DNA of 64,000 nucleotides from Candidatus Tepidifontimicrobium thermophilum. GTDB lineage: Bacteria; Sysuimicrobiota; Sysuimicrobiia; Sysuimicrobiales; Sysuimicrobiaceae. The notes under the pieces were generated by a model. That model was not told the DNA's origin. It saw nothing but the letters and a program-made list of their open reading frames with translations, and ran no database searches. Location of the stretch: the NCBI GenBank assembly GCA_031296405.1, contig JAVKKH010000002.1, forward strand, positions 62,001 to 126,000. The letters are read 5' to 3'. Positions 1-64,000 of this stretch are shown here, piece by piece. Positions within the stretch are counted from its first letter, which is position 1. Each line of letters starts with the position of its first letter. The translations under genes and the position numbers were made by a program.

Positions 1-1
1 C

Positions 2-598
2 TCCGCCCTCGCCATCGCCCTGGCGGCTGCCGTGGGAGTCGGCGTAGCCGCCGCCCGCACGGCCCCCTTGCCCCCGCTGCGCTGGCTGGGGGCCGCCTAC
101 GTGGAGGTCTTCCGCAACACGCCCTTGCTGGTGCAGATTTTCTTCGTGTTCTTCGGCCTGCCCCGGGTGGGGCTGCGGCTGTCGCCCTTCCAGTCCGGCC
201 TGCTGGCGCTTTCCCTCTACACCGCCGCCTACAACGCGGAGGTCTTCCGCGCGGGACTGGAGGCGGTCCCCCGGGGACTCCGGGAGGCCGCGGCGGCTCT
301 GGGTCTGTCCGGATGGCAGCGCTTCCGCCACGTGGTGCTCCCCGTGGCGGCGCGCATCAGTCTCCCCGCCCTCGGCAACAACTTCGTGGCCCTGGTGAAG
401 AACTCGTCCCTGGTGTCCGCCATCGGCATGGTGGAGCTCACCTTCGTGGCCCGCGACCTGGAAGCGTGGACGTTCCGCAGCTTCGAGGTCTACGGGATGG
501 CCACCCTCCTGTACCTGGCCCTCGTCCTCCTGCTCGTCTGGGCCCTGCGGAACGTGGAGTCGCGAGCCCTCGCGTACCTGCGAGTAGGGGAGCGCTGA
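2..598 (+). CDS. Polar amino-acid ABC transporter permease (5' truncated by window edge)
   Basis: Inner-membrane permease of the HisM/GlnP family, importing a polar amino acid with a periplasmic or lipid-anchored binding protein that lies outside the window. The frame is open to base 2, so the N-terminus and first membrane segment(s) are missing. Visible are the family signature FRNTPLLVQIFF and the EAA cytoplasmic loop (EAAAALGLSGWQRFRHVVLP) that contacts the ATPase, followed by C-terminal hydrophobic segments. The next gene is a paralogous permease and the third is the ATPase, so this is a standard three-gene transport operon. Substrate cannot be told from permease sequence alone. Confidence 0.9.
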   Translation, partial: SALAIALAAAVGVGVAAARTAPLPPLRWLGAAYVEVFRNTPLLVQIFFVFFGLPRVGLRLSPFQSGLLALSLYTAAYNAEVFRAGLEAVPRGLREAAAALGLSGWQRFRHVVLPVAARISLPALGNNFVALVKNSSLVSAIGMVELTFVARDLEAWTFRSFEVYGMATLLYLALVLLLVWALRNVESRALAYLRVGER

Positions 599-604
599 TC
601 GGCG

Positions 605-1255
605 ATGCGCTGGACCGTCGTGGTCGCCAACCTGCCGTACCTCCTGGAAGGCCTGCAGGGTACCGTGCTGCTGGGCCTGCTGGTGATGGCCCTGGGTACA
701 GTCCTGGGGTTTGCGGTGGGGCTCGCGCGTCTAGGGCGGGGCCTAGTGTACGCAGCGGCCACCGCCTTCGTGGAGCTGTTCCGGGACACCCCCCTGATCA
801 TGCAGATCTTCTTCATCTTCTTCGGTCTGCCGGCGGTGGGGATCCGGCTGAACGCGTTTGTCGCCGCCAGCGTGGCCATGACCTTCTTCGCCGCCGCCAA
901 CACCGCGGAGATCGTCCGGGGAGCCATCCAGTCCCTGCCCCGGGGCCAGTGGGAAGCGGCCCGGTCCTTAGGGCTGAGCTCCCTCCAGACGCTCCGCTGG
1001 GTCATCCTGCCCCAGGCCCTGCGGCGCACCCTGCCGCCCCTCATGGGGCTGTTCACCACCCTGCTGAAGGACACTTCCCTGGCCGCCATCGTGAACGTGT
1101 TCGAGCTGACCACCGCGGGGCGGCGCGTCGTGGAACGCACCCTCGCGTCCTTTGAGATCTGGCTCGTGGTGGCGGCGTTGTACTTCCTCTTGTGCTACCC
1201 GCTGTCCGTAGCCACCCAACGCCTGGAACGCCGGCTGGTAGCGGAGGTCCCGTGA
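605..1255 (+). CDS. Polar amino-acid ABC transporter permease, second subunit
   Basis: 216-residue HisM/GlnP-family permease, the partner of the upstream permease for a heterodimeric channel. It carries [15 protein letters not shown] near residue 58 and an EAA loop ([20 protein letters not shown]) around residue 118, the contact point for the nucleotide-binding subunit. The ATG start lies 6 bases after the stop of the preceding permease, and the stop overlaps the GTG start of the ATPase gene by four bases (GTGA), indicating translational coupling. Length is normal for the family. Confidence 0.93.
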
Positions 1256-1995
1256 GCCGCACAGACCCCATCATCCTCCTGCAGGGCGTGCACAAGTGGT
1301 TCGGGAGGCTTCACGTGCTCCGGGGCATCGACCTCGAGGTGTGGCCCGGGGAGGTCGTGGTGGTCTGCGGGCCGTCTGGGTCCGGGAAGTCCACCCTCAT
1401 CCGGTGCATCAACCGGCTGGAGCGGCACGACCGGGGCCGCATCGTGGTGGACGGGATCGAGCTCACCGACGACCTCCGCCACGTGGACGCGGTCCGCCGG
1501 GAGGTCGGCATGGTCTTCCAGCAGTTCAACCTGTTCCCGCACCTGACGGTGCTGCAGAACATCACCCTCGCGCCGGTGCTGGTGCGCAAGTGGCCCCGCG
1601 AGCAGGCGGAGCGGGTGGCCCGGGAGCTGCTGGAACGCGTGGGGATCCCCGAGAAGGCGGACAGCTACCCGTCGCAGCTGTCGGGCGGGCAGCAGCAGCG
1701 CGTGGCCATCGCCCGAGCGCTGGCCATGCAGCCCAAGATCATGCTGTTCGACGAACCCACCTCCGCCCTGGACCCGGAGATGATCCAGGAGGTCCTGGAC
1801 GTGATGCGGGACCTCGCCCGCCGGGGGATGACCATGGTGGTGGTGACCCACGAGATGGGATTTGCGCGGGAGGTGGCGGACCGCATCGTCTTCATGGACG
1901 AGGGCGGCATCGTGGAGGTGGCACCGCCCGAAACCTTCTTCACCCGGCCCCGCCACGAGCGCACCCGGGCCTTCCTGTCGAAGATCCTCCGTTGA
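1252..1995 (+). CDS. Polar amino-acid ABC transporter ATP-binding protein
   Basis: 247-residue GlnQ/HisP-type ATPase that powers the two upstream permeases. Walker A (GPSGSGKST), Q-loop, signature ([15 protein letters not shown]), Walker B ([15 protein letters not shown]) and switch His ([16 protein letters not shown]) are all present. The chosen start is the GTG overlapping the permease stop; an in-frame start 60 bases upstream would lie inside the permease gene and adds no family sequence. The gene is the end of the operon; the next gene is on the opposite strand. Confidence 0.95.
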
Positions 1996-2017
1996 GGACT
2001 CGCCCGCCGCCGGTCCC

Positions 2018-3547
2018 CTACAGGCCCCGGCGCTCAGACGTCCCGTCGTCCGCCTTCGGCGCTGCCTCCGCGTGCGTGTACACTGCCGCCGCCAGGTGCG
2101 CGTCCAGCCACACTTCCTGCCCGTCGCACCGCACCCGTAGGCCGCCGGGAGCCCGTTCCACCACCTCCAGGCGGACGCCCGGCCGCACCCCGCGCGCCTC
2201 CAGGGCCCGCAGGACCTCCGGGTCCTCGTCCTCCACCTCCCGGACCTCCACCCGCTCGCCCGGTGCGCGGTCCAGCAGTCGCACGGAGGGTACCGCCCCT
2301 GCGACCTCCGGGGGGATCGGTGACCCGTGGGGGTCCCGCCGGGGATGGCCGAGGGCCTCGTCCAGCCTCGCGGCCAGCTCCGTCGGGCTCAGGTGCTCGA
2401 GCCGCTCTGCCTCCGCGTGGACCTCCGCCCACGACAGGCCCGCCTGTTCCACCAGGTAGCGCTCCCACAGGCGGTGCGAACGGACCAGCTCCACCGCCCT
2501 CGCCCGTCCGGCGTCGGTCAGGCTCACCCGTGACCCGTCCCAGCGCGCCAGCCCCGCCCTCTGTAGCCTCCGCAGGAGCTGCCGGGCCTGGCGCGCCGGG
2601 AGGCCCACACGCTCCGCCACCCGTTCCAGTGCCAAGCCATCCGGGCCGAGCACGTAGGCCTGTTTGAGGAAGTCCTCCGCCACCCGCTCCTCCGCCAGGC
2701 GCCTACGCCGGGCCCACTCCCCCACCAGCCCCTCCCGGGGCCCGAGGAGCACCGCCAAGCAGAACAACACGCTCGCCACGAGGACCATGGTGGCACCGGA
2801 GGCCACGTTCAGGTAGTAGGAGAGGTACAGGCCCGTGACCGCGGACACCACCCCGACCGCCACCGCCAGCCCGAGCATCCGCGACATCCGGTCCGTCAGG
2901 AGGAAAGCCACCCCGCCGGGGGTGATCAACATGGCCACCACCAGCACGATCCCGACGGTTTGCAGGGACGCCACGATGGTCAGCGACAGCAGGAACATGA
3001 GGGTGTAGTGCAGCACCCCTGTGGGCAGTCCCATGGCCGCGGCGGCGACCGGGTCGAAAGTCCACAGGACCAGCTCCTTGTACAGCAGCAGCACCACGCC
3101 CAACACCACCGCGCCCGTGGCCGCGGTGAGCACGAGGTCGGAGTCCGAAACCCCCAGCACGTTCCCGAACAGGATGTGAAACAGGTCCACCGCCTTGCTG
3201 CGGATGCGGCTCACGAGGACGAAGCCCAGGGCAAACGCGCCCGTGAACACGATGCCCATGGCGGAGTCCTCCTTGATCCGGGTGTGCCGCTCCACCGCGG
3301 AGATCCCCAGGGCGGTCAGAATCCCCGTGGTCACCGCCCCCACGAAGAAGGGCAGGCCCAGCAGGTACGCCAGCGCGACCCCTGGCAGCACCGCGTGCGA
3401 GATGGCGTCCCCTAACAGCGCCCACCGCTTGACCAGCAAGAAGCAGCTGAGCACCGCGCAGATGCTGCCCACCAGCAGGGCGGCCATCAGGGCCCGCTGC
3501 ATGAAGGTGTACTGCAGGGGTTCGAGTACCAGCTCCCACAGGCTCAT
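2018..3547 (-). CDS. Metal ABC transporter permease fused to a C-terminal DtxR/MntR-type repressor
   Basis: 509 residues with two unrelated halves in one uninterrupted frame. Residues 1-285 are a ZnuB/MntB/TroC-type metal permease with about eight membrane segments (DAISHAVLPGVALAYLLG, MLITPGGVAFLLTDRM). Residues about 300-509 form a whole DtxR-family regulator: winged helix, the metal-binding/dimerisation helices with the signature HAEAERLEH and DPHGSPIP, and a C-terminal FeoA/SH3-like domain. The ATG start overlaps the ATPase stop (ATGA). The same permease-repressor fusion is known in Chlamydia YtgCR, where the repressor is released by cleavage; whether that happens here is unknown. The operon also encodes a free-standing DtxR homologue. 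Confidence 0.9.
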   Translation of the reverse strand: MSLWELVLEPLQYTFMQRALMAALLVGSICAVLSCFLLVKRWALLGDAISHAVLPGVALAYLLGLPFFVGAVTTGILTALGISAVERHTRIKEDSAMGIVFTGAFALGFVLVSRIRSKAVDLFHILFGNVLGVSDSDLVLTAATGAVVLGVVLLLYKELVLWTFDPVAAAAMGLPTGVLHYTLMFLLSLTIVASLQTVGIVLVVAMLITPGGVAFLLTDRMSRMLGLAVAVGVVSAVTGLYLSYYLNVASGATMVLVASVLFCLAVLLGPREGLVGEWARRRRLAEERVAEDFLKQAYVLGPDGLALERVAERVGLPARQARQLLRRLQRAGLARWDGSRVSLTDAGRARAVELVRSHRLWERYLVEQAGLSWAEVHAEAERLEHLSPTELAARLDEALGHPRRDPHGSPIPPEVAGAVPSVRLLDRAPGERVEVREVEDEDPEVLRALEARGVRPGVRLEVVERAPGGLRVRCDGQEVWLDAHLAAAVYTHAEAAPKADDGTSERRGL

Positions 3548-4305
3548 GGCCGGATCGCCATCCGCTGGTCCGCCACCTCCAGGAGGGTGAGCCGGCCCCC
3601 ATAGGTACGCTGGAGGAGCGCGGGCTGGAACACCTCCGCGGGCGGGCCGTAGGCCACCACGTGCTGGTTCAGCAAGAGCAGCCGGTCGAAAGCGGTCTGG
3701 GCGCGGCTCAGGTCGTGGGTGGCCACCACCACCGTCCGGCCTTCCTCCCGCAACCGGTCCAGCAGGCCGTAGATGGCCTCCTCGGTGGCCGCGTCCACCC
3801 CCACGAAGGGCTCGTCCAGCAGGAGCAGCCGGGCTTCCTGGGCCAGAGCCCTGGCCAGGAAAACCCGCTGCTGCTGGCCCCCGGACAGCTGCCCGATCTG
3901 GCGGTGCGCCAGCTCTTCCATCCCCACCTGCCGCAGGCACTCCCAGGCCACGCGGCGGTCCTCCGTCCGCGGCCGGCGCACCCAGCCCACGTGGGGGAAA
4001 CGCCCCATGAGGACCACTTCCTCCGCCACCACGGGGTAGTCCCAGTCCACCTCGCTGCGCTGCGGGACGTACGCTACCAGCTTGCGCGCCTCCCGGACGG
4101 GCAGGCCGAACAGCTCCACCCGCCCGGTGTCCGGCACCAAAAGCCCCACCAGGGCCCGCAGCAGGGTGGACTTGCCCGCGCCGTTGGGGCCGATGAGTCC
4201 TACCCGCAGCCCTTGGGCCACGACAACGCTCACGTTCCGGATGGCCGGCTTGCCCCGGTAGGATACCGTCAGGTTCTCCACCCGGATGGCCGGAACGTCC
4301 CTCAC
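3544..4305 (-). CDS. Metal ABC transporter ATP-binding protein
   Basis: 253-residue ATPase of the MntA/ZnuC/TroB group energising import of Mn, Zn or Fe through the adjacent permease. Walker A GPNGAGKST, Q-loop VPQRSEVDWDYPV (typical of metal transporters), signature LSGGQQQR and Walker B LLLLDEPF are present. The GTG start overlaps the stop of the binding-protein gene (GTGA) and the stop overlaps the permease start (ATGA), so all four genes of this operon are translationally coupled. Confidence 0.94.
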   Translation of the reverse strand: MRDVPAIRVENLTVSYRGKPAIRNVSVVVAQGLRVGLIGPNGAGKSTLLRALVGLLVPDTGRVELFGLPVREARKLVAYVPQRSEVDWDYPVVAEEVVLMGRFPHVGWVRRPRTEDRRVAWECLRQVGMEELAHRQIGQLSGGQQQRVFLARALAQEARLLLLDEPFVGVDAATEEAIYGLLDRLREEGRTVVVATHDLSRAQTAFDRLLLLNQHVVAYGPPAEVFQPALLQRTYGGRLTLLEVADQRMAIRP

Positions 4306-5201
4306 CGCAGCGCCTCCACGATGGCCCGGACGTTGTGCCGCATCATCCCCACGTAGGTGTCCGCGCCGCTGCCCGGAGGCCCCAGGGAGTCCCCGTACAG
4401 CTTCTGGCCGATGCGGACCCCTGCTTCCCGCGCCACCCGTTCCATCAGTTTGGGGTTGATGGTGGTCTCCACGAACACCGCGGGGACTCCCTCTGCACGG
4501 ATGCGGTCCACCAGGCGCGCGATCTCCTGCGCGGAGGGCTCGTCCTCGGTACTGATCCCCCAGATGGTGCCCACCACCTGGAACCCGTACCGCTGGCCGA
4601 AGTAGCGGAAGGCGTCGTGGGTGGTGACCAGCTTGCGGCGGTGAGCCGGGATACGGGTCACCTGTTCCCGGATCCAGCCGTGCAGGGCGTCCAGCTCCCG
4701 CAACGCGCGGGCTGCGTTGGCCTCGTAGGTGGACGCGCCGGCAGGGTCGAAGGACCGGAGCGCGTCCCGCGCGTTCAGGACGTACTGCTTGGCGAACACG
4801 GGGTCCATCCACAGGTGCGGGTCAGGGTCTCCCCGGTACCGCCCCTCCGTCTGCAGGGCGGGGCGCAGACCCCGGGTGAGTTCCACCGACAGCCGACGGC
4901 CGCCGGCGTTCTCGATGAGCTCCTCCAGCCACTTCTCCAGCCCCAGCCCGTTGTAGAAGACGACCTGGGCTTCCGCCACCTTCTGCACGTCCCGGGGTAC
5001 CGGCTCGTAAGTGTGGGGGTCGCCGCCCACCGGGATCAGGCTCACCACCTCCACCCGGTCGCCCGCCACCTGCGAGACGAAGTCCGCGAGGATGTTGATG
5101 GTGGCCACCGCCTTGGGTCGGGTGGCCGAGGGAGCCGGGGCCGGCGCGCAGCCTGCGAGGATCAGGGCCACCACCGACACGAGCACCCCGGCGCCCCTCA
5201 T
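4302..5201 (-). CDS. Metal ABC transporter substrate-binding lipoprotein (ZnuA/MntC/TroA family)
   Basis: 299-residue cluster A-I solute-binding protein. The N-terminus MRGAGVLVSVVALILAGC is a lipoprotein signal peptide with Cys about residue 18. Metal ligands are visible as His in GGDPHTYEP, His in DPHLWMDP and His in TTHDAFRYFG, with an acidic residue in the C-terminal YGDSLG region. The long His-rich loop seen in many zinc-specific ZnuA proteins is absent, so manganese or iron is possible. The ATG start overlaps the stop of the regulator gene (ATGA). Longer in-frame starts would run into that regulator and lack a signal peptide. Confidence 0.94.
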   Translation of the reverse strand: MRGAGVLVSVVALILAGCAPAPAPSATRPKAVATINILADFVSQVAGDRVEVVSLIPVGGDPHTYEPVPRDVQKVAEAQVVFYNGLGLEKWLEELIENAGGRRLSVELTRGLRPALQTEGRYRGDPDPHLWMDPVFAKQYVLNARDALRSFDPAGASTYEANAARALRELDALHGWIREQVTRIPAHRRKLVTTHDAFRYFGQRYGFQVVGTIWGISTEDEPSAQEIARLVDRIRAEGVPAVFVETTINPKLMERVAREAGVRIGQKLYGDSLGPPGSGADTYVGMMRHNVRAIVEALR

Positions 5202-5851
5202 TCCTGCACCTCCCGGACGAACACGCCCTCCGCGGCCTTCACCGGCAGCCGGTGGGTGGCTTCTGCCGTCTGCACGGTCAGCGACCCGCCCGACTTCCGC
5301 AGCACCCGCAGCTGTGCGCCGGGCAGCAGGGCTAGGCACGCAAGACGCCGGAGCCGATCCGGGTCGCTGTCGCTCACTCGTTCCACACGGAAGGTCCTGC
5401 CCGCCGGGGCCTCGGAAAGCCGGGGGTGCTGCTCCTCGTTCAGCTGCCCGGCCCGGCTGGGGATGGGGTCCCCGTGAGGGTCTGAGGTGGGATCTCCCAG
5501 CGCCCGCGCGATACGCTCTTCCAGGTCCTCCGACAGGGCGTGCTCCAGCCGCTCCGCCTCCGCGTGGGCCTGCTCGATGGGCAGCCCCAACTTGACCGTC
5601 AGGTACAGCTCCAGCAGCCGGTGGTGTCGGATCACCTCCAGGGCCGCCCGCTGGCCCGCCGCGGTCAGGCGCACACCGTGGTACGGCGTGTGCGTCACCA
5701 GCCCCTGCGCGCTCATCCGCTTCAGCATCTTGGTGACGGAGGCGGGTGCCACCTGCAGGTGAGCTGCGATGGCGTTGGTGGCCACCGGCACGCCAGACCG
5801 CCCCAGCTTGTAGATCGCCTTCAGGTAGTCCTCTACCGCGGCCGAGGTCAC
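5198..5851 (-). CDS. DtxR/MntR-family metal-dependent transcriptional repressor
   Basis: 217-residue regulator and first gene of the metal transport operon. Residues 1-65 are the winged helix (VEDYLKAIYKL through GVRLTAAG); 70-130 hold the metal-binding and dimerisation helices (HRLLELYLTVKLG, HAEAERLEHALS, DPHGDPIPS); 145-217 form the FeoA/SH3-like domain. The GTG start is preceded by GGAG at 9 bases. It probably represses its own operon through the two palindromes just upstream. Its C-terminal half closely parallels the repressor domain fused to the permease at the far end of the same operon. Confidence 0.95.
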   Translation of the reverse strand: MTSAAVEDYLKAIYKLGRSGVPVATNAIAAHLQVAPASVTKMLKRMSAQGLVTHTPYHGVRLTAAGQRAALEVIRHHRLLELYLTVKLGLPIEQAHAEAERLEHALSEDLEERIARALGDPTSDPHGDPIPSRAGQLNEEQHPRLSEAPAGRTFRVERVSDSDPDRLRRLACLALLPGAQLRVLRKSGGSLTVQTAEATHRLPVKAAEGVFVREVQE

Positions 5852-5855
5852 GCTC

Positions 5856-5871
5856 TTTAGCTCCAGCTAAA
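5856..5871 (-). promoter_or_regulatory. Candidate DtxR-type operator overlapping the ribosome binding site
   Basis: Perfect 7-base inverted repeat TTTAGCT-CC-AGCTAAA ending 4 bases before the regulator's GTG start and containing its GGAG Shine-Dalgarno. The half-site resembles DtxR/IdeR/MntR boxes (TTAGGT-like and TTTGCC-like). Position suggests autoregulation of the metal operon. Confidence 0.65.
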
Positions 5872-5879
5872 TTGGTCTG

Positions 5880-5894
5880 GGCTAAAATTTAGCC
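5880..5894 (-). promoter_or_regulatory. Second candidate DtxR-type operator covering the -10 element
   Basis: GGCTAAA-A-TTTAGCC is a perfect 7-base inverted repeat around one base. It shares the core GCTAAA/TTTAGC with the first palindrome; the two centres are about 23 bases, or roughly two helical turns, apart. It lies on the predicted -10 hexamer of the operon promoter. Confidence 0.65.
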
Positions 5895-5914
5895 TGCCTG
5901 CCGGTCTCTGTCAA
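5886..5914 (-). promoter_or_regulatory. Sigma70-type promoter of the metal transport operon
   Basis: On the minus strand a perfect -35 TTGACA (5914-5909) is followed by a 17-base spacer and a -10 TAAATT (5891-5886; 4 of 6 to consensus). Transcription would start near 5880, giving a leader of about 30 bases. The -10 lies inside the palindrome at 5880-5894, so bound repressor would block polymerase. Confidence 0.75.
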
Positions 5915-5980
5915 CAGGTGTGTCGCCGGGCGCGCGGCCGCTGCACAATGGACCTGACAGCAAAACAGAGGGGGTGCGCC

Positions 5981-6394
5981 ATGGCGGACGTGGTGCGGCG
6001 CGTGGAGTACCAGTACGTGGTGGTGCCGGACCGGCCTGGCGAGGGGCTCCGGGTACTGGCCGCCCTGCAGCGGGCGGGGGTGAACCTGCTGGCGTACCTG
6101 GGGTTCCCCGTGGAGGGCGGGCGCGCCCAGCTGGACCTGGTGGCGGAGAATCCCGACGCACTGCGGCGGGTGGCCGCGCAGGAGGGCTGGCAGCTGAGCG
6201 CGCCCAAGCAAGCGTTCCTGGTACAGGGCGACGACCGGGTCGGGGCGGCCGGTGAGCACATCCGCAAGCTGAGCGAGGCGGGCATCAACATCACCGCGGC
6301 TGCCGCCACCGCCGCAGGGGCCGGCCGCTACGGCATGATCCTCTGGGTGAAAGCGGAGGACTACGAGCGGGCGGCCCAGATCCTGGGCGCCTAG
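5981..6394 (+). CDS. Tandem ACT-domain protein
   Basis: 137-residue stand-alone protein made of two ACT-type ligand-binding modules: residues 8-65 (VVPDRPGEGLRVLAALQRAGVN) and 70-137 (HIRKLSEAGINITAAAA, ending with a MILWVKAEDYERAAQIL strand-helix). No catalytic domain is attached, so a small-molecule sensing role is likely but the ligand is unknown. ATG 5981 is chosen because AGAGGGGG lies 6 bases upstream; an ATG at 5948 would add an unrelated 11 residues. Divergent from the metal operon; its stop overlaps that of the convergent hydrolase gene. Confidence 0.8.
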   Translation: MADVVRRVEYQYVVVPDRPGEGLRVLAALQRAGVNLLAYLGFPVEGGRAQLDLVAENPDALRRVAAQEGWQLSAPKQAFLVQGDDRVGAAGEHIRKLSEAGINITAAAATAAGAGRYGMILWVKAEDYERAAQILGA

Positions 6395-7041
6395 GAGCTT
6401 GCCAGGTACCTCGCGAACCAGTCCGCGGCCAAGTCGGCTACACGCTCCAGGGCGCCCGGCTCTTCGAAAAGGTGGCCCGCTCCCGGGACCACCTCCAGGC
6501 GTTTCTCGCACGTTAGCAGCCGGAAGGCTTCCCGATTGAGCTGCAGGACTGGCTCGTCCGCCCCTCCGACGATCAACAGGGTGGGCGCCCTGACCAGAAG
6601 CAGGACTTCCCGTGCCAGGTCGGGCCTGCCGCCGCGGGACACCACCGCGGCTACCCCTTCGGGATCTGCCGCCGCTGCCCGCAGGGCCGCGGCCGCGCCC
6701 GTACTGGCCCCGAAAAGGCCCACCCGGAGCCCCCGGAGGTCGTCGTGGTTGGCCGTCCAGGCAACCGCCCGAAGCAGCCGGTCCGCCAGCAGGGTGACGT
6801 CGAACCGGTACCGGCCGGTCCCCGCATCCTCCTGTTCCTCCTGGGCAGTGAGGAGGTCCAGCAGCAGGGTGGCCAGCCCCCGCTCCTGGAGCCTCCGCGC
6901 CACGAACCGGTTGCGGGGGCTGAAGCGGCTGCTCCCGCTGCCGTGAGCGAACAGCACCAGCCCCTTCGCTCCCCGCGGGACCGAGAGGTCTCCGAACACC
7001 CCGGCCCCGTCCAGGGGTATCCGCACCGCCTGCTCCTCCAC
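6391..7041 (-). CDS. Alpha/beta hydrolase (dienelactone-hydrolase-like)
   Basis: 216-residue small alpha/beta hydrolase. The oxyanion region (LFAHGSGSSRFSPRN), nucleophile elbow GASTG, Asp in VGGADEPV and His in GAGHLFEEPG form a normal Ser-Asp-His triad. This group is often annotated as a DLH-family hydrolase or putative phosphoribosyltransferase-associated hydrolase; substrate is unknown. The GTG at 7041 is preferred because GGGGAGGGG lies about 8 bases upstream, while the ATG at 7068 has no ribosome binding site and would add nine residues. Confidence 0.85.
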   Translation of the reverse strand: MEEQAVRIPLDGAGVFGDLSVPRGAKGLVLFAHGSGSSRFSPRNRFVARRLQERGLATLLLDLLTAQEEQEDAGTGRYRFDVTLLADRLLRAVAWTANHDDLRGLRVGLFGASTGAAAALRAAAADPEGVAAVVSRGGRPDLAREVLLLVRAPTLLIVGGADEPVLQLNREAFRLLTCEKRLEVVPGAGHLFEEPGALERVADLAADWFARYLASS

Positions 7042-7091
7042 GGGACGTTTCCCCTCCCCTGCTATCATGGACCCGGAGGGAGCAGGACGCC

Positions 7092-7295
7092 ATGCCGGTC
7101 TACGAGTACGTCTGCACCGAGTGCGGGGACCGCTTCGAACGCCTGGTAGGGCACGCGGACGCCGACGCTGTCTTCTGCGAGCGCTGTGGGTCCCGCAACG
7201 TCCGTCGTCTAGTGTCCCTGATCGCGGCTCCACGGCCGGCGCGCTCGTCCGCAGGTTGCGGCTGCGGCGGGGCCTGCAGCTGCGGGACCCACTAG
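7092..7295 (+). CDS. FmdB-family zinc-ribbon regulatory protein
   Basis: 67-residue protein beginning MPVYEYVCTECGDRFE with a second CxxC (FCERCGS), the two knuckles of an FmdB/CxxC_CxxC_SSSS zinc ribbon, and a short Cys/Gly-rich tail (GCGCGGACSC). GGAGGGAG lies upstream of the ATG. Such proteins are small putative regulators; the actual role is not established. Divergent from the hydrolase gene with about 50 bases between starts. Confidence 0.9.
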   Translation: MPVYEYVCTECGDRFERLVGHADADAVFCERCGSRNVRRLVSLIAAPRPARSSAGCGCGGACSCGTH

Positions 7296-7589
7296 GTCGC
7301 GCTCGCCTCCTCCCCAAGTCTAGGAGCCCGCCCGTCCGAATTGCCGAAAGCGACCGGCTCCCTCGTGAGGAGGACGCGAAACCAGCTCGTCCCGGATACC
7401 CCTGTCCGGCCACGGGCCCCTTGTCCGTCCGTGCGTTCTGGGCCTGCGAGAACTCCTTTAAGCCTTCGAGGGCATGGGGATTGGCGTCGTCATCCGACGC
7501 GACGACGGTGAACGCCAGCTGGAGCCCGCTGACCGCGAAGAGCGTGTGCCGACAGCTCCGGGCCCGCCCTCGACCAGCGGTGACGCGGT
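7296..7589. other. Intergenic stretch, no supported gene
   Basis: About 294 bases between the FmdB gene and the 3' end of korB. Reading frames on both strands are open for tens of codons but show no family signature, no ribosome binding site and a less biased base composition than flanking genes. No terminator with a U-tract and no convincing promoter is seen. It may be a decayed gene. Confidence 0.5.
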
Positions 7590-8453
7590 CTACCGGTAGG
7601 TCGCCAGGACCGGCTCCAGGTCCACCCCGGACAGCTCGTCCTCCCACAGGGGCAACCGGCGCTGGGGCCGCTTGGGTCGCGGGTTCCGGTACACCACGCC
7701 AAGCGGGATCTTGCCCCGCCGCGCGAACTCCCGCACCAACCGCCAGGCCGCGTCCCGGTCGGAGGGGTCGTGGTCCTCGGGCACGTGCTCCACCCGCTCC
7801 CGGAACCAGTCGTACGTGTTGAAGCGGTTGTACGTGACGCAGGGGGAGAAGTCGTTGATGAACGCGAAGCCGGGGTGCTGGATGGCCTCCACGATCATCC
7901 GCGCTGTGTGCTTGACGTCCCCGCTGAAGGACTGCGCCACGAAGGTGGCCTCGCTGGCCAACGCCAGCAGGAGGGCGTCCACCATGGGCGGGTGCTCCTC
8001 CCGGCTGCCCCGTTCGTCCGGCTGCCCCAGGCCTGCGGTGGGCGAGTCCTGTCCCTTGGTAAGCCCGTACACCCCGTTGTTCATCACCAGCAGCACCATG
8101 TCAGGGTCCCGCCGGCACACGTGCACGAAGTTCTCCACCCCGATGGCGAAGGTGTCGCCGTCCCCGGCCAGGCAGATGACCTTCAGGTCCGGGTTCGCCA
8201 TCTTCGCGCCCAGCCCGTAGGCGAGGGCGCCCCCGTGGGTCCCGTGGAACGCGTTGCCGTTCAGGTAGTTGCGGATCTGGCCCGAGCAACCGATCCCGCC
8301 CACCAGGAGCAGCTCGTGCGGCATGACCTCCAGTTCCGTCAGGGCCTGCTTGAGGGCTGCCAGCACCCCGAAGTCCCCGCAGCCCGGGCACCACTGGATG
8401 CGGTGCTTGGGGACCGCGTTCTCCTCCCAGAGCTTAATCCCCTTCGTGTTCAT
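7590..8453 (-). CDS. korB: 2-oxoacid:ferredoxin oxidoreductase beta subunit
   Basis: 287-residue thiamine-diphosphate-binding beta subunit of a 2-oxoglutarate (or related 2-oxoacid) ferredoxin oxidoreductase, catalysing reversible oxidative decarboxylation to acyl-CoA with ferredoxin reduction. The iron-sulfur ligand CPGCGDFG and GIGCSGQ, and the TPP/Mg motif LAGDGDTFAIGVENF...NNGVYGLTKGQ are intact. Length fits the short beta type of the KorAB family. The ATG start lies 20 bases inside the 3' end of korA, so the subunits are translationally coupled. Confidence 0.93.
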   Translation of the reverse strand: MNTKGIKLWEENAVPKHRIQWCPGCGDFGVLAALKQALTELEVMPHELLLVGGIGCSGQIRNYLNGNAFHGTHGGALAYGLGAKMANPDLKVICLAGDGDTFAIGVENFVHVCRRDPDMVLLVMNNGVYGLTKGQDSPTAGLGQPDERGSREEHPPMVDALLLALASEATFVAQSFSGDVKHTARMIVEAIQHPGFAFINDFSPCVTYNRFNTYDWFRERVEHVPEDHDPSDRDAAWRLVREFARRGKIPLGVVYRNPRPKRPQRRLPLWEDELSGVDLEPVLATYR

Positions 8454-10317
8454 TGCGGCCCACCTCCACCGGGACGGGCTGGCTGTCGCCCCCGATCCGT
8501 ACCACCGCGCCCTCCCGCTGCAGGGCCTGCAGCACCGCCTCCGCCACCTCGGTGGGGTAGAGGGGCACACCGTTGTACTTGTTCACCCGACGGGTGGCGA
8601 TCCGAAGCTCCCGCTGCAGCAGGTCTGCAAACTGACCGCTGAAGTTCTGCTCCACCACCACCACGGGGCCCGCGTCCGCGAACAGCGCCTCGAGCTTCCT
8701 GCGGTGCAACGGGAAGACGTGGGTGAAGTGCACCAGGGCCACCGGCACCCCACGGCGCTGCAGGAACAACCGCGCCTCCTCCAGCACGGGCCGGGTGTTC
8801 CCCCAGCCCACCACCACCGGGTTCCCCCGCACGGAGCCGAACACCTGCGGCGGTTTCCAGTCCTCCTGCAAGTAGGTGTCCAGCTTCCGCATGCGCTTCT
8901 CCACCATGGCCGCCCGCTTGCGCGGGTCGATGGACACGAACCCGAACTCGTCGTGTTCCGCCCCGCTCGCCTTGAAGATCGCCCCCGGGGTGCCGGGCAC
9001 GCTGCGAGGGGAGATGCCGGAAGGGGTGACTTCGAACCGCCGGTACGGCTTCGCGCGGACGTCCTCCTCCCGCACGATCCCGTGCCGCACCACCTGGGGC
9101 CGCCGGAACACGTCTTCCAGAACGGTCTTCTTGCCCTCCGAGAGGTTCAGGTCTGTCAGGAAGAACACCGGGCACTGGTACTTGTCGGACAGCTCACACG
9201 CTTCCAGCATCAGGGTGTAGCACTCCTCCACGGTGCCCGGTGCCAGGACGATCCGCGGGAAGTCCCCGTGGCCTCCCCCGATCACCAGGTTCAGGTCGCC
9301 CTGTTCCGGACGCGTGGGCATGCCCGTGGAGGGCCCAGCCCGCTGCGCGTCCACCACGATCACGGGGGTCTCCGTGGCGCCGCTGACCCCGAACTCCTCC
9401 ACCTTGAGGGAGATCCCCGGCCCGGAGCTGCCCACCATGGACCGCACGCCCGCCAGGGCGGCTCCCAGAGCCGCTCGGATGCTCTCCCGTTCGTTCTGGC
9501 CCTGCAGGGCGCGCCCGCCGTACTTGGGCAGCCACTGCTCCATGAACTCCAGGATGCTGCTGGCCGGCGTGATGGGGTAGCCCGCGTAGAAGCGCACCCC
9601 ACCCGCGATGGCGCCCAGGCCGAGGCACTCGTTCCCAGAGATGTACACAGCCCGGTGCCGGCCCGGCCGCGGCTCCAGCCGCACAGGAAGCTGGTAGCCG
9701 TTCGCCTCCAGCACCCGCTCCACTTCCTGACGGCCCCGCCGCGCTGCCTGCAGGTTCAGGTCCACCACCTCGCGGCCCTTCCGCAGGAACCGTTCCTCCA
9801 GCAGCTGCCGCAGGTACGCCTCGTCGGAGTCGAACTGCAGCAGGCGGAACAAGGCCCCAGTCATCACCACGTTCTTCACGATCTCCCGCTTCAGCTCCGA
9901 CTGCGCGATCCTCCGCGCAGGGATCGGGAAGACCTGGATGCCCCGGGCCTCCAGGGCTCCGGTGGGGATCTCGCCGGTGGACGAGTCGTACACCAGGACC
10001 CCGCCGTCCCGCAGCTTGCCGCCGTGCCGCAGCACGGTGTCGCGGTTGGGCTGCTCCGGGGCGTCCGGGTTACTGTCGTAGTCCAGGGCTACCAGCACGT
10101 CCACCTCGGGATCCCCGTAGGACACCGGGGGTTCCTCGGTCACCAGCATCGGGTCGAACTGGTGCGCCCCGTAGATGGTGGACGCGTAGCCCTTTTCCAT
10201 GGCTACCGCGAACAGCCCCGCGCGGGTGAAGATCTTCCCGAGGATGTCGGTGACGGTGGTCACGCCGTCGCGGAGCTGAACCCCCCCGACCAGGAGCTTC
10301 ACGTGGTTCACGCGCAC
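8434..10317 (-). CDS. korA: 2-oxoacid:ferredoxin oxidoreductase alpha subunit with fused gamma domain
   Basis: 627-residue large subunit. Residues 1-190 are the gamma (CoA-side) domain and about 210-627 the pyrimidine-binding alpha domain with YPITPASSILEFM and GPGISLKVEEFGVSG. The gamma-alpha fusion is typical of aerobic and microaerobic KorA enzymes in Actinobacteria, Chloroflexota and archaea. GTG 10317 is chosen because GGAGG lies 8 bases upstream. With isocitrate lyase and an isocitrate-dehydrogenase-like gene 7-15 kb away it supports an oxidative or reductive TCA branch using ferredoxin. Confidence 0.93.
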   Translation of the reverse strand: MRVNHVKLLVGGVQLRDGVTTVTDILGKIFTRAGLFAVAMEKGYASTIYGAHQFDPMLVTEEPPVSYGDPEVDVLVALDYDSNPDAPEQPNRDTVLRHGGKLRDGGVLVYDSSTGEIPTGALEARGIQVFPIPARRIAQSELKREIVKNVVMTGALFRLLQFDSDEAYLRQLLEERFLRKGREVVDLNLQAARRGRQEVERVLEANGYQLPVRLEPRPGRHRAVYISGNECLGLGAIAGGVRFYAGYPITPASSILEFMEQWLPKYGGRALQGQNERESIRAALGAALAGVRSMVGSSGPGISLKVEEFGVSGATETPVIVVDAQRAGPSTGMPTRPEQGDLNLVIGGGHGDFPRIVLAPGTVEECYTLMLEACELSDKYQCPVFFLTDLNLSEGKKTVLEDVFRRPQVVRHGIVREEDVRAKPYRRFEVTPSGISPRSVPGTPGAIFKASGAEHDEFGFVSIDPRKRAAMVEKRMRKLDTYLQEDWKPPQVFGSVRGNPVVVGWGNTRPVLEEARLFLQRRGVPVALVHFTHVFPLHRRKLEALFADAGPVVVVEQNFSGQFADLLQRELRIATRRVNKYNGVPLYPTEVAEAVLQALQREGAVVRIGGDSQPVPVEVGRNEHEGD

Positions 10318-10504
10318 GGCCTCTCCCTCCGGACCCAGCCGGGTCCCGCCTCCCGGCGGTCCCCGCACGCCCAACCTAGCACGCCCCGTGATCGCCTTCC
10401 AATCGATGCGCGCTATGCCACGGATAGCCGCCGTCTATGTCCGTGAAGTGAAGGCGCTCCCGCAGGAACCGCGGCGGCGTTCCGCGAAGCCACGGGGGGA
10501 GGGC

Positions 10505-10906
10505 ATGCGCCGTTGGCTGGCGGGGGTACTGGGAACCGCGGTGGCGGTGGCCGTCGCCCACGGGGCGGCTCCGCCGACCTCGGCCGCGGTGCGGAACCTC
10601 ATCGAGTCCTTCATCGGCGCGGGCACCGTGGCCTCCGTCTACCTGGACGCCTCGGGCCGGGAGGTGGACGTGCACGTGCGCATGGACGGCGTCCGGGCCC
10701 TGCCCGCCGACCGCGGGGACTGGGGGTGGTTCTTCCGGGACATGTCGGAGATCGCCACCAGTCGGGTGTTCTACCCGCCCCTGGCCCACGAGGGGCTGCG
10801 CCGTCTGGTGCGCATCCGGCTGTGGTACCGCCTGGGCGGTCGGCTGGTGGCCCGTGCCGCCCGGGACCGCGGGCAGGCGCTGCCCAGGGTGGTCCTGGTC
10901 CCCTGA
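10505..10906 (+). CDS. Secreted protein of unknown function
   Basis: 133 residues. MRRWLAGVLGTAVAVAVAHGAAPPTSA is a typical signal peptide; the mature part of about 106 residues is a small alternating-strand domain (SVYLDASGREVDVHVRMDGVRAL; LVRIRLWYRLGGRLVARA) without recognised motifs or cysteines. A GGGGGGAGGG ribosome binding site is next to the ATG. Divergent from korAB. No function is assigned. Confidence 0.7.
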   Translation: MRRWLAGVLGTAVAVAVAHGAAPPTSAAVRNLIESFIGAGTVASVYLDASGREVDVHVRMDGVRALPADRGDWGWFFRDMSEIATSRVFYPPLAHEGLRRLVRIRLWYRLGGRLVARAARDRGQALPRVVLVP

Positions 10907-10953
10907 GGGCCGGCCCATCCGTGCTATCCCCGTGCTATCCTAGGTGGTAGGCC

Positions 10954-11304
10954 ATGGGTCTTGCCGAAACGCGCTGCGTGCCCTGCCGGGGAGGCGAGCC
11001 CTCCCTCACGGAGGCGGAGGTCGCCGAGCTGCGCCGCGAGGTCCCGGAGTGGACGGTGGTGGAGCGGGACGGTATCCCGCGTCTGGAGCGCACCTTCCCC
11101 TTCCCCAACTTCGCGGAGGCCCTGCGTTTCACCAACCGGGTAGGGGAGCTGGCAGAGGAGCAGGGACACCACCCGGCCCTGCTCACGGAGTGGGGCAAGG
11201 TCACCGTCAGCTGGTGGACGCACAAGATCCGGGGCCTGCACCGCAACGACTTCGTGATGGCGGCCAAGACCGACCGGGTGTACGAGGAGTTCCGGCGGGG
11301 CTAG
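10954..11304 (+). CDS. phhB: 4a-hydroxytetrahydrobiopterin dehydratase (PCD/DCoH family)
   Basis: 116-residue pterin-4a-carbinolamine dehydratase-like protein. The family active-site pattern is seen as [20 protein letters not shown] followed by [10 protein letters not shown]. The N-terminal [21 protein letters not shown] matches the usual start of the domain; about 18 residues with two cysteines precede it. No phenylalanine hydroxylase is nearby, so the protein may instead serve molybdopterin-like or unknown pterins, as in many bacteria. The next gene starts 3 bases after the stop. Confidence 0.88.
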
Positions 11305-11307
11305 CCC

Positions 11308-11880
11308 ATGGCCGACGTACGGCGGCTCGCGTGGATCCGCGTCCCGGAGGAAGCTGAAGTCCCCCAAGCGGTCCGGGAGCTGGCGCGGGCGTCCGTGGAC
11401 AAGCTGGGGATCTTCCCCAACGTCTTCCGCATCTTCGCGGCCCGGCCCGAGCACTGCGTCCGATGGTGGCAGTACTACGACTACCTGATGCGGGGCCCCT
11501 CGAACCTCACGAAGGTGCAGCGGGAGATGATCGCAGTGGTGGTTTCCTCCCTCAACCGCTGCCACTACTGTTCCACCAGCCACGGGGCAGCCCTGCGGTT
11601 GCTCACAGAGGATCCCGTGCTGGCCGACACCCTCGCCACCGACTACCGGCACGCCCCCCTGGACCGCAAGGACCGGGCGATGCTGGACTTCGCCGCCAAG
11701 CTCACCACCGAGCCGCACCGCATGACGGAGGCGGACGTACAGGCCCTGCGGGAGGCCGGCTGGGACGACGAGGACATCTTCGACATCGCCCAGGTGGCGG
11801 CGATGTTCAACTTCACCAACCGCCTGGCGAACGCTCTGGGCTGGCACCCGAATCCGGAGTACCACCGGGTGGGCCGCTAA
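11308..11880 (+). CDS. Carboxymuconolactone decarboxylase/AhpD-like peroxidase-related protein
   Basis: 190-residue all-helical AhpD-fold protein. The redox motif CHYCSTSHG (C-x2-C-x3-H) follows REMIAVVVSSLNR, and the YDYLMRGPSNLTKVQ helix and the C-terminal NFTNRLANALGW helix match the uncharacterised peroxidase-related group. Likely a thiol-dependent hydroperoxide reductase or alkylhydroperoxidase. Its last 68 bases overlap the convergent GNAT gene. Confidence 0.88.
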   Translation: MADVRRLAWIRVPEEAEVPQAVRELARASVDKLGIFPNVFRIFAARPEHCVRWWQYYDYLMRGPSNLTKVQREMIAVVVSSLNRCHYCSTSHGAALRLLTEDPVLADTLATDYRHAPLDRKDRAMLDFAAKLTTEPHRMTEADVQALREAGWDDEDIFDIAQVAAMFNFTNRLANALGWHPNPEYHRVGR

Positions 11881-12373
11881 CACGGAACCCGCCCAGCTCC
11901 AGCTCCCACACCTCCTCCCACGGGTCCGCGGCGGAGCGCTCGAACCCCGCGCGGCGGTACAGGGCCTGTGCCCGCCCGTTCCACGGCTCCACGGTGAGCC
12001 ACACGTGGCGGACGCCTCGGGCGCGTCCGAGTTCCAGCAGTGCCTGCAAGAGTCGGTTGCCGATCCCCGCGCCCTGGTAGTCCTGGTGCACGAAAATGGC
12101 CAGCTCATGAGACCCCGCCCGGTCGGGGACCAGCACCGCGTGGCCCACCACCCGGCCCTCGCACCTGGCCACCACGTTCACCCCCTCCTCCGTGAGGACC
12201 TCCAGCCAATCCGCCAGCCGCAGGGGGTGTAGGGGTGGGATCCCCTGGGCCCGCTGGTCGGGGTCGAAGGAGCGGTACATGGCCACCAGCAGTCCGCGGT
12301 CCTCCGGCCGGTACTCACCCACCTGCACCGGCCGGCCCCTCCGGTCCCGGAAAGCTCCAGCCGGCACGCTCAA
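11813..12373 (-). CDS. GNAT-family N-acetyltransferase
   Basis: 186-residue acetyltransferase; the acetyl-CoA site is QDYQGAGIGNRLLQALLELGRARG (motif A, about residues 95-118) with the C-terminal NGRAQALYRRAGFER strand-turn-helix (motif B). A TTG start is chosen because AAGGAG lies 7 bases upstream and the start is one base after the previous stop; no ATG is available. Co-transcribed with a universal-stress-like gene and an AcuC-type deacetylase, an arrangement reminiscent of Bacillus acuABC. The 3' end overlaps the convergent AhpD-like gene. Confidence 0.83.
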   Translation of the reverse strand: MSVPAGAFRDRRGRPVQVGEYRPEDRGLLVAMYRSFDPDQRAQGIPPLHPLRLADWLEVLTEEGVNVVARCEGRVVGHAVLVPDRAGSHELAIFVHQDYQGAGIGNRLLQALLELGRARGVRHVWLTVEPWNGRAQALYRRAGFERSAADPWEEVWELELGGFRVSGPPGGTPDSGASPERSPGGW

Positions 12374-12374
12374 C

Positions 12375-12743
12375 TCACGGCTCCTTGGGGGACCGGTACA
12401 CCACCACGGGGCCAGGGGCGTTGGTGAGCAGCCACACCAGCCCGGCTCCGAACACCACCTTGCGGGTCGCGGTCCGCCTCGGAGCCACCACCACCTCCGC
12501 TCCCTCCTCCCCGCCTGCCCGCCACACCTCCCACTCGGTGCGGCTTCCCGGTGGCGGGACGCGGACCTCCACGTCCACACCCCACGCCGCGCCCGCGGCC
12601 ACCGCCCGATCCCGGTCCTGTGGCGAGACGGTGGGCTCGCACACCGCCACCAACCCCACCTGTCGGGCCCGGGCCAACTGAAGGGCGTAGCCCAGAGCCT
12701 CCCAGCTCCACGGGCTGTTGTCCAGCCACACCACAGGCCTCAC
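12375..12743 (-). CDS. Universal stress protein-like domain protein
   Basis: 122-residue single USP-fold protein (VVWLDNSPWSWEALGYALQLARARQVGLVAVC at the start, VVVAPRR and a C-terminal GPVVVYR strand). The ATP-binding GxxGxxxxGS signature is degenerate, here about FGAGLVWLLTNAPG. GTG 12743 overlaps the deacetylase stop (GTGA) and is preceded by GGGGGG. The gene is sandwiched between deacetylase and acetyltransferase genes. Confidence 0.75.
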   Translation of the reverse strand: MRPVVWLDNSPWSWEALGYALQLARARQVGLVAVCEPTVSPQDRDRAVAAGAAWGVDVEVRVPPPGSRTEWEVWRAGGEEGAEVVVAPRRTATRKVVFGAGLVWLLTNAPGPVVVYRSPKEP

Positions 12744-13885
12744 GACAGGCCCCCCAGGATCTCCAGGACCCGGCGCGTGACCCGACGGGCGGTTTCCAGG
12801 TTGTGCGCCCGTACCACGGGCGGCGCGTCGGACGAGGGGTCCTCCCGCATCCGGCGCGGCAGGTCCACCGGTGCCCACGGCCGCCACCGCTGGCGCCACG
12901 CCTCCGGCACCTCGTCGGCTACGTCCTGGTGCGAGACCACCCCGTAGACCAGGGTCCAGGCTCGCGGTACCGTGAGCCAGATGTCGTACCCCCCGCCGCC
13001 CGTCGCCAGCCACCGACCCTCGCACAGCTCGTGGCTCAGCTCGTGCATCCTCCGGGCGAAGTACTCCGCCGTGTACACGGTGCACCCGAGGTCCGTGAGC
13101 GGGTCCCGGCGGTGCGTGTCGCACCCGTGCTGGGTCACCACCACGTCCGGACGGAACGCGCGGGCCACTGCAGGCACCACGCACTCGAAGCACTCCACCC
13201 ACGAGGCGTCGTCCGTGAGCGGGAGCAGCGGCACGTTCACGCTGAAACCGTAGCCGCGCCCCTCGCCCAGCTCCTCGGGCTCCCCGGTGCCGGGGAATAA
13301 GTACCGGCCCGTCTCATGCAGGGAGACGGTCAGGACCTCGTCCGTGTCGTAGAAGAGGGCCTGGGTCCCGTCGCCGTGGTGGGCGTCCGCGTCCACGTAC
13401 AGCACCCGCCACCCGCGACGCCGGAAGAACTCGCAGGCCACCGCCACGTCGTTGTACACGCAGAAACCGCTCGCCTGAGCCCGCTGCGCGTGGTGCAGCC
13501 CCCCGGAGATGTGGAAGGCGTGCAGGAACGCCCCGGACGCGATGCCCTCCGCGGCCACCAGGGCCCCTCCCACGATGGTGGCGGCGGCGTCGTGCATGCC
13601 CCGGAACGGCGGGTTGTCCCCCGGGCCGAACCCGTACAGGCGGCTCAACAGAGGGTGTTCCGGCCGCTCGCTCAGAGCGCGGACGGCCGCCACATACTCC
13701 GCGCTGTGCACCCAGCCCAGCTCTTCGTCCGACGCCACTCGGGGCGGCACCACGCCGTGGCGTTCCAGGAGCCCCAGCTCCCGCATGAGGTCGGTGGCAA
13801 GCTCCAGGCGCGTGGAGTTCAGGGGGTGCCCGCCGCCGAAGTCGTAGCGACGGCACTCGGGGCCATAGACCAAGGGGCACGTCAT
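12740..13885 (-). CDS. acuC: AcuC-type histone deacetylase family protein
   Basis: 381-residue class I/II-like HDAC fold protein. Catalytic elements are present: [21 protein letters not shown], zinc ligands in [17 protein letters not shown] and the final GGGGYD loop. The family removes acetyl groups from lysine residues or polyamines; AcuC in Bacillus reactivates acetyl-CoA synthetase. It is the first gene of a three-gene operon with a USP-like and a GNAT gene, suggesting opposing acetylation and deacetylation. The ATG has only a distant AGGGAG upstream. Confidence 0.9.
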
Positions 13886-13930
13886 CCAATGTTGCTTTCT
13901 CCCTGTGCGGTGGCGTTCCTTGCCGGCCCG

Positions 13931-13959
13931 TTGACAAAGCCGGGGGGCTGGCCGATGAT
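13931..13959 (+). promoter_or_regulatory. Promoter of the cold-shock gene
   Basis: TTGACA (13931-13936), 17-base spacer, GATGAT (13954-13959). The predicted transcript would have a leader of about 40 bases before the cold-shock ATG at 14005. Confidence 0.65.
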
Positions 13960-14004
13960 GGGCCTGTCCCGCGTTGCGCGGGCAGAACGGCACGGAGGCG
14001 TAGG

Positions 14005-14211
14005 ATGCCCAGGGGAACCGTGAAGTGGTTCAGCCCGGAGAAGGGGTACGGGTTCATCACTCCCGACGACGGCAGCAAGGACGTGTTCGTACACTACACC
14101 GCCATCGTGGGGGAGGGGTACCGGAACCTCCAGGAAGGCCAGAAGGTGGAGTTCGAGGTCACGCAGGGTCAGAAGGGCCCCCAGGCCTCCAACGTCCGCG
14201 TCATCGGCTAA
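14005..14211 (+). CDS. Cold-shock domain protein
   Basis: 68-residue single CSD protein binding single-stranded nucleic acids. RNP1 is KGYGFI and RNP2 is [13 protein letters not shown] and the C-terminal [10 protein letters not shown] complete the OB fold. GGAGG lies 7 bases before the ATG. One of the clearest monocistronic genes in the window, with its own promoter and a GC hairpin downstream. Confidence 0.96.
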
Positions 14212-14236
14212 CCCACCTGGCTTCGAGCTCGGACCG

Positions 14237-14260
14237 GCGCCGCCCGCGCGGCCGCGGCGC
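14237..14260. terminator. GC-rich hairpin between convergent genes
   Basis: GCGCCGC, 10-base loop, GCGGCGC gives a perfect 7-base stem between the cold-shock stop and the convergent methyltransferase stop. There is no U-tract, so intrinsic termination is uncertain. Confidence 0.4.
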
Positions 14261-14272
14261 GCGGAGCTCCTG

Positions 14273-15094
14273 TCAGCGTGTGCCGCGTCGGGCGATGATC
14301 TGGAGCCAGTTGCGCGGCACCGCGGCCAGGGCTAGCTCCTGAAACGCCTGCCGGACGCCCAGCTTGAGGGCCTCGCACGCCTCCCGGAGCGGCACACCGG
14401 GCAGCGCGCCCTCGATGAACAGGGAGAACTCGCTGATGTCTTCCAGGCTCTGGCAGGACAGCTCCTGCCGCTGCAGGTGGACGCGTACGTCCCCGAACCC
14501 GTTCGCCCGCAGGAGCTCCTCGTACTCCTCCGGAGTCAGCCAGCGCATGGCGGTGGCCTTCACGCCCCGAGCGACCTCCAGGCCGCGTTCCTTCAGGTGC
14601 CGGACCGCCCGCAGCATCCACAGCTTGTAGAACCGGAGCGTCTCCGGGGGGTAGGCGCCCTCGAAGAAGGTGGTGTTGAAGCCAAACACGCCGCCCGGGC
14701 GCAGGACCGCAAGGGCTTCCCGCACCACCTGGACTTTGTCCTGCACCAGGTGGATGGCGTTGCAGAACAGGACCACGTCCGCGGCGGGCACCAGCTGGCT
14801 GAGGCGCTCCGCGGTGCCCTCCAGGAATCGCACCACGGCGGACCGGATGCGTTGGCGCGCGGTGTCCAGGGCGGAGGGTGAGGGGTCGATGGCGTAGACC
14901 ACCGCGCCGGACTCGGGACTCACGTGCTCCAGGATGAGCTCCGTGACGGCGCCAGGCCCGCAGCCCAAGTCCACCACCGTGTCCCCCGGCCGGATACCGA
15001 CGTGCTCCACCAACCAGCGGTTGACCTCACGGAAGAACCCGTGGCTGCTGAACTTCTCGAATCCGAACGTCCGGTCGTCCCCGGCCTGCCTCAT
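14273..15094 (-). CDS. Class I SAM-dependent methyltransferase
   Basis: 273 residues. SAM-binding motif I is VVDLGCGPGAVTELI near residue 40, acidic motif II is VVYAIDPSP, and VVLFCNAIHLVQD is motif IV. The C-terminal 80 residues are a helical cap that may bind substrate. No specificity marker is seen. The ATG has no obvious ribosome binding site and an upstream start cannot be excluded, although the N-terminus fits the family. Confidence 0.83.
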   Translation of the reverse strand: MRQAGDDRTFGFEKFSSHGFFREVNRWLVEHVGIRPGDTVVDLGCGPGAVTELILEHVSPESGAVVYAIDPSPSALDTARQRIRSAVVRFLEGTAERLSQLVPAADVVLFCNAIHLVQDKVQVVREALAVLRPGGVFGFNTTFFEGAYPPETLRFYKLWMLRAVRHLKERGLEVARGVKATAMRWLTPEEYEELLRANGFGDVRVHLQRQELSCQSLEDISEFSLFIEGALPGVPLREACEALKLGVRQAFQELALAAVPRNWLQIIARRGTR

Positions 15095-15219
15095 GGTCGG
15101 GAGGAATTTCGAGGACCGGCCCGGCGGTTCCTGTGAGCCACATCGCCTCGGTGGATAAAAAAGTCGGGCCCGAGCTCGACCCCGGCCGCGCTATCCTGGT
15201 AACGCAGGAGACGGCTGGC

Positions 15220-16356
15220 ATGCCACGGGTCGTGGACGGGTTCCACCGGGCCCTGCTGGTCCCCACCGTACAGAAGCTGGTGGAGGTCAGCCGGCAGGCC
15301 CGAGACGTCTTCCGTCGCGGGCTCACCCGAGAGGCCGCGGCGGAGGTCGCCCGCATGCTGCGCGAGGCCGTGGGCGCCGACGCCGTGGCCCTGGTGGGCC
15401 GGGCTCAGGTCCTGGCCTTCGTGGGCGCGGGGGAGGACCACCACGTACCGGGCCAGTCCGTCACCACGGAGTTCACCAAACGCGTCCTCCGCACCGGCCA
15501 GGTCCAGGTGGCGCACACCCGGGAGGAGATCGGCTGTCCGGAGCCCCGCTGCCCCCTCACGGCAGCCCTGGTGGTCCCCCTGCGGGTCCGGGGGATGGTC
15601 CCGGCGGCCCTCAAGTTCTACCGGACCGACGGCCGCCTCTTCCCGCAGGAGGTGGTGGAGGGGGCAGCCCTGGTGGGTGACCTGCTGGGCGCCCAGCTGG
15701 AGCTGGCACTCCTGGACGCGGAGGTGGAGCGGCTTACCCGGGAAGAGCTGCGGGCGCTGCGGGCGGAAATCTCCCCGCACTTCGTGTTCAACACCCTGCA
15801 CTCTGTCGCCGCGGTGGTAGGCCGGGATCCCGAGCGGGCCCGCAGGCTGCTCACGGACTTCGCAGAGTTCCTGCGCCACGCCCTGCGCTCCCACGGGGAG
15901 TTCTGCACCTTGGAGGAAGAGCTCTGGTACGTCGAGCAGTACCTGGCCATCGAGCGGGCCCGTCTGGGGCCACGGCTGCGGGCGCAGGTGGACGTGCCCG
16001 GGGACCTGCTGGGCGAGCTGGTCCCCGTCCTGACCGTGCAGCCGTTGGTCGAAAACGCCGTGGTGCACGGGGTGGAGCCCAAGACGGGGTCCGGGACGGT
16101 CCGGGTCCAGGCCGGAGTGCGCGGGGACGACCTAGTCCTCGTGGTGGAGGACGACGGGGTGGGTATCCCGGAAGGCCGCTTGCAGGTGGTCACCGAGCGG
16201 GGAGTCGGCTCCGGGTTGGGGATCGGACTGTTCAACGTGCAGCGGAGGCTGCGGGCCATCTACGGGGAGGCTGCGGGCCTGCGGGTGGAGAGCGAGGAGG
16301 GCCGCGGTACCCGGGTAACGGTATGGCTGCCGCGGCGCGTGGAGGGAGGGCCGTGA
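15220..16356 (+). CDS. LytS-like GAF-domain sensor histidine kinase
   Basis: 378 residues: a GAF domain about 25-175 (AVALVGRAQVLAFVGAGEDHH), a His_kinase module with phospho-acceptor His187 in ISPHFVFNTLH, and a GHKL ATPase with N box QPLVENAVVHG, G1 DDGVGIP and G2 GIGLFNVQRRL. No membrane segments are predicted, unlike classical LytS, so it probably senses a cytosolic signal. ATG 15220 follows AGGAG at 9 bases; a GTG 87 bases upstream lacks one. The partner LytTR regulator overlaps by four bases. Confidence 0.9.
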   Translation: MPRVVDGFHRALLVPTVQKLVEVSRQARDVFRRGLTREAAAEVARMLREAVGADAVALVGRAQVLAFVGAGEDHHVPGQSVTTEFTKRVLRTGQVQVAHTREEIGCPEPRCPLTAALVVPLRVRGMVPAALKFYRTDGRLFPQEVVEGAALVGDLLGAQLELALLDAEVERLTREELRALRAEISPHFVFNTLHSVAAVVGRDPERARRLLTDFAEFLRHALRSHGEFCTLEEELWYVEQYLAIERARLGPRLRAQVDVPGDLLGELVPVLTVQPLVENAVVHGVEPKTGSGTVRVQAGVRGDDLVLVVEDDGVGIPEGRLQVVTERGVGSGLGIGLFNVQRRLRAIYGEAAGLRVESEEGRGTRVTVWLPRRVEGGP

Positions 16357-17060
16357 CCCGCCGGCTGCGCCTGCTGGTGGCCGACGACGACCCGGAAGCC
16401 CGCCGGTACCTGGAGGAGCTGCTCCGGGGAGAGGGGCAGGAGGACGTGGAGTCCGTGGACTCCGCGGAGGCGGCCCTGGAACGCCTGCGCCAGGGCCCCG
16501 TGGACGCCCTGTTCCTCGACATCCGGATGCCAGGGCTTTCCGGCCTCGACCTCCTGCGCAGCCTGGCTGCGTTGCCCCGCAAACCCCGGGTGGTGCTGGT
16601 CTCCGGGTTCGAGGACCACGCCCTGGAGGCCTTTGAAGCCGCAGCCTTCGACTACCTGCTCAAGCCCGTGGACCGCGCCCGGCTGCGCAAGACCCTGGAA
16701 CGGCTCCTCCAGGAAGAGCCGGCCCAGGCTTCGCGCGTGGCGGTCCCCACCGCCGACCACGTGGTGCTCCTGGACCCCTCCGACATCCTGTACGTGCAGG
16801 CCCAGGGGGACGCCTGCCGGGTCGTCACGCGAAACGGGACTGTGGAGGCCAGCTGCAACGTGGGCCAGCTGCAGCGCCGGCTACCCCCTGCCCAGTTCGT
16901 TCGGGTGCACCGTAGCTACGTAGTGAACCTGGACTCCGTGCGGGAGGTCCACCCTTACTTTTCCGGGACCCTCCTGCTCAAGCTGGACGACGAGCGCGGG
17001 ACCGAGATCCCCGTAAGCCGGTCGGCTGCCCGGACCCTCCGCCTGTTGCTCCACCTCTAG
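16353..17060 (+). CDS. LytTR-family response regulator
   Basis: 235 residues. Receiver domain 1-120 with VADDD and phospho-acceptor Asp56 in LFLDIRMPG; LytTR DNA-binding domain about 140-235 (ILYVQAQGDACRVVT, RVHRSYVVNLDSV). The GTG start overlaps the kinase stop (GTGA), so kinase and regulator are made together. Related LytR/AgrA regulators act on direct-repeat sites; ACCGTT repeats just downstream are candidates. Confidence 0.92.
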   Translation: MTRRLRLLVADDDPEARRYLEELLRGEGQEDVESVDSAEAALERLRQGPVDALFLDIRMPGLSGLDLLRSLAALPRKPRVVLVSGFEDHALEAFEAAAFDYLLKPVDRARLRKTLERLLQEEPAQASRVAVPTADHVVLLDPSDILYVQAQGDACRVVTRNGTVEASCNVGQLQRRLPPAQFVRVHRSYVVNLDSVREVHPYFSGTLLLKLDDERGTEIPVSRSAARTLRLLLHL

Positions 17061-17078
17061 GGCCCTGACCGATCAACA

Positions 17079-17133
17079 CTGTTTATCTGAGGCCCTTACG
17101 GAGTAGCCCGCTCATCACCGTTTTTGAACCGTT
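17079..17133 (+). promoter_or_regulatory. Candidate LytTR direct-repeat binding region
   Basis: ACTGTT at 17079, then ACCGTT at 17118 and ACCGTT at 17128 (10 bases apart, one helical turn) lie between the LytTR regulator and the next genes. LytTR proteins contact ACNGTT-like direct repeats, so this could place the mini-protein and isocitrate lyase under the regulator. Not proven. Confidence 0.35.
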
Positions 17134-17215
17134 CACCCCACGCCCGGGGGAGTTGGTCGCCGGGCCGTGGAGGCCTCCGGGCCGGGCGCGCACAGTAGAA
17201 AGCGAGGTGACTGCC

Positions 17216-17395
17216 ATGGCGACGTGCTGGTGTGGAAGGACGGTGCGCTGGTTCGAGGCGTGGACCTGCCAGAGCTGCGGCGCTCCCTGCTGCCCGAGCT
17301 GTGCGTACACCCCCGAGGGGACCGCGTACTGCGCGGCGTGCGCGGCGCTCGGGGAGCTGGAAGCGGAGCTGGCGGCCCTGCCGGAAGCGTCCTAG
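17216..17395 (+). CDS. Cys-rich zinc-finger mini-protein
   Basis: 59 residues with nine cysteines in the first 43 positions, arranged as [15 protein letters not shown] and CAAC, matching a B-box/zinc-ribbon-like cross-brace, then an acidic helix ([15 protein letters not shown]). GCGAGGTG precedes the ATG. It lies 47 bases before isocitrate lyase on the same strand. Likely metal-binding or a protein adaptor; function unknown. Confidence 0.7.
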
Positions 17396-17442
17396 CCGCC
17401 CCCTTTCTCGGCCGACAACGAGTCTCAGACCAGGAGGGCGAG

Positions 17443-18753
17443 ATGGAGAGTGCCCTGGAGCGGGAGGCGCGTGAGCTGGAGCACCGCTGGCAGACGGAGC
17501 CACGGTGGAGGGGAGTCCGCCGTCTGTACTCTGCGGCAGACGTGGTACGCCTGCGCGGCTCGGTCCGCGTAGAGTACAGCCTGGCCCGTCGGGGCGCCGA
17601 GCGCCTGTGGAGGGCGCTGCACCAGGAACCGTTCGTGGCGGCCCTGGGCGCCCTGTCCGGGATGCAGGCGGTGCAGATGGTCCGGGCAGGGCTACAGGCC
17701 ATCTACCTCAGCGGGTGGCAGGTGGCTGCGGACAGCAACCTGGCGGAGACCACTTACCCGGACCTCGGGCTTTACCCCTGGACCAGCGGGCCGGCCCTAG
17801 TCCGCAGGATCAACAACGCCCTGCGCAGGGCGGACCAGATCGAGTGGGCAGAAGGACGGGTACGCCGGGACTGGCTCGTTCCCATCGTGGCCGACGCGGA
17901 GGCAGGATTCGGTGGCCCCCTCAGCGCGTTTGAGGTCACCCGCGCCTTCATCGAGGCGGGCGCCGCTGCGGTGCACTTCGAGGACCAGCTCGCCTCCGAA
18001 AAGAAGTGCGGGCACCTGGGCGGCAAGGTCCTGGTCCCCACCTCGCAGTTCGTGCGGGTCCTGCAGGCAGCCCGGCTGGCCGCGGACGTGTGCGACGTGC
18101 CCACGGTTCTCGTGGCCCGGACCGACGCCCGGGACGCCCGGCTGCTGACCAGCGACGCGGACCCCTACGACGCGACCTTCCTCACCGGCGAGCGTACCCC
18201 TGAGGGCTACCACGTGGTCCGGTCGGGCCTGGAGGCCGCCATTCACCGGGCTGTGGCCTACGCCCCGTATGCGGACCTCCTGTGGTTTGAGACCTCCCGG
18301 CCGGACCTGGAAGAGGCCGCGCGCTTCGCGGACGCCGTACACGCCCGCTTCCCGGGCAAGCTGCTGGCCTACAACTGTTCCCCCAGCTTCCACTGGCGCC
18401 GTCACCTGGACCCGCAGTCCATCGCGGACTTCCAGCGGCAGCTGGCGGCTCTGGGCTACCGTTTCCAGTTCGTGACCCTGGCGGGCTTCCACTCGCTATG
18501 CGCCTCCACCTTCGAGCTGGCCCGCGACTACGCGCGGCATGGGATGGCCGCCTACGTGGAGCTGCAGGAGCGGGAGTTCCAGCTGGAGCGGGAGGGGTAC
18601 ACCGCCACCCGGCACCAGAGGGAGGTGGGCACCGGCTACTTCGACACAGTGCTTCAGGTGCTGGGGGTCAGCTCCACCGTGGCCCTTGCGGGCTCCACGG
18701 AGACCGAACAGTTCACGCCGGCAGGGCACCTCCACGCCGCGGGGAGCGCCTAG
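17443..18753 (+). CDS. aceA: Isocitrate lyase
   Basis: 436-residue isocitrate lyase, splitting isocitrate into glyoxylate and succinate. The catalytic signature KKCGH falls at residues 187-191 (E. coli numbering 193-197); [31 protein letters not shown] and NCSPSFHW are further conserved blocks. AGGAGG stands about 6 bases before the ATG. Malate synthase, the other glyoxylate-shunt enzyme, is not in the window. Confidence 0.95.
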
Positions 18754-18774
18754 ACCCACCGCCTTTCGACGCGT

Positions 18775-20979
18775 CTAGAGTACGGGGGGCCGCAGGAGAC
18801 GGTCCCGGGCCTGTGCCGCGGCCCGGGAGACCTCCGCCTGAGGCAGCTCCGCCAGCTGGTTGCAGACCTCCGCCGCCTGCAGGAGGATGCGCTGGAGGTC
18901 TCCCTCGGCTACGTCCAGCTCCCGGCAGAGGGCCGAGAAGTCCCCTCCCGCACACCACGCCTCAGCCGCCCACGCCCGGCGGTCCGCGCTGGATGGCAGC
19001 ATCCTCCGCAGGGCTCGGTCCCACTGCTGGCGGAACTCCTCCACCAAGCCCTCCGGAGCTAGCCCCTCCTGGGCCTCCATCTCCGCCAGAACCGTCACCA
19101 GGCGGGCCAGTACGCCCAGACCGGCCTCCTGGCCGAGCCGGGGAGCTCGCTCCGTGCTCAGGGCCGCGGCGTAGCCGCACAGCCGGTACGGGTCCGTGGG
19201 AAGCAGGCCCCTGCGGACCAGCTCCGCCAGCACCAGACACCTGGGGTGCCGCAGCCGCGCGGCCCAGTTGCCTTCTGGGGTAGGTCGGTAGTTGGCGTCC
19301 AGGTATCCCAGGCGCTGGAGGACGCGGGCGCGCGCGTGAAACACGTCCTCCAGCTCCCCCTCTAGCTGCAGCAGCTCCCGGCGCAGCCGGGATCGCTGCT
19401 GCTCCAGCCGCCGCAGGGCGTCCAGGGACTCCACGCACCGTCTTTCCACGGGGCACGTGCGGCACGGCCAAGCCGCCAGGTCTGCCGCGTGAACTTCCGG
19501 CCGGTCTAGCATGCGCTCGTACCGTACCCGCGTGTACAGCCGGTCCCCACAGGGCCGCTCCACCAGAGGGTCCGGTGGGATCGACTCCAGGCGCCGGCGC
19601 AAGTTCTCCACCTGCCGCCTCCGCTGGTACGCGGCCAGGGAACGGCCCAGCTCTGCCACCGCGGCCTCCACGGGCCTCGTTCGCAGCAGGTTCAACACCA
19701 GGGGGTAGGTGGGGGCGAACGCGGACCGGATGGGTTCAGGGCTCGCACCCATCAGGGCCTCGGCCTGCGCGAGTTCGTCCGGGTCCAGAGCTGGCAGGAC
19801 CACGAAGCCGACCGTGTCCTTGCCCCGGCGGCCGGCCCGTCCGGTCATCTGGTGGAACTCGGTGGCCGACAGGTAGACCATCCCCTCCGGGCTGTTCCGC
19901 ACCAGGGTGGTCAGCACCACGGTCCGGGCGGGTACGTCCAGCCCCGCGGCCAGGGTGGTGGTGGCGCAGACCGCCCGCAACAGCCCCTTTTCCAGGAGGT
20001 CCTCCACCACCAGCCTCCAGGCGGTGGTGTGGCCCGCGTGGTGCGGCGCCACCCCTGCCCGCAGGAGGGGCGCACGGAACGGGTGCCCGCGCAGGTGCGG
20101 GAACTCTTGCTCCCACCGGCGCCACGCCTCCCGCCGATCCCCTTCGCCCCGAGCAGCCCGCCTGCCCAGCAGCTGCACCGCCTCGTCGCACAGCCGGCGC
20201 GCGGGAAAGAAGAAAATGGCGGGCAGCAGCCCCGCCTCCTCCAGCGCCGCCATCACATCCGCCACCCAGTCCCTGGGCCGGCGGCCTTGCGCCGTGGCCC
20301 GGTCCAGGGGCACCAGGCGGCCTTCAGCATCTGCGGCTAGGAACTCTAGGGGTACGGGCCGCACGCGCTCGGTGACCACCACGGGCCGGCGGCCGCGGAC
20401 CTCTGCCATCCAGTCCGCGAGCTCGGTGGCGTTGGGCAGCGTAGCGGAGAGCAACAGCAGTCGGGTCGTGGGGGGCGCGTACAGGATCACCTCCTCCCAC
20501 GCGGTCCCTCGCTCGGGGTCGCTGAGGTAGTGGGCCTCGTCCAAGACCACCAGGTCCGGCGCCTCCTGCGGGTCGTACAGGGTGTTGCGCAGCACCTCGG
20601 TGGTAGCCACCACCACCGGGGCTTCCGGCCGCACCCGCCGTTCCCCGGTTAGCAGCCCCACGTGCTCTTCCCCGTACAGCCCGCAGAACCGACGGTGTTT
20701 CTGGTTCGACAGGGCCTTGAGGGGCGTGGTGTACCAGGACCTGCGCCCTGAGCCCAGCGCCTCGCGGATCGCCTGCTCCGCGATCCACGTCTTCCCGCTC
20801 CCCGTGGGCGCCTCCACGAGGACGTCCGCCTCCCGCAGCGCCTCCAGCGCCTGCAGCTGAAACGGGGAAGGCTCGAAGGGCCCCGGCGTCGGTACCCCCG
20901 AGGCCCGCAGGAGCGGCCGCAGGGCAGGGTGTACCCGGGTCGTCCGAGGTGGAGAAGCCCGTGCCATCTCACCCATCAT
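18775..20979 (-). CDS. Ski2/HelY-like DExH-box RNA helicase
   Basis: About 734 residues. Motif I APTGSGKT, II DEAH, III SATLPN, IV FFFPARRLCDEA, V TTLAAGLDVPA and VI QMTGRAGRRG identify a Ski2-type superfamily 2 helicase; a short Cys cluster PCRTCPVERRC follows, like the HPCHxC segment in actinobacterial HelY, then a DSHCT-like helical C-terminus. Likely RNA unwinding in turnover or ribosome work. ATG codons at 20979, 20976 and 20967 are all possible; none has a clear ribosome binding site. Confidence 0.88.
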   Translation of the reverse strand: MMGEMARASPPRTTRVHPALRPLLRASGVPTPGPFEPSPFQLQALEALREADVLVEAPTGSGKTWIAEQAIREALGSGRRSWYTTPLKALSNQKHRRFCGLYGEEHVGLLTGERRVRPEAPVVVATTEVLRNTLYDPQEAPDLVVLDEAHYLSDPERGTAWEEVILYAPPTTRLLLLSATLPNATELADWMAEVRGRRPVVVTERVRPVPLEFLAADAEGRLVPLDRATAQGRRPRDWVADVMAALEEAGLLPAIFFFPARRLCDEAVQLLGRRAARGEGDRREAWRRWEQEFPHLRGHPFRAPLLRAGVAPHHAGHTTAWRLVVEDLLEKGLLRAVCATTTLAAGLDVPARTVVLTTLVRNSPEGMVYLSATEFHQMTGRAGRRGKDTVGFVVLPALDPDELAQAEALMGASPEPIRSAFAPTYPLVLNLLRTRPVEAAVAELGRSLAAYQRRRQVENLRRRLESIPPDPLVERPCGDRLYTRVRYERMLDRPEVHAADLAAWPCRTCPVERRCVESLDALRRLEQQRSRLRRELLQLEGELEDVFHARARVLQRLGYLDANYRPTPEGNWAARLRHPRCLVLAELVRRGLLPTDPYRLCGYAAALSTERAPRLGQEAGLGVLARLVTVLAEMEAQEGLAPEGLVEEFRQQWDRALRRMLPSSADRRAWAAEAWCAGGDFSALCRELDVAEGDLQRILLQAAEVCNQLAELPQAEVSRAAAQARDRLLRPPVL

Positions 20980-21032
20980 AGCCGGCCCGGCGGCGACGGA
21001 CCGCCCGCTACGATGGAGGGGAGGGAGCCCCG

Positions 21033-22031
21033 ATGCCGGCGAACCTGACACCCGAGTACCTGAGCGCGGAGCAGCGCTACCGCCAGGCAGCCTCCCCGCA
21101 GGAGCGGCTGGAGGCTCTCGAGGAGATGCTCCGCACCGTGCCCAAACACAAGGGCACGGAAAAGCTCCAGGCGGACATCAAGCGAAAGATCGCCCGGCTG
21201 CGCCAGGAGATGCAGACCCGCCGGGGAGGCGCCCGGGCCCAACCGTTCTTCCACATCCCCAGGGAAGGCGCCGGCCAGGTGGTCCTGGTGGGCCCGCCCA
21301 ACTCCGGGAAGTCCAGCCTGCTGGCCGCCCTCACCAACGCCGCGCCGGAAGTCGCACCCTACCCCCTGACCACGCGGGTGCCCCAACCCGGCATGATGCA
21401 CTTCGAGAACGTGCAGGTACAGCTGGTGGACACCCCGCCGGTGTGCCGGGAGTTCAGTGAGGGCTGGCTGTACGGCCTGATCCGGGGCGCCGACGCCGCG
21501 GTGCTGGTGTTGGACTGCAGCGACGACGGGATCCTGTACCTGGAGGACAGCCTGCGGCTGCTGCCGGACAACCGCGTGTTCCTGGTGGGCCAGGAAGCGG
21601 TCGTCCCAGACGACGCCTCCCTGCCTCGGGGAGCCTACAAGCGCACCGTGGTGGTGGCCAACAAGTGGGACCTGCCGGGAGCCCGGGAGAACCTGGCCGT
21701 GCTGGTGGAGCTACTGGGCGAGCGCCTGCCAGGCGAGCCCCTGCCGGTGTCCGCGGTGCGCGGGGACGGCCTGGAACAGCTGCGGAGTCGGATCTTCAGC
21801 GCCCTGCACAAGATCCGCGTATACAGCAAGCCCCCTGGCCAGAAGCCTGACCTGCAGGCTCCCTTCGTCCTGCCTCGGGGATCCACGGTGCGCGACGCCG
21901 CGGAGGTCATCCACAAGGAGCTGGCGGAGAGGCTGAAGTATGCCCGTCTGTGGGGCCGGGGCTACCACGGCCAGATGGTGGGACGCGACCACGTGCTGGA
22001 GGACGGGGACATCCTGGAGCTGCACGCGTAA
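21033..22031 (+). CDS. DRG/Obg-like GTPase with TGS domain
   Basis: 332 residues: an N-terminal helical segment (1-75), a G domain with G1 GPPNSGKSS, G3 DTPP, and G4 NKWD, and a C-terminal TGS domain (FVLPRGSTVRDAAEVIHKEL; GQMVGRDHVLEDGDILEL). The DTPP instead of DTPG resembles archaeal/bacterial DRG-like proteins thought to act on ribosomes. A GGAGGGGAGGGAG tract precedes the ATG. Divergent from the Ski2-like helicase, another RNA-related gene. Confidence 0.87.
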   Translation: MPANLTPEYLSAEQRYRQAASPQERLEALEEMLRTVPKHKGTEKLQADIKRKIARLRQEMQTRRGGARAQPFFHIPREGAGQVVLVGPPNSGKSSLLAALTNAAPEVAPYPLTTRVPQPGMMHFENVQVQLVDTPPVCREFSEGWLYGLIRGADAAVLVLDCSDDGILYLEDSLRLLPDNRVFLVGQEAVVPDDASLPRGAYKRTVVVANKWDLPGARENLAVLVELLGERLPGEPLPVSAVRGDGLEQLRSRIFSALHKIRVYSKPPGQKPDLQAPFVLPRGSTVRDAAEVIHKELAERLKYARLWGRGYHGQMVGRDHVLEDGDILELHA

Positions 22032-22070
22032 GTCCCAGCCGGCACGCCACTTGCTCCGGGGGGACGGGGG

Positions 22071-24707
22071 ATGTTCTGGCGGCGGAAAACCCACGTTGAC
22101 GACCCCAGGGCGGCGGAAGCCTCCGAGCGCCTGGCGGCGGTGCTGCGGGCCGTCTCAGACGCGGTGCTGGAGGTGGACGAGCACGGCGTGGTGGTGGCCG
22201 CCAACCGCGCCGCGGCCGACCTGGTAGGTCTCGGGCCAGGATCCGTAGTGGGCCTGCCGTTCCGGGCGCTCACGGACGGCTCTGCGGAGGCCCTCCACGT
22301 GCTAGAGGAGTCGCGGCGGCGCAAGCGGTGGACCGGGGAGTTGAGCCTCCGCCGCGCTGACGGGAGCGTCGTCCAAGCGTCCGCCCGCGCCGAGGCCGCG
22401 GGCCGGTCCGTGGTTTGGTCCATCACGCCGCCGGGGGCGGTGGGAGGGCGGGAACTGGCTTCCCACGTCCGACAGGCCCTGCACGACTTCCCCCTGCCTG
22501 CACAGGCGCTCGACCTGGACGGCCGGGTCATCGCCACCAACCGCGCCTGGGTAGACCTGTTCGGCCAAGGGCCGCCCCCGTCGGGGGAGCCGCCCAACGC
22601 ACTCCGGGGTGGCTCGGTGTTCGGCCCCCAGCACCGTAGCGCCCTGCAAGACGCGCTGCGGGGGCAGGCGGTCAGGCTGCAGAACTTCCCGTGGCCGCCG
22701 CCCGACGCCCGCCGCCCAGGACCCCCTTCCAGGACCCTGGAGGTGCTGCTGGCACCCATACGTGACCCCCAGGGACGCCTCCAGTTCGTGCTGGCCACCG
22801 CCCTGGACATCACCGAGCAGCGGCGCCTGGAAGAGGAGCTGCGGGAGTCGGAAGCGCGCTACCGCACCCTCATCGAGGAGTCACCCGACGGGGTGTTCCT
22901 CTTGGAGGACGGGCTGTTCCGGTTCGTCAACCGCCGGTTCCTGCAGATGTTCCGGACCACGTCCGCGGAGTGCGTGGACCGGCTCGGCCCCCTGGCGTTG
23001 TGCGCGCCCGAGGACCGCCCCAAGCTGGCCAACTACCTGCGGGAACGGCTCGCTTCCCCTTCCCCGGGGGAGGCAGTGGGCTTCGTGGGCCTCCGCCCCG
23101 ACGGAAGCCGGCTGGAGTGCGAGCTACAGGCCAACCGGGTGGTCCTCCGGGGCAAACCCATGTTGCTGGGGACCGTGCGGGATCTTACAGAGCACCGGCG
23201 CGTGGCGGACATGCTGCACTTCCAGGCCAGCCTGCTGGAACAGGTGCAGGACGCCATCGTGGCCACGGACTGGGACGGGCGGGTGGTGTACTGGAACCGT
23301 GCCGCGGAGGCTCTGTACGGGTGGCTGGCCAGCGACGCCCTGGGCCGCGACTTCGACTCCCTGGTTCAGCCCGAGGCGCGGGACAGCCTCGCGCGCCTGC
23401 GCCAGCACCTCCTGCGGGACGGCACCTGGCGCGGGGAGCTGCGGCACCGCACCGCGGACGGCCAGGTCAGCTGGCTGTCCGCCTCCCTCTCAGTCCAGCG
23501 GGACGCTCAGGGGAGGCCGGTGGGCGTGCTCGGTGTGTACCGCGACATCACCGCCAACAAGCGCCTGGAAGAGGAACTCCTGCAGGCGCAGAAGATGGAG
23601 AGTATCGGTACCCTCGCAGGGGGCATCGCCCACGACTTCAACAACATCCTCGGGACCATCGTGGGCTACCTGGGGTTGCTGAAGGAGGAACTGCCCGGCA
23701 CCCCGGAGTTGCAGCGCTACTTTGATGTCCTGGAGCGGTCAGCCCTGCGTGCCTCCGAGCTGACCCGCCAGCTGCTGGGCTTCGCCCGCAGGGGCAAGTT
23801 CGAGGTCCGTCCCCTGGACGTAGCCCGCCTGTGCTCCGAGGTCACGGAGCTGTTCCGCAGCACCCTGGACCCCCGCATCGAGCTGCGCACGCGCTTTCCC
23901 TCCGACCTGCCCATGGTGGAGGGGGACGCCAGCCAGCTGCACCAGGCGGTCCTCAACCTGTGCATGAACGCCCGCGACGCCATGCCCGACGGCGGGGTCC
24001 TCGAGCTGGTCCTGCAACCGGTCATCGCACCGGACCCCACCTCCGGGGAACCGCCCGTCCTGCGGCCGTACGTGTGCCTGACCGTGCGGGACACGGGTGT
24101 GGGGATGGACGAGCACGTCAAGGCCCGCATGTTCGAACCCTTCTTCACCACGAAGGGACCCGGAAAGGGGACCGGGCTCGGGCTGGCGATGGTGTACGGG
24201 ATCGTCCGCAACCACGGGGGGTTTCTGGAGGTGGACAGCGAAGTGGGGAAGGGCACCGCGGTGCGGATGTACCTGCCGGTGGCAAGCGGCGCGGCGGAAC
24301 CCGAGGAGGCGGGGGAGGCGGAGGTGGACGGAGGAGCGGGGGAGACCATCCTGGTGGTGGACGACGAGGAGCCCCTGTGCAACCTGCTTCGGGACGTGCT
24401 GACCCGCCGCGGCTACCGGGTGCTGGTGGCGACGGACGGGCAGGAAGCGCTGCGCCTGTACCAGGAGCACGCGGGCCGGATCGACCTAGTGATCCTGGAC
24501 ATGACCATGCCCGGCCTTTCCGGGACCCAGACCTTCGACGCCCTGCGGGCCCTGGACCCGCGCGTCCGGATCCTGCTCACCAGCGGCTACACGCAGGAGC
24601 GCGCCGCCCGCGACGCTGTGGCCCGGGGAGCGAAGGGCTTCCTGCAGAAGCCGTTCCTGATCAGCGAACTGGCGGCCCGGGTGCGGGAAGCCCTGCAGGA
24701 CGACTGA
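22071..24707 (+). CDS. Multi-PAS hybrid histidine kinase with C-terminal receiver
   Basis: 878 residues, no membrane segments. Four PAS-like units are visible (about 15-130, 145-265, 270-390, 395-515), then HisKA with phospho-acceptor His521 in GGIAHDFNNILG, an HATPase with NARDAMPDGG, DTGVGMD and GTGLGLAMVYG, and a receiver domain with Asp810 in VILDMTMPG. The receiver at the C-terminus with no output domain implies phosphotransfer elsewhere or feedback. Signal unknown. Confidence 0.93.
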   Translation: MFWRRKTHVDDPRAAEASERLAAVLRAVSDAVLEVDEHGVVVAANRAAADLVGLGPGSVVGLPFRALTDGSAEALHVLEESRRRKRWTGELSLRRADGSVVQASARAEAAGRSVVWSITPPGAVGGRELASHVRQALHDFPLPAQALDLDGRVIATNRAWVDLFGQGPPPSGEPPNALRGGSVFGPQHRSALQDALRGQAVRLQNFPWPPPDARRPGPPSRTLEVLLAPIRDPQGRLQFVLATALDITEQRRLEEELRESEARYRTLIEESPDGVFLLEDGLFRFVNRRFLQMFRTTSAECVDRLGPLALCAPEDRPKLANYLRERLASPSPGEAVGFVGLRPDGSRLECELQANRVVLRGKPMLLGTVRDLTEHRRVADMLHFQASLLEQVQDAIVATDWDGRVVYWNRAAEALYGWLASDALGRDFDSLVQPEARDSLARLRQHLLRDGTWRGELRHRTADGQVSWLSASLSVQRDAQGRPVGVLGVYRDITANKRLEEELLQAQKMESIGTLAGGIAHDFNNILGTIVGYLGLLKEELPGTPELQRYFDVLERSALRASELTRQLLGFARRGKFEVRPLDVARLCSEVTELFRSTLDPRIELRTRFPSDLPMVEGDASQLHQAVLNLCMNARDAMPDGGVLELVLQPVIAPDPTSGEPPVLRPYVCLTVRDTGVGMDEHVKARMFEPFFTTKGPGKGTGLGLAMVYGIVRNHGGFLEVDSEVGKGTAVRMYLPVASGAAEPEEAGEAEVDGGAGETILVVDDEEPLCNLLRDVLTRRGYRVLVATDGQEALRLYQEHAGRIDLVILDMTMPGLSGTQTFDALRALDPRVRILLTSGYTQERAARDAVARGAKGFLQKPFLISELAARVREALQDD

Positions 24708-24713
24708 ACTGCT

Positions 24714-25805
24714 ATGGGCCTGAGCCTGGTCGTCCTGGAAGGCGACCTCACGGGTCAGGAGCTGTTGGAGCAAGCCCTACGGCTGCTGGACCCCAGCGTG
24801 TGCGGCTTCCCCCTGCAGTTGGTACGGTTCGACCTGAGTCTCGCGCACCGCCGGGCGACCGGGAACCGCGTGGTCCACGAGGCCGCGGAAGCTCTGCGCC
24901 GGTACCGGGTCGGGCTCAAGGCGGCCACCACGACCCCGGAGGGGCCGGGCGACGTCGGCAGCCCCAACGCCCTGCTGCGTGAACTCATCGGCGCCCAGGT
25001 GATCCTCCGCACCGGCCGTCGGATCCCCGGGGTGCGGCCCCTGGCGGGGGTGGTGGCGCCCATCGCGGTGGTGCGGATGGCCGTGGAGGACGCCTACGGC
25101 GCGCGCGAATGGAGAGAGGGCGAGGGCCTGGAGGAGGTGGCGTACCGCACCACCCGGGTGAGCCGCCGGATCTGTCGCGTGGTGGCGGAGTTCAGCTTCC
25201 GGCACGCCCGCCGTATGGGGGCGAAGGTGTTCGGAGGGCCCAAGTACACCGTCAGCCCGACCTACGAAGGCCTGCTGAAGGAGGAGCTGGACGCTGCGGC
25301 CCGGCGTCACCCCGACGTCCCGTACGAGCCGCAGCTGATCGACGCGGTCTACGCGCTGCTGTTACAGACCACGGGGGAAGCGCTGGTCATTCCCGCCTTG
25401 AACCGGGACGGGGACACCCTGTCGGACCTCGTGCTGCAGATGTTCGGCAGCATCGCGGGCGCGGAGTCGGTGGTCCTGGCCCTGGACGACGACCTGCAGG
25501 TCCGGGTGGCGCTGGCGGAAGCGCCCCACGGGACAGCCCCGCGACTGTACGGTAAGAACTTAGCCAACCCCATGGCCATGATCCTGGCCACCGCGGCCGC
25601 TCTGTCGTACCTCGGAGACCCCGCGGCGTCCCGGGCCTCCCGCGCCATCTACGAAGCCACCTTCGAGGCCGTGCAGGACGGCGTCCGCACCCCGGACCTG
25701 GGCGGCGCCGCCACCACCACGGAGTTCACCGACGAGGTGATCCGGCGCGTACAGAGCAAGCTGGAGGCGTGGCGCACCTTCGGCCTGCTGGAACCTCCGA
25801 GCTAG
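24714..25805 (+). CDS. Isocitrate/isopropylmalate dehydrogenase family protein
   Basis: 363-residue beta-decarboxylating dehydrogenase. The substrate arginines lie in SPNALLRELIG and ILRTGRRIPG, the catalytic Lys in GGPKYTVSPT, Asp residues in YEPQLIDAVYALL and GDTLSDLVLQMFG, and the cofactor loop in EAPHGTAPRLYGKNLANPMA. Substrate could be isocitrate, homoisocitrate or isopropylmalate; closeness to isocitrate lyase makes isocitrate plausible. The ATG lies 6 bases after the kinase stop without a strong ribosome binding site, so coupled translation is likely. Confidence 0.85.
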   Translation: MGLSLVVLEGDLTGQELLEQALRLLDPSVCGFPLQLVRFDLSLAHRRATGNRVVHEAAEALRRYRVGLKAATTTPEGPGDVGSPNALLRELIGAQVILRTGRRIPGVRPLAGVVAPIAVVRMAVEDAYGAREWREGEGLEEVAYRTTRVSRRICRVVAEFSFRHARRMGAKVFGGPKYTVSPTYEGLLKEELDAAARRHPDVPYEPQLIDAVYALLLQTTGEALVIPALNRDGDTLSDLVLQMFGSIAGAESVVLALDDDLQVRVALAEAPHGTAPRLYGKNLANPMAMILATAAALSYLGDPAASRASRAIYEATFEAVQDGVRTPDLGGAATTTEFTDEVIRRVQSKLEAWRTFGLLEPPS

Positions 25806-26941
25806 GTCCGGCCCGCGCTCCTCTCGTGGCCGGCCTCGGTCTCGCCCGCAAGAGGGCCGGGGTCCGCGGCGTCCTCCAGCACGTGGGCGTCGGACCGTGT
25901 GTACGGGAGCACCACCCGGACCACCTCCGTGGCCACCACCTGCAGCGCCGCGGCCACCGGGATCGACAGCAGCACACCCACCGGCCCCATCAACGCCCCT
26001 CCCGCCAACAGGGCGAAGATGGCGAGGATGGGGGAAAGGCCCACCGCCCGGCTCATGATCCGCGGCACCAGCACGTTCTGCTCGATCTGCTGCGCCAGTA
26101 CGAACAGCACCACCACCCCCACCAGCTTCCACGTGGGCTGGAACAGCGCCACCAGCACCGCGGGTACCGCGCCCAAAAACGGCCCCACCACGGGGATGAG
26201 CTCCGCGACGCCTGCTGCGAGCCCCAGGACGAAGGGATACGGCATGCCCAGGAGGATGAGTCCCACCGTGTCCATGACGAAGATGGAAAAGCCCATGAGG
26301 AAAGTGCCCCGCACCCAGCCGCTGAACTTGCCCGCGACCCCGTCCAGGACCTGGACCACCAGCGGCCGCTGGGAGGGTGGGAAGAGCCGCACGAACCCCT
26401 GCTTCAGCCGCGGCCCCTCGATGAGCATGTAGACCACCAGCACCAGGACCGTGGTGGCGGTGAACAGCCCGCCCACGAACCGACCGAACACGCCCGCGGC
26501 GGGACCGAAGTACTGCGCGAAGTTCTGCACTTCCTCCGGCAGCCGAGCCACCCAACGGCTGGCGTCGGGGACCCACGGATACCGCAACCGCAGCTGCCGC
26601 AGCCACTCCTCCGCCTCCCGTACGTACTCCGGCAGGCGGTCGAAGAACGCCCCCGCCTGCTGGACCAACGGGGTCACCAGCACGCTCACCATCAGGCCCA
26701 CCGCCGCCAGGACTCCCAGCACCGTCAACCCGATGGCCCACGCGCGGCCCAGGCTGCGGCGCCCCACCCGCGTGCGTTCCAGGCGGGTGACGGTGGGCGC
26801 CAGTCCAGAGGCGAGGATAGCCGAGATGAGCACCAGGACCAGGATGTCGGTGATCCGGACCAGCAACCACAGGACGCCGTAGGTGGCCGCCACCACCAGG
26901 CTCGCCACCAGGGCGTTCGCCGCCACCTCCGACCGGCTCAC
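25802..26941 (-). CDS. AI-2E family transporter (PerM/TqsA type)
   Basis: 379-residue polytopic membrane protein with about eight segments and the family block ELIPVVGPFLGAVPAVLVAL followed by QQIEQNVLVPRIMSRAVGLSP. Members export AI-2 or act as Na+/H+ antiporters; specificity is not readable here. GTG 26941 is chosen because GGAGGTGAG lies just upstream; longer frames run into the tRNA. Its stop overlaps that of the convergent dehydrogenase gene by four bases. Confidence 0.88.
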   Translation of the reverse strand: MSRSEVAANALVASLVVAATYGVLWLLVRITDILVLVLISAILASGLAPTVTRLERTRVGRRSLGRAWAIGLTVLGVLAAVGLMVSVLVTPLVQQAGAFFDRLPEYVREAEEWLRQLRLRYPWVPDASRWVARLPEEVQNFAQYFGPAAGVFGRFVGGLFTATTVLVLVVYMLIEGPRLKQGFVRLFPPSQRPLVVQVLDGVAGKFSGWVRGTFLMGFSIFVMDTVGLILLGMPYPFVLGLAAGVAELIPVVGPFLGAVPAVLVALFQPTWKLVGVVVLFVLAQQIEQNVLVPRIMSRAVGLSPILAIFALLAGGALMGPVGVLLSIPVAAALQVVATEVVRVVLPYTRSDAHVLEDAADPGPLAGETEAGHERSAGRT

Positions 26942-26963
26942 GCACCTCACCTCCGTTCCCCGT

Positions 26964-26992
26964 TTGACACCGCACGGCGCCCCGCGTAAGAT
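26964..26992 (+). promoter_or_regulatory. Promoter of tRNA-Asn
   Basis: TTGACA (26964-26969), 17-base spacer, TAAGAT (26987-26992), 23 bases before the mature 5' end of the tRNA. Confidence 0.7.
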
Positions 26993-27015
26993 GGTGGCCG
27001 CGCCTAGCCACGCGT

Positions 27016-27090
27016 TCCGGCGTAGCTCAATGGTAGAGCACCTGGCTGTTAACCAGGGGGTTGTAGGTTCGAGTCCTACCGCCGGAGCCA
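27016..27090 (+). tRNA. tRNA-Asn (GTT)
   Basis: Cloverleaf with acceptor TCCGGCG/CGCCGGA, D-loop AGCTCAATGGTAGAGC, anticodon loop CTGTTAA with GTT, T-loop GGTTCGAGTCC, discriminator G and encoded CCA. 75 bases including CCA. Confidence 0.97.
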
Positions 27091-27216
27091 ACCCCTAAAG
27101 GCCACCTACCGAACACACGCCTTGCGCCTGCGCCGGCCCGCTAGAACCCTGCCGGCCGCCCGGGTGGCAAGGAACTTGCTACACCCACGTTGGCGAGCGA
27201 CGTGGAGGTCTGACCC

Positions 27217-28656
27217 GTGGTACCCACCGGACACCGGCCCCTGGGGGAGATCCTCCTCCAGGCCCGTGTCATCAGTCCTCAGCAGCTGGAGCAGGCGGTG
27301 ACCTTCCAGCTGCAGCACGGCATCCGCCTCGGCGAGGCCCTGGTCCGCCTCGGCTTCGCCACGGAGGACGATGTGGCCTGGGCCCTCAGCACCCAGCTGG
27401 GGTTGCCCTACGTACACCTGCGGCCCGACATGGTGGATCCGGAGGCTTTGCAGCTGCTGCCGGTGGACACCCAGCGCCGGCTCGGGGTCCTACCGCTCCT
27501 CGCAGGGCAGGGTGAGCTGGCGGTGGCCCTAGCGGACCCCACGGACCACCGGGTGCTGGCGGAGGTCCAGCGCCTCACGGGGATGCGGCCCTGTGCCGTG
27601 GTGGCCCTGGCCTCCAACATCCGGGAGGTCGTGGATGCACTGGCCGGGGCGCCACCTCCCGCACGGAACGGCGACCTGGCCTTGCGCCTCGTGCTCAGCA
27701 ACGCGGCCCAGAAGGGAGCTACCCACGTGTACGTGGAGCCGCTCCCCGGGAGGGCGGTGCGGGTTCGCTACCGCACCCCAGCGGGCGTGTTCCCCGCGGA
27801 CGGTCCCCAGGTCCCTTGGGAGTCCCTCGCTGCGCTCGCGGATCGCGCGGATCCCCGGGGCGTGCTCGCGTTTGAGGTGGTCCTCGCCGACAGGTCGGTG
27901 GAGGCGGCGCTGCGGCTCGTGCGGACGCGGTGGGGAGCAGGGCTGGCGGGCCCCCTCAGGCCGGTTCCCGCCGACCCGCTCCAGGACGAGGTGGGCCTGC
28001 CGGCGGAGGTGTGGGACTCCGCCCTCCAGGGTCTGCACGCGGGCGGGCTGCTGGCGGTAGCCTGCCCGGAGGCGGGGCTGCGGGCCCGCCTGCTGCGGTC
28101 CCTGGCCGCGCGGGTGGCCTCCCGATGGGGCGGGATCGTGGTCCTGGCTGGGGCCGGTGGGGTTCGCCCGGTCCCGGCCGTGGTGGAAAGCCCCGAAGCC
28201 GACGCCCCCCTGTGGCAGCAGGCGCGTCCGGACGCCCTGGTGGCGGACAGCACGGCGCCCAGCGTCTTGCGCCAGCTACTCCTGGGGTGGTGGCCGGGCC
28301 AGAGGCTCGTCCTGGGCCTGCCGGGTTACCGGGCCCGTCACGTCCACGCCGCTCTGGGTGCGGAAGTGGTGGTGCCCGTTCGCGGGGTCCTGGCCGCCGT
28401 GCCCGTGCCGGCCCTGTGCCGGTGCGCCACGGTGCACCACACCCCACCGGCGTGGCCGACCCCGAAGGTCCCCGCGCGGTGGGCTTCTCCCGGGGGCTGC
28501 GACAGTTGCCGGTACACGGGCTTTTCCGACCAGGCGGTGGCGTACGAGTGGGACCCCGCCCAGGGACAAGGGGTGCCCCTGGAGGCCTCCGCCCGCCGCC
28601 TCGTGGAGCAGCTGCGGGCAGCCCCTGAGTTCCTCGTACCGGTCCTGGAGGGATGA
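27217..28656 (+). CDS. PilB/GspE-like protein lacking a Walker A motif (pseudo-ATPase)
   Basis: 479 residues. Residues 1-150 are a clear MshEN/GspE N-terminal domain (LGEILLQARVISPQQLEQAV; GLPYVHLRP). The rest follows the PilB layout (VLSNAAQKGATHVYVEP equals the usual ASDIHIEP region) and keeps a C-terminal Cys motif (CRCATVHH...CDSCRYTGF). Where the P-loop should be it reads VACPEAGLRARLL, with no GxxxxGK[ST], and the Walker B and His boxes are also gone. It probably cannot hydrolyse ATP; MshEN domains can bind cyclic-di-GMP. GTG start with GGAGGT at 7 bases; stop overlaps pilT (ATGA). Confidence 0.82.
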   Translation: MVPTGHRPLGEILLQARVISPQQLEQAVTFQLQHGIRLGEALVRLGFATEDDVAWALSTQLGLPYVHLRPDMVDPEALQLLPVDTQRRLGVLPLLAGQGELAVALADPTDHRVLAEVQRLTGMRPCAVVALASNIREVVDALAGAPPPARNGDLALRLVLSNAAQKGATHVYVEPLPGRAVRVRYRTPAGVFPADGPQVPWESLAALADRADPRGVLAFEVVLADRSVEAALRLVRTRWGAGLAGPLRPVPADPLQDEVGLPAEVWDSALQGLHAGGLLAVACPEAGLRARLLRSLAARVASRWGGIVVLAGAGGVRPVPAVVESPEADAPLWQQARPDALVADSTAPSVLRQLLLGWWPGQRLVLGLPGYRARHVHAALGAEVVVPVRGVLAAVPVPALCRCATVHHTPPAWPTPKVPARWASPGGCDSCRYTGFSDQAVAYEWDPAQGQGVPLEASARRLVEQLRAAPEFLVPVLEG

Positions 28657-29747
28657 CCTTGGACATCACGGAACTGCTGATCCTGGCAAAGCAGAAGGGC
28701 GCGTCCGACCTTCACCTCACCGTGGGAGTACCGCCCAAGCTCCGCGTGAACGGCGAGCTGGTGGACGTGGAGGGCTGGCCCTCCCTCTCCCGGGAAGACG
28801 TTCACGCCATGGTGTACGACATCCTCACGGACGCCCAGAAGGCCCGCTTTGAGGAACACCTGGACCTGGACTTCTCGGTGGAGCTCGCGAACCTCGGGCG
28901 GTTCCGGGTCAACGTGTTCCTCCAGCGGCTGGGCGAGGGGGCGGTGTTCCGCCTCATCCCCTCGCGCATCAAGACCATCCGGGAGCTCGGCCTGCCGCCG
29001 GTGCTGGAGGACCTAGCCCTGCGGGACCGGGGCCTCATCGTGGTCACCGGCCCGACGGGCTCCGGGAAATCCACCACCCTGGCGGCCATGGTGGACCTCA
29101 TCAACGAGCGCCGTACTGCCCACATCATCACCCTGGAGGACCCCATCGAGTTCGTGCACGCGCACAAGCGCAGCGTCGTCAACCAGCGGGAAGTGGGCGT
29201 GCACGCCCGGTCCTTCGCCGCGGCCCTGCGGTCCGCCCTGCGAGAGGACCCGGACGTGATCCTGGTGGGAGAGATGCGGGATCTGGAGACCATTGCCCTG
29301 GCCCTGACCGCGGCGGAGACGGGCCACCTGGTGCTGAGTACCCTGCACACCAGCGGCGCCGCGCAGACCGTCAACCGCATCATCGACGTGTTCCCCAGCC
29401 ACCAGCAGGAGCAGGTACGGGTGCAGCTGGCCGAGTCCCTGGTGGGCGTGGTCGCGCAGCTCCTGCTGCCCACCGCGGACGGCACCGGCCGCGTGCCTGC
29501 GGTGGAGGTCATGGTGGCCACCCCCGCCATCCGCAACCTGATCCGGGAGAACAAGGTCCACCAGATCCCCTCCGCCATCCAGACGGGGCTGAAGGACGGG
29601 ATGCAGAGCCTGGACCAGAGCCTGCGACACCTGCTGAAGACGGGCCGGATCACCGCGGAGGTGGCCTACCGCTGGGCCGTGGACAAGCACGCCTTCGCCC
29701 GGGAAGCACCCACCGCGGCTTTGGCCTCCGCGTGGGGCACGCCGTGA
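28653..29747 (+). CDS. pilT: Type IV pilus retraction ATPase PilT
   Basis: 364-residue PilT. ASDLHLTVG and PKLRVNGEL (N-terminal PAS-like part), Walker A GPTGSGKST with Lys139, Asp box TLEDPIEF, Walker B ILVGEMRDLETIALAL, and the His box TGHLVLSTLHT are all intact. Retracts type IV pili or similar filaments by depolymerising pilin. Overlaps the pseudo-PilB gene upstream (ATGA) and the second PilT gene downstream (GTGA). Confidence 0.95.
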   Translation: MTLDITELLILAKQKGASDLHLTVGVPPKLRVNGELVDVEGWPSLSREDVHAMVYDILTDAQKARFEEHLDLDFSVELANLGRFRVNVFLQRLGEGAVFRLIPSRIKTIRELGLPPVLEDLALRDRGLIVVTGPTGSGKSTTLAAMVDLINERRTAHIITLEDPIEFVHAHKRSVVNQREVGVHARSFAAALRSALREDPDVILVGEMRDLETIALALTAAETGHLVLSTLHTSGAAQTVNRIIDVFPSHQQEQVRVQLAESLVGVVAQLLLPTADGTGRVPAVEVMVATPAIRNLIRENKVHQIPSAIQTGLKDGMQSLDQSLRHLLKTGRITAEVAYRWAVDKHAFAREAPTAALASAWGTP

Positions 29748-30829
29748 GCGCGGCGGCCCCTACCGAACTCCGGGCTGCGGACCTGCTGCGGGGCATGGGC
29801 GAGCGGGACGCCAGCGACCTTTACGTGAAGGTGGGGTCCCCGCCCGCGTACCGGGTCCACGGCCGGCTGCAGCCCCTGGAGGTCCCCAAGGTCAGCCCCG
29901 CGGCGGTCGAAGCCCTGGTACGGGAGATCCTGGACGCGGACCAGCAGGAGCAGCTGCGCCGGGAGCACAGCGTGGACTTGGCGTACAGCCTGCCCGGCGT
30001 GGGCCGGTTCCGGGTCAACGTGTACCGGCAGCGGGGGACCTTAGCCCTCGTGGCGCGAAGGGTCCGCACGGACATCCCGTCCTTCGAAGACCTAGGGCTT
30101 CCGGAGGTCCTGAAGGACCTGGTCCTGCGCAGGCGGGGGCTGGTACTGGTCACAGGCCCCACGGGCTCCGGAAAGTCCACCACCCTGGCGGCCATGATCG
30201 ACCACCGGAACACCCACGAGGACGGCCACATCGTGACCATCGAGGACCCCATCGAGTTCCTGCACCCCGACAAGCGCAGCCTCGTCAGCCAGCGGGAAGT
30301 GGCCACGGACACCCCTTCCTTCCACCACGCCCTGCGTGCCGCGCTCCGGCAGGCGCCGGACGTCCTCCTCATCGGGGAGATGCGGGATCGGGAGTCCGCG
30401 GACGCGGCCCTGTACTTTGCGGAGACCGGTCACCTGGTGCTCAGCACCCTGCACACCATGAACGCGGCCCAGGCGCTGGAACGGCTGCTGGCCTTCTTCC
30501 CGCCCGACCACACCCAGGAGATCCTGCACAGGCTGTCCATCACCCTGGAGGGCATCGTCTCCCAGCGGCTGGTCCCCCGGGCTGACGGGAACGGTCGGGT
30601 GGCCGCGCTGGAGGTCCTGGTGGCCACCCCCAGGATCCGGGAGCTGGTGCGGAGGGGCGACGTGGGCGCCGTCAAGCAGGCCATCCAGGCAGGCGCCCAG
30701 GAAGGGATGCAAACCTTCGACCAAGCTCTGTACGAGCTGGTCCAGCGCGGGCTCGTGACCGTCGAGGAGGCGCTGCGGCACGCGGACTCGCCCAACGACC
30801 TGAGGCTGCGGATCCGAGGCTTAGCCTGA
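29744..30829 (+). CDS. Second PilT/PilU-like pilus ATPase
   Basis: 361 residues; ASDLYVKVGSPPAYRVHGRL, Walker A GPTGSGKST with Lys144, TIEDPIEFLH, Walker B LLIGEMRDRESADAAL and the His box TGHLVLSTLHT are intact. Diverged from the neighbour most strongly in the N-terminal domain; PilU-like accessory motors have this layout. GTG 29744 overlaps the previous stop; a GTG 12 bases upstream is also in frame. No pilin, PilC platform or canonical PilB is in the window. Confidence 0.92.
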   Translation: MSAAAPTELRAADLLRGMGERDASDLYVKVGSPPAYRVHGRLQPLEVPKVSPAAVEALVREILDADQQEQLRREHSVDLAYSLPGVGRFRVNVYRQRGTLALVARRVRTDIPSFEDLGLPEVLKDLVLRRRGLVLVTGPTGSGKSTTLAAMIDHRNTHEDGHIVTIEDPIEFLHPDKRSLVSQREVATDTPSFHHALRAALRQAPDVLLIGEMRDRESADAALYFAETGHLVLSTLHTMNAAQALERLLAFFPPDHTQEILHRLSITLEGIVSQRLVPRADGNGRVAALEVLVATPRIRELVRRGDVGAVKQAIQAGAQEGMQTFDQALYELVQRGLVTVEEALRHADSPNDLRLRIRGLA

Positions 30830-30865
30830 TTGGCTCTATGGATTTGACCTCTGCTCCCCTGAGCC

Positions 30866-31160
30866 GAGCCCGTGCCCGTCCTCTTGTGGGCTCTGGCCGA
30901 GCCCCAGAAGCTGAGCCCGAGAGGTCGTGACTGCATCAGCGGCCCGCTGAACGAGCGGGCGGTGCCTGCGCCCTCGCTTACGTAGGCTCCGGGCCACGGA
31001 TCTTCCCAGCTCCTCCCGTACACCACCTTGGCAGGGGCTGCACCACAGCCACCGTGACCCCTTCGACCGCGTCCTCGCGACCCAGTCCGTCCTCCGGGGC
31101 CTCCCGGGGGTCTCCAACCACGCCGTTTTCGGCGGCCTGGGCGTCCCGCGCCTGTGGTGG
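30866..31160 (+). pseudogene. Decayed VapC-type PIN-domain toxin
   Basis: Two frames together resemble a VapC protein. From 30866 the frame reads PVLLWALAEPQKLSP...ISGPLNERAV and stops at TAG 30983; from about 31035 another frame reads HHSHRDPFDRVLATQSVLRG then GVPRLWW, the usual VapC C-terminus. The N-terminal DTH catalytic start, the SLWE region and the final TRD/ND acidic residue (here NH) are lost, and there are a stop and a frameshift. No intact antitoxin is adjacent. The GCCCGCT/AGCGGGC inverted repeat at about 30944 lies inside the remnant. Confidence 0.65.
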
Positions 31161-31229
31161 CAAGCATGTGACCGGACTGTGACGCGGACGCTCCACCTTA
31201 ACGGCGAAGCCCGAGGAGGTGGTGGCCAG

Positions 31230-31697
31230 ATGCGCACGCTTGTCTGGACCGCGGCTTTGGTCCTTTGCCTGGGAGCCGTGGTGTGGGCAGACCCAGCAGG
31301 AGAGCCAGGAGGTGGAGTGGGCGAGGAGGCCCTGAGGTTCTACCAGCAGGGAGTGGAGTACTCCCGCCGCCAGCAGTGGGACCAGGCGGTCCGCGCCTAT
31401 CTGCAGGCGGTCCGGCTTGACCCCCGGTTCGTTGAGGCGTGGACGAACCTGGGGTACGCGTACCGCAAGCTCCGTAACTACGCGCGCTCTGTAGAGGCGT
31501 ACCGCCGCGCCTTGAGCGTCCGGCCCGACTACGCGCCCGCCCACGACTACCTGGCCCGGACGTACCTGGCCATGGGGGACCGCCAGAAGGCCACGGAGCA
31601 CTATGAGATCCTCCGCCGCCTGGACCCTCAGTTGGCCGACCGCCTCCTTCGGGCCATCCAGGCCAACGACCCGGACCTGGAGAGTTCCGTGTACTGA
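31230..31697 (+). CDS. Secreted TPR-repeat protein
   Basis: 155 residues. MRTLVWTAALVLCLGAVVWA is a signal peptide; three TPR units follow (about 36-69 YQQGVEYSRRQQWDQAVRAY, 70-103 WTNLGYAYRKLRNYARSVEAY, 104-137 HDYLARTYLAMGDRQKATEHY). Likely an extracytoplasmic protein-interaction scaffold. AGGAGG is about 9 bases before the ATG. It follows the pilus motor genes and the toxin remnant, so a role in pilus assembly is possible but unsupported. Confidence 0.85.
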   Translation: MRTLVWTAALVLCLGAVVWADPAGEPGGGVGEEALRFYQQGVEYSRRQQWDQAVRAYLQAVRLDPRFVEAWTNLGYAYRKLRNYARSVEAYRRALSVRPDYAPAHDYLARTYLAMGDRQKATEHYEILRRLDPQLADRLLRAIQANDPDLESSVY

Positions 31698-31702
31698 ACC
31701 CG

Positions 31703-32086
31703 GTGGGAAGGGACCTCGGCCTCCTGCTGGTCCGCGTGGCTCTAGTCGCCACATTCATACCCTACGGGTACGCGAAGTGGGCCGGGGGCATGGATCGCTT
31801 CGTGGGTCTGCTCATCGCTACGGGGTTCCCGGCCCCTGAGGCGCTGGCGCGCGCGGTGGCCGCGCTGGAGCTGGGAGGCGGAGTGCTGCTCCTGCTGGGG
31901 CTTGGGACCCGCCTAGTGGCGGCCCTGCTGGCCGCGGAGATGGCGGTGGCCATCCTGCGGGTGCTCTGGCCCCGCGGCTACCTGGGTGGCTTTGTCCTCG
32001 AGACGGTACTCTTGCTGTGTGCCCTCGCCCTGGTGGTGGCGGGAGGAGGCCGCTGGTCCCTCGGGTCCGGCCCCCTCTCCCGTTGA
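31703..32086 (+). CDS. DoxX-family membrane protein
   Basis: 127 residues with four hydrophobic segments (LGLLLVRVALVATFIPYGYAKW; ALARAVAALELGGGVLLLLGL; VAALLAAEMAVAILRVLW; ETVLLLCALALVVAGG). The GYAKW and ELGGG elements fit DoxX/DoxD-like proteins linked to redox or terminal-oxidase functions. GTG start 5 bases after the TPR gene stop, so co-transcription is likely. Confidence 0.83.
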   Translation: MGRDLGLLLVRVALVATFIPYGYAKWAGGMDRFVGLLIATGFPAPEALARAVAALELGGGVLLLLGLGTRLVAALLAAEMAVAILRVLWPRGYLGGFVLETVLLLCALALVVAGGGRWSLGSGPLSR

Positions 32087-32191
32087 AGAGCGTCCACACT
32101 CGGCAAACCACCTCTGCTACCTTCCCGTAGCTCGCGGGCGTCGCGGGTACTAGAATCGTGCCGAAAGAGCTTCGCGGGGAGGCGCGTGACC

Positions 32192-32611
32192 ATGGAGGAA
32201 CGCCGCCTAGGAGGATTCCACGAGGAGCTTGCGGAAGAAGAGTTCGACGAACAGGGCGACCTGTCGTTGACGACGGACGAGGAGGCGGAGGACATGTACG
32301 GCGAGATGGAAGCGCCCGTGACGCCGGCGCCTGCGGAGCCTACACCCGCGGCGCCCGCGCCTGCGGCACCCAAGCGCCGGCCAGCGGCCCGCAAGCCCGC
32401 GAAGAAAGCCGCCCGGCCGGCCCGGAAGGCTGCCGCCAAAAAGCCTGCCCGTAAGCCCGCGCGCAAGACCGCGGCGAAAAAGGCCGCGCCCCGCCGGGCT
32501 GCGCGGAAGGCGGCCACGGCCCGTAAGACGGCTCCGCGGCGTACGGCCCGCCGCCCGGCGACGAAGCGCGGGGCCACGCGGCGCGGTTCCCGTCGGGGGG
32601 GCCGCCGGTAA
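32192..32611 (+). CDS. Histone H1-like Lys/Ala/Arg-rich basic protein
   Basis: 139 residues of two opposite halves: an acidic N-terminal 45 residues (HEELAEEEFDEQGD, EEAEDMYGEME), a Pro/Ala linker, and a strongly basic tail from residue 60 of AKKAA, RKPAR and RRAARK repeats. Such tails bind and compact DNA in bacterial histone H1-like proteins (Hc1, AlgP, HU C-terminal tails). GGGGAGG stands 9 bases before the ATG; TAGAAT at 32151 may be a -10 element. An intrinsic terminator follows. Confidence 0.8.
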   Translation: MEERRLGGFHEELAEEEFDEQGDLSLTTDEEAEDMYGEMEAPVTPAPAEPTPAAPAPAAPKRRPAARKPAKKAARPARKAAAKKPARKPARKTAAKKAAPRRAARKAATARKTAPRRTARRPATKRGATRRGSRRGGRR

Positions 32612-32702
32612 GGCCTTTTCCGGCACAGGCGTGACCCGCCCGGACAGGTCCGTGGTCTAGGCGGCACGCCCGGACCGGTGTCCAGGCGACCGACGCAGGA
32701 GG

Positions 32703-32730
32703 CCGCCCGGAGGGCGGTCTTCTGTCTTTT
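32703..32730 (+). terminator. Rho-independent terminator after the histone-like gene
   Basis: Stem CCGCCC/GGGCGG (32703-32708, 32712-32717) with a GGA loop followed by TCTTCTGTCTTTT. It lies 90 bases past the basic-protein stop and directly before the next gene. Confidence 0.75.
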
Positions 32731-32734
32731 GACG

Positions 32735-33508
32735 GTGACGTACTTCGACTGCGTGGGGTTCCAGCTCCAGCGAGGCTCGGACCTCGAGGCCCTCGCCGAG
32801 CAAGCGGCGCGGCTGGGCCAGCCTCTCGCCACGGAGCCGGGATTCGGCCTGCGGCGGTGGCAGGTGGGGGACGGGGTGGAGCTCTGGGCGGAGCTGGGGC
32901 CCGCCGGGCAGCCCCTGGGGCTGCTCCCCTTTTTTGAGACCGGCGTCCGTCACCGGGCTGCGGTCGTCGCTGTCGGCCATGACCCTCAAAACCCCGAGGA
33001 AGGGTGGGGGGAGGTGTGGCTGGACCCCACGGACCCCGCAGAGCCGTACAGCGGCCGGTTCCCCCTGGTTTGCGACCTCGTGGACTTCCTGTGCGTGGTG
33101 CAACACCTAGCTCCCCTGCCGGCCTTCGTGGACCTGGAGCTGGTGTGCTTCGCGGACGCGGTCGTGGGCTTCCGGGACATCCTGGACTGGGGCGAGAGCC
33201 AGCACGCCACGGGGTTCCGCCTGCCTCCCCGCACCTTCGCAAGCACGTGGCACACCAGCCTGGACGAGGGTGCCGACCGGGACAGACCCGAGGCCACCGC
33301 GTGGATCGCGGGCACCGTAGAGCGCGTGGAGCGCCGCACCAACCCGCTGACCCACCGGCGCTTCGTCAGCCTACAGGTAGACGTGGGAGGCGTCGTGGTG
33401 GACCTTGTGGCGCCAGAGGACCTCGCCGGCGGACTCGAGCCGGGGTGGCTGGTCCAGGCCGGGGCGTGGATCCTCGCCCGCATTCCCGGCCTGGAGCGGC
33501 CTGGGTAG
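32735..33508 (+). CDS. Conserved hypothetical protein
   Basis: 257 residues, no recognised family. Rich in Trp and acidic residues (RRWQVGDGVELWAELG, GEVWLDPTDPAEPYSGRFPLVCDLVDFL), with a C-terminal beta-rich segment (AWIAGTVERVERRTNPLTHRRFVSLQV) that looks like an OB-like strand set. No signal or membrane segment. The GTG at 32735 follows the terminator directly and lacks a ribosome binding site, so it may be leaderless or begin at TTG 32729; a GTG at 32678 would read through the terminator. Function unknown. Confidence 0.65.
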   Translation: MTYFDCVGFQLQRGSDLEALAEQAARLGQPLATEPGFGLRRWQVGDGVELWAELGPAGQPLGLLPFFETGVRHRAAVVAVGHDPQNPEEGWGEVWLDPTDPAEPYSGRFPLVCDLVDFLCVVQHLAPLPAFVDLELVCFADAVVGFRDILDWGESQHATGFRLPPRTFASTWHTSLDEGADRDRPEATAWIAGTVERVERRTNPLTHRRFVSLQVDVGGVVVDLVAPEDLAGGLEPGWLVQAGAWILARIPGLERPG

Positions 33509-33534
33509 GCTACGGCCTCCGGCGTCGGGCCTGT

Positions 33535-34176
33535 TCAGCTACCAAACAGGGCAGCCTCGTCAGCCCTGCGGTAGGCGTGGATCTCGTCCTCCCGGAACCA
33601 GAGCCGGACCTCGTACTCCGCCTCTTCCAGGGTCCCCGACGCGTGGACCAGGTTACGTACCGGCCGCTGCTCGAGGTTCGCGAGGGTGGGCGAGTCGGTG
33701 CTCCAGTCTCCTCGGATGGTGCCCGGGTCTGCGAACACGGGCAGGGTCTGCCCCACCAGCTTCCGAACCGCACTCACCGCGTGGACACCCTCCACCACCG
33801 CCGCCACCACGGGGCCGGACGCCATGAAGTCCACAAGCCACTCCCGCACCCGGCGGCCCACCTCCACGGGGTCCTCGGTGCCCATCCTCTCCCGGACGTC
33901 CAGCCCGTACGCCTCGAAGGCCTCCTTGGTCTTGCCTCCGATGGTGCGGAGGAACGTTTCGTCCGCGGGGTAGTGGCGCTCCAGAAGCTCCCGAGGCGCC
34001 CGCACCATCTTCAGGGCCACCAGTTTCAGCCCGGCCCGCTCGAACCGCGCCAGGATCTCCCCCACCAAGCCCCGCTGGACCCCGTCTGGTTTGACCAACA
34101 CCAGGGTCCGCTCCCTCCTCGGGTCGCGCAACTCCCTCACCTCCGCCGAAGAAAGCCCGGTCGATTCTACGGTCAC
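33535..34176 (-). CDS. ndk: Nucleoside diphosphate kinase, long form
   Basis: 213 residues; ordinary NDKs have 130-150. RTLVLVKPDGVQRGLVGEIL and FERAGLKLVALKMVR are canonical, then a roughly 35-residue insertion follows LLERHY before FMASGPVVAAVVEG. GTIRGDW is kept, a second insertion (STDSPTLANLEQRPV) precedes the catalytic His178 in RNLVHASGT (usual NHGSDS), and a C-terminal tail is added. Transfers phosphate from ATP to NDPs. GTG overlaps the stop of endonuclease III (GTGA). Confidence 0.88.
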   Translation of the reverse strand: MTVESTGLSSAEVRELRDPRRERTLVLVKPDGVQRGLVGEILARFERAGLKLVALKMVRAPRELLERHYPADETFLRTIGGKTKEAFEAYGLDVRERMGTEDPVEVGRRVREWLVDFMASGPVVAAVVEGVHAVSAVRKLVGQTLPVFADPGTIRGDWSTDSPTLANLEQRPVRNLVHASGTLEEAEYEVRLWFREDEIHAYRRADEAALFGS

Positions 34177-34964
34177 GGGCCGTAGGCCGCCTGCCGGCCC
34201 CTGCGGCCCCGTCGCGCAGCGCCCCTGGCAGGGGACGCCATCCAGGGCGGGAAGCCTCCGTAGGGCGCGGACGGACACAGCTGCCGCAGGGGGCAGGCGG
34301 GGCAGCGGGGATCCCGGGCCGTGCAGACCTCACGGCCGAAGTAGATGAGCCGCAGGGAAAAACGGGACCACTCGTCCGGGGGGACCAGCCGCACCAGGTC
34401 CCGCTCGATGGCCTCCGGGTCCACCTCCGCAGTCAGGCCGAGCCGCCGGCTCAACCGGGTCACGTGGGTGTCCACCACGATCCCGGTTCCGTCGGGACGG
34501 CTCCGGGTGTGGGGCCACCCAGGCCAGCGCTCGATCTCGGCGGCTGCGAACAGCACGTTGGCGGTCTTGCGGCCTACCCCCGGGAGCCGTACCAGGGCCT
34601 CCATGTCCGGGGGGACCTCCCCTCCGTGCTCGGCAACCAGCCTGCGGCTGCACTCCACGATGGCCCGGGCCTTCTGTCGAAAGAACCCGGTGGGCCGGAT
34701 GAGCTCCTCCACGGCCGCCAGCTCCGCTTGGGCGAGGGCCTGCGGACCTGGGAACCGGCGGAACAGCTCGGGAGTCACGCGGTTGACGGTCTCGTCGGTG
34801 CACTGAGCCGAAAGGATGGTGGCGACCAAAAGTTCGAAGGCAGACCGGTGCGCCAGCGGGATCTGGGGGTCCGGGTAGCGAGCCTTGAGGGCTTTCAGGA
34901 TCCCCTGGACCCGGCGTCGCCGCCTCGCTTCCGACTCCTGGGGAGCAGCCGTCCGTACAGGCAT
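34173..34964 (-). CDS. nth: Endonuclease III
   Basis: 263-residue DNA glycosylase/AP lyase of base-excision repair. The helix-hairpin-helix LPGVGRKTANVLF contains the catalytic Lys, the catalytic Asp is in VVDTHVTRLSRRLGL, and the [4Fe-4S] cluster is C-x6-C-x2-C-x5-C (CTARDPRCPACPLRQLC). A 12-residue insertion (ERWPGWPHTRSRPDG) between HhH and Asp and a basic C-terminal tail make it somewhat long. Transcribed with ndk. Confidence 0.95.
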   Translation of the reverse strand: MPVRTAAPQESEARRRRRVQGILKALKARYPDPQIPLAHRSAFELLVATILSAQCTDETVNRVTPELFRRFPGPQALAQAELAAVEELIRPTGFFRQKARAIVECSRRLVAEHGGEVPPDMEALVRLPGVGRKTANVLFAAAEIERWPGWPHTRSRPDGTGIVVDTHVTRLSRRLGLTAEVDPEAIERDLVRLVPPDEWSRFSLRLIYFGREVCTARDPRCPACPLRQLCPSAPYGGFPPWMASPARGAARRGRRGRQAAYGP

Positions 34965-35114
34965 GGACGTGAGGAGAGTTCGACCGCCGTCCCCCGGTCC
35001 CTGCGGGGCGGTGCAGGAGAAGGGCCCGCCACAGCGCGTAATAAAATCGAGCAGAACACGCGGTCGGACGCACGCGTTTGTGGCCTACCGCTGTTCGACC
35101 CGGGAGGTGAGGCG

Positions 35115-35930
35115 GTGCGATTCGGACTCGCGCAGATCCGCTACCGGTGGGGCGAGAGCCGGTCCTGGGAGGAGGGGACCACCGACAACCTCGAGAAGGC
35201 GGTGGAGTTCATCCGCCGAGCAGGGCGGGAGGGTGCCGCGGTGGTGGCCTTCTCCGAGTACTTCCTGGGCAACGTCAAACCCATGCCCATCCCCTGCCCC
35301 ATCACCGACCGTCTGAGCCAGGCGGCCCGGGAAGCGAACGTGTACGTGATCTGCGGGGCCACCCGGGAACTGGTGCCGAAGCCCAAGGGGTCCCGGAAAG
35401 CTCCCAAACCCCGCATCTGCTCGTTCGTCATCGCGCCCAACGGCAAGATCATCAGCAAGCACTACAAGCAGGTCTTCTACCCCACCGAGCGCGGCCTGTA
35501 CGACCCGGGGCCCAACCGGCCCACCACCATCCACGGGGTGAAGGTGGGGATCCTGGGCGGCTACGAACTGTTGGTCCCGGAGATCGCCCGGAAGCTGGCC
35601 AACGCGGGGGCAGAGATCCTCGTGGTCCAGATGGTGGCGTCGTCCGACATGCCCTACATGCTGGAGACCATGCAGTCCGCGGTCCGGGCGCGGACCATGG
35701 AGCTGCTGATGCCGGTCCTGGCCGTGGGCCAGTACGGGGAGTTCTACGGCGGCATCATGATGCAGGGCGGCAGCATCGCGTACGTGCCGGAGCTGGGGAA
35801 GTTCCAGGGCAAGTGGGCACCCAACGGTGCCCGCCTGGTCACGCGGATGGGCGAGTACGAGAACCTGCTGCCCGTGGACATCGCGCCGGAGACCGCCCGG
35901 GAGGTCCGCAAGAAGTTCTCGTGGTGGTAG
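35115..35930 (+). CDS. Nitrilase-superfamily protein lacking the catalytic cysteine
   Basis: 271-residue carbon-nitrogen hydrolase fold. Glu48 (AFSEYFLG) and Lys118 (SKHYKQVFYP) align with the Glu and Lys of the Glu-Lys-Cys triad, but the nucleophile region reads VGILGGYELLVPE, with Gly149 where the ICYD/ICYE Cys should be. Elsewhere the alpha-beta sandwich order is preserved (GAEILVVQMVAS, AVRARTMELLMPVLAVGQYG). It is therefore likely non-hydrolytic or changed in chemistry. GTG start with GGGAGGTGAG upstream; the M24 peptidase follows with no gap. Confidence 0.85.
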   Translation: MRFGLAQIRYRWGESRSWEEGTTDNLEKAVEFIRRAGREGAAVVAFSEYFLGNVKPMPIPCPITDRLSQAAREANVYVICGATRELVPKPKGSRKAPKPRICSFVIAPNGKIISKHYKQVFYPTERGLYDPGPNRPTTIHGVKVGILGGYELLVPEIARKLANAGAEILVVQMVASSDMPYMLETMQSAVRARTMELLMPVLAVGQYGEFYGGIMMQGGSIAYVPELGKFQGKWAPNGARLVTRMGEYENLLPVDIAPETAREVRKKFSWW

Positions 35931-37037
35931 GTGCCGAGCCTGCAGCCCGCACGCCTTGAGCGCCTCCGGGGTCGGATGGCCGGCGCAGGCTGCGGCCTGG
36001 TGGCCCTGGGACCGGGGGACGACTTCCGCTACCTGTGCGGCTGGTCGCCGCTAGCGGACGAACGGCTGTGCCTGCTGCTGGTAACCGCAGACCGCCACGC
36101 GGTGGTCACTCCCCGGCTCAACCTGGAAGCGCTCCGGCAGACCGTAGGCGCACCTGTGTTCGCCTACGGCGACGCGGATGACCCCGCCTCGGCCCTACTG
36201 GACGCTCTCGCCTTCCTGGGAGGACCGCGGGAGTGCGTGGCCGTTTCGGACGACCTCCGGGCCGACCACCTGCTGCTGCTCCAGAAACACCTGCCGCACT
36301 CCCGGTGGCGTGCGGCCTCCACCCTCCTGGCACCCCTCCGGGCACGCAAGGACCCTTCCGAGGTGGAGGCCCTGCGCCGGGCCGCTCGGGTTGCGGACGA
36401 AGGGGTACAGGCGGCCCTGCGTGCGTGCCGGGTGGGAGCTTCGGAGGTGGAGGTCGCGGAAGCCGCCCGGGCCGCCATGGCGGCCTCCGGCGCCGAACAG
36501 GTACCGTTCGTGCTGGTGGCCTCCGGTCCGAACACCGCCCTGCCGCACCACACGCCCGGAGGCAGGCGGCTCCAGCCTGGAGAGCCGGTCCTGGTGGACC
36601 TGGGCGCGAGGGTGGACGGCTACTGCTCCGACGTGACCCGGATGGGGTTCTTGGGAGAGCCCACCCGGCGGTTCTTGGAGGTGTGGGAGGTAGTGGACCG
36701 GGCGCTGCGGGCGGCGCTGGCGGCCGTGCGGCCGGGTGTACCGGCTTCCGAGGTGGACCGAGCGGCCCGGCAAGTCATCGAAGCTGGGGGCTACGGCGCC
36801 CAGTTCGTGCACCGGACCGGCCACGGGCTGGGGCTTTCGGTACACGAGCCGCCGTCCCTCCACACCGACAACCCCGAAGTCCTCGAAGTGGGGATGGCCT
36901 TCACCGTGGAGCCAGGGGTCTACCTGCCCGGCGAGTTCGGCATCCGGCTGGAAGAGGCGGTGGTCCTGGGCCCTTCGGGGCCGGAGGTGCTGAGCCACCT
37001 GCCCAGGGAGGTGGCGATCCTCGGAGCGACCTCCTGA
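35931..37037 (+). CDS. M24-family peptidase (Xaa-Pro aminopeptidase-like)
   Basis: 368 residues: a creatinase-like N-terminal domain (1-135) and a pita-bread metallopeptidase with all five metal ligands: Asp and Asp in DLGARVDGYCSDVTRMG, His in RTGHGLGLSVHEPP, Glu in FTVEPGVYLP, Glu in IRLEEAVVLG. Removes N-terminal residues preceding proline or hydrolyses related small amides. Starts directly after the nitrilase-like stop, so the two are co-transcribed. Confidence 0.92.
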   Translation: MPSLQPARLERLRGRMAGAGCGLVALGPGDDFRYLCGWSPLADERLCLLLVTADRHAVVTPRLNLEALRQTVGAPVFAYGDADDPASALLDALAFLGGPRECVAVSDDLRADHLLLLQKHLPHSRWRAASTLLAPLRARKDPSEVEALRRAARVADEGVQAALRACRVGASEVEVAEAARAAMAASGAEQVPFVLVASGPNTALPHHTPGGRRLQPGEPVLVDLGARVDGYCSDVTRMGFLGEPTRRFLEVWEVVDRALRAALAAVRPGVPASEVDRAARQVIEAGGYGAQFVHRTGHGLGLSVHEPPSLHTDNPEVLEVGMAFTVEPGVYLPGEFGIRLEEAVVLGPSGPEVLSHLPREVAILGATS

Positions 37038-37073
37038 ACTAGCCCCAGGGAGTTTGCCCCGGAGACCCCGCGG

Positions 37074-37550
37074 TCAGCGGGGGCGGTACACCATGACGAG
37101 CTCCACCCGCTGCCGGTCCTTGGGGATGGCGAAGGAGATGCCCAGGGCAGGGTAAGCCAGGATGAGGACAGTACGGTCCTCCTGGGCGTGGGAGGTGGGG
37201 CCGAAGGCCGCCAGGACCTCCTCCCGCGTACTCCCCACACCCACACCTTCCGCGGTCCGGTACTCCGGGCTGTCCACGAACACCGCGTCCACCCGTCCGT
37301 CCTGGTCCAGCCGCACGGTCAGCCCCCGACCGGGCCAGGACAGCTTAGCTCCTGCCTGAGCGCGGGCAGCGCCCGCGGGAGATCCGAGCTGCCGCACCAC
37401 CTGCTGCGCGGTCATCCCCAGAACCACCGGGCCCACCGCCCGACCCGGGAGGATGAGGTTCCCCGGACGCGGCGCGGCACGCGCCGTACCCGCGGCCAGC
37501 AGCACCGCCAGCGCCGTGGACACCAGAGGAAGGGCTCTGCTAGAATTCAC
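37074..37550 (-). CDS. Secreted protein with duplicated small alpha/beta modules
   Basis: 158 residues. Residues 1-26 are a signal peptide (STALAVLLAAGTARA). The mature protein has two similar blocks, VGPVVLGMTAQQVVRQLGSP and GVGVGSTREEVLAAFGP, each followed by a strand, resembling BLIP-like/SmpA-type repeats that often bind proteins. The GTG start lies 8 bases from the divergent tRNA-Arg, whose promoter lies inside the 5' end of this coding region. No function assigned. Confidence 0.7.
   Translation of the reverse strand: MNSSRALPLVSTALAVLLAAGTARAAPRPGNLILPGRAVGPVVLGMTAQQVVRQLGSPAGAARAQAGAKLSWPGRGLTVRLDQDGRVDAVFVDSPEYRTAEGVGVGSTREEVLAAFGPTSHAQEDRTVLILAYPALGISFAIPKDRQRVELVMVYRPR
37517..37546 (+). 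promoter_or_regulatory. Promoter of tRNA-Arg
   Basis: TGGACA (37517-37522), 18-base spacer, TAGAAT (37541-37546; 5 of 6), 12 bases before the mature tRNA 5' end. It lies within the first codons of the divergent secreted-protein gene. Confidence 0.6.
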
Positions 37551-37558
37551 CCGGTCCC

Positions 37559-37635
37559 GCGCCCGTAGCTCAACTGGACAGAGCATCTGACTACGGATCA
37601 GAAGGTTGGGGGTTCGAGTCCCTCCGGGCGCGCCA
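37559..37635 (+). tRNA. tRNA-Arg (ACG)
   Basis: Acceptor GCGCCCG/CGGGCGC, D-loop AGCTCAACTGGACAGAGC, anticodon loop CTACGGA with ACG, variable loop, T-loop GGTTCGAGTCC, discriminator G, encoded CCA. 77 bases with CCA. The A34 would normally be edited to inosine. Confidence 0.96.
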
Positions 37636-37970
37636 CAACCCATCCCACGAAAGATTTCACCCTCCGAGGGGCCCGGAAGCACCCGGAAGTCAGACGCTCA
37701 TCCCCTGCATGATACGGCCGAAACCGTGGAGGCGTTCCACCTGACCAAGCGGCCAGGAGGCTGTGCGGAGGTACCGATCCCCGACGTGGTCGGGGGTGCT
37801 GAAGTTCTGGGCGCGCCCGATCGGCCGGACCCCGGTGGCTTTAGCCTCCGTGGCGCGCCTACCGATGCACCAGGCGACCTGTGACCAGGTGTCACCTGCC
37901 AGCTCAGCGCATGGCATGCCGGACCGCCGAGCTGGCGACCTGGGGCTGGTGCTTACCACGGTTCAGAGCC
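37636..37970. other. Intergenic stretch downstream of tRNA-Arg, no supported gene
   Basis: 335 bases. Open frames on both strands exist (for example an 89-codon one on the minus strand, 37690-37959) but have no ribosome binding site, no family similarity and no promoter. tRNA 3' ends are common integration sites, but no direct repeat of the tRNA end or integrase fragment is visible. Confidence 0.5.
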
Positions 37971-38393
37971 TCAGCGGCCGACCAGCTCCAGACCGTCCGA
38001 TGGGACTGGGCCACCTTGTCCGGCGGCCTGGCGGGCCAGCTCAACCTCCGCAGGACTCGCGGGGAGGAACTCCACCTGCCTGTAAGTGTGGCTAAGGGCC
38101 CTCACCTGCACGAAATACCGGACGTGGCGGTCGGGGACCGGCGCGCGCCGACCCAGCCAGGAAGCCACCTCCGGCGGGTGAACGCACACCCGTACCCTGC
38201 GGCCGAACGAGCGGGCCACCCACAGCCCCTCCAGGACGGCACGGATCGCAGCAGCCGGTGCGCCCCCCTCCGTTTGCCAGCCGCCCCAGCTGCGGACGGT
38301 GGCACCGTCTGAGGCCACCACCGCGACCCCGTAGCGACTGCCCCGGGAGTGGGGGAACGCCCCGACAACCACGTACGACCACTTAGCCGCCAC
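37971..38393 (-). CDS. RNase H-fold-like protein with degenerate active site
   Basis: 140 residues. The order of elements resembles a ribonuclease HI-type fold: strand-turn-strand SRYGVAVVASDGATVRSWGG, helix AIRAVLEGLWVARSFG, strand RRVRVCVHPPEVASWLGRR and a final VEFLPASPAEVELARQ. The usual acidic catalytic residues (D..E..D) are absent or replaced, so nuclease activity is doubtful. GTG 38393 follows GGGGGCGG; a GTG at 38411 is an alternative. It overlaps the end of the small membrane-protein gene upstream. Confidence 0.5.
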   Translation of the reverse strand: MAAKWSYVVVGAFPHSRGSRYGVAVVASDGATVRSWGGWQTEGGAPAAAIRAVLEGLWVARSFGRRVRVCVHPPEVASWLGRRAPVPDRHVRYFVQVRALSHTYRQVEFLPASPAEVELARQAAGQGGPVPSDGLELVGR

Positions 38394-38541
38394 GCAGCAC
38401 CGCCCCCGCACACAGGTACAGGACCGCCACCAGGGCGAGCTTCAGGCGCACAAACCGACGGTCGTCCTCCAAGGCCCGCCAAAGCTTCCCAGTGTCGCCC
38501 TTCCTCCGGATTCCCTCGACCACATACGCACGCGCGACCAA
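38383..38541 (-). CDS. Small single-pass membrane protein (about 52 residues)
   Basis: A short gene with an amphipathic basic/acidic start (VVEGIRRKGDTGKLWRALED, DRRFVRLK) and one C-terminal membrane helix (LALVAVLYLCAGAVL). The TTG start is preceded by GAGGTG at 5 bases; GTG at 38523 is an alternative. A near-consensus promoter lies 30 bases upstream and the stop overlaps the start of the RNase H-like gene, so both form a small operon. Function unknown. Confidence 0.6.
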   Translation of the reverse strand: MVARAYVVEGIRRKGDTGKLWRALEDDRRFVRLKLALVAVLYLCAGAVLRGG

Positions 38542-38570
38542 CTCCGCACCTCGACCGTCTTCCTGCGCCC

Positions 38571-38599
38571 ATTATGTCGAACGCGTATTCGCATGTCAA
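38571..38599 (-). promoter_or_regulatory. Strong sigma70-type promoter of the small-membrane-protein operon
   Basis: On the minus strand TTGACA (38599-38594), 17-base spacer, CATAAT (38576-38571). The -35 overlaps the stop codon of the threonine-dehydratase-like gene. Confidence 0.75.
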
Positions 38600-39528
38600 G
38601 GTGCCTCCCTCGCCCACCGCATGAGCAACCCGGGGTCCAGGTTACCGCCGCTTACCACCGCCAGCGCCCCCTCCGACGGTTCCCGGAGGCAGAAGGCCAC
38701 CGCGGCTGCCCCTGAGGGCTCCGCCACCACCTTCCCCTCCTCGAACAGGCGCACCACCGCTCGCTGGATCTCCTCGTCGGTCACCGTCACGAAGCGGTCC
38801 ACGTACTGCGAAGCACAGCTCCAGGTCAGCTCCCCCGGCTCCACCGCCCTGAGCCCGTCCGCCACGGTCTGTACCCGTTCCAGGCGCACCCGTCTTCCCG
38901 CGCTCCACGACGCGAAAAAGCACGCGGCCCCCTCCGGCTCCACCGCCACCACCTGGACGTCCGGCCGCAGGCTCTTCACCGCCAGGGCCACGCCTGAAAG
39001 CAGCCCGCCACCGCCGCACGGCACCGCCACGGTTCGCACCGCGGGGAACTGGTTGAGGACTTCCAGCCCCACCGTGCCCTGTCCGGCGATGACGTCCGGG
39101 TCGTCGAAGGGGGGCACGTAGTGCAGCCCCCGGGCCTGCGCCAGCTCCATGGCCGCGGCGATGCGGTCTGCGGTCGTGTGACCACACCGCACCACCTCAG
39201 CTCCCCACGCCCGGATGCTCCGCTCCTTCACCGCCACCACGTCCTCGGGCACCACCACCACCGCGGGCAGGCCCAGACAGCGGGCCGCGTAGGCCACGGC
39301 CTGGCCGTGGTTTCCGGAGGAGGCGGTCACAACCCCCTGCCCGCACCTGTCGCGGTGACGCAGGATGTGGTTAAACGCCCCCCGGGGCTTGAAGGACCCG
39401 GTGACCTGCAGGGACTCGAGTTTCAGGCAAATGCCCAGCGCCCAGGCGGACACCACGGGGGTCCGCAGCACCCAGGGCTGGATGCGCCGCTGCGCGTCCA
39501 GGACGTCCTGCAGGGTCGGTAAGGTCAA
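38596..39528 (-). CDS. Threonine dehydratase-like PLP enzyme
   Basis: 310-residue fold-type II PLP enzyme of the threonine/serine dehydratase-racemase group (catabolic TdcB/IlvA-like). PLP Lys is in GSFKPRGAFN, SSGNHGQAVAYAA is the Asn loop, CGGGGLLSGVA binds phosphate, and SGGNLD closes the site. The IlvA C-terminal ACT-like regulatory domain is missing, so it resembles the short catabolic form. TTG start one base after the DUF72 stop with GGGGGG at 8 bases. Confidence 0.88.
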   Translation of the reverse strand: MTLPTLQDVLDAQRRIQPWVLRTPVVSAWALGICLKLESLQVTGSFKPRGAFNHILRHRDRCGQGVVTASSGNHGQAVAYAARCLGLPAVVVVPEDVVAVKERSIRAWGAEVVRCGHTTADRIAAAMELAQARGLHYVPPFDDPDVIAGQGTVGLEVLNQFPAVRTVAVPCGGGGLLSGVALAVKSLRPDVQVVAVEPEGAACFFASWSAGRRVRLERVQTVADGLRAVEPGELTWSCASQYVDRFVTVTDEEIQRAVVRLFEEGKVVAEPSGAAAVAFCLREPSEGALAVVSGGNLDPGLLMRWAREAP

Positions 39529-39529
39529 C

Positions 39530-40492
39530 TCAGTTTCCCCCCAGCAGGTCCAGCAACATCTGTGCGTTCACCGCGGCCTGGCCCCGCTCGCAGTTGTTCA
39601 TCATGAGGAACAGCCGGTCCACGTCCGCGGCCAGCCGCCGCGCCCGCAGTGCCCAGGGACGCAGCTCCTCCTCGGTGTACAGGTAGTCGAAGCGCTCCTT
39701 CACGTCCGCGCCGCGGGCGGACCAAGCCTCCGCGTTGCGGCCGTGGAAGCGCACCACCGACCAGTCCGAGGTTACCGCCACCTCCGGCGGGACGGTCCAC
39801 TCCAGCTGCGGCTCGTCCGGCACCACGTACACGATGCCCCGCTCCCGCAGGGCGCTCCAAACCCGATCCCGTACCGAGGGCTCCACCCACGACCCGTGAC
39901 GGAACTCCACCGCCAGCCGGTAGCCGGCGGTCATGCGGACGAGGTAGTCCAGCCTGCGGAAGAACCGCTCCGAGTAGGTGACCCAACGCGGGAACTGGAA
40001 CAGCAGGTAGCCGAGCTTGCCCGCCTCCCGGAGCGGCCGGCAGAAGTCCAGGAACAGTTCCCAACACAACGTCTCCACCTCTTCCGGGAGGTCGCGGTCC
40101 ACCACGCGCCGGCGGGTCCGCAGAGCACCCGGCAGGAGCGCCCGGACCACCTCCGGCAGCCGCGCGACCTCTGCGCCCTGGCCTGTAAACAACCCGAACG
40201 CCTTCACGTTTAGCAAAAACCCTGGCGGCGTCCACGCCACGTACTTCCGGGCGGTGTCCGCGGGGAGCAGGGCGTAGTACGTGGCGTCCACCTCCACCGT
40301 GGGGAACACCGTGGCGTAGTACCGCAGGCGCGCCTCCGGGCGACTGCGGAAGCCCCGAGGGTAGAAGGTCTCGAAACCGCGCGTCCACGAGCACGTGCCC
40401 ACGTACACCTCCGCCCGGCCCAGCCGCAGCGGCCGCGCCGGTGCCCGTTCGAACAGACCCGCCTGAGAATTCCGCGCCTGAGAATTCCGCAC
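39530..40492 (-). CDS. DUF72 family protein
   Basis: 320-residue TIM-barrel-like DUF72 protein; family blocks VYVGTCSWTRG, FPTVEVDATYYALLPADTARKY, LGYLLFQFPRW, RLAVEFRHGSW, VVRFHGRN and MMNNCERGQAAVNAQ are present. No activity is established. The N-terminal coding part holds a 15-base tandem duplication encoding RNSQA twice, just before the family domain starts at about residue 26. AGGAGGG lies before the GTG. Transcribed with the threonine-dehydratase-like gene. Confidence 0.87.
   Translation of the reverse strand: MRNSQARNSQAGLFERAPARPLRLGRAEVYVGTCSWTRGFETFYPRGFRSRPEARLRYYATVFPTVEVDATYYALLPADTARKYVAWTPPGFLLNVKAFGLFTGQGAEVARLPEVVRALLPGALRTRRRVVDRDLPEEVETLCWELFLDFCRPLREAGKLGYLLFQFPRWVTYSERFFRRLDYLVRMTAGYRLAVEFRHGSWVEPSVRDRVWSALRERGIVYVVPDEPQLEWTVPPEVAVTSDWSVVRFHGRNAEAWSARGADVKERFDYLYTEEELRPWALRARRLAADVDRLFLMMNNCERGQAAVNAQMLLDLLGGN
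40461..40490. repeat. 15-base perfect tandem duplication
   Basis: GCCTGAGAATTCCGC at 40461-40475 is repeated exactly at 40476-40490. It keeps frame and adds five residues (RNSQA) to the DUF72 N-terminus. Confidence 0.9.
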
Positions 40493-40541
40493 CGAACCCT
40501 CCTGCGGTTGCTTCGCGGGGCCGGCTCCCAGCTCCTGGCGG

Positions 40542-40550
40542 TGCTATACT
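40542..40550 (+). promoter_or_regulatory. Extended -10 promoter of the SRP RNA
   Basis: TGCTATACT provides a TGn extension and TATACT hexamer 10 bases before the RNA 5' end; no consensus -35 is seen. Confidence 0.6.
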
Positions 40551-40559
40551 CGGGGCGCG

Positions 40560-40825
40560 GCCGTGCTAGGCGGGGAGCTGGCGGTTCCCTGTACCCCCGA
40601 TCCGCCACAGGGGGGCTGAACCCCCGCCCGAGGCGGCGCGGCTACGGGTCCGGTCCGCGGTCCCCGGTGAGGACGGCTGGGTCCTGCGCGACGGGAACCT
40701 GCGAACCCCGCCAGGTCCGGAAGGAAGCAACGGTAAGCAGACCCTCCCGGGCGCCGCAGGGGCACCTAGCCGGAGCCGGTACGCGGGGGCCGCCGCGGTC
40801 GCGGCGTCGACGGCGGGTGCACGGC
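40560..40825 (+). ncRNA. ffs: Signal recognition particle RNA, large bacterial type
   Basis: 266 bases. The Ffh-binding helix 8 core is exact (CCAGGTCCGGAAGGAAGCAA with CGGTAAGCAGA). The 5' GCCGTGCTAGGCGGGGAG and CCCTGTACC segments and 3' GGTGCACGGC match the Bacillus-type scRNA with the Alu domain, and 5' GCCGTGC pairs with 3' GCACGGC. It guides membrane proteins to the translocon with Ffh. Position upstream of dnaX-ybaB-recR is the Firmicutes order. Confidence 0.95.
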
Positions 40826-40850
40826 CGCTCGGACCCGCAAACCCCGCGGG

Positions 40851-41738
40851 CTACCGCTGCGTGTAGGCCACCACGAGGGCCACCAGGTTGTTGACTGCGT
40901 GCATCGCCACCGCGGGGACGAGGCTGCCGGTGCGCTCCACCGCCACCGCGAACGCCCACCCCAGTACCGCGATGGGCAGGAAGTTGACCACCTGCAGGTG
41001 CACCGCGGCGAAGGCCAACGCCACGAGCCCCGCAGCCCACCCCGGATGGAGCCTCCGCCGGGCCGCCTGGTAAGCCAGCCCCCGGAAGAAAACCTCCTCC
41101 GCCAGCGGCACGAGCCCGCACACCAGCGCCGCGAACAGGGCCACCGCGGACCAGTCGCTGAGGGGGGGCATGGCCTGTACGAGGGGATTGGACCACTGCT
41201 CCAGCTCCGCCAGGGTCCGGGCGCGCTCCTGCCCCATCACCAGTCCCAGCAGGTACACCGCGGCGGGCTGCACCGCGTAGTGCACCGCCGCCACGAGAGG
41301 AATCCCCGCCGCCACTCCCACCGCCACCCCTCGCGGAGCGTGCGCCCAACCCAGACCCAGCCCGGACCACGTCCGGCGGTACCTCCGAAGTACCTGCCAG
41401 CAGCCTGCCAGTAGCGCCGCGCTCTGCGCCACCACCGCGGTGGCCACGGCCCCCAAGCCCTCCCACGGGTCCACCAGCACGCTGGCGGCCAGGGGGACGG
41501 TGAGCAATCCGAAGCTCGCCACCGCGAGGACCTCTGCGGCACCCCACTCCCCGTCCGGCGGCCGGAACAGCAGCACGTACGCGGGGAAGGTCACCGGCCC
41601 GCCTGCGGCCACCAGCAGACCCCACCACCACGCCGCCCTGGACCACCGCCTGGCGTCCTGGTACACCCACAGGGCCGCAGTCACCTGCAGGGCCAGCAGG
41701 CTTACCCGTGTTGCCAGATGCAAGCTCTCCGGTCCCAC
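40851..41738 (-). CDS. CPBP-family intramembrane metalloprotease
   Basis: 295 residues with about eight membrane segments. The CPBP/Abi (Rce1-like) motifs are EEVFFRG (about residue 215), HLQ in FAAVHLQVVN and HAVNN near the C-terminus. Glu-Glu and His residues form the glutamate protease site. The gene lies on the opposite strand between the SRP RNA and dnaX, interrupting the usual cluster. The GTG start at 41738 lacks a strong ribosome binding site. Confidence 0.87.
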   Translation of the reverse strand: MGPESLHLATRVSLLALQVTAALWVYQDARRWSRAAWWWGLLVAAGGPVTFPAYVLLFRPPDGEWGAAEVLAVASFGLLTVPLAASVLVDPWEGLGAVATAVVAQSAALLAGCWQVLRRYRRTWSGLGLGWAHAPRGVAVGVAAGIPLVAAVHYAVQPAAVYLLGLVMGQERARTLAELEQWSNPLVQAMPPLSDWSAVALFAALVCGLVPLAEEVFFRGLAYQAARRRLHPGWAAGLVALAFAAVHLQVVNFLPIAVLGWAFAVAVERTGSLVPAVAMHAVNNLVALVVAYTQR

Positions 41739-41779
41739 TTCAGGTAGAATACCAGTGTCGGCAGGCCCGCTCCGGACCC

Positions 41780-43402
41780 ATGGCGCACCTCTCTCTGTAC
41801 CGCAAGTGGAGGCCCCAGACCTTCGGCGACGTGGTGGGGCAGGAGCCGGTGACCCGTACCCTGCGGGGCGCCCTCGCCACCGGCCGGATCAGCCACGCGT
41901 ACCTGTTCAGCGGCCACCGCGGGACCGGGAAGACCACCACCGCCCGGATCCTCGCCAAGGCCCTCAACTGCGAGCAGGGGCCCACGCCGGACCCTTGCAA
42001 CCGCTGCGCGGCGTGTCGGGCCATCGCGGAGGGCAGCTCCCTGGACGTCATCGAGCTGGACGCCGCCAGCAACCGGGGCATCGACGAGATCCGGGAGATC
42101 CGCGAGCGGGTGCGCCTGGCGCCCGCGGCGAGCCGGTACAAGGTGTACATCCTCGACGAGGCCCACATGCTCACCACGGAGGCGGAAAACGCGCTGCTGA
42201 AGACCCTGGAGGAGCCGCCCCCGCACGTGGTGTTCGTGTTGGTGACCACCGAACCCCACCGGTTGCCCACCACCATCCTTTCCCGGTGCCAGCGGTTCGA
42301 GTTCCGACGGATCCCCACCCCCCTGGTGGTGGAACGGCTGTCCCGCATCGCGCAGGAGGAGGGACTGCAGATCGCTCCAGGTGCCCTGCACCTGATCGCG
42401 CGGTCCGCGGACGGGGCGCTGCGGGATGCCGAGAGCGTCCTCGACCAGCTCGCGAGCAGCGTGGAAGGGCCCATCCAGGAAGCGGACGTGGTCCGCCTGT
42501 TGGGCCTGCTGGAGGACGAGCTGGTGGACGCGGTCACCGACGCGGTTCAGAACTCCGACGCCGCGGCCGCGCTGCGGCTGGCCGCGCGGGTGGCGGAAAG
42601 CGGCCGGGACCCACGCGCGGTGCTGCGGCGTCTGGTGTCCCACTTCCGGGACCTGTTGCTCCTGCGCACCGCCCCGGACCTCCGGGACCTGGTGGATGCG
42701 CCCCCGGACCGGGTCGCCCGGCTGCTCCAGCAGGCCCACAGCTTCCCTCCAGAGGAGCTGCTGCGCGCGATCTCCGTCCTGGCGGCCGCGGAGAACGAGG
42801 CCCGGTGGAGTACCCAGCCCCGGCTCAGCCTGGAGCTGGCCCTGCTGCGCCTCGCGCGGCCCGACGTGGACCCGACCCTGGAAGGCCTGCGTGGCCGCGT
42901 GCTCAGGCTGGAGCGGATGCTCCAGGCGACGGAACCCGACCAACCTGCCGAGCCGACGCGCGCGGAGCTGCCATCCCGCCGGCCCGCGGAGGCGGACGGA
43001 CCTGTGGTCCAGTCCGCCCTGCCCGTAGAACCCGAGCTGGACTGGGAGTCCGTGGTCGCGCGGTGGCCGCGCGTCCTCGAGGAGGTCAAGGCCAAGCGCG
43101 CCTACACCTTCGCCCTGCTGGCGGACGCCAGACCCGCCGCGTTGGACGCGGACGAGCTTGTGGTGGAGTTCCCCGTGGGCGGGGAGTTTGCGGCCAGCAC
43201 CCTGCAGGACCCGCGGCACCGGGGTCTAGTCGAACAGGCTTTCCAGCAGGCCCTCGGCCGGCGTCTGCGGCTGCGCGTCGTGGTGGCAGACACCACACCC
43301 CCTCCACCCCGGGACCCGCCCAGGGACCCCCTGGTGGACCAAGCCACGCACCTCCTGGGGCCTGCAGTGGCCTTCCGGCCGCTCGAGGCACCGGAGGAGT
43401 AG
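41780..43402 (+). CDS. dnaX: DNA polymerase III gamma/tau subunit
   Basis: 540-residue clamp-loader ATPase. YRKWRPQTFGDVVGQE is the canonical start; Walker A is GTGKT with Lys51; the zinc site is C-x8-C-x2-C-x2-C (CEQGPTPDPCNRCAAC); DEAH-type DEAHML and SRC (ILSRCQRFEF) follow. Residues 380-540 form the tau-like region with linker and DNA-binding C-terminus. TAGAAT at 41745 may be the -10. Followed by ybaB and recR. Confidence 0.95.
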   Translation: MAHLSLYRKWRPQTFGDVVGQEPVTRTLRGALATGRISHAYLFSGHRGTGKTTTARILAKALNCEQGPTPDPCNRCAACRAIAEGSSLDVIELDAASNRGIDEIREIRERVRLAPAASRYKVYILDEAHMLTTEAENALLKTLEEPPPHVVFVLVTTEPHRLPTTILSRCQRFEFRRIPTPLVVERLSRIAQEEGLQIAPGALHLIARSADGALRDAESVLDQLASSVEGPIQEADVVRLLGLLEDELVDAVTDAVQNSDAAAALRLAARVAESGRDPRAVLRRLVSHFRDLLLLRTAPDLRDLVDAPPDRVARLLQQAHSFPPEELLRAISVLAAAENEARWSTQPRLSLELALLRLARPDVDPTLEGLRGRVLRLERMLQATEPDQPAEPTRAELPSRRPAEADGPVVQSALPVEPELDWESVVARWPRVLEEVKAKRAYTFALLADARPAALDADELVVEFPVGGEFAASTLQDPRHRGLVEQAFQQALGRRLRLRVVVADTTPPPPRDPPRDPLVDQATHLLGPAVAFRPLEAPEE

Positions 43403-43418
43403 CGCAAAGAGGTGAGCC

Positions 43419-43730
43419 GTGCGGGACATGAGCAAGGTGCTCCGGCAGGTCCAGAAGGTTCAGGAGGAGTTCGCCCGTGTGCAGGAGGAGCTGGCCCAGG
43501 AACGCGTGGAGGCCAGTGCGGGTGGCGGCACCGTCCGGGTGGTGGTGGACGGGCATGGCCGCGTGCTGGAGGTCCACATCGCGCCGGAAGTGGTGGACCC
43601 CGGGGACGTGGAGACCTTGGAGGACCTGGTGCTGGCGGCCCTTCACCACGCCCAGGAGCAGGCCCGCGCACAAGCGGAGCAGCGCCTGAAGGGGATCGCC
43701 GGCGGCTTCGGCCTGCCGGGTCTGGCGTAA
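43419..43730 (+). CDS. ybaB: YbaB/EbfC-family nucleoid-associated protein
   Basis: 103 residues, DNA-binding tweezer dimer. The long N-terminal helix ([20 protein letters not shown]), central beta segment ([21 protein letters not shown]) and C-terminal helix fit the family. GAGGTGAG lies 5 bases before the GTG. Conserved neighbour between dnaX and recR. Confidence 0.93.
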
Positions 43731-43734
43731 GGGG

Positions 43735-44328
43735 ATGCTGCCCGAGGCCCTGGCCCGTCTGGTCGAGCACCTGTCGCGGCTGCCCACGGTGGGGCCGAAA
43801 ACTGCCCAGCGCCTGGCGCTGCACGTCCTCCGGATGTCCGAGGACGAGGTCCGGCAGCTGGCCGAGGCTCTGCTGGAAGCCAAGGCGCGGGTGAAGCCGT
43901 GCTCGGTCTGCTTCCACCTCACGGAGGTGGACCCGTGCGCCATCTGCACCAGCCCCACCCGCGACCCTTCTGTCCTGTGCGTGGTGGAGGACTCCCGGGA
44001 CGTGCTGGCCATTGAACGGGCCCGGGAGTTCCGGGGCCGTTACCACGTGCTCGGGGGCGCCATCTCGCCCCTGGACGGGGTCGGCCCGGAGGACCTACGG
44101 ATCCGCGAGCTGCTGGACCGCCTGCGCGGTGGCGAGGTGCGCGAGGTCATCGTGGCCACCAACCCCCGCGTGGAGGGAGACGCCACCGCCCTCTACCTCG
44201 CCCGGCTCATCCGTCCCCTGGGGATCCGGGTGACGCGGCTGGCGCACGGCCTGCCCGTGGGCGGGGACCTGGAGTACGCAGACGAGGTGACCCTCGCCAG
44301 GGCCCTCGAGGGCCGGCGCGAGCTGTAG
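43735..44328 (+). CDS. recR: Recombination mediator RecR
   Basis: 197 residues: helix-hairpin-helix ([18 protein letters not shown]), C4 zinc finger ([16 protein letters not shown]), Toprim domain ([29 protein letters not shown]) and the C-terminal Walker-B-like [11 protein letters not shown]. Acts with RecF/RecO in RecA loading. Starts 4 bases after the ybaB stop. Confidence 0.96.
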
Positions 44329-44383
44329 GCCCGGCCCGTGGAAGGAACCCGTGGGCCGGCCTATACTGGCCTGGGAGTCCGCC

Positions 44384-44854
44384 ATGGAGTACGTAAGCCC
44401 CACCCTGGGGCGCATGACGTTCGACGAGATGTTCCGCCACGTGGTGGCGTTCGTGGAGGAGCAGCCCGAGCGGCCTTACCACCTGATCGTGGGCACAGAC
44501 TCTCTCGTCTCGGACCACACCTGCTTCGTGACCGCCATCGTCATCCACCGGGTCGGGCAGGGCGGCCGGTACTTTTACCGGAAGCACTACACCCGCAAGA
44601 TAGACAGCCTCCGCCAGCGGATCCTGTACGAGGTCTCCCTGAGCCTGGAGGTGGCCTCCCGCCTCTCCGCGGGGCTGGCCCGCAACGGCCACGCTCAGCT
44701 ACCGGTGGAGATCCACGTGGACGTCGGCGACCGGGGCGAGACCAAGTCCATCATCCGAGAGGTGGTGGGCATGGTCACGGGTTCCGGGTACGCGGCCAAG
44801 ACCAAGCCGGAAGCGTACGGGGCCACGAAGGTGGCCGACAAGCACTCTAAGTGA
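44384..44854 (+). CDS. YkuK/DUF458 RNase H-like protein
   Basis: 156-residue DUF458 protein; LIVGTDSLVSDHTCFVTAIVIHR, the YTRKIDSLRQRI segment and HVDVGDRGETKSIIREVVGMVTGSGY are family blocks with conserved Asp residues. Function is unknown (predicted nuclease fold, found with sporulation-competent and related bacteria). GGGAG lies 6 bases before the ATG; TATACT at 44362 may be its own -10. A GTG at 44351 would start within this promoter. Confidence 0.85.
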   Translation: MEYVSPTLGRMTFDEMFRHVVAFVEEQPERPYHLIVGTDSLVSDHTCFVTAIVIHRVGQGGRYFYRKHYTRKIDSLRQRILYEVSLSLEVASRLSAGLARNGHAQLPVEIHVDVGDRGETKSIIREVVGMVTGSGYAAKTKPEAYGATKVADKHSK

Positions 44855-44858
44855 GCCG

Positions 44859-46493
44859 CTAGCCTGCCTCTGCTTTTTGCCCGTCCAGCAGGCGCAAAAA
44901 CGCGGCCACCACTTCCGGGTCGAACTGGCGTCCGGCCTGCTCCTGGAGGTAGGCTCGGGCTTTGTCCTGCGGCCAAGCGGGCCGGTAGGGCCGAGGGTTG
45001 GAAAGAGCGTCCCAGACGTCCACCACCGCGAAGATCCGGGCCGCCAGAGGGATCTCCTCTCCCCGCAGGCCGCGGGGGTAGCCGCTACCGTCCCACCGCT
45101 CGTGGTGGCAGTAGGGGATGTCCAGGGCCGGTCGCAGGTAACGGATGGGCCACAGGAGCTCGTACGCGTACTGGGGGTGGCGCCGCATCACCGCCATCTC
45201 CTCCGCCGTGAGGGGCCCCGGCTTGTGGAGGATTTCGTCGGGGATGGCCATCTTGCCGATGTCGTGCAACAGGGCCCCCCGGCGCACGTGCACCACCTGA
45301 TCCTCGGGCACGCCCATGGCGCGGGCCAGTTCCACCGCCAGGGCTGCCACCCGCAGGGTGTGTCCCCGGGTCTCGCGATCCCTGAGGTCCAGGGCCCTGG
45401 ACCACCCCTCCAGGGTAGTGTCGTAGGCCGCGGCCAGCTCCGCCTCCCGCGCCCGGAGGGCTTCCACCATCTCGTCGAAGGCGGAGGCGAGGGAGCCCAG
45501 CTCGGTGCCGTCGTACGCCAGCCCCGTACGGGCCCCCAGGTCCCCGCTGCGGACCCGCTCCGCCGCCCGCACGAGAGCCTCTACGGGCCGCAGCACCAGC
45601 CACCGGCTCGCCGCCCACACCACCACCGCGGCGCAGACCGCCGCAAACCCCAGCGCCAGCCAGCTGTTCCGGGCCGCGGCCCGCAGGTCCGCGAACGCCA
45701 CGTCTTCGGACACCGCCCACACCGCCACCACCGCACCGTCCGCCACGGCCACGTGGGCCACCGCGTGGCCCCTAGTCCGCCGGAAGGCCGCAGCGGAAGT
45801 CCAGCCGGCTAATGCTACTCCGTCCGACGTGCCGTCGCGCCAGTCCCAGACCGCCCACGGCCTTCCCGGAACGGCAGCGCCTTCTGGCCAGGCAGCCAGC
45901 ACCCGCCCACGCGGGTCCAGCACAGCCCAGGTCTCCCCCACCACGGCCGGCCGGCCGCGTACGAGGCCCTGCAGGCGGTCTGGGTGTACGGCGGCCAGCA
46001 GGGTGCCTAGGGTCGTCCGGTACCTGGCGTCCGGCACCGGCACGGCCACCGCGAGGCCCAACGTGTTGCCTCCCTCCACGAGCGCACCCACCGAGAACCT
46101 TGCGGTCCGCGCGAGCGCGCGGCTGGTGGGCTGTCGCGCCCAGCCCATGGCGGCCATCGGATGGGAAGCGCAGACCGGCCGGCCCCTGCGGTCGACCCTC
46201 AGGATCCCTGCGAACAGATGGCCGTCCGCCACGGTGCGGGTGAGGCGCTGGTTGCATCCCTCCGGTTCGCCGTCGCGCACCGCTGCCACCAGACTCAGGC
46301 GCACCAGTTCCCTCCGGACGTCCTCCAGCAGACGGGCTGTGTCCGCGGCGAGCAGCTCCGCGGACCGCCGCGCCCGATCCTCCACGAGGACCAGCTGCCT
46401 TGCTCGCTCCCGGCGGTAGGTGTAGCCGAGGCTCAGGGCCACGGGGACCACGGCCAGCAGGGTGACCGCGACGAGCCGGCTCGAAAGGGTCAC
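44859..46493 (-). CDS. HD-GYP domain phosphodiesterase with extracytoplasmic sensor
   Basis: 544 residues. Two membrane helices (about 8-25 and 272-295) bracket an extracytoplasmic sensor domain; a HAMP-like linker (LVLRPVEALVRAAERVRSGD) joins to an HD-GYP output (360-544) with LLHDIGKMAIPD, MRRHPQYAYELL and HHERWDGSGYPRGLRGEEIP, all metal and cyclic-di-GMP positions intact. Likely hydrolyses cyclic-di-GMP. GGGGAGG lies 5 bases before the GTG. It complements the GGDEF gene at the window's right end and the MshEN domain of the pseudo-PilB. Confidence 0.93.
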   Translation of the reverse strand: MTLSSRLVAVTLLAVVPVALSLGYTYRRERARQLVLVEDRARRSAELLAADTARLLEDVRRELVRLSLVAAVRDGEPEGCNQRLTRTVADGHLFAGILRVDRRGRPVCASHPMAAMGWARQPTSRALARTARFSVGALVEGGNTLGLAVAVPVPDARYRTTLGTLLAAVHPDRLQGLVRGRPAVVGETWAVLDPRGRVLAAWPEGAAVPGRPWAVWDWRDGTSDGVALAGWTSAAAFRRTRGHAVAHVAVADGAVVAVWAVSEDVAFADLRAAARNSWLALGFAAVCAAVVVWAASRWLVLRPVEALVRAAERVRSGDLGARTGLAYDGTELGSLASAFDEMVEALRAREAELAAAYDTTLEGWSRALDLRDRETRGHTLRVAALAVELARAMGVPEDQVVHVRRGALLHDIGKMAIPDEILHKPGPLTAEEMAVMRRHPQYAYELLWPIRYLRPALDIPYCHHERWDGSGYPRGLRGEEIPLAARIFAVVDVWDALSNPRPYRPAWPQDKARAYLQEQAGRQFDPEVVAAFLRLLDGQKAEAG

Positions 46494-46553
46494 GACGACC
46501 TCCCCGCCTGCGGTAGGAGCAATCCCGCGGCCAGCTCGTCTGTGTTTGGGGGG

Positions 46554-47699
46554 TCAGATGGACAGGCTGAGGCGCCGGACAGCCCCCTCGTCCACTTCCA
46601 CCCCCAGGCCAGGAGCCACGGGGACCCTGGCGTATCCCCCCTCCACCTGGACCGTCTGCACCGCGTAGGGGCTCTCCAGGAACTGCCGCCCGTTCAGGTC
46701 GGCGGGGTGGCGGAGGCCGAAACCGCCGAACAGGTGCAGGGAGGCAGCCAGCCCGAGGTCGGAGTCGGTCAGCCCGGATCCCATAAGGTCGAGCCCGGAC
46801 TCCTCCACCAGCTCGCAGAGCCTCCACGACAACCACAGGCCCGCGTTCCGCTGGACCTTTGCGATGGCCACGTCCAGACACCCAAGCCGAACCGCGGTCA
46901 GCAGGTCCTGCGGGTGTCGCAGGGTCTCGTCCAGGGCGACGGGGATCGGTGACCGCTCCCTCAGCCAGGCGAGGCCGAACAGGTCGTTGCTCCTCAAGGG
47001 CTGTTCGAAAACCGCCACGTCCAGCTCCGAAAGCCGACGCGCTACCCGCAGCGCTTCCTGGGGTCGGTAAGCCTGGTTGGCGTCCACCCACAGGAACGCG
47101 GACCCCGCACGTTTGCGGACAGCGCGGACGATGGCCACGTCCTCGTCCTCCGTGTGCAGGCCGATTTTGACCTTGAACGCCCGGTAGCCCGCAGCCCGTC
47201 CTTCCTCCACGCTGGCCTCCGCCGCCGCCACGCTTTCAGGCGACACCACCCAAGCCAACTCGATCTCCTCCCGCCGCCGGGACCCGCGCCACACACCCAC
47301 GGGCACCCGCAGACGTCGACCCACGAGGTCGTGGACGGCCACGTCCAGGGCAGCCTTCGCCAGCGGGGCACCGATGGAGAAACCACGCTGGATGACGCGG
47401 TCGAACGTCCGATGGAGCCCGTCCAGATCCCATAGTGGATGGCCCTGAACCGCGGGAGCCAGATAGCCGCGCAGCGTCCCCACGATGGACTCGGTGGTCT
47501 CGTACGTCCACGAAGGCAGCGGGGTCGCCTCACCCCAGCCGCACGCGCCGTCCGTGTCTGTCACCTTGACCAGCACCCGCACCGCGGGTTCCCCCACACG
47601 GGTCACGGCCCCTCCAGAGATGGCGAAGGCCCGCCGGACCGGGAGACCCACCACGTACACGTCCACCCGATCGATCCGCGCCTGCAGGTCTGCCCCCAC
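46554..47699 (-). CDS. Enolase-superfamily enzyme (muconate-cycloisomerase/dipeptide-epimerase subgroup)
   Basis: 381 residues. General base KxK in FKVKIG, metal ligands in LWVDANQAY (Asp), VFEQPL (Glu) and ALDETL (Asp/Glu), and second base Lys in IAKVQRNAG mark the MLE subgroup of the superfamily, which performs proton abstraction alpha to a carboxylate. Exact substrate unknown. GTG start 5 bases after the LacI stop, so co-transcribed with the regulator in the LacI island. Confidence 0.88.
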   Translation of the reverse strand: MGADLQARIDRVDVYVVGLPVRRAFAISGGAVTRVGEPAVRVLVKVTDTDGACGWGEATPLPSWTYETTESIVGTLRGYLAPAVQGHPLWDLDGLHRTFDRVIQRGFSIGAPLAKAALDVAVHDLVGRRLRVPVGVWRGSRRREEIELAWVVSPESVAAAEASVEEGRAAGYRAFKVKIGLHTEDEDVAIVRAVRKRAGSAFLWVDANQAYRPQEALRVARRLSELDVAVFEQPLRSNDLFGLAWLRERSPIPVALDETLRHPQDLLTAVRLGCLDVAIAKVQRNAGLWLSWRLCELVEESGLDLMGSGLTDSDLGLAASLHLFGGFGLRHPADLNGRQFLESPYAVQTVQVEGGYARVPVAPGLGVEVDEGAVRRLSLSI

Positions 47700-47704
47700 C
47701 TCTG

Positions 47705-48724
47705 CTAAGCCCCCTTCGGCGGAGCCGTGCTTTCCCTCGGGATCACCACCGCGGGGAAGAACGCCACACGGAGGTCTTCGCCGGGGCTCTCCAGGGCCAG
47801 CTCCATGGCCCGGACCCCCATCTCCTCCATGGGGATGCGGACGGTGGTCAGCGTCGGTGTGACGTCCCGGGCGATCGCCATATCGTCGAAGCCCGCTAGC
47901 GAGACATCGTCAGGGACCCGAAACCCAGCCCGCCGAAGCGTCGCCAGGGCTCCCACAGCCATCTGGTCGTTCAAGGCGAAGATGGCCGTCACGCGCAGCC
48001 CTCGCCGGAGGAGCTGTTCCGCCGCGGCCTCTCCGCTATCTCGGCTGAAGTCACCGGGCAGCACCCATGTGGGGTCCAGGCGGATGCCTTTCTCCGACAG
48101 CCCCTGGCGGAAGCCCTCTACCCGATCCCGCGTGGTTGTCAGCTGAGGGGGTCCCGCGATCATCGCCACCCTCCGATGCCCCAGATCCGCCAGGTAGTGG
48201 GCCAGGGCTCTGGCTCCCCCGAAGTTGTCGGGCAGCACCGCGTCGCCGGGTAAATGGTGACGGCTGATCACCACCAGCCGCCCCCCGGTGGCCAGGTAAG
48301 CCTCCACGGCCGCCAACATCTTCTGCCCGTAGCTACGGTCGTCGCGCCCGCTGCCAGCCAACACGATGGCCTCCACCCGCTGGGCGTGGAGGAGCCGCAC
48401 GTACTCCACTTCTCGGTCTGGGTCGCGGTAAGTGTTGCAGATGATGGTCAGCCGTCCTGCCCGACTGGCGACCCGCTGTGCGCCCCGAACGATCTCTGCG
48501 AAGTACGGGTCACTGACGTCGTGGGCGACCACCCCGACCACGTGGGTGCGTGCCCGCACCAGGGCCTGCGCGTGCGCGTTGGGGACATAGTTCAGGCTCC
48601 GGGCGGCGGCCAGCACCCTCCGCCTGAGCTCCGGCCGGACCCGGTAGCCACTACCGCTCAAGACGCGGCTGGCCGTCGCCAGGGACACCCCCGCCGTCCT
48701 CGCTACTTCCGCCAGGGTGGCCAT
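47705..48724 (-). CDS. LacI-family transcriptional regulator
   Basis: 339 residues: helix-turn-helix 1-46 (ATLAEVARTAGVSLATASRVL, hinge NYVPNAHAQALVR) and a periplasmic-binding-like sensor domain with HDVSDPYFAEIVRG, GFDDMAIARDVTPTLTTVR. Probably controls the surrounding catabolic genes with a sugar or acid inducer. Its start codon overlaps a palindrome similar to the perfect one upstream of the cupin-Tct operon. Confidence 0.93.
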   Translation of the reverse strand: MATLAEVARTAGVSLATASRVLSGSGYRVRPELRRRVLAAARSLNYVPNAHAQALVRARTHVVGVVAHDVSDPYFAEIVRGAQRVASRAGRLTIICNTYRDPDREVEYVRLLHAQRVEAIVLAGSGRDDRSYGQKMLAAVEAYLATGGRLVVISRHHLPGDAVLPDNFGGARALAHYLADLGHRRVAMIAGPPQLTTTRDRVEGFRQGLSEKGIRLDPTWVLPGDFSRDSGEAAAEQLLRRGLRVTAIFALNDQMAVGALATLRRAGFRVPDDVSLAGFDDMAIARDVTPTLTTVRIPMEEMGVRAMELALESPGEDLRVAFFPAVVIPRESTAPPKGA

Positions 48725-48739
48725 AGAAACGCCTTTCAG
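48724..48739. promoter_or_regulatory. Candidate LacI operator (imperfect)
   Basis: TAGAAACGCCTTTCAG overlaps the lacI-family ATG. It matches 11 of 16 positions of the perfect palindrome at 55452-55467, including TAGAAA and CTTTC. Confidence 0.5.
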
Positions 48740-48746
48740 ATCCTAG

Positions 48747-48764
48747 GTTAACGGTACTGTCAAC
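48747..48764. promoter_or_regulatory. Second palindrome in the LacI/oxidoreductase divergent region
   Basis: GTTAACGGTACTGTCAAC is 14 of 18 self-complementary. It lies between the divergent LacI and Gfo/Idh genes and overlaps a minus-strand TTGACA. Confidence 0.4.
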
Positions 48765-48840
48765 AGCGCCGTCCAGCGGTCAGGCGCGGTGACAAATTCA
48801 GGAGGACGGCCACAGGCAGCGGGAGGAAAGGAGAGGCCCC

Positions 48841-50007
48841 GTGGAGAAAACCCTTTCTATGATTCGTACCGTGCGGATCCTCATGAACGGGGTTACCGGC
48901 CGGATGGGACGTAACCAGCACCTAGTCCGATCCATCCTGGCCATCCAGCAACAGGGGGGCGTCCGCCTGCCAGACGGAACCGTAGTGGTCCCCGAGCCCG
49001 TGCTGGTGGGCCGTGACCCCGAAAAGCTGCAGGCCCTGGCGCAAGCGCACGGGGTCCACCACTGGACCACTTCCCTGGACGACGCCCTCTCGGACCCCGA
49101 CGCACCCCTCTACTTCGACGCGCAGGTTACCGCAGCCCGAGCCGAGGCTCTCCGACGCGCCATCGCCGCGGGCAAACACGTGTACTGCGAGAAGCCCGTC
49201 GCCTCGGATTTCGCGTCCGCTCTGGAGCTGGCACGCCTCGCGCGGCAGAAGGGAGTAGCAAACGGGGTGGTGCAGGACAAGCTCTTCCTGCCGGGGATTC
49301 GCAAGTTGAAGAGGCTGGTGGACTCCGCCTTCTTCGGCCAGGTGCTGTCCATCCAGATGCAGTTCGGCTACTGGGTGTTCGAGGGCGACTGGCAACCGGC
49401 CCAGCGGCCGTCGTGGAACTACCGCCGAGAGGACGGCGGTGGCATCGTCCTGGACATGTTCTGCCACTGGCAGTACGTTCTAGAGAACCTGTTCGGGCGC
49501 ATCCGATCCCTCGTGTGTCTGGGGGCCACCCACGTTCCACAGCGCTACGACGAGCGCGGGCGCCCCTACACCTGCACCGCGGAGGACGCGGCGTACGCCA
49601 TTCTGCAGCTGGACGGAGGGGTCGTCGCCCACGTCCTCTCCTCGTGGACCATCCGCGTCCGACGGGACGACCTGCTGCAGATCCAGGTGGACGGGACCCA
49701 CGGGAGCGCGGTGGCGGGACTTCGGGACTGTTACGTGCAACACCGCGCGTGCACCCCCCGGGCGGTGTGGAACCCCGACATCCCCAAGGGCCACGACTAC
49801 TACGCGGACTGGGCTCCAGTCCCCGACAACGAGACCTTCGACAACGCCTTCAAGGTGCAGTGGGAACTCTTCCTGCAGCATGCCCTGGGCGGGGCCCCCT
49901 ACCGCTGGGACTTCCTGGAGGGCGCCCGAGGTCTCCAGGTGGTGGAAGCGGCCTACACCTCCTGGCGGGAGCGGTGCTGGGTGGACCTGCCGGACCTGGA
50001 GCTCTAG
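48841..50007 (+). CDS. Gfo/Idh/MocA-family oxidoreductase
   Basis: 388 residues: an N-terminal Rossmann domain (ILMNGVTGRMGRNQHLVRS) and the family signature VYCEKPVA, followed by the C-terminal alpha/beta domain with GGIVLDMFCHWQYVLENLFG. NAD(P)-dependent oxidation or reduction of a sugar or inositol-like substrate. GTG start with AGGAAAGGAGAGG upstream; DUF993 follows 2 bases after the stop. Divergent from LacI. Confidence 0.9.
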   Translation: MEKTLSMIRTVRILMNGVTGRMGRNQHLVRSILAIQQQGGVRLPDGTVVVPEPVLVGRDPEKLQALAQAHGVHHWTTSLDDALSDPDAPLYFDAQVTAARAEALRRAIAAGKHVYCEKPVASDFASALELARLARQKGVANGVVQDKLFLPGIRKLKRLVDSAFFGQVLSIQMQFGYWVFEGDWQPAQRPSWNYRREDGGGIVLDMFCHWQYVLENLFGRIRSLVCLGATHVPQRYDERGRPYTCTAEDAAYAILQLDGGVVAHVLSSWTIRVRRDDLLQIQVDGTHGSAVAGLRDCYVQHRACTPRAVWNPDIPKGHDYYADWAPVPDNETFDNAFKVQWELFLQHALGGAPYRWDFLEGARGLQVVEAAYTSWRERCWVDLPDLEL

Positions 50008-50009
50008 CC

Positions 50010-51170
50010 GTGGCGGTGGAGGTGCTCCTGCCCCAGCCGGACCGCTCGCTGGCGTGGTACCGACTCGGGCCTCCCCGGAGTTTCTCCCGCCCCCTGCACC
50101 CGATCCGCTCCCGGGTCGCCTACGCCGCCGCCCATGTGGTGGCAGACCCCTGGCGCGAGCCGGAGGAAGGGCAGTGTCATCTGGACTGGGAGGCTACACT
50201 AGCGTACCGAGCCTACCTGTGGTCCTGGGGGCTCGGCGTAGCGGAGGCCATGGACACCGCGCAACGGGGGATGGGCCTCGACCCTGCCACGGCCATGGAA
50301 CTCTGCCGTCGGACGGCTGAGATCGCGCATCCCTCTGACGCGCCGGTCGTCTGCGGCGTGAACACCGACGACCTCACCCCCGGCCAAGCTAGCCTCGACG
50401 AGGTGGAAGCCAGTTACCGCCGGCAGCTGGAGTGGGTCGAGGCGCAAGGGGCCCAGGCGGTCATCATGAGCAGCCGGGCCCTGTGCGCGGCAGCCCGGGA
50501 GCCTCGGGATTACCTCAGGATCTACGACCGGCTCTTTCGGTCCGCGAGCCGCCGCGTATTGGTCCACTGGCTGGGTGAGCCCTTCGACCCCTCGCTCCGC
50601 GGCTACTGGGGGTACCGGGATCCCCGCGACGCGCTGGAGTTCTTCGTCGATCTCGTGGCCGAGCACGCGGATCGCGTGGACGGAGTCAAGGTCTCCCTCC
50701 TCGATCCCGAGGTGGAAGTTCAGCTCCGGCGCCGCCTGCCTCCATCTGTGCGGGTGTACACCGGGGACGACTTCCACTTCGTGGAACTGATCCGGGGAGA
50801 CGGCCAGCATATCAGCCACGCACTTTTGGGGATCTTCGATGCCATCGCGCCTGCGGCCTCTGCGGCGCTGCAGGCGCTCGACCGGGGCGACGCGGCCGCT
50901 TACGAGGAGATTCTGGCACCTTGTGTCCCACTCAGCCGCCACATCTTCGGTCCTCCCACCTACCGGTACAAGACTGGCTTGGTCTTCCTCGCCTACCTCA
51001 ACGGACACCAGGATCACTTCCGGATGGTCGCAGGGATGGAGAGCGCCCGATCCGTCCTCCATCTGGTGGAGGTGTTCGTCCTGGCAGACCGCGCGGGACT
51101 CTTCCACGATCCGGAGCTCGCGGCCCACCGCATGCGGGCCTTCCTCAGGCTGGCCGGGGTGGACGCCTGA
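50010..51170 (+). CDS. DUF993 family (dihydrodipicolinate-synthase-like) protein
   Basis: 386 residues predicted to adopt a DHDPS-like TIM barrel; family blocks LDWEATLAYRAYLWSWGLGVAEAMDTAQRGMGLD, VNTDDLTPGQ, VLVHWLGEPFDPSLRGYWG and VDGVKVSLLD are visible in order. Found next to Gfo/Idh oxidoreductases and sugar-isomerase-like proteins in catabolic loci, so an aldolase or lyase step on the oxidised product is likely. GTG start with GGAG at 8 bases. Its stop is one base from the convergent isomerase stop. Confidence 0.88.
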   Translation: MAVEVLLPQPDRSLAWYRLGPPRSFSRPLHPIRSRVAYAAAHVVADPWREPEEGQCHLDWEATLAYRAYLWSWGLGVAEAMDTAQRGMGLDPATAMELCRRTAEIAHPSDAPVVCGVNTDDLTPGQASLDEVEASYRRQLEWVEAQGAQAVIMSSRALCAAAREPRDYLRIYDRLFRSASRRVLVHWLGEPFDPSLRGYWGYRDPRDALEFFVDLVAEHADRVDGVKVSLLDPEVEVQLRRRLPPSVRVYTGDDFHFVELIRGDGQHISHALLGIFDAIAPAASAALQALDRGDAAAYEEILAPCVPLSRHIFGPPTYRYKTGLVFLAYLNGHQDHFRMVAGMESARSVLHLVEVFVLADRAGLFHDPELAAHRMRAFLRLAGVDA

Positions 51171-51171
51171 A

Positions 51172-52011
51172 TCACTGTCGGAACCCGGCCGGGCTCGTTC
51201 GCAGCTCCTCCAGGAGCCGGCGGAGGTGGCTTCCAGCCTGACGGACCGTTTCTTCAGGGCTCGGACGCTGCAAGCACTCTACCGTGACCCAGCCTGTGTA
51301 ACCCACCGCCGCCAGGATCGCCAGCACGTCCCTAAGGGGGAGGTGCCCCCACCCCGGGGCGAGCCGGTTGCTGTCGCACACGTGTACGTGCGCCAGGACT
51401 CCAGCGGCCCACGCAGTCACGAAGGCTGCCGGTACAGACACGTCCGCAAGGTGCACGTGATACAGGTCCAGCATCAAACGCAGCCCCTCCTCGTTGACCT
51501 GGCGGACCCACGAGATCCCCTCCGAGGTGGTGTTGACCAAGTCCAGCTCATGGTGGTTCACAGGTTCCAGGACCAAGTAAGTCCCCCGGCCCTGCGCGTA
51601 GGTCGCCAGCTCGGCCAGTGCGTCCAGCGCACGGCGCGCTGCCTCGGGGTCCCCGGCCGCGGGACCGCGCAGCCGTCCGACGTTCACCGGCACCCGCAGG
51701 GCGGCCGCGAAGTCGATGATGGCTCGGCTCCGCGCCATCGCCGCCCTCCGTACCTCCCCGTCCCGGGCAGACAGGTACAACCGGTCACGCCCGTAGACTT
51801 CACCCGTGCACACGGCTGCCGCGCTCAGCCCCGCATCCCCGAGCTGTCCCGCCAACCGCACCGGGTCCAGCCGCCCAGGGTCCACCACGTACAGTTCCAC
51901 CCCCTCGAACCCGGCCGCCCGCACCCTCTCCAGGACAGCCTCCAGCGGCCCGCACCACGCCAAGGGCGGGGCGCCGCCGTCGGGAGCCGCTACGGCGTAC
52001 GCGAGGCGCAT
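51172..52011 (-). CDS. Sugar phosphate isomerase/epimerase-like TIM-barrel protein
   Basis: 279 residues of the AP-endonuclease-2/IolE fold. Metal ligands are visible as Glu in VLEPVNHHELDLVN, Asp/His in LMLDLYHVHLAD, His in AHVHVCDSNR and a final Glu in VTVECLQRP. Substrate unknown; part of the LacI island, at the end of the cupin-tctCBA operon, with AGGAGGGGG before the ATG. Confidence 0.86.
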   Translation of the reverse strand: MRLAYAVAAPDGGAPPLAWCGPLEAVLERVRAAGFEGVELYVVDPGRLDPVRLAGQLGDAGLSAAAVCTGEVYGRDRLYLSARDGEVRRAAMARSRAIIDFAAALRVPVNVGRLRGPAAGDPEAARRALDALAELATYAQGRGTYLVLEPVNHHELDLVNTTSEGISWVRQVNEEGLRLMLDLYHVHLADVSVPAAFVTAWAAGVLAHVHVCDSNRLAPGWGHLPLRDVLAILAAVGYTGWVTVECLQRPSPEETVRQAGSHLRRLLEELRTSPAGFRQ

Positions 52012-52013
52012 CC

Positions 52014-53537
52014 CTAACCCCCTCCTGTCGAGAGGGACGCTTCCCCGCGTGCCCCGCGTCGCAGGACCCGCGACGTCACCAGCGTCCGGCCGACGACCGT
52101 GAAGACGATGAGGCTCACCAGGATCGCGGAGATCGGCCGTGTGAAGAACGGTGCCGGATCACCGCCCCCCAGGGACAGCCCGCGACGCAGGTTGTCGTCG
52201 GCCATCGGCCCCAGGATGAATCCCAGAACAAGCGGCGCCACCGGGAACCCGGCCTCCCTCAGGGCAAACCCCAGCAGGCCGAACCCCAACATCACCCAAA
52301 CGTCGAAGATTCGACCGGAAATGGCGAAGCTGCCCACCACGCACAGCACGTAGACCACGGGCATCAGCGCTTCCCGTGGGATCAACAGGATCCGGACCAT
52401 AGGGCGCACCAGGGTCAGGCTGAGCACGAACACGGCCAGCGTCGCCAGAAGGAACAGCGCCACCACCTGCCACACGGTCTCCGGGTGCTGGAGCACCAAC
52501 AGCGGGCCCGGTTTCAGCCCGTGGATCGTGAGGGCGGCGAGCAGCACAGCAGCCGGCGCGCTTCCCGGTACCCCGAGCGTCAGAACCGGAACGCACGCAC
52601 CCCCGATACACGCGTTGTCCCCCGTCTCTGCCGCGATCAGTCCCTCGATGGATCCCTTGCCGAACAGCTGCGGGCTCCGGCTCGTCCTGCGGGCCACGTC
52701 GTAGGAAACCCACGAAGCGATATCCTCACCGACCCCCGGGATGATCCCCACGAACGTCCCGATGAGTCCGGACCTCAGGATGTGCCATCGGTGCCGAAAC
52801 ACTTCCTTGAAACGCGGCAGGACCCGGTCCAGCCGCGTGTGCACCACCGCGCGCTCACTCCGCCGCAGAACTGTCAGGATCTCTGACATCCCGTACGCAC
52901 CCACCAGGACCGGGATCAGCGCGAACCCCCCCTGAAGTTCCACCCGGCCTAGGGTGAACCGGGGATAGGCGTGGATCCCGTCCTGGCCGACGGTGGCCAG
53001 CAGGAGCCCCAGGGTCCCGGCCATCCACCCCTTCAGGGAGTCCTGCCCGCCGGTCAGGCTCCCGGCGATCACGACGCCGAACACCGCAAGCCAGAAGAAC
53101 TCCCACGTACCGAACTGGAGGGCCACCTGACCCAAGAGCGGCGCGAACAGGGCCAGCATGGCGACGCCAAACAGGGTCCCCAGGGTAGAAGCCGTCACCG
53201 AAAGCCCGATGGCCTCTGCCGCGCGGCCCTGCATCGCCAGCGGGAACCCGTCGAGGCACACCGCGGCCTGAGCTGGAGTCCCTGGGATGTTGAGGAGGAC
53301 CGCAGACCGGCTTCCCCCCGTGATCGCACCCACGTACGCTCCCAGCAGCACTGCTACCGCTTGACTTGCCGGCAGCGAGAAGGTCAGGCCAGTCAGCAGC
53401 GACATGGCCATGGTGGCGGTCAACCCCGGCAGCATGCCAAAGACGATGCCCACCTGGGCGCCGACGACCACCAGCAAGACCGTCACAGGGTCCGTGGCCA
53501 GCCGCGCCAGTTCCGACAGGAACGCGAGCGCGTTCAT
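52014..53537 (-). CDS. tctA: Tripartite tricarboxylate transporter large membrane subunit
   Basis: 507 residues, about 12 membrane segments with TctA blocks GMLPGLTATMAMSLL, YVGAITGGSRSAVLLNIPGTP and ETGDNACIGGACVPVLTLGVPGS. Forms the sodium- or proton-driven carrier for a carboxylate delivered by the TctC binding protein. ATG overlaps the tctB stop (ATGA). Confidence 0.94.
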   Translation of the reverse strand: MNALAFLSELARLATDPVTVLLVVVGAQVGIVFGMLPGLTATMAMSLLTGLTFSLPASQAVAVLLGAYVGAITGGSRSAVLLNIPGTPAQAAVCLDGFPLAMQGRAAEAIGLSVTASTLGTLFGVAMLALFAPLLGQVALQFGTWEFFWLAVFGVVIAGSLTGGQDSLKGWMAGTLGLLLATVGQDGIHAYPRFTLGRVELQGGFALIPVLVGAYGMSEILTVLRRSERAVVHTRLDRVLPRFKEVFRHRWHILRSGLIGTFVGIIPGVGEDIASWVSYDVARRTSRSPQLFGKGSIEGLIAAETGDNACIGGACVPVLTLGVPGSAPAAVLLAALTIHGLKPGPLLVLQHPETVWQVVALFLLATLAVFVLSLTLVRPMVRILLIPREALMPVVYVLCVVGSFAISGRIFDVWVMLGFGLLGFALREAGFPVAPLVLGFILGPMADDNLRRGLSLGGGDPAPFFTRPISAILVSLIVFTVVGRTLVTSRVLRRGARGEASLSTGGG

Positions 53538-54016
53538 GGCAGCGGCACGAAAAACAGCCGGCCGAATACCAGAACGACCGCGACCGCAGTCAGCACCGCC
53601 AGAACGGCCGCCCGGGGTGGGTCCGTCCCTCGGAAGGCCACCGTCATGGCGAACACCAGCGCCGCCACCAGCACCCCGAAGGGCAGCCGCCCCATGAGAG
53701 CCACAAACGCCACGCAGAAGGCCAAGGCCACCAGGACGCGTCCTGCGCCCCACGAGCGGGCCCCCTCGAGCCCATTCGATCCACGGATCCCTCTTCCCAG
53801 CCCCGGTAAAGACCTCGCCAGGAGGAGCAGCGACTGGAGCAAGAGGCCAGCCGCCAGCAGGGAAGGTGTCAGACCCGGGGAGTCGTACCAGGCCCACAGG
53901 GCCGTGGGAGTGGGGATGTCCAGCGCGGCCTTGAGGAACCCCAGAGCCACCCCTGCCAGTCCGGCGGCAGCAGCCGCGTCTGCAAGGGAAGCCCGCGTCG
54001 GCCGCCCTCCCGTCAC
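53534..54016 (-). CDS. tctB: Tripartite tricarboxylate transporter small membrane subunit
   Basis: 160 residues with four hydrophobic helices (GLAGVALGFLKAALD; LTPSLLAAGLLLQSLLLLA; VLVALAFCVAFVALMGRL; AVLAVLTAVAVVLVFG). Length and position between tctC and tctA identify TctB although sequence conservation in the family is low. Confidence 0.87.
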   Translation of the reverse strand: MTGGRPTRASLADAAAAAGLAGVALGFLKAALDIPTPTALWAWYDSPGLTPSLLAAGLLLQSLLLLARSLPGLGRGIRGSNGLEGARSWGAGRVLVALAFCVAFVALMGRLPFGVLVAALVFAMTVAFRGTDPPRAAVLAVLTAVAVVLVFGRLFFVPLP

Positions 54017-54032
54017 ATCCGCCTCCCGCCCT

Positions 54033-55034
54033 TCAAGGTCTGGGAATCCCCAGCTCCGTAGGCGACTTTTTCGCCAGCCCCGCCTCGAACAGCGTCCAGG
54101 CCACCCGCCGCGCTTTCTGCTCGGTGACTTCCGTAGCCTGTCGGCCCGACAGGCTCACCGCCACCACTCCGTTCTGGCGCGCAAACAGACGCACCGCGGG
54201 AGCTTCCGAGGCGGGGCGGAAAGCGGCTTCCACCGTTGCGACGACGTCGGCCGGCATGTCTTTCGGCAGCATCAGCCCGAAGTACGAACCGGTCTCCGGG
54301 AAGTTAGGTAGCACCTGGGTGATGGGAGGAATCACCCCGTACCCCTCCATGGTCAGCGGACTACGGGACATCACCGCGAGTGCCCGGAGACGCCCTGCCC
54401 GGAGCATCTCCGCTACTTCCATGGAAAGTTGCATGACCGCTTCCACCTCACCCTGGACCGCCGCCACCACCGCGGGTGCGCCCCCCGCGTACGCCACGTG
54501 GCGGTAGGTAGCGCCCACAGCGAGCCGGAACGTCTCCGCCCCCAGGTGCCCAGAGCTGCCCGCGCCAGCGGAGGAAACGCGAATGGCCCCGGGTCGAGCC
54601 CGCATGGCGTCTGCCAGGTCCCTGGCGGTCCGGAATGGCGAGTTGGCCGGAACGGCGATGACGTTGGGGGCATACAGCACGTAGAAGTACAGCCAGTCAC
54701 GGTGGGTGACCTCCAGCTGACCGAGTACAGGGTAGCTGATGACCGCCGTGCTGGAGTTCGCTGCCCACGTGTAACCGTCCCGCGGCCGGTCCCAGGCTTC
54801 CTTCATCCCGATAGCCCCGCCGGCCCCCGGTGTGTTCACGATCACGATCCGTTGCCCGAGGAAGCGTTCCATCTGGCTGGCGAGTACCCGCGCCGTCATG
54901 TCTGTGGAGCCGCCGGCGGGCCAGGGCACGATGACCGTAACAGGACGGGCCGGTCGCCAGCCCGGGGCCGCGTAGGCCAGCCCCGCGGTGGCCAGCAGGG
55001 CTACGACCAGCAAGAGAACCGACCGCTTCCTCAT
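54033..55034 (-). CDS. tctC: Tripartite tricarboxylate transporter substrate-binding protein
   Basis: 333-residue Bug/TctC binding protein. Signal peptide 1-22 (LLLVVALLATAGLAYA); VTVIVPWPAGGSTDMTARVLA and VNTPGAGGAIGMKEA are the ligand loops, YAGGAPAVVAAVQGEVEAVM the hinge. Carboxylate specificity cannot be read. ATG overlaps the cupin stop (ATGA). Confidence 0.93.
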   Translation of the reverse strand: MRKRSVLLLVVALLATAGLAYAAPGWRPARPVTVIVPWPAGGSTDMTARVLASQMERFLGQRIVIVNTPGAGGAIGMKEAWDRPRDGYTWAANSSTAVISYPVLGQLEVTHRDWLYFYVLYAPNVIAVPANSPFRTARDLADAMRARPGAIRVSSAGAGSSGHLGAETFRLAVGATYRHVAYAGGAPAVVAAVQGEVEAVMQLSMEVAEMLRAGRLRALAVMSRSPLTMEGYGVIPPITQVLPNFPETGSYFGLMLPKDMPADVVATVEAAFRPASEAPAVRLFARQNGVVAVSLSGRQATEVTEQKARRVAWTLFEAGLAKKSPTELGIPRP

Positions 55035-55423
55035 GTCCTCGTTCCTCCTTCCTGTCGTTCTTCACTCCAGTGGGAGACCAACGTGGCCGGTGAGTACACG
55101 AACAGCAGGATCACGTCCTCCTCCCCCGCGTTCGTCAGCCCGTGCGGAACGTTGGGCGGCAGGTAGACCGCGGTGCCCTCCGACACCTCAAACGTCTCGT
55201 CCCCGACCGTCATGCGGGCTCGACCCTTCAGGACCAGGTAGACCTCCTCGTTCTCGTGGGCGTGTCGGGGGATTCCGCCACCGGGGTAGATCTGGCTCTG
55301 GCCCATGACGAAGTTCCGTGTGGGTAGTCCTGCCACGCCCGCGAAGACACGCGTCCGACGGCCCGCGGGGAACTCCCACCCCTCCACGTCCACCACCCGG
55401 ATCCGCGCGGGCTTCAGTTCCAA
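55031..55423 (-). CDS. Cupin-domain protein
   Basis: 130-residue single cupin. Motif 1 is PRHAHENEEVYLVLKG (His, His, Glu ligands) and motif 2 is PPNVPHGLTNAG (His). First gene of the cupin-tctCBA-isomerase operon; probably a small isomerase or a sensor for the transported acid. TTG 55423 is chosen since GGGGAGG lies 6 bases upstream; an upstream TTG would place that sequence inside the gene. A perfect 16-base palindrome lies 29 bases upstream. Confidence 0.86.
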   Translation of the reverse strand: MELKPARIRVVDVEGWEFPAGRRTRVFAGVAGLPTRNFVMGQSQIYPGGGIPRHAHENEEVYLVLKGRARMTVGDETFEVSEGTAVYLPPNVPHGLTNAGEEDVILLFVYSPATLVSHWSEERQEGGTRT

Positions 55424-55451
55424 GCGGCACCTCCCCGACAACCCCGGTTCT

Positions 55452-55467
55452 TAGAAAGCGCTTTCTA
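55452..55467. promoter_or_regulatory. Perfect 16-base LacI-type operator
   Basis: TAGAAAGCGCTTTCTA is completely self-complementary and contains the GAAAGCGCTTTC core typical of LacI/CcpA-family sites. It precedes the cupin-tct operon; a degenerate copy overlaps the LacI start codon. Confidence 0.75.
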
Positions 55468-55505
55468 CAACCCGTCTGGGATTCCTGCCTCTCGGCCCCG
55501 GAACT

Positions 55506-56960
55506 TCAGGCAGGCTTCCACCGGAGGTCCGGGGAGCGGGCCGCCCGCACCTCGTCCAGCCGGCCTACCGCGGTGGTGTGGGGGGCGGTGCGCACCTTCT
55601 CCGGATCCTCCTGGCACTCCCGGTCGATGGCCACCATGGCGTCCACGAACGCGTCCAGCGTCTGCAGGCTCTCCGTTTCCGTGGGCTCGATCATGATGGC
55701 CTCTTCCACGATCAAGGGGAAGTACACGGTGGGGGCGTGAAACCCGTAGTCCAGGAGACGCTTGGCGATATCCCGGGTGGTGACCCCGTCCCTCCGCTTC
55801 TGCCGTACGCCCGACGCTACGAACTCGTGTTTGCAGATCCGGTCGTAGGGGATCTCGTAGTACGGTGCCAGCCGGACGCGCAGGTAGTTGGCGTGCAGGA
55901 CCGCGTGTTCTGCCACCGCCCGCAGCCCCTCGGCTCCCACGGTCCGGAGGTACGCGTACGCCCGTACGAGGTTCGCGAAGTTCCCGTAGAAGGCCCGCAC
56001 CCGGCCCACGGACTGCGGCCGGTCGAAGTCCAGCCGGTAGCGATCCCCTTCCCGGACCACCACGGGGACAGGCAGGAAGGGTTCCAGGTGGGACTTCACC
56101 GCCACCACCCCGGCTCCAGGACCGCCGCCGCCGTGCGGGGTAGAGAAGGTCTTGTGCAGGTTCATGTGCATCACGTCGAACCCCTGGTCACCGGGCCGGG
56201 TGATCCCCACCATGGCGTTGAAGTTGGCCCCGTCCAGGTACATCTGCGCGCCCGCTGCGTGCACGCGCTCCGCGATCCGGTCCACCTGCTCTTCAAACAG
56301 CCCGAGGGTGTTGGGGTTGGTCAGCATCACCGCCGCGGTGCGCTCGTCCAGGTGTTCCTCCAGGGCCACCAGGTCCAGATTGCCCCGGGCGTCGGACCGC
56401 ACGGTGACCACCTCGTAGCCCACCATGGCTGCGGTGGCCGGGTTGGTGCCGTGCGCGGAGTCCGGAACGATGACCCGGGTGCGCTTCTCGCCCCGGGAAG
56501 CGAAGTAGGCACGGATCACCAGCAGGCCCACCAGCTCACCGTGGGCCCCGGCTGCGGGCTGGAAGGTCACCGCGTCCATCCCCGCCAGCTCCCGCAGCTC
56601 CTCCCCGAGTTCCCACAGCAGCTGCAGCGCGCCCTGGGCGAGCTCCTCGGGCGTGTAGGGATGGAGGCGGGCAAAGCCCGGAAGCCGCGCCACCTCCTCG
56701 TGCAGCTTGGGGTTGTACTTCATGGTGCAGGAGCCCAGCGGGTAGAACCCCTCGTCGATGGAGAAGTTGCGGTGGCTGAGCCGGGTGTAGTGGCGGACCA
56801 CGTCCAGCTCGCTCACCTCCGGGAGCGCGGGCGGGCGCCTCCGCAAGGCCTGCTGCGGGACGAGCTCCTCCAGGGGTCGGGCGGGCACGTCCGGATCCGG
56901 CAACCCGAACCCGCGACGGCCCGACACGCTCTGCTCGAAGATCAAGGGGAAGTCCCTCAC
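55506..56960 (-). CDS. gcvPB: Glycine dehydrogenase (decarboxylating) subunit 2
   Basis: 484-residue beta subunit of the split P-protein. [42 protein letters not shown] and the PLP-binding Lys270 in [16 protein letters not shown] are intact. Catalyses glycine decarboxylation and transfer of the aminomethyl group to lipoyl-GcvH. GTG overlaps the gcvPA stop (GTGA). Last gene of the glycine cleavage operon. Confidence 0.95.
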
Positions 56961-58330
56961 AGCACCCGACCTCCCACCGCCTGCCGCCCGCGCCGGCAGG
57001 CGCGCTCCAGGGCCTCCACGAACCGGTCCATCTCCTCCCGGGTCCGGGTCTCCGTGACGGCCACCAGCAGGCAGTCCCGCATGCCCCGGTAAAACCTGCC
57101 TAGCGGCAGGCCGGCCAAGAAGCCCTCGCGGATCAGGGCCCGGACGAGAGCCTCCGCGGGCCTGGGCGTCCGCACCACGAACTCGTGGAATGTGGGCGCG
57201 CGGAACGGCAGCTGGAAGCCTGGCAGCTCCGCCACCCGGGACTTCAAGTAGTCCGCCTTGCGCAGGCACAGCTCCGCCACCTGCCGGACCCCCTGAGGGC
57301 CCAGCAGGCTCAGGTACACCGCCGCCGCCAGCGCGTTGAGGGCCTCGTTGGTGCAGATGTTGCTGGTGGCCTTTTCCCGCCGGATGTGCTGCTCGCGGGT
57401 CTGGAGGGTCAGCACAAAGCCCCGGCGGCCGTGACGGTCCACGGTGGCGCCCACCAGACGCCCCGGCATGCGCCGCACGAACTCCTGCCGGGTGGCAATG
57501 ATCCCCAGGTACGGACCGCCGAAGTTCAACGGGTTCCCCAGCGGCTGGCCCTCCGCGGCGATGATGTCCGCCCCGAGAGCTCCCGGCGGCTCCAGCAGGC
57601 CAAACGCCAGGGGGTCTGAGCAGGCCACCACCAGGAGAGCGCCCGCCCCGTGCGCGGCCTCCGCCCAGCCGCGCACGTCCTCCAGGCAGCCGAAGAAGTT
57701 GGGGTGCTGGACCACCACGGCCGCGGTACGCCCGTTCAGCTCCCGCGGGCCCGGCGGCGTGGTGCCTGCCTCGTGCGGCAGCTCCACCACCCGGATCCCC
57801 AGCGGCTCGGTGTACGTGCGCAGCACCTGCCGGTACTCCGGGTGGACCGCCCGGCTCACCACCACCCGGTCCCGTTTCGTGAGGTCCCGCGCCATCACCG
57901 CGGCTTCGCCGAGGGCGGAGGCCCCGTCGTACATGGAGGCGTTCGCGACCTCCATCCCCAGCAGCTCGCACACCATGGTCTGGTACTCATAGGTCGCCTG
58001 CAGCTCGCCCTGCATGATCTCGGCCTGGTAGGGGGTGTAAGCGGTCAGGAACTCGCCCCGGCCGACCAGCTGCCACACCGCGGGCGGCACGAAGTGGTCG
58101 TAGGCCCCCGCGCCCACAAAGCAGGTCAGGCGGTCCGCGTGCGCGTTCCGGTTCGCCAGGGCACCCAGGTACCGGAGCACCTCCGGGTCGCTGAGGGCGG
58201 GCCGCAGGCGCAGGGGCCGGCGCAGCCGGACGCTGTCGGGGACGTCCGCGAACAGGTCCTCCACGGAGCGGACGCCGATCAGCCGCAGCATGTACTCGCG
58301 CTCTTCCGGGGTCGTGGGAATGTAGCGCAC
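56957..58330 (-). CDS. gcvPA: Glycine dehydrogenase (decarboxylating) subunit 1
   Basis: 457-residue alpha subunit of the split P-protein. [52 protein letters not shown] and [10 protein letters not shown] are family blocks. GTG start directly follows the gcvH stop with GGGGAGG upstream. The split gcvPA/gcvPB organisation is typical of Firmicutes, Thermotogae and archaea rather than Proteobacteria. Confidence 0.95.
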
Positions 58331-58711
58331 CTAAGCCTCCCCGATGTGCTGGCGGTACGCCTGGGCGTCCATGAGCCGGTCCAGCTCGGAGGGGTCGGTG
58401 GCTTCCACCACGATCATCCACCCCTCGCCGTGGGGGTCCTCGTTCACCAGCTCGGGGTGGTCCCGCAGCCGCTCGTTGACCTCCACCACCCGCCCGGAGA
58501 CCGGCGCGTACAGCTCGCTGGCCGCCTTCACAGACTCCACCACCCCGAAGGGCTGCATGAAACGCACCTCCGAGCCCACCTGGGGCAGCTCCACGTACAC
58601 CACGTCCGTGAGCCGGTCTGCGGCAAACCGGGTGATCCCCACCCGCACCCTGCCGTTCTCTCTCTTCGCCCACTCGTGCTCGGTGCTGTAGCGGTAGTCC
58701 TCCGGATACAC
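58331..58711 (-). CDS. gcvH: Glycine cleavage system H protein
   Basis: 126-residue lipoyl carrier; the lipoylated Lys62 is in VVESVKAASELYAPV. EHEWAK and GITRFAADRLTDVVYVELP are canonical. Shuttles the methylamine group between the P and T proteins. GGGAGG precedes the GTG. Confidence 0.96.
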   Translation of the reverse strand: MYPEDYRYSTEHEWAKRENGRVRVGITRFAADRLTDVVYVELPQVGSEVRFMQPFGVVESVKAASELYAPVSGRVVEVNERLRDHPELVNEDPHGEGWMIVVEATDPSELDRLMDAQAYRQHIGEA

Positions 58712-58750
58712 GTCTGCCTCCCTCCCTGCAACTTCCGCCCGACAGCCCCA

Positions 58751-60331
58751 CTATATCCCACCGCCCGAAGCCCTCCGGTAAAAGGGCAGGCTGGCCACCT
58801 CTGCGCCGACCCGCTGGCCCCTCACCTCCACCTCCACCCGCGTGCCGGCCGCAGCCAGCTCCGCGGGGAGGTAGGCGAGGGCGATGCTGCGCTGCACCCA
58901 CGGGCCGAACGTGCCGCTGGTCACCCGCCCGACCACCTCCCCGTCCCGGAGGACCGCGCAGCCCGACCGCGCAATGGCCCTCCCCTCCAGCACGAGCCCG
59001 CACAGACGCCGCCGCACCCCCTCGGCTTTCTGCCGGCGCAGGGCGTCGGCGCCCACGAACTCCCGGCCCTCCAGCTTCACGGTCCAGCCCAGCCCGGCCT
59101 CCAGCGGCGTGGTGGACTCATCCATGTCCTGGCCGTACAGCAGGTAGCCCGCCTCCAGCCGCAGGGTGTCGCGGGCGCCCAGCCCGCAGGGGGTTGCCCC
59201 CAGGTCCACCAGGGCGTCCCACACCGGAAGGGCGTCGAGCCAGTCCGTGAGGATTTCGAAACCGTCCTCGCCCGTATACCCGGTCCGCGACACCACAGCC
59301 CGGACCCCGGCCACCCCGATTGGCGGCGTCAGGCGGAAGCGCGGCAGGCTGGACAGGTCGAACTCGGTGAGGCGCTGCAGCAGCTCCTGGGCCCTCGGGC
59401 CCTGCAGCGCCACCAGTGAGGTGAAGAAGGAGACGTCCCGGACGCGGCAGTCCCGCGCGTGGTCCCGTACCCACTGGCTGTCCTGCTCCCGCCGGCTGGC
59501 GTTCACCACCAGCAGGTACCGGTCCTCGCCCAGCCGACACACCACCAGGTCGTCCAGCACCCCGCCGTTCGGGCCGCACATGGGCGTGTACAGGGCCTGG
59601 CCCACTGCAAGCCGCCGGGGATCGTTGCACAACAGTCGGTCGAGGGTCGAAAGCGCGCCGGGCCCCCAGATGCGGACCTCGCCCATGTGGGAGACGTCGA
59701 ACAGCCCTGCCGTGGTCCGGACTGCGCGGTGTTCCGCCACGATCCCCCCGTACTGCACAGGCATCTCCCAGCCCGCGAACGGCACCATGCGCGCCCCGAG
59801 CTGCACGTGCCGTCGGTACAGGGCCGTACGGAGCAGCCGCTGCCGCGGAACTTCGACCCCGCGCCGCGCCGCCCACGCCCGCAACCGCTCCGTGTGCGAG
59901 ACGTAGTCCTGCGCCAGCGCGCCAGCAGTCCGCAGCACGGTCACGGGCCGGTCCCGGTGTCGGACCCCGAAGTCCCGGTCCCACAGCTCCGGGGCTAGCG
60001 AGGTCAAAAACGCCAGCAGCTCCGCCAGAGAGGCCTCTAGCTCGGCCAGAAGCGCGCGCCGGTCCAGTCCGCCCCACCGCGCCACCGACTCCGCGTTCAG
60101 CTCCGCGTAGTCCTGCTGGGCCTGGGGGAGGTAGGAGGGCGCCTGCCCCCGGACCAACTGTTGGAGGCCACGGGCCACGTGGTGGTTCCAGCCCACGAGG
60201 TGTGCGGCCACGTCCAGCGGGGTCCACCGCTCCAGGGGCTCCCGCAGAAGCCCGTCCGGCAGGGCCTCCAGCAGCCTTCCCAGCTCGGCCGCGGCCTCCC
60301 TCAGCCGGTCCAGCACCTCGTCACGGTCCAC
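58751..60331 (-). CDS. gcvT: DinB-like domain fused to aminomethyltransferase (GcvT)
   Basis: 526 residues. Residues about 165-526 are a complete GcvT (ALYRRHVQLGARMVPFAGWEMP, GLFDVSHMGE, CNDPRRL, SRTGYTGEDGFEI, YGQDMDESTTPLEAG), the tetrahydrofolate-dependent step of glycine cleavage. Residues 1-160 are an added DinB/DfsB-like four-helix domain (RWTPLDVAAHLVGWNHHVARG; YVSHTERLRAW) with His positions that fit metal ligands. No stop lies between them and no good start with a ribosome binding site is present at the domain junction, so a fusion is real in this sequence. GTG follows GGAGG at 6 bases and overlaps the phosphoribosyltransferase stop. Confidence 0.9.
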   Translation of the reverse strand: MDRDEVLDRLREAAAELGRLLEALPDGLLREPLERWTPLDVAAHLVGWNHHVARGLQQLVRGQAPSYLPQAQQDYAELNAESVARWGGLDRRALLAELEASLAELLAFLTSLAPELWDRDFGVRHRDRPVTVLRTAGALAQDYVSHTERLRAWAARRGVEVPRQRLLRTALYRRHVQLGARMVPFAGWEMPVQYGGIVAEHRAVRTTAGLFDVSHMGEVRIWGPGALSTLDRLLCNDPRRLAVGQALYTPMCGPNGGVLDDLVVCRLGEDRYLLVVNASRREQDSQWVRDHARDCRVRDVSFFTSLVALQGPRAQELLQRLTEFDLSSLPRFRLTPPIGVAGVRAVVSRTGYTGEDGFEILTDWLDALPVWDALVDLGATPCGLGARDTLRLEAGYLLYGQDMDESTTPLEAGLGWTVKLEGREFVGADALRRQKAEGVRRRLCGLVLEGRAIARSGCAVLRDGEVVGRVTSGTFGPWVQRSIALAYLPAELAAAGTRVEVEVRGQRVGAEVASLPFYRRASGGGI

Positions 60332-60995
60332 CGCCCGCCTCCTTCTTCTGCCAGAACTCCTGCAGCAGGGCCTGGACCTCCTCGTCAGAGACCTGCGTGA
60401 AGTCCTCGTAAAACTGGCCCACCGCCACGAACAGGGGTTCCTCTCGGACGCAGAGGACCTCGCACCCCTCTGCCCGCAGGCGCCTGACGGCCTCCGGAGG
60501 AGCCACGGGGACCGCCACCACCACCCGGGCCGCGCCCCTGCGGCGGACGGAGCGCACCGCCGCCACCATGGTGGAACCGGTCGCGATGCCGTCGTCCACC
60601 AGCACCACCGTGCGCCCCGAAACCTGCGGGGCGGGCCGGTCCTGGCGGTAGGCCTGTAGCCGTCGGCGGATCTCCTCCAGCTGGAAGGCCACCTCCTGTT
60701 GCAGGTACTCCGGAGGCACCCGCAGGGAGGTCGTGACCCGCTCGTCCACGTACACGCTACCGTCCTCCGCCACCGCGCCCACCGCGAGCTCGGGGTTGTA
60801 CGGCGCCCGCAGCTTCCGGGGCACTGCCAGGTCCAGCTCTGCGCCCAAGGCCCTCGCCACCTCAGAGGCCACCACCACGCCTCCCCGCGGGATGCCGAGG
60901 ACCAACGCGGTGGCACCGTCCGCGGACAGGTGCCGTCGCACCAGGTCCCCGAGGACTCGGCCCGCGTGACGGCGATCCCGGAACAGCGAAGCCAC
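60321..60995 (-). CDS. Phosphoribosyltransferase-domain protein
   Basis: 224-residue type I PRT fold. The PRPP loop is VVLVDDGIATGSTMVAA (about residues 128-144), with ALVLGIPRGGVVVASEVARAL at the N-terminus and a 30-residue hood. Often annotated as a putative phosphoribosyl transferase fused to DLH hydrolases elsewhere; here it is alone. Its end overlaps the GcvT fusion start by 11 bases, so it belongs to the same operon. The GTG start has AGGAG very close; start is uncertain by a few codons. Confidence 0.88.
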   Translation of the reverse strand: MASLFRDRRHAGRVLGDLVRRHLSADGATALVLGIPRGGVVVASEVARALGAELDLAVPRKLRAPYNPELAVGAVAEDGSVYVDERVTTSLRVPPEYLQQEVAFQLEEIRRRLQAYRQDRPAPQVSGRTVVLVDDGIATGSTMVAAVRSVRRRGAARVVVAVPVAPPEAVRRLRAEGCEVLCVREEPLFVAVGQFYEDFTQVSDEEVQALLQEFWQKKEAGGGP

Positions 60996-61014
60996 CTCCT
61001 GTACCCGCGGCGAC

Positions 61015-61458
61015 TCAGCCTCCCATGGCCTGAGCCACCGCCTGGCGTTCTTCCTCCGAGAGGGGGTGGGAGGGCTTGCCGTCCCGGAGGGCCTTGGCGT
61101 ACGCGTACGAGCCGTCCCGGCCGTGCAGCACGCTCAGGACCACCCCGTCACCCCGCCCGTCCAGCAACGCCAGGCTGAACGACAGCCGGCCCCCGGACTC
61201 CTGGAAGGCGTCGTAGCGGACCATGCCCACCCGCTGCACGCACCGCGCCAACTGCTCCGCCAGATGCACCTGCTCCGCCCGGGCCGCGTCCAGGTCCGCC
61301 CGGAGCCTCTGCAGGGCACGGGCCTGATCCTCCGAGGACCGGTCCGTGTCCGCCCCGCGCGCCAGGTGTACGGTCCGGCGGCCCAGCACGGCCACCGCGG
61401 CCGCCAGCACCCCGACCGCACACACCAGAGCCCAGTCCAACACCCGAAGCCCTTCCAC
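61015..61458 (-). CDS. DUF4446 family protein
   Basis: 147 residues: one N-terminal membrane helix (DWALVCAVGVLAAAVAVLG), a coiled coil (LQRLRADLDAARAEQVHLAEQLARC) and the DUF4446 core VGMVRYDAFQESGGRLSFSLALLDGRGDGVVLS ending SEEERQAVAQAM. The family is known in Firmicutes near chromosome partition genes; its function is unknown. Second gene of the glycine cleavage operon. Confidence 0.9.
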   Translation of the reverse strand: MEGLRVLDWALVCAVGVLAAAVAVLGRRTVHLARGADTDRSSEDQARALQRLRADLDAARAEQVHLAEQLARCVQRVGMVRYDAFQESGGRLSFSLALLDGRGDGVVLSVLHGRDGSYAYAKALRDGKPSHPLSEEERQAVAQAMGG

Positions 61459-61483
61459 GGTCTACCCCTCCCGCGGGACCGGT

Positions 61484-62923
61484 CTACCGCAGGCCCTGCA
61501 GCTTCCGCGCCTGTTCCTGGAGCAGCTCCCAGCACCGGCGCACGTGCCGGAGCTGGGTGCGCAGGTTGCCGACCGCCAGCCGGAGGACATACCGGCCGCG
61601 CAGGACCGTGTGCGACAGGTACGCCTCGCCGGTAGCGTTGACCGCCTCCAACAGCCGCTCGTTGAACCGGTTCGCCTCCTCTGCGGCCAGTCCGGGAGCC
61701 CGGTGCCGGAAGCACACGGTGGAAAAGGGGACCGGTGCCACCCGCTCGAACTCCTCGGACGCGTCCACCCAGTCCGCGAACTGCCGGGCCAGCTCCAGGT
61801 GGCCGCGCAACGCCTCCTGCAGCCCCCGCACCCCGAACATGCGGATGACCATCCACAGCTTCAGAGCGCGGAACCGGCGTCCCAGCTGGATCCCGTAGTC
61901 CATGAAGTTCACCGCGTCCGCTACGGGCGTCTGCAGGTAAGCGGGCACCAGGCTGAACGCACCGCGCAGGACGTCCGGGCGCCGGGTGTAGAAGGCGGTG
62001 CAGTCGATGGGGGTGAACAGCCACTTGTGGGGGTTCACGAGGAAGGAGTCGGCCCGCTCGCAGCCCCGCAGCACCCACCGCATCTCCGGCAGGATCGCGG
62101 CCGCGCCGCCGTAGGCCGCGTCCACGTGCAACCACACCCCGTACCGTTCGCACACCGCGGCGATCTCGTCCACCGGGTCCACGCTGGTGGTGGAGGTGGT
62201 ACCCACCGTGGCCACCACGCACACTGGCCGCCACCCGGCGCGGACATCCTCCCGGATGGCGTCTTCCAGGGCGTCCGGCCGCATGCGGTAGTCCTCATCC
62301 GTGGGGACCTTGCGGACGCCTTCCTGGCCCAGACCCAGCACGATGGCTGCCTTCTCCACGCTGGAGTGCGCTTGCTCGGAGGTATAAAGGCGCAGCCGCG
62401 GGAGGTCCGGCCGCCCCGCCATTCCGCGCGTGCGGATGTCGAGGCCCAGGGCTTCCCGCGCCGCGGCCACCGCGCACAGGGTGGCCACCGAGGCGGTGTC
62501 CATGATCACCCCGAACTGTTCGGGCAGGCCCAGCATCTGCCGGAGCCAGTCCAGCGCCACCTGCTCCAGCTCGGTGGCCGCCGGGCAGGTCCTCCAGAGC
62601 ATCCCGTTCACGTTCAGGGCCGCGGACAGCATCTCACCCAGCACGCCTGGCGCGGACCCGGTGATGGCGAAGTACGCGAAGAAGGCGGGGTGGTTCCAGT
62701 GGGTCACGGCGGGCAGCACCACGCGCTGGAAGTCCTCCCACACCGCCTCGAAGGGCTCGGGTTCGAAGGGGGGTGAAGCTGGCAGCGCGGAGCGCAGCTG
62801 TCCGGGCTGCGCTCGGGACAGCACCGGGTAGCGCTCCGCGTCCTCGAAGTACCCCTGGATCCAGTCCACCACTCGCGCTGCAGAGGATGCGAACTGACGT
62901 TCGACTTCCAAGGGTGTTCTCAT
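61484..62923 (-). CDS. PLP-dependent aromatic-amino-acid-type decarboxylase
   Basis: 479-residue group II decarboxylase (AADC/TyrDC-like). NHPAFFAYFAITGSAPGVLGEML, YTSEQAHSSVEKAA, WLHVDAAYGGAAA and the PLP Lys300 in VNPHKWLFTP are intact. Substrate could be an aromatic amino acid or another L-amino acid. AGGAG stands 6 bases before the ATG. First gene of the glycine-cleavage operon, 26 bases before DUF4446. Confidence 0.92.
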   Translation of the reverse strand: MRTPLEVERQFASSAARVVDWIQGYFEDAERYPVLSRAQPGQLRSALPASPPFEPEPFEAVWEDFQRVVLPAVTHWNHPAFFAYFAITGSAPGVLGEMLSAALNVNGMLWRTCPAATELEQVALDWLRQMLGLPEQFGVIMDTASVATLCAVAAAREALGLDIRTRGMAGRPDLPRLRLYTSEQAHSSVEKAAIVLGLGQEGVRKVPTDEDYRMRPDALEDAIREDVRAGWRPVCVVATVGTTSTTSVDPVDEIAAVCERYGVWLHVDAAYGGAAAILPEMRWVLRGCERADSFLVNPHKWLFTPIDCTAFYTRRPDVLRGAFSLVPAYLQTPVADAVNFMDYGIQLGRRFRALKLWMVIRMFGVRGLQEALRGHLELARQFADWVDASEEFERVAPVPFSTVCFRHRAPGLAAEEANRFNERLLEAVNATGEAYLSHTVLRGRYVLRLAVGNLRTQLRHVRRCWELLQEQARKLQGLR

Positions 62924-62993
62924 GGATGGCTCCTCGCTTGCTCCATCTCGGTGGGGGACGCCTGGGGGCGAACCCCACACGGGAGGTTTGCCG

Positions 62994-64000
62994 TTGGCCA
63001 CGACCGTGGTCCCTCGGTCTAGCGTTGCGCGGCCCGGCGCGTATCGAGTGTACACCCTCGCGTGGGCCGGAGCGGGGGTGGTGTTGGTGTTGCTGTCCGC
63101 GCCCGCACTCCCGCGCTTCCCTCCCGAGTACCTGCTGTTCGCCGCGATCTCCCTGTCCGGACACGTGTTCTTCGTCCTGGACCTGCCCGGCGGCCTGCGC
63201 TTGAGCCTTCAGGCCATCCTGGCACCGGTGTGGCTGTACGGCTGGAAAGCCGCACCACCCCTGTTCCTGCTCACCCTGCCCCTCGTGCTGCGCAACAGCC
63301 GCGGGGATCCGCTCCGTGCGCTCCTGTACTTCGGAAACGGCTGCGTGTGGGCCGCTACCGCCGGCAACCTTTTCGCGCTCCTCCGGCCCGGCCCTTCCCC
63401 GCAGCCCACCTGGTCCGAGCTAGCCTCCGTGCTGGTCTCCGGCGGGGTGTTCACTGTGGGCAACTTCCTCGTGGCCGCCTTCGGCCGCTACCTGGCCACC
63501 GGGGACGCCCGGGTCCTGCAGCTCCGTCAGGCCCTCGAGGGGCTCACCCTGGTCTTCTCCGGGTACGTGCTGCTCGCCTACCTTCTGCTCCTCGCCCTGC
63601 AGACCGGACCGGCAGCTGCCTTTCTGGCGGTAGGCGTGTGGCTGCTGACCGCAGTGGCCATGAAGGGGCTGGCGGAGACCCGGCGGGCCAACGAGCGCCT
63701 GCAGGAAGCCTTGCGGGAACTGGAGCGCCTCACCGTCACAGACCCCATGACGGGGCTGTGGAACCGCAGGCACTTCGTGCAGGTCCTCCCGAAGGAGCTG
63801 CACAGGCACGCCCGGACCGGCCGGCCCCTCAGCCTTCTGGTGGTGGACCTCCGCAGCCTCAAGCACGTCAACGACACCTACGGGCACGAAGCGGGCGACC
63901 GGGCTCTGCAGCGCGCCGCCGAGGTATTCCGGGATCGGCTGCGCGGCTCCGACCTGGCGTTCCGCATCGGCGGGGACGAGTTCGCCCTGCTGCTTCCGGA
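62994..64000 (+). CDS. Membrane GGDEF diguanylate cyclase (3' truncated by window edge)
   Basis: At least 335 residues, running off the window. Residues about 15-225 hold six or seven membrane helices (WAGAGVVLVLLSAPALP; FFVLDLPGGLRLSLQAILAPVWLYG; YVLLAYLLLLALQ), then a coiled linker and a GGDEF domain starting VTDPMTGLWNRRHF with metal/substrate motif NDTYGHEAGD and the intact GGDEF at 63969-63983. Makes cyclic-di-GMP from GTP. TTG 62994 is chosen because GGGAGG lies 7 bases upstream. Divergent from the decarboxylase gene. Confidence 0.9.
   Translation, partial: MATTVVPRSSVARPGAYRVYTLAWAGAGVVLVLLSAPALPRFPPEYLLFAAISLSGHVFFVLDLPGGLRLSLQAILAPVWLYGWKAAPPLFLLTLPLVLRNSRGDPLRALLYFGNGCVWAATAGNLFALLRPGPSPQPTWSELASVLVSGGVFTVGNFLVAAFGRYLATGDARVLQLRQALEGLTLVFSGYVLLAYLLLLALQTGPAAAFLAVGVWLLTAVAMKGLAETRRANERLQEALRELERLTVTDPMTGLWNRRHFVQVLPKELHRHARTGRPLSLLVVDLRSLKHVNDTYGHEAGDRALQRAAEVFRDRLRGSDLAFRIGGDEFALLLP

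Follow-up and report, generated by a model that had tools for sequence, protein, structure and literature searches.

A permease-fused DtxR-like domain that has kept its metal site but not its DNA-recognition helix: a candidate feedback sensor of an ABC metal importer

In the window analyzed here, the whole stretch of 64,000 nucleotides taken from a genome of 2.44 Mb in 38 contigs, a single gene (P0001) encodes an ABC-3 metal permease that continues in frame into a DtxR-like tail. The tail keeps the metal site of the DtxR/MntR regulators, and the alignments indicate that its DNA-recognition helix is lost and almost without constraint. A separate and intact MntR-type regulator is encoded in the same operon, downstream of conserved operator-like boxes. 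We therefore favor, with moderate confidence, the reading that the fused tail provides metal-sensing feedback on its own transporter, in the manner of trans-inhibition, and that transcription is left to the separate MntR. The permease-DtxR architecture is already known; what appears to be new, with respect to the open-access literature, is the kept metal site together with the lost DNA-reading helix in the sampled lineages.

The fused gene and its operon

P0001 starts with ATG at 3547 and its stop codon ends at 2018 on the minus strand (Table 1), and its 509 codons run in one open frame from permease to winged helix, metal domain and FeoA domain, just as the initial annotation had read them. 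The permease had been called ZnuB-like; it is indeed a complete ABC-3 permease, but MntB/PsaB-like is the more fitting label, since its best solved relative is PsaB, the pneumococcal Mn permease, which shares the fold with 41% identity in the structural match and, unlike P0001, carries no C-terminal sensor. The winged helix gave no Pfam match to Fe_dep_repress (PF01325) and matched generic HTH models weakly. Thus, among the traits of the DtxR/MntR family, the tail has the metal/dimer domain with its ligands (PF02742) and lacks the Fe_dep_repress domain and the conserved recognition helix. An ABC-3 permease and a DtxR-like domain within one open frame is also the architecture of the YtgCR kind.

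The fused gene is the last of a four-gene operon in the order MntR-type regulator, binding lipoprotein, ATPase and fused permease, with successive overlaps of 4 bp (ATGA or GTGA). The permease, ATPase and binding protein of an Mn/Zn/Fe ABC importer are thereby encoded side by side. For the lipoprotein P0004 the best NCBIfam model was Deinococcus MntC, with a score below the cut-off of that model. A separate DtxR protein in the same operon had been claimed earlier, and P0002 bears this out. It matches all three domains (Fe_dep_repress with E 2.8e-18) and PDB entry 8pvt (172 bits), and it possesses what is expected of a DtxR/MntR regulator, namely DNA-binding, metal and FeoA domains, a conserved recognition helix and a putative operator. 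With up to 1 mismatch allowed, the palindrome upstream of P0002 occurs nowhere else in the genome, and the pair of boxes recurs with exactly 15-bp spacing in 7/7 orthologous operons. The separate MntR is likewise part of the fused operon in all seven genomes of the family. In two more distant genomes of the phylum, G001 and G003, the MntR gene is absent from the fused operon; G001 has a similar box, TTTAGGTTAGACTAAA, close to where the binding-protein gene begins, and no operator box was found in the operon of G003.

Two neighbors of the operon were recognized by eye. A gene for an ACT-domain-like protein of about 137 aa (5981-6394, plus strand) is divergent from the mntR operon, the MntR boxes lying in the short region between the two, and two polar amino-acid ABC permeases with an ATPase (32-1995, plus strand) converge on the metal operon.

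Table 1. Features of the fused gene and its operon (positions in the window)
Feature	Position	Strand	Evidence
P0001, fused permease-DtxR-like protein, 509 aa	2018..3547	-	Single open frame; fusion also in 8 more genomes of the phylum
ABC-3 metal permease domain, residues 12-267	2747..3514	-	Pfam PF00950 E 4.7e-85; Foldseek PsaB 7kyp, TM (target) 0.84-0.90
Predicted continuous helix 274-299, from permease end into DtxR-like helix 1, bearing metal ligand D292	2651..2728	-	AlphaFold2 pLDDT 91-94
Winged-helix domain, residues 286-343, degenerate as DtxR DNA-binding domain	2519..2692	-	No Fe_dep_repress match; pN/pS 0.43-0.87
Recognition helix, residues 317-330, PARQARQLLRRLQR	2558..2599	-	No [ST][VA][ST] motif
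Metal-binding/dimerization domain Fe_dep_repr_C, residues 344-412	2312..2518	-	PF02742 E 3.4e-27
FeoA/SH3-like domain, residues 423-490	2078..2281	-	PF04023 E 1.3e-13
P0003, ABC ATPase of the importer, GTG start	3544..4305	-	ATGA overlap with fused gene, GTGA overlap with binding-protein gene
P0004, metal-binding lipoprotein, ZnuA/MntC type	4302..5201	-	PF01297 E 1.8e-94
P0002, separate MntR/DtxR-type regulator, recognition helix APASVTKM intact	5198..5851	-	Fe_dep_repress, Fe_dep_repr_C, FeoA; ATGA overlap with next gene
Operator-like palindrome TTTAGCTCCAGCTAAA, just upstream of P0002	5856..5871		Expected 0.02 in window
Second, imperfect box 15 bp off; palindrome 5880-5894 overlaps it	5871..5886		Two-box arrangement in 7 orthologous operons
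Promoter-like TTGACA (5914-5909) and TAAATT (5891-5886), 17 nt apart; overlaps the boxes	5886..5914	-	Read from sequence

Metal site, recognition helix and predicted fold of the tail

The alignment comprised 83 fused DtxR domains and 38 separate ones; three of the fused rows consisted of a winged helix only, hence 80 were scored. The core ligands H79, E83, E105 and H106 (DtxR numbering) were found in 80/80 fused domains having the metal domain. All 80 also carry a tryptophan at position 82 (HRLWE) that occurs in no intact separate regulator, the two rows labeled as separate that do have W82 being fragments which resemble cut fused proteins. P0001 itself keeps D292, H358, E362, H377, E381, E384 and H385 and has the added W361. 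Among nine orthologues the metal/dimer domain showed a mean pairwise identity of 0.79 in the fused against 0.74 in the separate proteins, with pN/pS of 0.07-0.24 and 0.13-0.26, respectively, and both the metal and the FeoA domains of the fused protein are under clear purifying selection. In part of the fused subfamily the ligand positions 10, 98 and 102 of DtxR (columns 14, 103 and 107) are changed to N/H, D and D, which could reflect a different metal, or a sensing paired with a non-sensing subunit.

The recognition helix gave the opposite picture. Its DtxR/MntR motif [ST][VA][ST] was present in 0/80 fused domains versus 34 of the 38 rows scored as separate, and two of the four separate rows without it (L045, L139) resemble fused proteins cut by the end of the locus; when a shift of register was allowed, one fused row gained the motif. 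Across the nine orthologues the fused helix reads PARQARQ, SARRAWQ, PRRHASR, PPRRVRW and so on, while the separate regulators have APASVTKM almost throughout (mean pairwise identity 0.26 versus 0.90). The pN/pS of this helix was 0.57-1.23 in the fused and 0-0.25 in the separate proteins, a contrast that recurs in six pairs, although single values are rough as they come from just 13 codons. The fused helix bears a net charge of about +2.5, and because the winged helix stays basic and, in the model, folded, contact with DNA or lipid is possible. Loss of the wing was dropped as a sign of degeneracy, since IdeR-type regulators likewise lack the Y-G wing. The tail had been described earlier as a full DtxR-type repressor; its domain order and metal site agree with this description, whereas its DNA-reading part does not. 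The further suggestion that two repressors compare flux and metal level is for the same reason unlikely, and one repressor (P0002) with a metal sensor fixed to the transporter fits better with a degenerate fused helix and a strictly kept metal site. Compared with MntR, DtxR and IdeR (PDB 8pvt, 5zr4, 1fx7), the tail thus has the same order of winged helix, metal/dimer and FeoA-like domains and the same ligand positions, and differs from them in being fused to a permease, in having no conserved DNA-reading helix and in its W at position 82.

In a tree of the metal/dimer domain, calculated without most winged-helix columns and without the W column, only 2 changes between fused and separate labels were needed as against 28.9 in shuffles, which suggests that the fused domains form an old subfamily, though the tree has few columns and many open forks. 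The fused domains fall into two groups, which largely match the two permease subunits.

An AlphaFold2 model of the fused protein, computed as a monomer with 42 fused sequences, reached a mean pLDDT of 90 and a pTM of 0.74. Foldseek matched its permease to PsaB and its tail to MntR/IdeR, and the winged helix, whose folding had been put forward as a check on the initial annotation, is predicted to be folded. The model places an unbroken helix (274-299) across the junction of permease and tail, the part of it that corresponds to DtxR helix 1 holding D292. In DtxR and MntR, binding of metal changes the position of helix 1 with respect to the dimer domain. With helix 1 of the tail bolted to the permease in the model, such a movement suggests a route from metal to transport.

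Distribution and graded forms of the fusion

The full-length fusion was found in 9 of the 43 genomes of the phylum at 53-94% identity, that is, in 7/7 genomes of the family of the window and in two more distant ones at 53-55%. The eight genomes other than that of the window carry it in the same single frame, which speaks against a stop or frameshift at the junction. Three of these eight also turned up as named records, and the nearest named records were an uncultured MAG at 94%, Armatimonadetes SKYB51 at 82% and bacterium HR32 at 79%. A search for permease-DtxR architectures across genomes, as proposed earlier, found them also in other phyla, the names of which were taken from the titles of the seed-locus records. 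A match that began in the permease and reached the metal domain was present in about 58 of 195 Planctomycetota genomes (tallied from the search table), in 16/145 of Verrucomicrobiota and, among 100 Spirochaetota, in the seed genome alone, all three counts being lower bounds owing to strict E-value limits. Permease-DtxR fusions have been reported in 11 phyla (review, PMC5599777). Conservation across the phylum, Planctomycetota and Verrucomicrobiota thus shows that the fusion is genuine and not uncommon.

At about 20 of the fetched loci both adjacent permeases are fused, so that each transporter there would have two tails. The tails are graded, comprising winged helix, metal and FeoA domains, or winged helix and metal domain, or the winged helix alone. 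Some Planctomycetota pair a permease having winged helix and metal domain with a partner having the winged helix only, and in Opitutales the partner of the fused permease is bare. That the winged helix persists without a metal domain favors a function as part of the transporter over one as a repressor.

Further variants were seen at single loci. In the Anaerolineae loci L041 (ORFs 5989-7137 and 7067-8302) and L042 (5953-7125 and 8358-9464) both permeases have C-terminal winged-helix tails of about 90-100 residues without a metal domain, and at the Planctomycetota loci L106, L107, L108, L115, L118 and L123 only the partner permease has a winged-helix-only tail. In two Rhodococcus loci (L010, 6880-7680; L011, 6880-7683) a permease and an MntR adjoin in the same frame with one stop codon between them, the loss of which would yield a fusion. 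An account of the fusions as read-through of adjacent genes was nevertheless rejected, as the tree sets the fused domains in groups of their own, apart from the Rhodococcus MntRs.

Possible roles of the fused tail

We propose that the operon encodes a manganese-type (Mn/Fe) ABC importer, in which the C-terminal part of the sole permease would be a former DtxR/MntR regulator. With two copies of the permease in each importer, two tails would come together. Cytoplasmic metal, on filling the DtxR-type sites, would make the tails dimerize or re-orient as DtxR does, and since helix 1 of the tail is predicted to be a rigid extension of the last permease helix, the transporter would be restrained and uptake slowed. 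The separate MntR, encoded by the first gene, would act on the two boxes and control transcription. The identity of the metal, the homodimer, the direction of the effect and its mechanism, and with them trans-inhibition by internal metal as such, are what we infer from the anatomy of the protein. The proposed likeness is to MetNI and ModABC, in which cytoplasmic substrate-binding domains pair in the dimeric importer and halt transport; there the domain has an unrelated fold and sits on the ATPase, whereas here it sits on the permease and is borrowed from a gene regulator. The trans-inhibition domains known to us are all on the ATPase and not on the permease, which counts against a feedback role, as do the loci pairing a fused with a bare permease, where each transporter has one tail. 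On the other hand, trans-inhibition is usually exerted via fused regulatory domains (PMC10710835). In the open-access literature, with most subscription journals lying outside its scope, we found no description of a DtxR-type transporter brake.

The closest known protein is YtgCR of Chlamydia trachomatis (CT069), and the likeness drawn earlier holds in that in both an ABC-3 permease runs on in the same frame into a DtxR-like domain, and the gene belongs to a metal ABC operon. The repressor part of YtgCR is cleaved and binds DNA (PMC5599777, PMC6504234), and no iron-dependent regulator other than YtgR has been identified in Chlamydia (PMC6504234). YtgR, the sole studied fusion, being reported as DNA-binding (PMC5599777) is also an argument against feedback, and by analogy the present tail could be a true metal-dependent repressor with an operator of its own, acting from the membrane or released by cleavage or internal initiation. 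It remains a folded, basic winged helix, and a GTG at codon 277, following GGGAGGGG, could begin a free tail. We nevertheless regard such a repressor as unlikely, because its recognition helix is unconserved among orthologues 79-94% identical while the boxes of the operon are conserved, because [ST][VA][ST] is missing from every scored fused domain, and because the modeled junction is a rigid helix. The candidate start at codon 277 is absent from L008 and from the more distant genomes. Compared with YtgR, which is reported to be cleaved and to bind DNA, the operon here has an intact MntR and the fused helix is degenerate. As an observation on its own, GGGAGGGG with the following GTG (2705-2735, minus strand) has a similar counterpart in L007 and G036 and none in several others; an internal start at this codon was set aside as weak and not conserved.

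A kept dimer/metal domain with lost DNA reading, encoded in one operon with MntR in seven genomes, would also suit a decoy, that is, a membrane-held tail forming mixed metal-dependent dimers with MntR and thereby tuning repression to the number of transporters. This is decidedly unlikely in our estimate, as G001 and G003 lack an MntR gene in the fused operon, none is seen close by at several of the Planctomycetota and Verrucomicrobiota loci that were fetched, and the tail is just about 38% identical to MntR. The graded tail forms suggest that some of the tail, at least, is structural, and the tail might then be a passive metal buffer or a domain for assembly or stability of the importer with no feedback on transport; near-invariant ligands across phyla point to metal sensing instead and make a purely passive domain improbable. 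Finally, the high pN/pS of the winged helix is what a dying domain would show, and an assembly error or read-through might be thought of as well. Such an origin is highly improbable and already largely refuted by the open frame shared by nine genomes of the phylum and by dozens outside it, by the clear purifying selection on the metal and FeoA domains and by the well-folded model.

Feedback on the transporter, with repression left to MntR, is thus the reading we retain, and by its sequence the fused domain probably acts on the transporter. Its extension to the permease-fused DtxR domains of several phyla, as an old and separate subfamily of transporter feedback sensors and not repressors, in which a gene regulator would have become an allosteric brake with the metal signal passing through the continuous helix, is put forward tentatively, at slightly less than even chances. 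The sources found describe no case in this family of ABC importers where cytoplasmic Mn/Fe feeds back on the activity of the importer, as distinct from its transcription. The architecture alone should not lead to permease-DtxR fusions being labeled as membrane-bound repressors, and if the feedback reading is true, the DNA binding of the YtgCR-type ‘repressors’ reported from other phyla would need to be re-examined.

Follow-up and report, generated by a model that had tools for sequence, protein, structure and literature searches.

We identified a gene, pseudo-pilB, whose product belongs to a predicted pseudoenzyme branch of the PilB/GspE motor family, probably unable to run a normal ATP cycle as judged from its motifs. 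The protein is under purifying selection after clade-wide loss of these catalytic motifs, and its gene is coupled to pilT1 and pilT2. In our best reading, to which we give a probability of roughly 0.52, pseudo-PilB is a c-di-GMP-responsive pseudo-motor (in relatives also phosphorylation-responsive) that partners PilT1 (and PilT2) under signal control and gates retraction. The gene lies in a 64,000-nucleotide stretch of DNA (the window; G+C about 71%) from a 2.4 Mb genome assembly of the phylum CSP1-3, now Sysuimicrobiota, which has been described (PMC11604079). Genomes and contigs are labelled below with G- and L-numbers, respectively.

Results

pseudo-pilB is an open gene coupled to two intact pilT genes

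The locus contains the following features.

26964-26992 (+): sigma-70-like promoter (TTGACA-17-TAAGAT; consensus match only) preceding both tRNA-Asn and the pseudo-pilB operon
27016-27090 (+): tRNA-Asn(GTT), 126 nt upstream of pseudo-pilB
27204-27208 (+): putative ribosome-binding site GGAGG ahead of pseudo-pilB, read from the sequence
27217-28656 (+): pseudo-pilB, an open reading frame of 479 amino acids encoding MshEN and a degenerate PilB/GspE ATPase domain
28653-29747 (+): PilT1, an intact retraction ATPase with AIRNLIRE, starting inside the pseudo-pilB stop codon
29732-30829 (+): PilT2, intact and PilU-like (IRELVRRG replaces AIRNLIRE)

The pseudo-pilB frame starts with GTG and has a codon-position G+C of 0.83/0.53/0.88, which is gene-like with a weaker contrast than in the neighbours. 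The promoter pattern was found once, against 0.2 expected. The same tRNA-Asn is located upstream of pseudo-pilB in G001, G003 and G004, and in G005 one gene lies between the two. With tRNA-Asn directly upstream and a good -35/-10 pair before it, the tRNA promoter may drive the pseudo-pilB operon by read-through.

Translational coupling to two intact PilT motors, claimed by the sequence-only reading, was borne out. The pseudo-pilB stop TGA overlaps the pilT1 ATG (28653-28656), pilT1 and pilT2 overlap by 16 nt, and the Walker A, ASP, Walker B and His boxes of both motors are all intact. Directly 3' of pseudo-pilB, pilT1 is present in 14/14 loci with readable context, from three families; its extrapolated starts fall between -33 and +14 nt relative to the pseudo-pilB stop in all of them. 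pilT2 comes next in 12 of the 14 (exceptions, G020 and G039). Its seeming absence from G003 was a gene-calling miss, and pilT2 is present there. Unusual PilT2 P-loops were seen in G021 (GQAGAGKS, L163:8330-9604) and G020 (GHAGTGKS, L166:6736-7839). At least five genomes carry a pilT1-pilT2 pair without an adjacent pseudo-PilB gene, so pseudo-PilB is not required for those motors. G020 and G039 have a second pilT1-pilT2 pair elsewhere, yet pseudo-pilB is still coupled to pilT1. Synteny of this kind shows co-expression but not physical contact; the products of one operon could serve the same pilus and never meet. Downstream of pilT2 the window also encodes co-oriented TPR and DoxX proteins (31179-32086); no match to either was seen next to the operon among the relatives compared.

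pseudo-PilB has the descent and predicted fold of PilB

Pfam analysis of the window protein gave an MshEN match (PF05157) of 62.4 bits (cut-off 23.1; E 4e-17), in agreement with the MshEN conservation noted earlier, and no match to the T2SSE ATPase. Against the PilB model TIGR02538 pseudo-PilB scored 51.6 bits, far under the cut-off of 675.7. The pilT_fam model (TIGR01420) had no match in pseudo-PilB and scored 496 bits with PilT1 and 463 bits with PilT2. A family profile of pseudo-PilB matched PilF and PilB from end to end (E 2.6e-92 and 3.9e-67, respectively). From profile, predicted fold and alignment, the part behind MshEN is assigned as follows.

27676-28653 (+): degenerate N2D and ATPase domain, residues about 154-479

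AlphaFold models were obtained for the window protein (pLDDT 85.6, pTM 0.51) and its G023 relative (pLDDT 81.1, pTM 0.61). GspE and PilB were the top Foldseek matches of both, with a probability of 1.00. The window model gave only a modest TM of 0.40-0.46 over the query with its best matches and a high rmsd, which we attribute to uncertain placing of the domains. The core of the G023 model reached a TM of 0.80 of the PilB chain in PDB 5tsh. Profiles and models thus place pseudo-PilB within PilB/GspE by descent and predicted fold, with PilB rather than PilT.

The catalytic motifs are lost throughout the clade

We aligned 14 readable pseudo-PilB sequences with 11 intact PilB/GspE proteins from the phylum. 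The sites concerned in the window protein, as placed by alignment, are listed below.

28057-28095 (+): replaced Walker A loop VACPEAGLRARLL, residues 281-293, with the invariant R289 at the P-loop Lys position
28246-28248 (+): D344 where Walker B has Gly; Ser replaces the catalytic Glu next to it
28417-28509 (+): zinc-type Cys cluster C401, C403, C428 and C431 (CxC + CxxC)

The alignment fixes the Walker A site at residues 281-293, which read exactly as the sequence-only reading had given them. In 14/14 pseudo-PilB proteins GxxxxGK[ST] is absent and [GA][CS]x[DE]xxxR stands instead; all three P-loop glycines are lost, the P-loop Lys is changed to Arg, and an acidic residue (Asp/Glu) is present within the loop. 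The catalytic Glu is likewise lost in all 14, as are both Arg fingers, which in G. metallireducens PilB are R271 and R286 (PMC5424180); the residue match to these two was made here by alignment position. The window protein also lacks the ASP-box acids and the His-box His. The earlier claim that the Walker B and His boxes are missing therefore holds, and so does the view that this is no ordinary extension motor, all catalytic motifs being lost across the whole clade. As for the C-terminal Cys motif of PilB, said to be conserved, its second pair CxxC (C428, C431) is kept and its first pair is not, being CxC (C401, C403) in the window's family; the tetra-Cys motif is CxxC + CxxC in f5 and f7. Common to all 14 are the N2D YR pair, three of the four Cys (with the second CxxC among them) and DPTD in MshEN.

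Judged by alignment, degradation is graded, with f5 and f7 keeping more motif residues than the window's family. The ASP-box Glu is kept in 9/9 members of f5 and f7 and lost in the window's family. The Walker B position reads DD or DN in the same 9/9 and [DE]-[STVA] in the window's family. The His box is lost, and a nearby GH His is present only in 8/9 of the f5/f7 members.

A nucleotide might still be bound in such a rebuilt site, with Arg for Lys, the loop acid and DD in the Walker B of other families, and pseudo-PilB would then be an ATP/ADP sensor. The conserved replacement loop, with its Arg and Asp/Glu in every sequence, would fit this, as would the ASP-box Glu and DD/DN of two families. 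We nevertheless regard an ATP/ADP sensor as improbable, given that all 14 have lost the three glycines and both Arg fingers and that the window's family has neither the ASP-box Glu nor the second Walker B acid.

pseudo-PilB forms an old clade under purifying selection

Orthologues of pseudo-PilB were found in 17 of 43 CSP1-3/Sysuimicrobiota genomes, in families f1, f5 and f7. Some are partial, at contig ends; in the survey for P-loop loss that had been proposed, none of the 14 readable ones has a restored P-loop. Complete pseudo-PilB sequences score 366-562 bits, compared with at most 163 for the P-loop PilBs of the phylum, and the orthologues form a single clade with support of 100/100. A recent loss in one genus was ruled out, the single clade spanning three families. 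Loss of the P-loop is thus old and clade-wide on alignment and tree, a point absent from the sequence-only reading. Presence is patchy: near-complete G006 (same family as the window) and G010 (same genus as G023) have no pseudo-PilB.

Outside the phylum, 343 genomes yielded no orthologue distinguishable from ordinary PilB (best match, 173.6 bits; the 11 best all with a P-loop). Among 80 contigs from many phyla, no P-loop-less relative from outside CSP1-3 was found save L111 (JAUQPW010000011.1), where the P-loop is near-intact. This unrelated MAG encodes a PilB-like protein with the P-loop GPIRSGKM and an altered Walker B, possibly another independent decay.

A sequencing error or frameshift was ruled out because the same loss occurs in 14 sequences of different genomes; it recurs in independent genomes whose identity is 87, 69, 44 and 43%, and in nine that are more distant. 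Within the genus, dN/dS is about 0.29 for pseudo-PilB and 0.07-0.17 for its neighbours; the value of about 0.29 excludes a pseudogene. Faster evolution than that of the neighbours is what a pseudogene or an assembly error would have in its favour, but at least 14 genomes, with identities as low as 27%, have the frame open, and purifying selection acts on a gene with a common replacement motif. Already refuted by these comparative data, such an explanation retains next to no credence.

The MshEN domain carries a predicted c-di-GMP motif

MshEN occupies the N-terminal part of the protein.

27238-27396 (+): predicted c-di-GMP-binding tandem motif (NF053729), residues 8-60; motif I altered by R>P and G>R
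27397-27648 (+): remainder of MshEN (PF05157), residues 61-144, with the invariant DPTD

The NCBIfam c-di-GMP model NF053729 (cut-off 38) scored 59.6 bits with the window protein and 78.6 bits with its G023 relative. We scored the published motif of 22 positions (PMC5013675) and found 16/22 matched in the window, 20/22 in G023 and, among those intact PilBs of the phylum that carry the motif, 16-20. In the window's branch the R>P and G>R changes have eroded motif I. Changes of Arg9 have been reported to cost less than 5-fold in affinity and changes of hydrophobic residues more than 10-fold (PMC5013675). These motif scores would fit c-di-GMP binding by pseudo-PilB of the window's lineage, but with motif I eroded any binding in this branch may be weak or absent.

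MshEN is also found elsewhere, in the NfrB glycosyltransferase and the response regulator Bd2402 for example (PMC5013675), and M. xanthus PilB, which has a signalling role, provides a precedent in EPS control (PMC5544727). Both are in keeping with a second-messenger output protein that works off the pilus motor, for example a c-di-GMP-dependent polysaccharide or envelope scaffold, left in the pilT operon by descent; so is a dN about 2-5 times that of the neighbour genes. Coupling to pilT1 at 14/14 loci, even where G020 and G039 have their second pair, speaks against this, and we consider it quite unlikely.

Signalling genes accompany pseudo-pilB in some relatives

Six relatives (G017, G020, G023, G029, G035 and G039) have an N-terminal receiver (REC) domain on pseudo-PilB. 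The REC calls were read from the sequence; Pfam confirmed those of G023 and G035. Upstream of pseudo-pilB, G017, G023 and G035 encode a hybrid histidine kinase together with a REC-HD-GYP protein (GYP motif present), and G020 encodes a REC-HD-GYP protein and a single-domain REC. HD-GYP proteins are c-di-GMP phosphodiesterases. Compact c-di-GMP/phosphorelay cassettes, attached to pilT, lie upstream of REC-pseudo-pilB at L042:10428-12694, L047:3192-7101 and L049:48-4145; they consist of genes for a hybrid kinase and for REC-HD-GYP, to which L049 adds a single-domain REC. The signalling context is not common to all loci: G015, which has no REC, carries CoxE/XdhC-type genes upstream. The window's family has neither REC on pseudo-PilB nor an HD-GYP context, and its branch, without REC, is further degraded in sequence than the relatives. 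A kinase gene is found at some distance in the window.

22071-24707 (+): multi-PAS hybrid histidine kinase with REC, 2.5 kb upstream, position kept in the family; candidate upstream signal only

Between it and pseudo-pilB are a dehydrogenase gene, a divergent gene and tRNA-Asn.

Pilus and c-di-GMP components are present in the genome

The genome encodes one intact PilB and a third PilT on another contig, five N-methyl pilin starts and eleven GGDEF matches. Two PF00482 matches fall in one frame, read as a single PilC. With PilB, PilT, PilC, pilin starts and GGDEF present, a pilus and c-di-GMP signalling are both plausible. A PF11104 search found no PilM in this genome; it may be too divergent. 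The intact PilB (L037:9258-11723, contig C5) is extended at its N-terminus by a long segment that matches TPR weakly. A GGDEF domain starts in the window (about 63735-64000) and continues past its end, and a second GGDEF is next on the contig.

For the window's motors there seems to be a single platform protein available, PilC. The main rival to our reading is a PilB decoy, in which pseudo-PilB occupies the PilC platform or enters PilB rings as inactive subunits; extension would then stop and co-expressed PilT take over. A fold of PilB rather than PilT and a genome with one PilC frame and one intact PilB agree with a decoy. The interchain Arg specific to the PilB/GspE clade (PMC5424180), kept in 7/9 members of f5 and f7, does so too, but in the window's family it is lost together with the ASP-box Glu. 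Moreover, pseudo-pilB keeps to pilT1; the one intact pilB seen beside it, in G026, is divergent. Data from V. cholerae also speak against mixed hexamers, although these concern PilT/PilU and not PilB (PMC6762196). A decoy is therefore unlikely in our judgement.

Discussion

In the preferred reading, retraction control by a signal-dependent pseudo-motor, c-di-GMP on MshEN would change the shape of pseudo-PilB, and in the six relatives phosphorylation of the fused REC would do so as well. The altered protein may then gate retraction by docking either on the ring of retraction motors or on PilC, the single platform. Within the motor family, precedents are PilU, through its dependence on PilT (PMC6762196), and the signalling role of M. 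xanthus PilB (PMC5544727). Its physical partner would be the ring or PilC, and the effect might be either to raise or to lower retraction. A 'scaffold', as first proposed, is one among several possible modes. More tentatively, pseudo-PilB could be a two-input retraction regulator: a dead PilB ring would read c-di-GMP through MshEN and, in the REC relatives, phosphorylation, and pass its state to the co-translated PilT/PilU-like pair. If this were true, one branch of the pilus motor family would have become a signalling clutch.

Through a conserved dead PilB that is coupled to PilT, second messengers and two-component systems would have a concrete candidate route onto retraction. In the cases reviewed, c-di-GMP acts on pilus extension, via MshEN of the extension ATPases (PMC11656802). 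The pseudoenzyme idea would also extend to PilT/VirB11-type secretion ATPases, for which no described case was found in the literature searched. We found no description of a dead PilB/GspE paralogue that is clade-wide and coupled to PilT; this is weak evidence, as the search covered open-access literature only. MshEN, MshEN response regulators, PilU and pseudoenzymes are each already known.

pseudo-PilB resembles the extension ATPase PilB/PilF (TIGR02538; PDB 6f8l, 5zfr and 5tsh) in MshEN, N2D, ATPase fold and Cys cluster, but lacks Walker A, the catalytic Glu, the His box and the Arg fingers and is coupled to pilT1. Like the MshE/MshEN c-di-GMP receptor (NF053729, PMC5013675), it has two 24-residue motifs with a 5-residue spacer and scores above the curated cut-off; unlike in that receptor, motif I is altered in the window's branch and the ATPase domain behind is degenerate. 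The REC-MshEN fusion of response regulators such as Bdellovibrio Bd2402 (PMC5013675) recurs in the six relatives; these differ in the degenerate PilB ATPase domain behind MshEN and in the coupling of the gene to pilT. An accessory motor dependent on PilT, PilU (PMC6762196, PMC6821130) is likewise a motor-family accessory protein encoded with PilT; it needs PilT, and ATPase-dead PilT still supports it (PMC6762196). The Walker boxes of PilU are functional, whereas pseudo-PilB lacks them and falls in the PilB clade.
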